A stretch of 20,935 nt of DNA from Sporisorium sorghi (lineage: Eukaryota; Basidiomycota; Ustilaginomycetes; Ustilaginales; Ustilaginaceae), in contig JALCCG010000340.1 of NCBI GenBank assembly GCA_023212695.1, positions 1 through 20,935 on the forward strand. The letters are read 5' to 3'. The position numbers and the translations under genes were made by a program. Positions 1 to 20,935 of this stretch are shown here, piece after piece (position 1 is the first letter of the stretch; each line of letters opens with the position of its first letter). The notes under the pieces are model-generated. The model made no database searches, was not told the origin of the DNA, and saw only the letters and a list, made by a program, of their open reading frames with translations.

Positions 1-87
1 GCGTAGTAGACCTAGGGCAAAAGGGAGCATTTCATGTGCCCCCCGTGGGCCGGCTCTGCCTGGTGACCTGCGAATTCGGGCGTTGCT

Positions 88-100
88 GGGGGGGGGGGGG
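88..100. repeat. Poly-G tract (13 G)
   Basis: An uninterrupted run of 13 G lies inside the LINE remnant. Read on the minus strand it gives a proline run in the frame that continues past the TGA at 167-169. Length calls in such runs are error-prone, so frame conclusions left of it are weak. Confidence 0.9.
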
Positions 101-322
101 TTTGGCCCGCGTGCGCAGCGACTCGTAGCCCCGTCTGATGTTGTAGAGCGTGAGGGTGAACCAGGCTCAAAATCTTTTCCGCAACTGGGTCGGCAGCCGC
201 CGTTCCACCGCTGGGAATGCCAGCAGGATTTCGTCGTCAGAGAAGTCGCGCCACTCTGGGATGTCAGGTACGATGCGCCTGAGTAGCATCCATGCCGCGC
301 GCCAAGTCGTGCGTATCTCTTT

Positions 323-373
323 GCACGAGATGTATGCGTGGGTACTGGTCAGCTTGACACCGCACGCGGGGCA
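323..373 (-). other. CCHC zinc-knuckle motif of the LINE remnant
   Basis: The minus strand encodes a C-P-A-C start, seven residues, His, four residues, Cys. The spacing CX2CX7HX4C is the one seen near the C terminus of many non-LTR retrotransposon reverse transcriptases, where it is thought to contact template nucleic acid. It is preceded by a Trp-rich stretch with an ALVPTR segment, as in the zf-RVT family. Confidence 0.65.
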
Positions 374-1341
374 CAAGATACTCCTCTCGAACCATTGGCC
401 CAGGAGACTGATGTGCTCCTTTCGCGTGGGGACCAGCGCCTTTCCCCATAGTACGAACCACCACGTTTCCTTACCCAGGCCTGGCAGCATGATGTCATCA
501 TACCGTTGCCATGCCTCCTTCCAGTCAATTGACGTGGCCGGTTGGGGGGCGCGCGCGAGGACTGAGTCTGAGGATGGACGACGTTGGTGTGTAAAGCCTG
601 GCGTGGCTGTCCCAGACTCGCCACTGCTGGATCATCCTCCGAGTTCTGACCCAGATCCGACTCAGAGTCCGCGTCTTGGCGAAACGTGCCTCCGAACTTG
701 TTGCACGCTGCTTGAGGGCCCTCTCCCCCTGCCCACTTCGGTACCAGAGGGTCGGCTGGTTCAGCCGCTTTGCGCAGCCTGCGTGTGGACAGTTTCTGAA
801 CTGGGATGCCTGCCACTTCCACGGCGCGCCATGGGAATGTAGCTCGAACGACCGACATGGGAGCCGCTTTGTCCACTGCACCCATCTGCTGCTTACGATC
901 GTTGACAAATTCGCCCAACTTGCTCAGAATGGCTGGCGGAAGCGCTCGTAGATAAATGGACCAAAAGGCGCTCAAACGGCGTAGGTGCCGGCCGCAATGC
1001 TCGGTCGCGCTTCGCACGGCGTTCGGAAAAACGTCCGTCCAGCGACCAAGTTCTTCCGCCGATGGTGGACCAACCCCTCGCGGGAACGGGTTCGGATTAT
1101 TGGCCGTGTGCGTCGGGATCCCTCGATGAAGCCAGCAGAGATCGGCGAAGATTTCCAGGCTGGCGCCAGCCACAGCTGCGTAGATCCTGGAGAGTTGTCC
1201 GGCATCTTGCTGAGACACTTTCCTGGCGCCTGCTGGCAATTCGAGAGTGTATTTGGTGCCACGGTTACTTTGGGTGTGGCTGTAGCTGTAGATCGGGCGA
1301 AGACTGTGTTGCGCGCTGTACCACGGCAGAAGTGCTACCTA

Positions 1342-2180
1342 TGCATTCCGTGCTAGAGGGCAGACTGGCACGGCGGTCAGGAACCGAGAACTAAGAGCCG
1401 TTCGCTACGTCAGAAGCGGGCGCTACCCTGCGTCAAAGGGGCGCGAGAAGACACTCTCTCGGCGAATTAGTGGAACAGACACACGTAACAAAGCGTTCCA
1501 AGCGGCGAATCAGCACAAAAGCACGGGATTCGCGGATGAGACATCCGGGATCATTAGTCAATGCAAGTGGGTCAGTGCCATTGTGTGGTGTGAGCATCGC
1601 AGGTTTTGGTGGTGCATAGCCGGTACGGGTACGCTTCATCAAGGCCAGGCCAGGCCAGGCCATGTGGACGGGACCTTGATGACGGAGTATTTCGGCCGGC
1701 GTGCAGCGAACTCCCGCTTTTCCAGGGGCGCAGCGAGGTGAAGGCTTAAGCGGTGGAAGAACGAAGTGCCGTGAAGCGTTCTACGAGAGAGAAAAGTGAC
1801 CGACGGAAGCACAACTTGATGCAGACTGACGAGGAGACTGACGAGGGCGTCAGCAAAATCATGTAAGCGTTGAGCAGCGCGCACAAGGCGCTACGGGACA
1901 GCTGAGGCAAGAGCCAAAAATGCCAACAAGCAAAAATGCGCTGCTACAGTGACAGCCAAAATCGACTTTTTTTTCCTTACTTCACATTTTTTGGCATTGG
2001 CTGCAACACAAACTAGCCTTATATGGGTATGTACGCATTCTTTGGCTTCCTGGCTACAAGACCATGCCGTTGAATAGCATGTACTGAGTCTTGTGTCACC
2101 AAGAAAAATGCTGTTGAAGTGATCATGGTCCATTTTTTTTTTTTAAAAAAAGTGGCTGCACACGGCTATATTGTGTCAAA
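1342..2180. other. Gene-free interval between LINE remnant and transposon end
   Basis: No coding region with family similarity is visible on either strand. A short GGCCA pentamer repeat lies at 1643-1662. From about 1900 the composition turns AT-rich, with a T/A run near 2133-2151 and a loose inverted pair (gccaaaaatgccaa near 1913 against ttttttggcattgg near 1987). The AT-rich part may belong to the decayed element whose terminus lies at 2181-2221. Confidence 0.5.
1643..1662. repeat. GGCCA pentanucleotide repeat, four units
   Basis: Four tandem GGCCA units. The same repeat in reverse-complement form (GGCCT units) occurs at 5494-5517, on the other side of the DNA transposon. The sequences next to the two arrays do not look homologous by eye. 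Confidence 0.85.
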
Positions 2181-2221
2181 ATTCCACATCTACATGAATT
2201 CCTCATCTACGTGAACTACGT
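2181..2221. repeat. Solitary transposon terminus, related to the right TIR of the pogo/Fot1 element
   Basis: This segment matches the outermost part of the right terminal inverted repeat at 4936-4974 (catctacatgaat ... catctacgtgaactacgt) with about three mismatches over some 38 bases. It is followed by TA (2222-2223), as expected for a TA-inserting element. Its orientation is that of a right end, so the element body would lie to the left, in the AT-rich tract. I found no matching left end between 1400 and 2180. It is probably the remaining end of an older or internally deleted relative. Confidence 0.75.
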
Positions 2222-2223
2222 TA

Positions 2224-2528
2224 CTGTAAATTTAGTGTGCTCATGCATGAATTTCTTTTCAATTTTTCAGAGACGAACCCTGCGTCATCGCATCTCGTCC
2301 GCGCGCCACTTTTGAGATCGGCCGGTTGATGCTGAGAAATCTGATCGGCATGCTCGAAGTGTATCGGGCTGCGATCTATCCATCTTTCGCCTCCATGAAA
2401 TCACATGAACGAGGGGAGAGCGAGCTGGAGCAGCGCGCTTAGACTAAGTTGCAGCAGATGTCGATCCTGCTGGCGTCGACGAGTGCTAACGAAGGCCAAG
2501 TGGAGGAGAGACGTGCGGATCGACGCAG
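2224..2528. other. Spacer between solitary TIR and the complete transposon
   Basis: About 305 bases of host-like GC-rich DNA separate a right-type end (2221) from a left-type end (2531). Only short open frames are present and no RNA gene is recognised. It may be the unique sequence into which the two elements inserted separately. Confidence 0.4.
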
Positions 2529-2530
2529 TA

Positions 2531-2629
2531 ACGTAGTTCACGTAGATGCGAGATTCATGTAGATGAGAGATTTTTTGGATTTTGTGGCCTCGGGTGGTAC
2601 TCCTGATTTTCGAAATTTTGAGGCAGCAG
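2531..2629 (+). repeat. Left terminal inverted repeat of the pogo/Fot1 element
   Basis: It begins ACGTAGTTCACGTAGATG directly after TA at 2529-2530. It pairs in inverted orientation with 4876-4974. The outer part, about 65 bases, is identical by eye, and the inner part has about six mismatches. It contains short repeated ACGTAGATG / CATGTAGATG words that may be transposase contact points. Confidence 0.92.
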
Positions 2630-2638
2630 CTCCAGTAC

Positions 2639-2787
2639 AGGGGGACATGGCTACCCGAGGCCAAAAAAAGCGAAAAACAGCCATGTCCCCCTTTTTCAAA
2701 ATTTCAAGGCAGCACACCAGTCAATTTCTCAGGAAGGGGGACATGGCTGTTTTGAATTTTCTACAAACCCAAACACCCATGTCCCCC
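2639..2787. repeat. Subterminal palindromes: four alternating copies of GGGGGACATGG
   Basis: The word gggggacatggct occurs at 2639-2652 and 2736-2748, and its inverse (agccatgtccccc, ccatgtccccc) at 2679-2691 and 2777-2787. Neighbouring copies form two possible hairpins with arms of 11-13 bp. The inner TIR words (aaattt...aggcagca) also recur at about 2699-2714, so part of the unit looks duplicated. The array lies between the transposase stop and the left TIR only; I saw no copy near the right TIR. It could serve as transposase binding sites, as a 3' transcript structure, or be a remnant of nested insertion. Confidence 0.8.
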
Positions 2788-2844
2788 TCATCCCTCACCC
2801 CCCTCAACATTGCATCTGGAATGATTCAATTGATACAACAACTG

Positions 2845-4749
2845 CTACATGAATGGTGGCATGAAGGGCTCAGCAGGACGTGAGAAAGGACCAGGCATAT
2901 CATAGCGCACTGAGCTGGAGCTTGGAAAAGATGGCAGCGGCGGCGAGAGCAGCTGAAGCCCCATGAGATAGTCGTGACCAGGGAATGGTGGTGGTGGCAG
3001 GAGCGACATCAAAGTCTCTGCGTGAACTCTGCTTTCTGCTGCTTGCAGCTCCTGTTCCAGCACTGGCACCTGTGAAGGTGGGTTGCTAACTGGTGATGTG
3101 GTCTTTGTCTTCTTCCTTGCCTGCTTGCAGCTTTGCTTTGCCACTTCCCTTTGAGCTTGCTGCTCACGCTCTGCCAGGAGCCGTGGCAGATCACTTTGGT
3201 GGAGCACTTGTGCTTTTGAGAGCTGATTCCGATCACCTGCGCCTGTCCTCTGCTTGCTGGTTTGTGCTGCAGTCAATTCTTGAATCTGAGCTTGGTCGAT
3301 GACATGTTGATTGAAGAGTTGGTCAACACACTTCCCAAGCTTGTGAGCCCATGTGTGCTGCTGACGTTGAGTGATGCAGATCGAGGCCTGCAACTCTTCT
3401 TGCTGGACCCACAATTCCCCTTGTTGCGCAAGAGATTGGAACAGCTGTGCAACAAGCTGCTTTGCTTCCACTGGCATTGAAGGTGTTGGTGTCTCTTCAG
3501 GAACTGGACAAGGAGTTGGCGGAGTGGTCTCCCGATGAAATGTTGGCATGCAGCACAAGACAGTTTCACGGCAGAGTGTCGAGTCGATGCCCACATCTTT
3601 GAATGCCTTTGCAGTTGCTCTTCCTGTGATGACTTGACGTGCCTTGATGTACATGCTGAGGAAGTCCTTCTTGCTGATGGACAAGTTGGCCCCCGCATAC
3701 TTGTCAACCTCTGTTGAGAAGGCCCTCTGCAGCGGACCAAAGATCGAGACATCCAGCAGCTGGAGAAGGTGAGTGGCATGTGGCGGTAGGCAGAGGCACA
3801 CAATGCGGGAGTTCCAGGCTTGCTGAATGAAGTTGGCTGTGATGTGGGATCCATGACTGTCAAGGATGAGGAGGCGGAACTTGCCCTGCGCCTTTTGCTT
3901 TGTGTGTTTGTCGAAGCAGTCCCACAACCAGTCCAATGCCAGATCATCATCTGTCCAGCCGTTGGGGCTTGTTGCAAACACCCAATCCTTGGCTGCAGTG
4001 TAGTCATGGTACCATCCTTGTTGATGAGTCTTGCCCTTGAAGATGACCATCGGTGGAGGTGGTGGGCCTCATGTGCCAATGCACTCTACCACCGTGATGG
4101 TCTCTCGGTTGCCAGGGTGGGATCGGAAGCGCTTGTTCTTGCTGTTCTCTCTCAGAACAATGATGTTGCTGGACTGACTTTGACTGAGGAGGAAACCAGT
4201 CTCGTCCATGTTGTAGATGTTGTCGGGCACAATGTTGTATTCCTTCACCGTCTCCTCCAACAAGTCAAAGTATGCTTCGACCACCTTGGGATCACTGGCA
4301 AGCACCCTCTGCACATCCATAACACGGGAATAATAGCTTCTGAGCTCTGGGTGACGTTGTTTGAAGGCTGCTACCCAGTTGACGCCCAGGGTGGCATCAT
4401 TGTTGCTGATGTGTTGGCGGAGGATCTGTTCGGCCAGGTTCTTGAGCTCCCCAGGTGTGATTGGGAAGCCAAAGTCTGCACGCTTGCGGATGTGCTGCAC
4501 CAAGACTTCCTCAGCCTCTGGCGGGAGCGCCTGCAGACCTTTGAAAGCCTCTGAACAGCTCTTTCTTCCTTGTTTGTGGTGGTGAAGTGTCTGGTACAGG
4601 AGGTGGTAATGCTGGGCTGCAGCCTTGATGGTTTTGAAGGTGCCTTGGCTCAGGTCTGACAGAGCAGCCTGGATCTGCTGCTCTTGATTGTCCCGGTCAG
4701 CCTTCAGTTGGGTCCTTGCAACCTTCTTCCTTGGTGAAATGTTGACCAT
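2845..4749 (-). pseudogene. pogo/Fot1-like transposase with one in-frame TGA
   Basis: Translation from the first ATG (4749) gives about 634 codons ending at 2845, broken by one TGA at 4069-4071 with no frame change. The N-terminal region (about residues 20-160) resembles the HTH_psq / CENP-B-type DNA-binding region, with a GFPITPGELKNLA block and a NWVAAFKQRHPEL block. The DDE domain has its first Asp in YNMDETGF (about residue 182). After the stop come MVIFKGK, the second Asp in LLILDSHGSHIT, and the third in LPPHATHLLQLLDV. The second and third Asp are 35 residues apart, the D,D35D spacing of Fot1/pogo transposases. A Gln-rich, probably coiled C-terminal tail follows. All catalytic residues survive and the broken position is between two conserved blocks. 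Unless the TGA is read through or edited, only the DNA-binding half plus one catalytic Asp would be made. The residue before 4749 is not ATG-initiated, so 4749 is the preferred start. Confidence 0.9.
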
Positions 4750-4875
4750 TGCTGAGCTGGAGGTGATCAGAGTGATGGTGATGGTGTGTGGCAAGCTAAA
4801 ATATTTTGACTGCTCATGTGCCTATTTTCTTTGGGCCACAGAGTGGCCTTGCCTGGTACTAAATTGATACAGGCT

Positions 4876-4974
4876 CTGCTGCCTTGAATTTTCGAATTTC
4901 AGGAGTACCGCCCGAGGCCACAAAATCCAAAAAATCTCTCATCTACATGAATCTCGCATCTACGTGAACTACGT
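4876..4974 (-). repeat. Right terminal inverted repeat of the pogo/Fot1 element
   Basis: The reverse complement of this segment begins ACGTAGTTCACGTAGATG and follows the left TIR for 99 bases. It is followed by TA at 4975-4976, giving the second half of the TA duplication. It lies about 130 bases upstream of the transposase ATG, so the promoter probably sits in or next to it. Confidence 0.92.
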
Positions 4975-5493
4975 TACATCCCACGCAGGAACTCACGGCG
5001 AAACTGTGACTCTTTTTCGACTTCTTTTTTTTTTTGTTGTTGTTTGCGTATGTTTTAGCACAGGCAATGCTCGGCCCCCACACCGACAGAAAGGAGGGAA
5101 AGAGAGCTCGGCGTTGGGAACTTGGCTTCGATCGAAGCTCGGTTCGCTATCTTTTCGCACAGCATTCTTCTATCCAGGGCGACTTTTCGTCCCGGCTGGC
5201 GCTTGGCCGTCTGCATCCAATGCAGCAGACATGTGTGCGATGGCGACATTTGCTCGTTGCAATTCGCCAATCAGGCACTCTTGGACACGAGCCTGCGCAC
5301 GGCCTCGTATTTCTTTCTGAAGACTTTCTGTGAGCACAATCCGCTGCACCGCCAGCGCCGAATGTTGGACACAAGCTCCGGCCGACGTCGTCTCGTTGGG
5401 TAGGCTCACATCCGCGGAAGGCTTTTTTGGTATGGACTCGAGCGACATCCGCACGTTTTGACAGCTCTCCTCTGCTTCGGAGTTTGCAGCCAA

Positions 5494-5517
5494 GGCCTGG
5501 CCTGGCCTGGCCTGGCC
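5494..5517. repeat. GGCCT pentanucleotide repeat
   Basis: Nearly five tandem GGCCT units, the reverse complement of the GGCCA array at 1643-1662. The two arrays lie in opposite orientation on either side of the transposon-bearing region. Confidence 0.85.
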
Positions 5518-6228
5518 CCTCAGCGCTCTCCCTGAAGGGGTACAGTAGCTGATGTCAGGAGGAAACATCACTCGCTGATCGTGACTTGATACAGTAGCGA
5601 GAGCGTCTCTGCCGCCGGCCTTCTCAAGTGCTGTCGTCGCTTAGCAGCAGCAAACCTTAGTCTGACAATCGCGCTTCATATGGCTGCAGCGACCACAGCG
5701 ACCGACTAGGCTTCCACGCGTCGTTGTCCTCACAACCGTGCTCGCTTCATTCCCCACCAAGGAAGCTTGTGGAGCCAGCAATCTGAAGCACTGCTGCTTG
5801 GGCTGGCCGTCCCATCTTCCTTCAGCGCCAAGCCGTTGTAGCCAAGCGCCAGCTTCACCGAGAGCGACAAGCTACAGCATCGAACGGAGCGTGCGGTTTG
5901 CTCGTCGCGTTGACACGGCATTGCGATAGGAGCTGCTGTCTGTCGTACGCTGTTCCTCCGCTGCGGATCTTTCCTGGCAATCACTCCCCCGCGGAACAAA
6001 GTGCGTAGCCCGTAGCCCTTTGCAGGCTGAGCACAGCTTGCACCACCGCTGAGCTGAGAATCCAGGGTCCTTGCAGCGTTTGCAGCTATTTCGAGGGCGG
6101 CACGCTTGTGTAAGACGCGTTTCTTCAAATGCATACGCGTCTCTTCTTGCACTGTTCCGATGCCCAAGTGGAGTTGAAGGGGGAAGGAAGCGTCAGGCTG
6201 AAAAGCCAGAGACTTTTTCGCGGTTATC

Positions 6229-6270
6229 TTTTTTTTTTTTTTTTTTTTTTTTTTTCTTTTTTTTTTTTTT
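6229..6270. repeat. Poly-T tract, interrupted by one C
   Basis: 27 T, one C and 14 T. It lies in a gene-free region about 1 kb upstream of the isomerase start and could be a slippage microsatellite or the tail of a retroposed sequence on the minus strand. Confidence 0.9.
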
Positions 6271-6368
6271 CGCTTTGTTTGCGGAGTTTTTTTAGCAGGG
6301 ACCTAGCTGAAAATTCTCCTTTCCATCGAGGAGGAGCGCCAAGAAGCATCAGAGTGCCCAGCAAAATA

Positions 6369-6383
6369 TTTATATATATATAT
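6369..6383. repeat. TA dinucleotide microsatellite
   Basis: A short alternating TA run inside an AT-rich patch (aaatattta...tattttt). It is too far from the next start codon (7248) to be assigned as its TATA box without transcript data. Confidence 0.7.
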
Positions 6384-7247
6384 TTTTCGGAGGAAGGAAT
6401 CTCTTATCGAGCTCAAAGATCTGATGAACCGCTGATGAACTGCACGAGAGCACAATGAGCTCGTTAAGTTAGCTGTCCACATCCAAGAGCCAGCCGAAAT
6501 CGCGCTGTCGATCCACAACTTGGGCGCTTTGCAACATCGAACCAAGCAATTTTTGGAACAACGCTTTGCTGAGCACAGCCAGACTCGAAAACGCAAAACC
6601 CGAAAGCCGCCTCCGTGGTCGGTGCTCGAGCTGAGCTGAGCGCGACCGGCGTCGTTGTATGCGCTCTCCTGAGACTGACAGACTGCCCGTTCCGTCGTCG
6701 TTAGTTAGCCCGTGGAGGAGGTTCGGTTGAGAGAGAGACATGCTTTTGACAAGGTCCTCCTGAAAACTGAGCATTCCTTCCCGTCCGTTCCTCGCATATA
6801 TATCCATCACCATCCCATCGTCGTCCCCGTTGTATCTGCTTGTCGAACCACCACACCCTCTTTACACGTGTATATACACCCATCTATCTTCAGGATCTCC
6901 TTACGGACGCTAACAGCCAGCTAGCTTGCTGACGACTCGAGCATCGCATCTTGACAAAGCTCCCGGTGCAGCAGCTGTGCGCCCCGCATTCGCCGCAGCA
7001 GACTGCATACAGCCACGCCGCTGTCAAACTCAACTACTTCCAAACCTCATTGTTGCTTTCGTAGATCGGATCGTAATCGCGGCAGGAACGCGAGAACAGT
7101 CTTGACGGCAAGGCAGAAAATTCCACACATTCCTATTCGCTCTCTCAAGCTCACCAAGTATCACTCCTCGTCAACTCGGGACATCCCCCTCTGGACGCAC
7201 GGCCCACGCATCACATAATCCCCAACCGCAAGCCTCAGGAGCATACC

Positions 7248-8582
7248 ATGCTGCAAGCAAAGAACGACTACTTCAGCTCAGACTCGCCGCTCAGCGGGCC
7301 GTCGAGCGGCGGAGCCAGCCCGTCCACTTCGGCCGTGCTCAGTCCAGGTTCGAGCTCGGTCGCTACATCGCAGCTGTCGTTGCTCGCCTTTGATTCACAG
7401 CGCAACTCGCCCTCTACATCGGCGTGCACCTCAGTGAGCGACCTCTCGTCCGAGGTGGACAAGCTGTCTCTCGCCAACGATGCCAAGCCTCCAGCTGAAG
7501 CAGCTCTCGAAGCTGCGACGCACGATGAGCCCGAGTGCAGCACGGAGGACAGCGAGGCCGCTGCGGTCGAGGCCGAGAACCGCCGCGTCGAGGAGGAGCT
7601 CGATTCGGCGCTTGCGTTCGGCACGCAGATCGTCCAGCGCGAAGCCCGCGCGCTCGCTATGGCAGCGAGACGGCTTTCGAGGCACTCCGTGCAGCAGGAC
7701 GGTTTTCGTCAGGCGGTGCGCCTCGTCATGCGCGCCACAACGGGCGAGAGGGGCGGCAAGGTCGTCCTCACCGGTGTAGGTAAGAGTGGCATCATTGCGA
7801 AGAAGCTCTCGGCGACGTTCTTGTCGCTGGGGACACCGTCGATGTTTCTGCATCCGACAGAAGCGCTGCATGGCGATCTGGGGTTGTTGACTCCGCATCG
7901 CGATGTGGTGATTGCGCTGTCGCACTCCGGGTCGTCGCCGGAGATTTTGGCGCTGGTGCCGCATCTCAATGCGCGCAGATGTCCGATTATTGCGCTGGTG
8001 GGCAAGAGGGATAGTGCGCTGGTCAAGGCGTCGGATGCGTGGATCGACTGTGCCACGGGCAAGGATGATCCGGACTCGGACGACGACGACGAGGAGGAGG
8101 ATGGGGAGGCGGAAGCGGTCTCGTCGGATCTGGACGGCAATGTCGAGGAGAGCAGCTCGGTGGACGGTGCTCCTGTAGCCGGTCGCAGCATGAGCGAGGC
8201 TGACGCGTTCACCACCGGCGCTCCGTCCGGCTCGGTGCTCAGCGCGCGTCGAGCCACCGTGCCGCAATACGACTGCGACTGCGCAAAGCAAGGACGCCCC
8301 GCAGCACGCAGAACACGCACCAAGCCTCCACGGCCCACCACGGACGAAGCGTGGGACGACGTGCCCGCGCCCAGCAGCACCACCACCGTCGCCCTCGCCA
8401 TGGGCGATGCGCTTGCTTTTTCCGTAACGCGTGCAAAGGGCCTGGGCAGGGACATGTTTGCATTCAATCATCCCGGTGGCAAGCTCGGCGCTGATTTCCG
8501 CCTGCAGGGTCAGTCGGCGCCATTGCAGAGTTTTGACGCAAAGGGGACTGAGAGTGCGGTTGCGACGCCGATTGCCGCGTGA
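7248..8582 (+). CDS. KpsF/GutQ-like SIS-domain sugar-phosphate isomerase
   Basis: A 444-residue single-exon protein starting at ATG 7248. Residues 1-115 are Ser-rich and acidic, with no fold apparent. From about 122 the sequence follows bacterial arabinose-5-phosphate isomerases (KdsD/KpsF/GutQ): GVGKSG (176-181), HPTEALHGDLG (202-212), SHSGSSPE (225-232), then SSTTTVALAMGDALA (376-390) and NHPGGKLG (407-414). Between the last two strands of the SIS fold lies an insertion of about 100 residues (roughly 271-373), starting with a run of Asp and Glu. It is absent from bacterial relatives. The protein ends about 30 residues after the HPGG motif, so the tandem CBS domains of KdsD are missing. Family members interconvert ribulose-5-phosphate and arabinose-5-phosphate. 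The substrate here is unknown, since fungi do not make Kdo-type lipopolysaccharide. No signal peptide is seen, so it is probably cytosolic. It is convergent with the amidotransferase gene. Confidence 0.88.
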   Translation: MLQAKNDYFSSDSPLSGPSSGGASPSTSAVLSPGSSSVATSQLSLLAFDSQRNSPSTSACTSVSDLSSEVDKLSLANDAKPPAEAALEAATHDEPECSTEDSEAAAVEAENRRVEEELDSALAFGTQIVQREARALAMAARRLSRHSVQQDGFRQAVRLVMRATTGERGGKVVLTGVGKSGIIAKKLSATFLSLGTPSMFLHPTEALHGDLGLLTPHRDVVIALSHSGSSPEILALVPHLNARRCPIIALVGKRDSALVKASDAWIDCATGKDDPDSDDDDEEEDGEAEAVSSDLDGNVEESSSVDGAPVAGRSMSEADAFTTGAPSGSVLSARRATVPQYDCDCAKQGRPAARRTRTKPPRPTTDEAWDDVPAPSSTTTVALAMGDALAFSVTRAKGLGRDMFAFNHPGGKLGADFRLQGQSAPLQSFDAKGTESAVATPIAA

Positions 8583-8870
8583 TTTCCACCCGACGATAGC
8601 CGCTTTAGAGCATTCCAGTCTTGATCTTCGCTGCAGCCCATGTCCTGCATTCTAGTCTTTCCCTTTCGATGACGGCTTCTTTCAAGCTCGTCTTGCAGCA
8701 TTTAATCTATCGATCATAGACCAGATACACACGCCTCCGAGAACAGACCACGCACAGCTCTGAATGTTCGCGACAATGAGACCGCCATGCTTGGCGTTGA
8801 TTAGGGTGTAGTCTAAAGGGAAAAAAAAAGAAAAAAAAAAATGAAGCTGCAATGTAATCGCTCAACGACA
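8583..8870. other. Convergent intergenic region with poly-A
   Basis: 288 bases between two genes transcribed toward each other. It contains an A-rich run broken by a G (8821-8841) and presumably the 3' UTRs and polyadenylation sites of both genes. No other feature is visible. Confidence 0.6.
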
Positions 8871-9830
8871 TCAGATGCTGACCATGTCGTCGCCTGTATC
8901 CGTCCTGGCCTCCTCCACGCCGAGCATGGCCAGGATGGCTCTGCCCAACTTGAGGCCGTCGTGGGGCTTCTTTGCGTTCTCCAGCGACCTCTCGCGCAGC
9001 TCTCCCGTGACAATCCCCATCTCCGTACGCACGGCGATGATCCCTTCGACGATCTCGCGGTCGAACTCGGGGTGGCCCTGGAACGTGAGCACGTGCAACG
9101 ACCTTAGCGGATTCGGACCGGACGAGGCCGTGTCGTCTTCGACGTCGAACGCCATATACGCGGAAGTCTGGGCGGTGGAGGGGAGCGGGGGGGCTTCGGT
9201 GGGGTAGGGGAGGATGAGGGCCTGCACGGGGGAGATTTGCGTCGAGGCGAGGTTTTCGAACTCGGTGCCGGCGAAGGCGGGCGGGAGGGCGGGGACGTGA
9301 TCCCTGTGAACCTGCTGGATGGCCATCTGGTCGCTGTCGTAGCCGAGCAGCTCGCGGCCGTGAGGGGTGAGCGTGCACGACGTGGTGCCGAGCTCCCACC
9401 CCGCGGGGTTGGCGGATACGGTGCCACCGAGCGCACGCGCGAGGATCTGATGCCCGTAACAGATGCCGATCAGCCGCACCAACGGGTGCTTCTCCGCTGT
9501 GGCGCGCAGGAAGGAAGTGAGCTTCAAAGTCCACTCCAGGTCCAGGTAGGCGGAGGACGCGCTGCCCGTGATCATCACCGCATCCCACAAGCCGTCCCCG
9601 AGCTGGCCCTCGTCTGGGTACTCCTGAGCGTGCACCACGTCGTAGCACCGCACATGCAGCTCGACGGACGGCTGCCACGCGTGCCGCTTGATCGTGTTGA
9701 GCGACTCTCGCAGGAAGCGCGGGTAGATCTTGGTGTAGTCACCCCGGACGGCTACGACCGGTGGGGGTGGCGTGTCTGCTACCAGCAGCGCAATCGATAC
9801 GACTTTCTTTTTGGGTTGCGGTGGCGTCAT
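8871..9830 (-). CDS. Class I glutamine amidotransferase-like protein
   Basis: A 319-residue protein from the ATG at 9830. The open frame extends upstream to 9881 but has no ATG there. A GATase class I fold is shown by ITGS near residue 88, by the nucleophile elbow GICYGHQI with Cys124, and by FQGHPEF with His253 and Glu255 completing the Cys-His-Glu triad. The spacing and overall length fit the stand-alone fungal family that includes budding yeast YLR126C and GMP-synthase-like amidotransferase proteins. Enzymes of this fold hydrolyse glutamine or gamma-glutamyl bonds to release ammonia or glutamate; the physiological substrate of this subfamily is not established. There is no synthetase domain, signal peptide or membrane segment, so it is probably cytosolic. 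The C terminus carries an extra variable tail of about 60 residues. Confidence 0.88.
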   Translation of the reverse strand: MTPPQPKKKVVSIALLVADTPPPPVVAVRGDYTKIYPRFLRESLNTIKRHAWQPSVELHVRCYDVVHAQEYPDEGQLGDGLWDAVMITGSASSAYLDLEWTLKLTSFLRATAEKHPLVRLIGICYGHQILARALGGTVSANPAGWELGTTSCTLTPHGRELLGYDSDQMAIQQVHRDHVPALPPAFAGTEFENLASTQISPVQALILPYPTEAPPLPSTAQTSAYMAFDVEDDTASSGPNPLRSLHVLTFQGHPEFDREIVEGIIAVRTEMGIVTGELRERSLENAKKPHDGLKLGRAILAMLGVEEARTDTGDDMVSI

Positions 9831-10241
9831 GGCTGCGAAAGCGTTTGGGTGGATGGTGGAGAGAAAGTCAGGATCAAACAAAGATCGACCCGAGCAGCTC
9901 CTTTTCTTATCTTCCCTCAGCGCCGAAGCGAAATTGAGCCGCGGACAACCTTATTCCTTTCGCATTTCCAAAAAGAGGCCGATCTGATCACCGCGCATCA
10001 GCTTTCCTCTGCTGGTCGAAAAACGCTTTTGCTCACAATCACACGCTTGGGACACACTGTGTGAGATACTTTGATTCGCGAACGTCTATAATATGGAACT
10101 GCGCCTTGTAAGAATCCACGGCAGAACAGCACGAACGACAACAAAGGCACTTGCAGATGGGCTCGGGCCAGGGATAGAAACGCTGACCAGGTATCAGAGA
10201 GGAAGCTGGTATGGACGAGAAGAACGCATCGGCACGGCACC
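9831..10241. other. Intergenic region between the amidotransferase and DnaJ genes
   Basis: 411 bases holding the promoter of the amidotransferase gene and the 3' end of the DnaJ gene, both on the minus strand. No family-supported coding sequence or RNA is seen. Short open frames here are not convincing. Confidence 0.55.
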
Positions 10242-11717
10242 CTACGTCGAGGCAGAGGCAGCAGCACCGGTAGTGGATGCAGTGGAGGCGCCGCCGACCT
10301 TCCTGTCCTTCTTGCCCTTCTTCTTGTTCTTGCCCGCTGCTTCGGCCACGAGTCGTTCAAGCTCTCGTCGCTCGTCGTCGCCCTCGTCCGGCTGAACCGA
10401 CTTGTAGATCATGCCCAGAAAGAGAATCGCCTGCGCACGGTTGAAGAGCACCTTATCGTCGACGCCCTTCTCGTTGAGCACCTTGTCGCACACCTGTCGC
10501 AAGATGCCCGAGATCTCGAAGCGCGTTCCGCGCCACGTAGCCAGCAGCATCTTGCCGCTCATGTCCTGCTCGAGCGCGCGCAGCTCATCCTCTGGGATCT
10601 CGCCCTTTTCCTGACGGCGTGCCAGCTCGTCCATGGATGCTTTCACATTCAAAGCCGAGCCGAGCATCCCCCACGTCTCTTTGACAACGGCACCGCGCTC
10701 CTTCATGCGGCTCATGAAGCCGCCGAATCCAAGCAAACTGTGCTTCTTGGTCTTGATCCAGGTGGTCGCCTTCATGACGTAGATGTTGCCGATGGCGTGG
10801 AGCAGCTCGACGCCAAACGACTCGAGCTTGAGATCCTCGGCCTCCTCCTTCATCTTGCGCTCAAAGATCTGCGTCTGCGAGTCGTCCTTGTCGCCGGGCT
10901 TGCGCGCATCGACAAAGGGACGAATACGCTCCTTGAGCTTTTCTGAGAGTTCTTCGACTCGCTTGCGCTCGTTTTCCTCCTTTTCCTTTTCGAGCTCCTC
11001 GAGCTTGGCCTTTTGCTCTGGCGTCAGCTTTTGCTTTTGCTTTGCGTCCTCCTTCTTTTTCGCTTCAGCGATTTCTTCGGATGTGGCACCGGCCTCGGCG
11101 GCTTTGCGCGCGGCATCGTCTCCCGCGGTCGTGGCTTCGGCGGGCAAGTCGGTCTTGACGCTGGCGGTGGCGGCGGCGGCGGCGGCGGCGGCGTCGTCGA
11201 CAGAAGCAGGAGCGTCGGTGGGGTTGGCCTTCTTGTGCTCAGCCTTCATCTGGGCCTCGAGCTCTTCCTTTTCCTCCTCTGTCATCATGATCTCGGATGC
11301 TTTGCCAAAGTCTTTGATCAAGCTGATCTCGCCGATAAGATCGACGAAGCGCTCGCCGCCAAAGAGGCTGCCAAACATGTCGGTGGCCTCCTTGAGCCCG
11401 ACCTCGTCCGTGGGCTTCTTCTTGCCGTACTTGTCGTAGTCGGCTCGGAGGTGGTTGTCGCTGAGCACGCGGTAGGCCTCGCCGATCATCTTGAACGTTT
11501 CCTCGTCACCGCCCTTGTCCGGGTGGTTCTTGATGGCGGCTTTGCGGTAGGCCTTTTTGAGGTCGAGGTCCGAGGCATCGCCGCGAACGCCGAGGAGGTC
11601 GTAGTATTCCATGTCGGCGATCTTGGCACCATCGCGCGAGATGTCGCGAGCAGTGGTGGGCTCTGTAGGGGCAGCCGATGCCGGGGTTGGCGCTGATGTG
11701 GATGCCGCGTCCGCCAT
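10242..11717 (-). CDS. DnaJ-domain co-chaperone of the Caj1/Djp1 (DNAJ-X) type
   Basis: A 491-residue protein from the ATG at 11717. The frame is open to 11756, but its first codons include no ATG. After a Ser/Ala/Thr-rich leader, the J domain (about residues 37-99) starts YYDLLGV and has the HPD motif at about 65-67, which is needed to stimulate Hsp70 ATPase. The next part ([24 protein letters not shown]) is typical of Caj1, Djp1 and plant DNAJ-X proteins. A low-complexity segment has an alanine tract encoded by GCC repeats (about 11162-11194), then a long charged helix ([11 protein letters not shown] onward), likely coiled coil. The X domain follows, with [14 protein letters not shown] and WIKTKK. 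The C terminus is Lys-rich. No Cys-rich zinc domain or signal peptide is seen, so it is a class III J protein in cytosol or nucleus. In yeast, Djp1 aids peroxisomal and mitochondrial protein import; the client here is unknown. Confidence 0.92.
11162..11194. repeat. GGC trinucleotide repeat inside the DnaJ gene
   Basis: Tandem GGC units on the plus strand give GCC codons, an alanine run, in the linker between the J domain and the charged helix of the DnaJ protein. The reading frame is kept. Confidence 0.85.
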
Positions 11718-12239
11718 GATGGATCCGTTGTCCTGACGAGGGAGAGATGAATGCAAGGAAAGACGACGAAAGAAGACCCTCTACGGTGTGTGGCTGGGCG
11801 GTAGTGATGTCGTGTATGGAGATTACGAGGAATGGAGGTCTGGTCAGATGGTGGTGGTCATCGACGAACGTGCAACCTCGGGCCTTGGCAAACCTTGAGA
11901 ACGGAGGTCGGCTAGTTTGTCAATCCGATCCAACGACTGTCCGCTCTCGGGCTGTGCTGAGCTGTGCTGTGCGCCTGTGCGGTACGATGAAATCACGCTC
12001 ACCAAAAAAGAACAAAATTTGGGCTCAGCGACCGGAAGTCGGCACGCGTGTCACTTTCGCTTACCAACGACCCTTCTAACTCGAAATTCACGCCGGCTCC
12101 CATGCAACCGAGAGGCTGGCTGCGCAGCGTGAACAAGAGGCGCAGCGTGCAACAGGCTGTGGAAGAGCGCAGCCTGCAAGCTCAGTTTTTCGAAGAGTAT
12201 ATATTCAACGAGCACTCCCGCATCCCCCCTTCTCCGCAA
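11718..12239. other. Region between the DnaJ start and the U2 snRNA gene
   Basis: About 520 bases. The left side should hold the DnaJ promoter and 5' leader (minus strand), the right side the U2 promoter. The only clear element is a TATA-like sequence at 12198-12205. Plus-strand open frames here run on through the U2 RNA and are not taken as coding. Confidence 0.55.
12198..12205 (+). promoter_or_regulatory. TATA-like box of the U2 snRNA gene
   Basis: TATATATT lies about 35-42 bases upstream of the predicted U2 5' end (about 12240). Pol II-transcribed snRNA genes of yeasts commonly use a TATA box near this distance. No plant- or animal-type PSE can be assigned by eye. Confidence 0.6.
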
Positions 12240-12258
12240 ATCACTCTTCTGGCCTATT

Positions 12259-12369
12259 GTAAGTGCACCCGCAAGCCGCGCTGCTTCTCTCTCTCGCTCG
12301 CTCGCTGGCCAGTCTTGTTAACCATACTTTCGCGTCTTGTTTCTTCTGCGATTTCTCTCGACCATACAG
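12259..12369 (+). other. Spliceosomal-type intron within U2 snRNA
   Basis: 111 nt from GTAAGT (12259-12264) to TACAG (ending 12369). A branch-site candidate TTAAC at 12318-12322 lies about 48 nt before the acceptor, followed by a pyrimidine-rich stretch. The intron sits exactly between the loop of stem-loop I (TATT) and its 3' strand (GGCT), directly before the nucleotides that pair with U6. Removing it restores the hairpin TCT-GGCC / GGCT-(T)-AGA. Splicing would be done by spliceosomes that already contain mature U2. Confidence 0.85.
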
Positions 12370-12435
12370 GGCTTAGATCATGTGTAGTATCTGTTCTAAA
12401 TAGATTGACATCTATTTCTCCTCGCTCCGGCGAGG

Positions 12436-12444
12436 ATTTTTTTG
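12436..12444 (+). other. Sm-protein binding site of U2
   Basis: ATTTTTTTG is a U-rich single-stranded element between the GC-rich stem-loop IIb and stem-loop III, the expected place for the Sm ring that directs cap hypermethylation and snRNP assembly. Confidence 0.85.
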
Positions 12445-12551
12445 TCATACACTTTTTCCTAGCGGGAGATCGCCGTTTTGGTGCTTGCACCTCGGGATCT
12501 CGAGGATGTCCTTGGCCCTACACTTCCGCCTTGCGACGTCCGCCGTCCTCT

Positions 12552-13167
12552 CTTTTTTTGTACGGGCTTGATTATATAATTGTGTGTCATCTGGATACGA
12601 TGCAGCGAGCGAGAGGCGTAGTGGGAAATTTGAATGAGAAATGACAGTTTGCCAACAAAAAATGCACGCGTGTGCGAAAAAAAAAGGACCACCAAAAAGG
12701 AGGACGCAAAATTCAGCCGGCTAAATTGATGTCGGTTTCGTCCCCACCGCTGAACCCACCGTGACCTGAGACGGTGCATGTCGCAGAGAGAATGGATCGA
12801 GATGGTGACCTGTATCAGTTGCAACAGCATGCTCCAGAAGCTCGCGGCGATATTGATGACCGGCACGATGAAGGACCACGCAGTTGCAGACGAAGCGAGC
12901 GGTATCGGTGTTCATCGGGGATCAACACACCAACACCGATTCCTGACGCGCTGTTTGTGAACGTCGCGTCGCAAAAGTCACACTCGGCTTCGCGCAGCAG
13001 CAGCAAACAGACGCACACTCTCCGAAAGTCAAATTTCACCCAAATCACAGAATCCAAAGCAAGCGTCGTTCCGCAGTTTCGAAAGTTGATTTCTGTCCCG
13101 CGCGCACCTCTTTCCGCTTCCTTCTCTCCCGCCACCACCATCCTCCCACTACTTTGGTCCCTGCAAG
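12552..13167. other. Region between U2 and the PIF1 helicase gene
   Basis: About 615 bases containing the U2 3' flank (T-rich run right after 12550), several A-runs (12656-12690) and the helicase 5' leader. A minus-strand reading frame near 12726-12866 encodes a short hydrophobic segment (SFIVPVINIAASFW), but it extends as an open frame into U2 and has no family match. I do not call it a gene. Confidence 0.5.
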
Positions 13168-15354
13168 ATGTACGCGCGGAACAACACAAGCGATCGTCCG
13201 CAGGTCCGATCCGCACTGGGCTCGCTGAAGCGAACCTGGTCCGGCAACCAACAGGATCTCGGCTCGTCGGCCAACAGCACCGCCAGCAAGTCGACCACAG
13301 CCGGCCCGCCCTCCAGCCAAGAGATCTTTTACGAATGGTCCGACTCGCCATCGCCGCCGCTCAGGAGCAAGGAGCTCAAGCCGCAAGGTGCCGACTCGGA
13401 CAAGGAGAACGGCGGTTCTGCACCGCCCGAGAAGAAGGCCAAAGCGGCCACATCCTCGTTCGAGGCGTCGTCGTCGACTAGAATCGCTCAGCCGCAGTCC
13501 GGCTTTGTCTCCGCCGCAACCATCCAGCGAAACCCCACCTACGGAAACGCAGCAACTACTGCAGCAGTGTCGAATCCGGCCTATTGCCGCCCGAGTGCGG
13601 GATCTTCCAACCCTCCACCTGCCCAGTCGTACTCTCGCCCATCCGCCCATCCCTCCATGAGCAGCGATCTTGCAAAGCAGTTCTCCTATGACCGCAACCA
13701 GGCGCGCAACGGCCCCACCACAGGCGCATCTGGCCAAAGCAGCGCCAGCATGCCGTCCTCCGCAGCAGCCTCATCCAGCGCATACGCCCGCACCTCGTCG
13801 GCTCCTTCGCTGTCGTGGATGAAGACGGCTTCGCAGCTCAAGAATGAGAAGCGAAACGACCCCACCGCCTACCAGGCCAGCTCGCTCGTCTCGTCCAGCG
13901 GCCAGCTGAACGCAGCCAGAGCCTCGCCTTCCGCTGCGGGAACGAGCACACTCGATGGCAAAAAGAACGTCAACAAGATCTTTCTGTCTCAGGAGCAGCG
14001 CAAGGTGCTCCAGATGGTGGTCGAAGAAGGCAAAAACGTCTTTTTCACCGGCTCAGCCGGTACGGGTAAGTCGGTGCTGCTGAGGGAAATCATTCGAGAG
14101 CTGCGTCGCAAGCACGCCCGGCGTCCCGAGTCGGTCGCCGTTACAGCGTCCACGGGTATCGCTGCGTGCAACATTGGCGGCGTGACGATCCACAGCTTTG
14201 CAGGTATCGGTCTGGGCAAGGAGGAGGTCGCACAGCTCATCAGCAAGATCCGAAAGCAGCGCAAGGCGATGGTGCGATGGCAACGCACGCAGGTGCTCAT
14301 CATCGACGAGGTGTCCATGGTCGACCCGGCGCTGCTCGACAAGCTCGAGGAGATTGCCAGGGTGATCCGAAAGAAGCCCGACAGGCCGTTTGGCGGTATT
14401 CAGCTGGTGATCACCGGTGACTTTTTCCAGCTTCCGCCGGTGAACCCAGGATCGAGCGTCACGTTTGCCTTTGATGCGCAGTGCTGGAACAGGGTGGTGC
14501 AGCACAAGGTGAACCTCACGCAGGTCTTCCGTCAGAAGGACGAGTCGTTTGTGACCATGCTCAACGAGATGCGCTTCGGCAGGCTCTCGCAAAAGACGAT
14601 CGACGCGTTCAGGAAGCTGGAGCGCGTGCCCACGTATGACGCTGACATTGTCCCCACCGAGCTGTTCCCCATGCGCAACGAAGTGGACCGGGCCAACTTG
14701 GCTCGTCTCAATGCACTGCAGACCGAGAGCCAGAGCTACCGGTCCCAGGACGGCGGTACGTTGATGGGCGAGCAGCGCGAACGGATCTTGGCCAATTCGA
14801 TCGCACTGCCGGTGCTGCATCTGAAAAAGGGCGCACAGGTAATGCTGATCAAGAACCTGGACGAGACGCTCGTCAACGGCTCGGTGGGCAAGGTGATCGA
14901 CTTTATGGACGATGCCGAATACGACAAGCAGACGGGCGCTCTGGATGTGTCCGAGTTCCAGAGAGAAGAGCGAGACACCAAGGCGCCGCCGCGCACGTCG
15001 ACGCGCAAGTGGCCGCTGGTACGTTTCCACTTGCCCAACGGCCAGACGCGCGACTATCTGGCGCGGCCCGAGTCGTGGAAAACCGAGCTGCCGGACGGCG
15101 AGGTGCAGGCGTCGAGGACGCAGGTGCCGCTCATCCTGGCGTGGGCCATGTCGATCCACAAGTCGCAGGGGCAGACGCTGCCGTGCTGCAAGATTAATCT
15201 TGGTCGGGTGTTTGAGAAGGGTCAGGCGTATGTGGCGCTGTCGCGAGCCACGTCGCTCGAGGGTCTGCAGGTGTTGGGGTTCAAGCCGGAAAAGGTGATG
15301 GCGCATCCGAGGGTGATTGAGTGGAGTCAGTCGCTGATTGCGCTGAGTGAGTGA
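13168..15354 (+). CDS. PIF1: PIF1-family 5'-to-3' DNA helicase
   Basis: A 728-residue single-exon protein. Residues 1-265 are Ser/Ala/Pro-rich and probably disordered. The SF1B helicase core starts with FLSQEQRKVLQMV (Q-type motif), then Walker A GSAGTGKS (295-302), motif Ia TASTGIAACNIGG with TIHSFAGIG, Walker B LIIDEVSM (Asp380, Glu381) and motif III TGDFFQLPPV (about 416-425). Later come LTQVFRQ (motif IV region), LKKGAQVMLIKN, SIHKSQGQTL (motif V) and YVALSRATSLEGL (motif VI, from 688). Every key residue expected in an active ATPase is present. Pif1 helicases unwind G-quadruplexes, displace telomerase, aid Okazaki-fragment processing and maintain mitochondrial DNA. The Arg/Ser-containing, acid-poor first 25 residues could be a mitochondrial targeting signal, but this is not certain. 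The next in-frame Met lies well inside the N-terminal tail and would still leave the whole helicase core, so an internal start could give a nuclear form; that is speculation. Confidence 0.95.
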   Translation: MYARNNTSDRPQVRSALGSLKRTWSGNQQDLGSSANSTASKSTTAGPPSSQEIFYEWSDSPSPPLRSKELKPQGADSDKENGGSAPPEKKAKAATSSFEASSSTRIAQPQSGFVSAATIQRNPTYGNAATTAAVSNPAYCRPSAGSSNPPPAQSYSRPSAHPSMSSDLAKQFSYDRNQARNGPTTGASGQSSASMPSSAAASSSAYARTSSAPSLSWMKTASQLKNEKRNDPTAYQASSLVSSSGQLNAARASPSAAGTSTLDGKKNVNKIFLSQEQRKVLQMVVEEGKNVFFTGSAGTGKSVLLREIIRELRRKHARRPESVAVTASTGIAACNIGGVTIHSFAGIGLGKEEVAQLISKIRKQRKAMVRWQRTQVLIIDEVSMVDPALLDKLEEIARVIRKKPDRPFGGIQLVITGDFFQLPPVNPGSSVTFAFDAQCWNRVVQHKVNLTQVFRQKDESFVTMLNEMRFGRLSQKTIDAFRKLERVPTYDADIVPTELFPMRNEVDRANLARLNALQTESQSYRSQDGGTLMGEQRERILANSIALPVLHLKKGAQVMLIKNLDETLVNGSVGKVIDFMDDAEYDKQTGALDVSEFQREERDTKAPPRTSTRKWPLVRFHLPNGQTRDYLARPESWKTELPDGEVQASRTQVPLILAWAMSIHKSQGQTLPCCKINLGRVFEKGQAYVALSRATSLEGLQVLGFKPEKVMAHPRVIEWSQSLIALSE

Positions 15355-15874
15355 CGAGGAGATGGCGCAAATATCGACATTGCGACAATGTATGACAGCA
15401 TCTATTCTGGCGAGAGCAAGAGACCCAATCCCAAGCAGCATGTTTCCACAATGGTCGACAGTGGCCCTCTCTGGACCGATCCCTCGATAAGAAGAGACGA
15501 ACGAGCGGACGAACATTCATCGATGAAACATACCCTAAAAAAGAAGGACGCACACTGTCAGCGTCGCAAAACGCCGCGAAATTGAGCGAGCGGGCCACAA
15601 AGTACCACCGAAAAGTGACTCGGGGAGAAGAAGGCCAAGAGAAGAAAAAGCCGAAAAGAAAGAAAAAGAAAAAAAAAAAAAAAAAAAAAAAAAAGGTTAG
15701 GGCAGCACACGGCGCAATGCTTGCAAAGATCGACGCAAAGCGAGGAGGATCCGATGGCGTGCGTGCGCTGTAGATAGCCGTGGCGCTCAAAAAGGGTTGC
15801 TGTTGAGAAGGACGAGTCGCTTCCTTCTTGACTACATTCCATCACGAAGAGACCATCCATCACTCCCGCCCAAC
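15355..15874. other. Intergenic region with poly-A tract
   Basis: 520 bases between two plus-strand genes. It holds the helicase 3' UTR, a purine-rich stretch ending in 26 A (15669-15694) and the promoter of the PLP-enzyme gene. No supported coding sequence or RNA gene is seen. Confidence 0.55.
15669..15694. repeat. Poly-A tract (26 A)
   Basis: An uninterrupted A run preceded by AAAAAG-type repeats. It lies about 180 bases before the next start codon and may be a nucleosome-disfavouring promoter element or a slippage tract. Confidence 0.9.
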
Positions 15875-17233
15875 ATGTCATCCAACACCAGCACGAACGG
15901 CACCAGCCCAGCGCTGCCCGCGCCCGCGCTCGCCACAGCCGCACTGCACGCCGACCACCCGTCGCCGCTCACAGACGCCAACCACCCGATCGCGCCGGCC
16001 CTCAGCCTCTCGACAACATTCCGCTCGCCCGCCCCACACTCGGCACACGCGCAGCTCCTCGAGTCCGCCTCGCGCGGCGACGCGGCGCTGGACATGCAAG
16101 ACCCTGACTTCCACATCTACTCGCGCTACTCGCAGGCGACGAACGTGCGTGCCGAGAAGGTGCTCTCGCAGATCGTGGGTGCGCACGCGCTGACGTATGC
16201 GTCTGGGCTCGCGGCGGCGCATGCGGCGGTGCTGCACTATGCGCCCAAGGTGGTCGCGATCAGGAGGGGATACCATGGCGTGCATGTGGCGATTGGCGTG
16301 TATGCTCGCGGGCGCGGGGTGAGGGTGGTGGATCTGGATGACGACTACAACGAGGTGATGAAAGGGGCGACGAGGGAGGGTGAGGAAGAGGGGAGGGGAG
16401 GGCTGCTCGTGTGGGTCGAGACGCCGCTCAATCCGTCGGGCGAGGCAAGGGATCTCAGCAAGTACGTCGCCAAAGCACGAGCTGTGCCAGGGGCAAAGGT
16501 CGTCGTCGACTCGACGTTCGCCCCGCCACCCCTGCAGAACCCGTTCGTGCAGGGCGCAGACATGGTGATGCACTCCGGCACCAAGTACTTTGGCGGGCAC
16601 TCGGACCTGCTGTGCGGCGTGCTGGCCGTGCAGGACAAGAAGGAGTGGGACAAGCTCTGGTCCGACCGCACGTTCCTCGGCGCCACTTTGGGCAGCATGG
16701 AAGCCTACCTTCTACTGCGCTCTCTGCGCACGCTCACGGTGCGCGTGCAGAAACAATCCGCCACCGCGACACTTCTAGCCCGGTGGCTGCACACGCTCTC
16801 CCAACCCGACGCGCACATCGCGGAGCAAGACAAGCCGTTCGCAGGCGGTAAACTGATCGCACGCACATACCACTCGTCCCTCCAGCCACGCTTCGATCTC
16901 GACGACGTCCCCACCAAAGGTAGCAGCCCCGAAGACCCCACATTCGACCCCAGCGAGCAGATGCCCGGCGGCCACGCACCCACGTTTGCATTCCGCACAA
17001 CGAGCCCGCTCTACGCCACGTGGATCCCGCACCTCACGACCTACTTTACGCCCGCGACGTCGTTGGGGGGTGTGGAGAGTCTGTTGGAGCACCGCGTCAA
17101 GTCGGACCCCAGCGAGGACGCGAGGATCGTCAGGGTGTCGGCGGGGCTGGAGGAGTTTGAGGATCTCCGTGCGGATCTGCGCGCGGCATTTGCCGAGGTG
17201 CTGCGCAGGGAGCAAGAGGGGTCGTTGAAGTGA
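15875..17233 (+). CDS. Cys/Met-metabolism PLP-dependent enzyme (cystathionine lyase/synthase family)
   Basis: A 452-residue protein from ATG 15875. The frame is open from 15797, but that codon is TTG. Fold type I features are present: YSRYSQATN (about 82-90, phosphate-binding Tyr and Arg), ALTYASGLAAAHA (PLP-stacking region), ETPLNPSG, VVVDSTFAPPPLQNP with Asp212 for the pyridine nitrogen, and MHSGTKYFGGHSD with Lys237 as the Schiff-base lysine. FLGATLGSMEAYLLLRSLRTL and a C-terminal SLGGVESLLEHR block with RVSAGLEE complete the family pattern. An insertion with PTKGSSPEDPTFDP occurs in the C-terminal domain. Relatives are fungal cystathionine beta-lyase / gamma-synthase-like proteins such as yeast YHR112C. 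They act in transsulfuration between cysteine, homocysteine and methionine; which reaction applies here cannot be read from the sequence. It is probably cytosolic. It is convergent with the zinc-finger gene. Confidence 0.92.
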   Translation: MSSNTSTNGTSPALPAPALATAALHADHPSPLTDANHPIAPALSLSTTFRSPAPHSAHAQLLESASRGDAALDMQDPDFHIYSRYSQATNVRAEKVLSQIVGAHALTYASGLAAAHAAVLHYAPKVVAIRRGYHGVHVAIGVYARGRGVRVVDLDDDYNEVMKGATREGEEEGRGGLLVWVETPLNPSGEARDLSKYVAKARAVPGAKVVVDSTFAPPPLQNPFVQGADMVMHSGTKYFGGHSDLLCGVLAVQDKKEWDKLWSDRTFLGATLGSMEAYLLLRSLRTLTVRVQKQSATATLLARWLHTLSQPDAHIAEQDKPFAGGKLIARTYHSSLQPRFDLDDVPTKGSSPEDPTFDPSEQMPGGHAPTFAFRTTSPLYATWIPHLTTYFTPATSLGGVESLLEHRVKSDPSEDARIVRVSAGLEEFEDLRADLRAAFAEVLRREQEGSLK

Positions 17234-17451
17234 GACGCACAATGCAATCGCGGTTCTTTTCACTGTCAATGCGGATCGTTGATCGCGAGAACGTGCGTTG
17301 CGTGTGTATGCATTCCATGTCAAAAAAAAAAGGCCGGTAAATTCTGATGGTACAGCGAAAGGCGCAAAGTGTATCCTAACCACATGCGGGCGAAGTGAAA
17401 GTATTATCGGATCGAAACAAGTTGTACTATAACGAAACGGTGGCTCTGCAT
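17234..17451. other. Short convergent intergenic region
   Basis: 218 bases between the stops of the PLP-enzyme gene (+) and the zinc-finger gene (-). It contains an A run (17322-17331) and presumably both polyadenylation regions. Confidence 0.55.
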
Positions 17452-17906
17452 CTAGATGCTGCCACGGTGCGCAGCGAGATAAGCGCCGAGGTTCGAGTGG
17501 TGCGCGTAGGGGATGCGGCTCGAGTCGCTGTTGCCTGCTCCGCCGTTGCCGCCGCTCGAGTACTGGGGCGGGTTGGCGTTGTACGCCGTAGAGTGGCTGT
17601 GGTCTTGGTGGGGTGCGCTTGAGGTGATGCCTGCGTCGGCGGTAGCAGTGGCGGCGTTGTTGTTGAAGTACAGCGGCTGCGGCGACTGCTGGTGATGAGG
17701 GACGGCGGACATGCTGTAGCGGTTCAGGTGGGCGAGCGATCCGGGCAGCTGCGCGATGCCGGGCAGACTGCTACCGCCACTCAGCGCAGGAGGCGGGGCG
17801 ATGGGCGCATTGCTACCCGCACCAGCACCAGCACCACTGCCGACCAACTCAGCCGCCGCCGCAGCCGTGGTGGTGTAGCTCGAGCCACCGAAACCCGAAC
17901 GCACCC

Positions 17907-17952
<46 letters not shown>

Positions 17953-19434
17953 GTGCTGGTGATGGTGGTGCTCACTATGATGTCGCGACTGCCTCGCCTG
18001 TTCCTCCTCCTTCTTCTGCTTGCGCCACGCCTTGCGCATATCCTTAAACTCACCCGGCGACCGCTTCGGCCCGTGCTTCTGCATCGCCACGTGCGCATTC
18101 AAATGGTTGAGCGTGCCGTAGCTCTTGGTGCACCCTGGCCAGCTGCACGGGTACAGGCGCTCGATTTCGTCGTACCTGCGGCGGGGGCGTTTCTTGCTCG
18201 CTCCCGCCCCCATGCCGCCGCTGTAGCCGCCGCTGGGGGGAAAGTAGTGGCTGCCAAACGCGTGCGACATGGACGACTCGTCGGCGGAGGGCATGTAGGA
18301 GAACACTTTGCCGTTGTTGGAGGCGCCGTCGGGCATGGACAGGCGGCGGTGGGTGTGCCAGTCGTCGACGTGGTGCGCAGATGCGGCGGGCGTGTGCAGG
18401 CGCGAGCTCGACGCTGAAGGGACGCCAGCAGTGCTGAGCGCCGCCATCCCCGCTGCCGCCTCGTGCGTAGCTCCGACGCTGGCACCGGCACCGGCGGCGG
18501 CAGCGGTGGGAGTCATGGCAAAGTGGCCAAACATGCCGTCGGCCGTGTGCGGCCTAGCGGAGCCCGAAGCGTTCTCCCACGCCGCAAGACCGTGCACGCG
18601 CGGCGGGGCGTGCGCGCCACCAGCAACGGAGGTCTCGTAGCGCTCGGCGTACGAGTCCATGAGCGGACCCGAGATCGACGCGCGGTGCTGGAAGTACTGC
18701 TGCTGCTGCTGCTGCTGCGGCGGCGGCGGCACGCCTGCGCCGTTGTGGGCGTAGTAGTCGTGCTCGTTGTGGTGGTGCTGCGGCTGTTGCGCCTGGTACG
18801 CCCCTGCCGCCGCCGCCGACGCCGCGTTCGCACTCTTGCTGTGCGGGTAGGGAGCCTGAAACGTGTCCCCGTCAAAGGGCTTCCTATCGTGCGCGCTGCT
18901 GGCGTGGTACCAGCCGTGATGCTCGTGCTGCGACGGCGACGTCTTGGCGCTGTTCTCGTCGCCCGTACCCACACTGCCCACGGTGGGCGACGACGTAGCA
19001 AACGGCGCCACGAGCGCCGACACCGGATGCAGCGGCGTCTCGAGGTTGTAGTTGCTACTAGCGCTCATGGCAGGCGACGACTGACAGCCCGAGTTGTGCG
19101 ACGACGCAAAAGCTGTGCTGCTATCCACACCGTCCGCAGTGGTTCCAGCCGAAGGCGGCGCAGTAGACGACAAGTCCGGGTCCAACGACGAAAGTCCAAG
19201 CTGGGGCAAATCGGCACACGAATGAGCCGCAATGTTGTCGAGCAAATGCGACGAAGCGGTCTTGGGCGTAGCGTCGACGTCGAACGTGGAGGATGGCAAG
19301 CCAGAGATGTGCGAGATGTGCGAGAAAGGCAAGTGAGAGTCAAGGTCGAGCTGGTGCGAGCCGCTGTTGTCGGCCTCCTGTTTGACGCGCTGAAGCGAAG
19401 AGTGTGCCGGCGCGGATCCTTGAGAACGAAGCAT
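17452..19434 (-). CDS. Con7-like C2H2 zinc-finger transcription factor
   Basis: A 660-residue protein from ATG 19434 (MLRSQGSAPAH). The frame is open further upstream, but only non-ATG codons occur there. A single zinc finger at about 430-454 has the form CX4CX12HX5H (YPCSWPGC ... YGTLNHLNAHV ... KHG). It is preceded by a basic patch KKRPRRRYDEIERL and followed by GPKRSPGEFKDMRKAWRKQKKEEE. From memory, this extended block is the hallmark of Con7, a regulator of conidiation and infection-related morphogenesis in Magnaporthe; function here is inferred. The rest is low complexity: a Gln run near 238-246, Ala runs, and after the finger a His/Gln segment with 15 consecutive Gln. The protein is probably nuclear through the basic patch. 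The 1.5 kb upstream (to the window end) has no other gene and may be its regulatory region. Confidence 0.88.
17908..17952. repeat. CTG/CAG trinucleotide repeat, polyglutamine tract
   Basis: Fourteen CTG units followed by TTG on the plus strand, encoding 15 Gln on the minus strand in the zinc-finger protein, next to a His-rich stretch. Pure CAG runs of this length are prone to length change between strains. Confidence 0.95.
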
Positions 19435-19446
19435 TCGGAAAAGCGA

Positions 19447-19460
19447 GGGGGGGGGGGGGG
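19447..19460. repeat. Poly-G tract (14 G)
   Basis: Fourteen G just upstream of the ATG of the zinc-finger gene. On the transcribed (minus) strand this is a C14 run about 12 nt before the start codon, inside the 5' leader. Confidence 0.9.
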
Positions 19461-19910
19461 CCGGCTTGGGCTGGAGCAAGAACACGATTGCTCTTGTAGA
19501 TAAAACGAGGGATGGTGCACCAGTCGTCCTCTGCACGGAGCGGCTTGGACGTGGATGCCCAAAAAGTGACTAGGCCTAAAACAAGGGTTTCGAGGTGGGG
19601 TTGACACCTGAGCTAAAACGCTAGCGGCAGCGGCAGGGGAACAGCCAGAGCCAGAGCGACGGTTCAGATCGTCTTGTGAATGCTCTCGCTCTCAAACCCC
19701 CCTATGTTTGCACGGGTAGATGCGAGGCTTTGCCGACGGGTAGATGCGAAGGCCGCAGCGTATAGGTCAAGAGCAACCAACTGCACGCCCACGTCTGAGG
19801 TCTAAGTGGGGTGTGTCGCGCGCGCGCGCGTGTAGGTAGTGGCCGAAACAATGAAAGCAGACGAGGCCCAAGCGGACAGCTTATCGGGTCATCGAATGAT
19901 GGTGGTGGTG

Positions 19911-19928
19911 AAAAAAAAAAAAAAAAAA
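19911..19928. repeat. Poly-A tract (18 A)
   Basis: An uninterrupted 18-base A run after a GGT triplet repeat, in the upstream region of the zinc-finger gene. Confidence 0.9.
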
Positions 19929-20101
19929 GGCGTTCAGCTCCTGAGAAGGGGCCGTGTGGAGAGGTGTCGCGGTTGGCTCTAAAGAGGTGGTTGTTGCTGT
20001 TAGAGAGAGGATACGAGGCAAGGAATGGGGATGAGGATGGTGTTGGTATGATACAGTTGAAGCAAGGGGATCAAATGCGAAGAAGGGGAGGGCTTCAGAG
20101 A

Positions 20102-20116
20102 GGGGGGGGGGGGGGG
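20102..20116. repeat. Poly-G tract (15 G)
   Basis: Fifteen consecutive G in the upstream region of the zinc-finger gene. It is one of three long G runs in this window. Confidence 0.9.
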
Positions 20117-20778
20117 ACTATCCGAGCATCATGCCGACTTTATCAATGAAGGGGCTCAAGGGCAAGTCGTATCGAAGAGCAAGCATCAAGCATGATCTCT
20201 AGACACACGGAAAGGCCGGAAAAGCAGAGAGCGCAAGCGAGACCCAGACAAGCTCAAATGATGATTGGACGAGTGAGGCGAGCCGATGATCTCTTTGCAG
20301 CTGAGAGCTAGAGCCACAGCAAAGATGGACATGAGGGGAGAGCAATAGCAGCGATTGAGCGTGCAAGATAGGGTCCGCGGCACAGGCGCTGAGGGACAAG
20401 TTTTGCGGCGAGCTGCAGTAGAGCAGCTGTACGCCCGTGTTACTGTGCTTTGCCACCAGAAGAGCAAACGCTGGAAGAACAAGAAGAACCACCAAGTTGT
20501 ATGTTGTATCGACGGAGAGTGAGACCTGTTCTCGAGTGGATCCGGCATCACTTTTGATGCCGAGTTGAGCGACTCTCGAGAAGTTGACGAGGGTGGAAGA
20601 GCAAAGGCAAAAGCGAAAAGCGAGAGACAGAGAGCAGACGAGGCCATCTGATAGCCGAGGTCGGTCATGCATGAGAGAGCGAAAGACAAGAGAAAAGCAG
20701 TCAAACAGCTAAGAAGAGAGAGAGAGAGAAAGAAAGAAGCTGCAGCAGATGCTGCTTCTGCTCGCTCTTTGACTTGGC

Positions 20779-20780
<2 letters not shown>

Positions 20781-20830
<50 letters not shown>

Positions 20831-20854
20831 TTTTTTTTTTTTTTTTTTTTTTTT
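20781..20854. repeat. 74-base T tract with an A6 interruption
   Basis: 44 T, 6 A and 24 T. It is followed by AT-rich sequence unlike the GC-rich host DNA to its left. It may be the poly(A) end of a minus-strand retroposed copy, a very long microsatellite, or a place where assembly joined two tracts. Open frames reading through it (poly-Lys) are meaningless. Confidence 0.9.
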
Positions 20855-20935
20855 CAGGGTATTTCCTTTTTTAATTGTTAAATTACACCCACGCCCCAAC
20901 ATTGTGAGTTTCTGGCTCTCTTTCTGTTTTTTTTT

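Follow-up and report, generated by a model that had tools for sequence, protein, structure and literature searches.

Where is the 5' end of the U2 small nuclear RNA (snRNA) in this smut genome? In the window, the whole 20,935-nt stretch of DNA that was analysed, the Rfam U2 model (RF00004) matches the plus strand at 12351-12548 with 111.6 bits (gathering score 46), the sole Rfam match at gathering threshold. The usual place of the U2 5' end does not contain one, and the missing part is found 111 nt upstream. From the sequence, we consider it very probable that the host, a smut from the Sporisorium/Ustilago group, has at 12240-12548 its only detected U2 gene, and that a 111-nt intron must be removed from the transcript of this gene. 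A DnaJ-like protein encoded in the same window (10242-11780, minus strand) shows 95% identity, over 96%, with a protein of Sporisorium reilianum, with other smuts and yeast-like relatives as the next named matches. The minus strand also carries the remains of a pogo/Tc5-type transposase at 2845-4821, in two consecutive open stretches with the Tc5 DNA-binding part (4069-4821) and the DDE_1 part (2845-4068). The features of the U2 locus are as follows.

12072-12083 (+): upstream element CCTTCTAACTCG, starting 168 nt before the U2 start; putative snRNA promoter element
12198-12204 (+): TATA box TATATAT, 42 nt before exon 1, a spacing equal to that of the U1-like gene
12240-12258 (+): exon 1, ATCACTCTTCTGGCCTATT (also written AUCACUCUUCUGGCCUAUU), with the 5' end and the 5' half of stem-loop I
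12244-12251 (+): strand CUCUUCUG, complementary to CAGAAGAG of both U6 genes (U2/U6 helix II), from duplex energy
12259-12369 (+): putative intron, 111 nt, GTAAGT...TACAG, from sequence and splice signals
12318-12322 (+): TTAAC as candidate for the branch site, with its A at 12321 and a distance of 49 nt to the acceptor
12370-12548 (+): exon 2, starting GGCUUAGAUC (Rfam RF00004, 111.6 bits), with the 3' half of stem-loop I, stem-loops II, the Sm site and stem-loops III and IV
12384-12389 (+): branch-site-pairing GTAGTA (GUAGUA), motif position read from the sequence
12436-12444 (+): Sm site, motif position read from the sequence
12553-12579 (+): 3' flank TTTTTTTGTACGGGCTTGATTATATAA, likely 3'-end formation signal

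Stem-loop I and copy number of U2

Infernal aligns 12351-12548 to RF00004 model positions 1-192. The first 19 or so bases of this alignment are intron sequence, and to align them takes one deletion, an insertion of 2 nt and, in the stem, one non-standard pair. Joining exon 1 to exon 2 gives a 5' part (54 nt) in which stem-loop I forms at -11.5 kcal/mol in fold prediction, whereas the unjoined counterpart is predicted to lack stem-loop I (-5.0 kcal/mol). We also aligned U2 5' ends in five rows: the joined and unjoined forms and the U2 sequences of loci L036, L039 and L037, the last with its 5' end cut. Compared with L036 and L039, the joined form is gap-free around the junction, while the unjoined form needs a 2-nt insertion there. 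These comparison sequences come from a search with the U2 core pattern, which had no match in viral contigs and four in the genome contigs searched (L036-L039). An entire, uninterrupted U2 stands in L036, and in L037, L038 and L039 the match is cut off by the end of the locus. We read all four stretches as eukaryotic contaminants, none of them known as smut.

How often would a U2-like 5' end stand before a splice donor by chance? With the initial 18 nt of the U2 in L036 as reference, exon 1 has a score of 8. The sequence searched (197,528 nt) comprised both strands of the window and of eight regions around the U1/U4 and U6 loci. Only one of its 37 GTRAGT sites, the U2 junction itself, is preceded by an equally U2-like 5' end, and just 3 of 11,016 GT sites reach this score, the U2 junction among them. 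Dinucleotide shuffling of the upstream 500 nt, 2000 times over, brought a score of at least 8 before any GT in 11 cases and before GTRAGT in none.

In the 23,174,697-base assembly (469 contigs), the Rfam search detects one U2 and no intact intronless U2 (46 of 241 first-look candidates scored). When the joined 200 nt served as query in a DNA search for a second U2, only exon 2 at the window locus matched. A spliceosomal-type intron in stem-loop I of the sole detected U2 is thus the best supported reading, with splicing predicted from the restored stem-loop I, the shared 42-nt TATA spacing, the U6 complementarity described below and the failure to find an intronless copy. These results bear out most of what an earlier note on this DNA had claimed, namely that the locus is a U2 snRNA gene (111.6 bits with RF00004, with GUAGUA and the Sm site present), that an intron bounded by GTAAGT...TACAG interrupts stem-loop I, which returns on joining, and that the missing half lies 111 nt upstream (exon 1 at 12240-12258, exon 2 from 12370). 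The search that it proposed for a second, intronless U2 was run and returned none, by either Rfam or the joined-sequence DNA query. Its joined length of approximately 191 nt stands if the RNA ends at 12541 and does not with the Rfam end at 12548, which gives 198 nt.

U6 pairing and the probably split U4 and U1-like genes

U2 and U4 both pair with U6, and their joined and unjoined forms were compared by pairing with the U6 genes. The Rfam search (47 of 1086 candidates scored) yields two U6 loci, and a 21-nt U6 core pattern, allowing up to one mismatch, finds the same two only, both exact. The internal stem-loops have strongly different sequences, both between the two genes and in comparison with the Rfam consensus. 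A candidate RNase MRP RNA with 45.3 bits (gathering score 50) lies about 1.4 kb from U6b on the same contig (L056 7813-7955, plus strand). The loci outside the window are listed here.

U6a, contig C49: Rfam 43.2 bits, below the gathering score of 44
U6b, contig C140: Rfam 29.2 bits, well below the gathering score of 44
L002 1610-1501 (-) and L003 1607-1501 (-): the two U6 gene loci
C2:167664-167801 (-): U4, Rfam RF00015, 62.4 bits (gathering score 46)
C2:168054-167664 (-; L007 1891-1501): whole putative split U4 gene, with a 10-nt exon 1 up to 168045, a 253-nt intron and exon 2 from 167791
C2, exon 1 167194-167189, exon 2 from 166935 (-; L042 1356 to ~924): U1-like gene, named from architecture and 5' sequence

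In the joined form, U2 can make an 8-bp helix II with both U6 genes. The predicted duplex with U6b is far more stable for the joined end (-19.3 kcal/mol) than for the unjoined end (-6.8 kcal/mol). For U6a, the two values (-14.3 and -14.0 kcal/mol) do not discriminate; because U6a pairs nearly equally with the unspliced end, support from helix II comes mainly from U6b. On the other side of the intron, GCU at 12371-12373 is the triplet that pairs with the AGC triad of U6. The putative intron lies between this triplet and the helix II strand at 12244-12251, in agreement with the earlier suggestion that it touches the nucleotides that pair with U6.

The genome-wide Rfam search gives one credible U4. 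A further candidate at L008 (26.1 bits) was rejected as a second U4, since the surrounding sequence looks bacterial by eye. Rfam aligns the contiguous U4 from the first position of the model at 62.4 bits. Upstream, the sequence reads ATCCATCTTC/GTAAGTACC (slashes mark proposed splice junctions) and begins a 253-nt putative intron, GTAAGT...CACACAG, whose 3' end is CCACACAG/TGAGGC. The junction, AUCCAUCUUC/UGAGG, lies within the U6-pairing strand of stem II. The joined 5' end AUCCAUCUUCUGAGGC, as long as the human U4 stem II strand, is complementary to both U6 genes, in different registers, with duplex energies of -21.1 (U6a) and -20.0 (U6b) kcal/mol, compared to -11.7 and -11.5 kcal/mol for the contiguous reading. 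Among the 37 GTRAGT sites, only the U4 junction does as well with both U6 genes, and one more does so with one of them. Likewise, the U4 junction is the only one of 11,024 GT sites to be at least as good on both U6 genes, with three sites having a better summed energy. No intron was seen in the two U6 loci, and we propose none, since both read through uninterrupted and pair with U4 in its joined form.

Just downstream of U4 and in tandem with it on C2 is a third gene that appears to be split. We found it via the shared upstream element CCTTCTAASTCG, a pattern derived from U2 and the two U6 genes, which in an exact genome search occurs at six places: at U2, U6a and U6b, upstream of the U1-like gene, and at one place each on C1 and C352, two contigs that look bacterial by eye. 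The backward pattern occurs at 11 places, so that the forward number by itself is not unusual and the weight of the element lies in having led to the U1-like gene. Its exon 1 and donor, ATACTT/GTAAGTTC, stand 154 nt after the start of the TTCTAACTCG core and 42 nt after TATATAT. A 253-nt stretch ending in CCATAG follows, and then ACCTTGG. Joining the exons restores AUACUUACCU, the 5'-splice-site-pairing sequence of U1, with the junction inside it (AUACUU/ACCU). The predicted fold of the joined 180 nt has a 4-bp closing helix, three stem-loops, a UUCG-capped stem-loop IV and a single-stranded Sm-like region (z -3.24; 0 of 200 shuffles as stable). The first loop of U1 carries a GAUCA motif, which is missing from the first loop here. 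Moreover, the Rfam U1 model (RF00003) has no match anywhere in the genome even at E 1, including this locus as unjoined. For these two reasons, we call the gene U1-like, after its architecture and 5' sequence. Another candidate for U1, L040, was rejected because no U1 stem-loop follows it.

We judge it likely, on this sequence comparison, that the U1-like and U4 genes are split by 5'-proximal introns as U2 is. At least three snRNA genes (U2, U4 and U1-like) appear to have a 5'-proximal intron in a segment that must pair with another RNA.

Shared gene design and alternative readings

The three genes resemble each other in several ways. Their putative first exons are short (6 nt in the U1-like gene, 19 nt in U2 and 10 nt in U4), and U1-like exon 1 has the same distance of 42 nt from TATATAT as that of U2; in U4, AATTTAA is found 43 nt before exon 1. 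The 3' flank of the U1-like gene, TTTTTGTAGAGGATTGATTATGTAA, resembles that of U2, the common part being TTTTTGTA...TTGATTATRTAA, and nothing similar was seen after U4. All three introns have consensus GTAAGT donors, that of U2 with CAG at its other end; of the ten GTAAGT sites present over 197,528 nt, in regions that were chosen around snRNA genes, three are these junctions. Long zones free of any other AG precede the acceptors (95 nt in the U1-like gene, 59 nt in U2 and 121 nt in U4), each zone contains YTNAY, and the last 50 nt of each intron are 68% pyrimidine. The YTNAY nearest to the acceptor is 85 nt (U1-like), 49 nt (U2, TTAAC, with none within 36 nt) or 63 nt (U4) away, distances that exceed the 6-36 nt between branch site and acceptor given for fungal introns in PMC5832005. 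A long zone without AG, with CTAAC at 112 nt, is likewise present in one protein-gene intron of this genome that was read by eye; in addition, this intron has TTGAC approximately 10 nt from its acceptor. We take the gene in question to be that of a TEA-like domain protein.

Could U2 nevertheless be unsplit, transcribed from approximately 12351 with a diverged 5' end that lacks an ordinary stem-loop I? The full-length Infernal alignment of 12351-12548 to model positions 1-192 is what such a gene would give, and its unspliced end pairs with U6a at -14.0 kcal/mol. However, it would forgo stem-loop I (-5.0 versus -11.5 kcal/mol joined), pair poorly with U6b (-6.8 versus -19.3 kcal/mol) and have its TATA box 153 nt upstream, as against 42 nt in the U1-like gene, and the U2-like 5' end that stands exactly before GTAAGT would be a coincidence; we regard this as very unlikely. 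Even less credit is due to the idea that the locus holds a U2 pseudogene, decayed or silent, and that the working U2 is missing from the assembly. With 469 contigs, some of them bacterial-looking, and no U5 found, a gene could indeed be missing, but the U2 core scores well in Rfam, the promoter element, TATA box and 3' flank are like those of the U1-like gene, and chance decay would not give the same intron design in the U1-like and U4 genes.

A different alternative leaves the U2 intron in place, and is compatible with that part of our explanation, and holds that the other two were misread, U4 being contiguous and the U1-like gene some other RNA. Rfam speaks for it on both counts, as it aligns U4 from the first model position with 62.4 bits and does not recognise the U1-like locus. 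Contiguous U4, however, loses approximately 9 kcal/mol of pairing with each U6 gene and leaves the upstream GTAAGT and TATA-like box unexplained, while another RNA would need to share the U2-type promoter and 3' flank, yield AUACUUACCU on joining and adopt a U1-like fold. This, too, we find improbable, and we retain the reading in which U2, U4 and the U1-like gene are all split.

As to the remaining Pol II spliceosomal RNA, no credible U5 gene was found in the genome by Rfam at E 1, by a loop pattern with up to two mismatches (18 places, with more in the backward control), by a split-loop pattern (9 places, 9 in the control) or by the loop plus an Sm-like run (3 places, 1 in the control). U5 may be split inside its loop, diverged or missing from the assembly, which may be incomplete. 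The assembly also seems to be contaminated, as contigs C457, C211, C417, C1:74575 and C352 (L008, L047, L049, L041 and L046) look bacterial by eye.

Known snRNA introns and a possible self-dependent spliceosome

snRNA introns are already known as a class. Fungal U6 introns lie near RNA-RNA contact sites, and a proposal for their origin is reverse splicing into the spliceosome's own RNAs. Fission yeast is among the fungi in which they have been described (Tani & Ohshima 1989; Canzler et al. 2016, both as cited in PMC5832005). The putative smut introns resemble them in being spliceosomal introns within spliceosome RNA; unlike in those cases, no intron is seen in the smut U6, and it is U1-like, U2 and U4 that appear to carry them. 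For U2 there is the basidiomycete-yeast precedent that the earlier note mentions: the Rhodotorula hasegawae U2 intron (Takahashi et al. 1993, Mol Cell Biol 13:5613) is cited in PMC2586383. The two cases are alike in that an mRNA-type intron interrupts a fungal U2 gene. The putative smut intron is 111 nt long, sits upstream in the loop of stem-loop I and is accompanied by apparently split U4 and U1-like genes, with no U6 intron seen. R. hasegawae differs: its U2 intron is reportedly about 60 bp long and located just downstream of the branch-site recognition region, and its U6 is said to have introns as well.

According to PMC5832005, no small structured RNAs other than U3 and U6 were known to have frequent interruptions. 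For fungal U3 snoRNA it places 133 of 138 introns in the 5' half, and 88 of 136 canonical donors fit GTRWGT. The U3 introns are like the putative smut snRNA introns in being GT-AG introns in a capped small RNA. U3 acts outside the spliceosome, so that its introns bring no self-dependence. No title among the matches listed, whose coverage leaves out most journals, reports introns in U1 or U4. The position of the U2 intron, and the set of U1, U2 and U4 introns at RNA-RNA contact sites, look new.

From gene anatomy, splice signals, restored structures and complementarities, all read from the sequence, we infer splicing, a transcription start and a feedback in the following way. U2 transcription would start at 12240, and excision of 12259-12369 would produce a U2 that has both the helix II strand and stem-loop I. 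The proposed intron sites are the 5'-splice-site-pairing sequence of U1, the stem II strand of U4 and, in U2, the segment between the helix II strand and the helix I/branch-site region. Unspliced U1 could not recognise 5' splice sites, unspliced U4 could not form full stem II with U6, and unspliced U2 would have neither stem-loop I nor the helix II strand. The precursors would probably be inert until existing spliceosomes process them; being inactive unless spliced, they would make the supply of U1, U2 and U4 self-dependent, coming from pre-existing spliceosomes only. Such a positive feedback would necessarily be inherited with the cytoplasm. We lean, with some reserve, towards the wider view that every Pol II snRNA gene (U1, U2, U4 and perhaps U5) is split in a segment that pairs with pre-mRNA or U6, so that the spliceosome would be self-made through an RNA loop that is heritable and reinforces itself.

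Should splicing be confirmed, this would be a natural cell unable to rebuild its splicing machinery without an existing copy, and its spliceosomes would have to recognise first exons only 6 and 10 nt long. snRNA introns also bear on the origin of spliceosomal introns, and a single genome with three putative introns in three different snRNAs, none of them farther than 19 nt from the 5' end, offers a test of it. As with the U3 introns, their common 5' position would favour a bias that goes with capped Pol II transcripts. U1 and U4 leave before catalysis, and introns there would be unexpected under insertion at the catalytic core.
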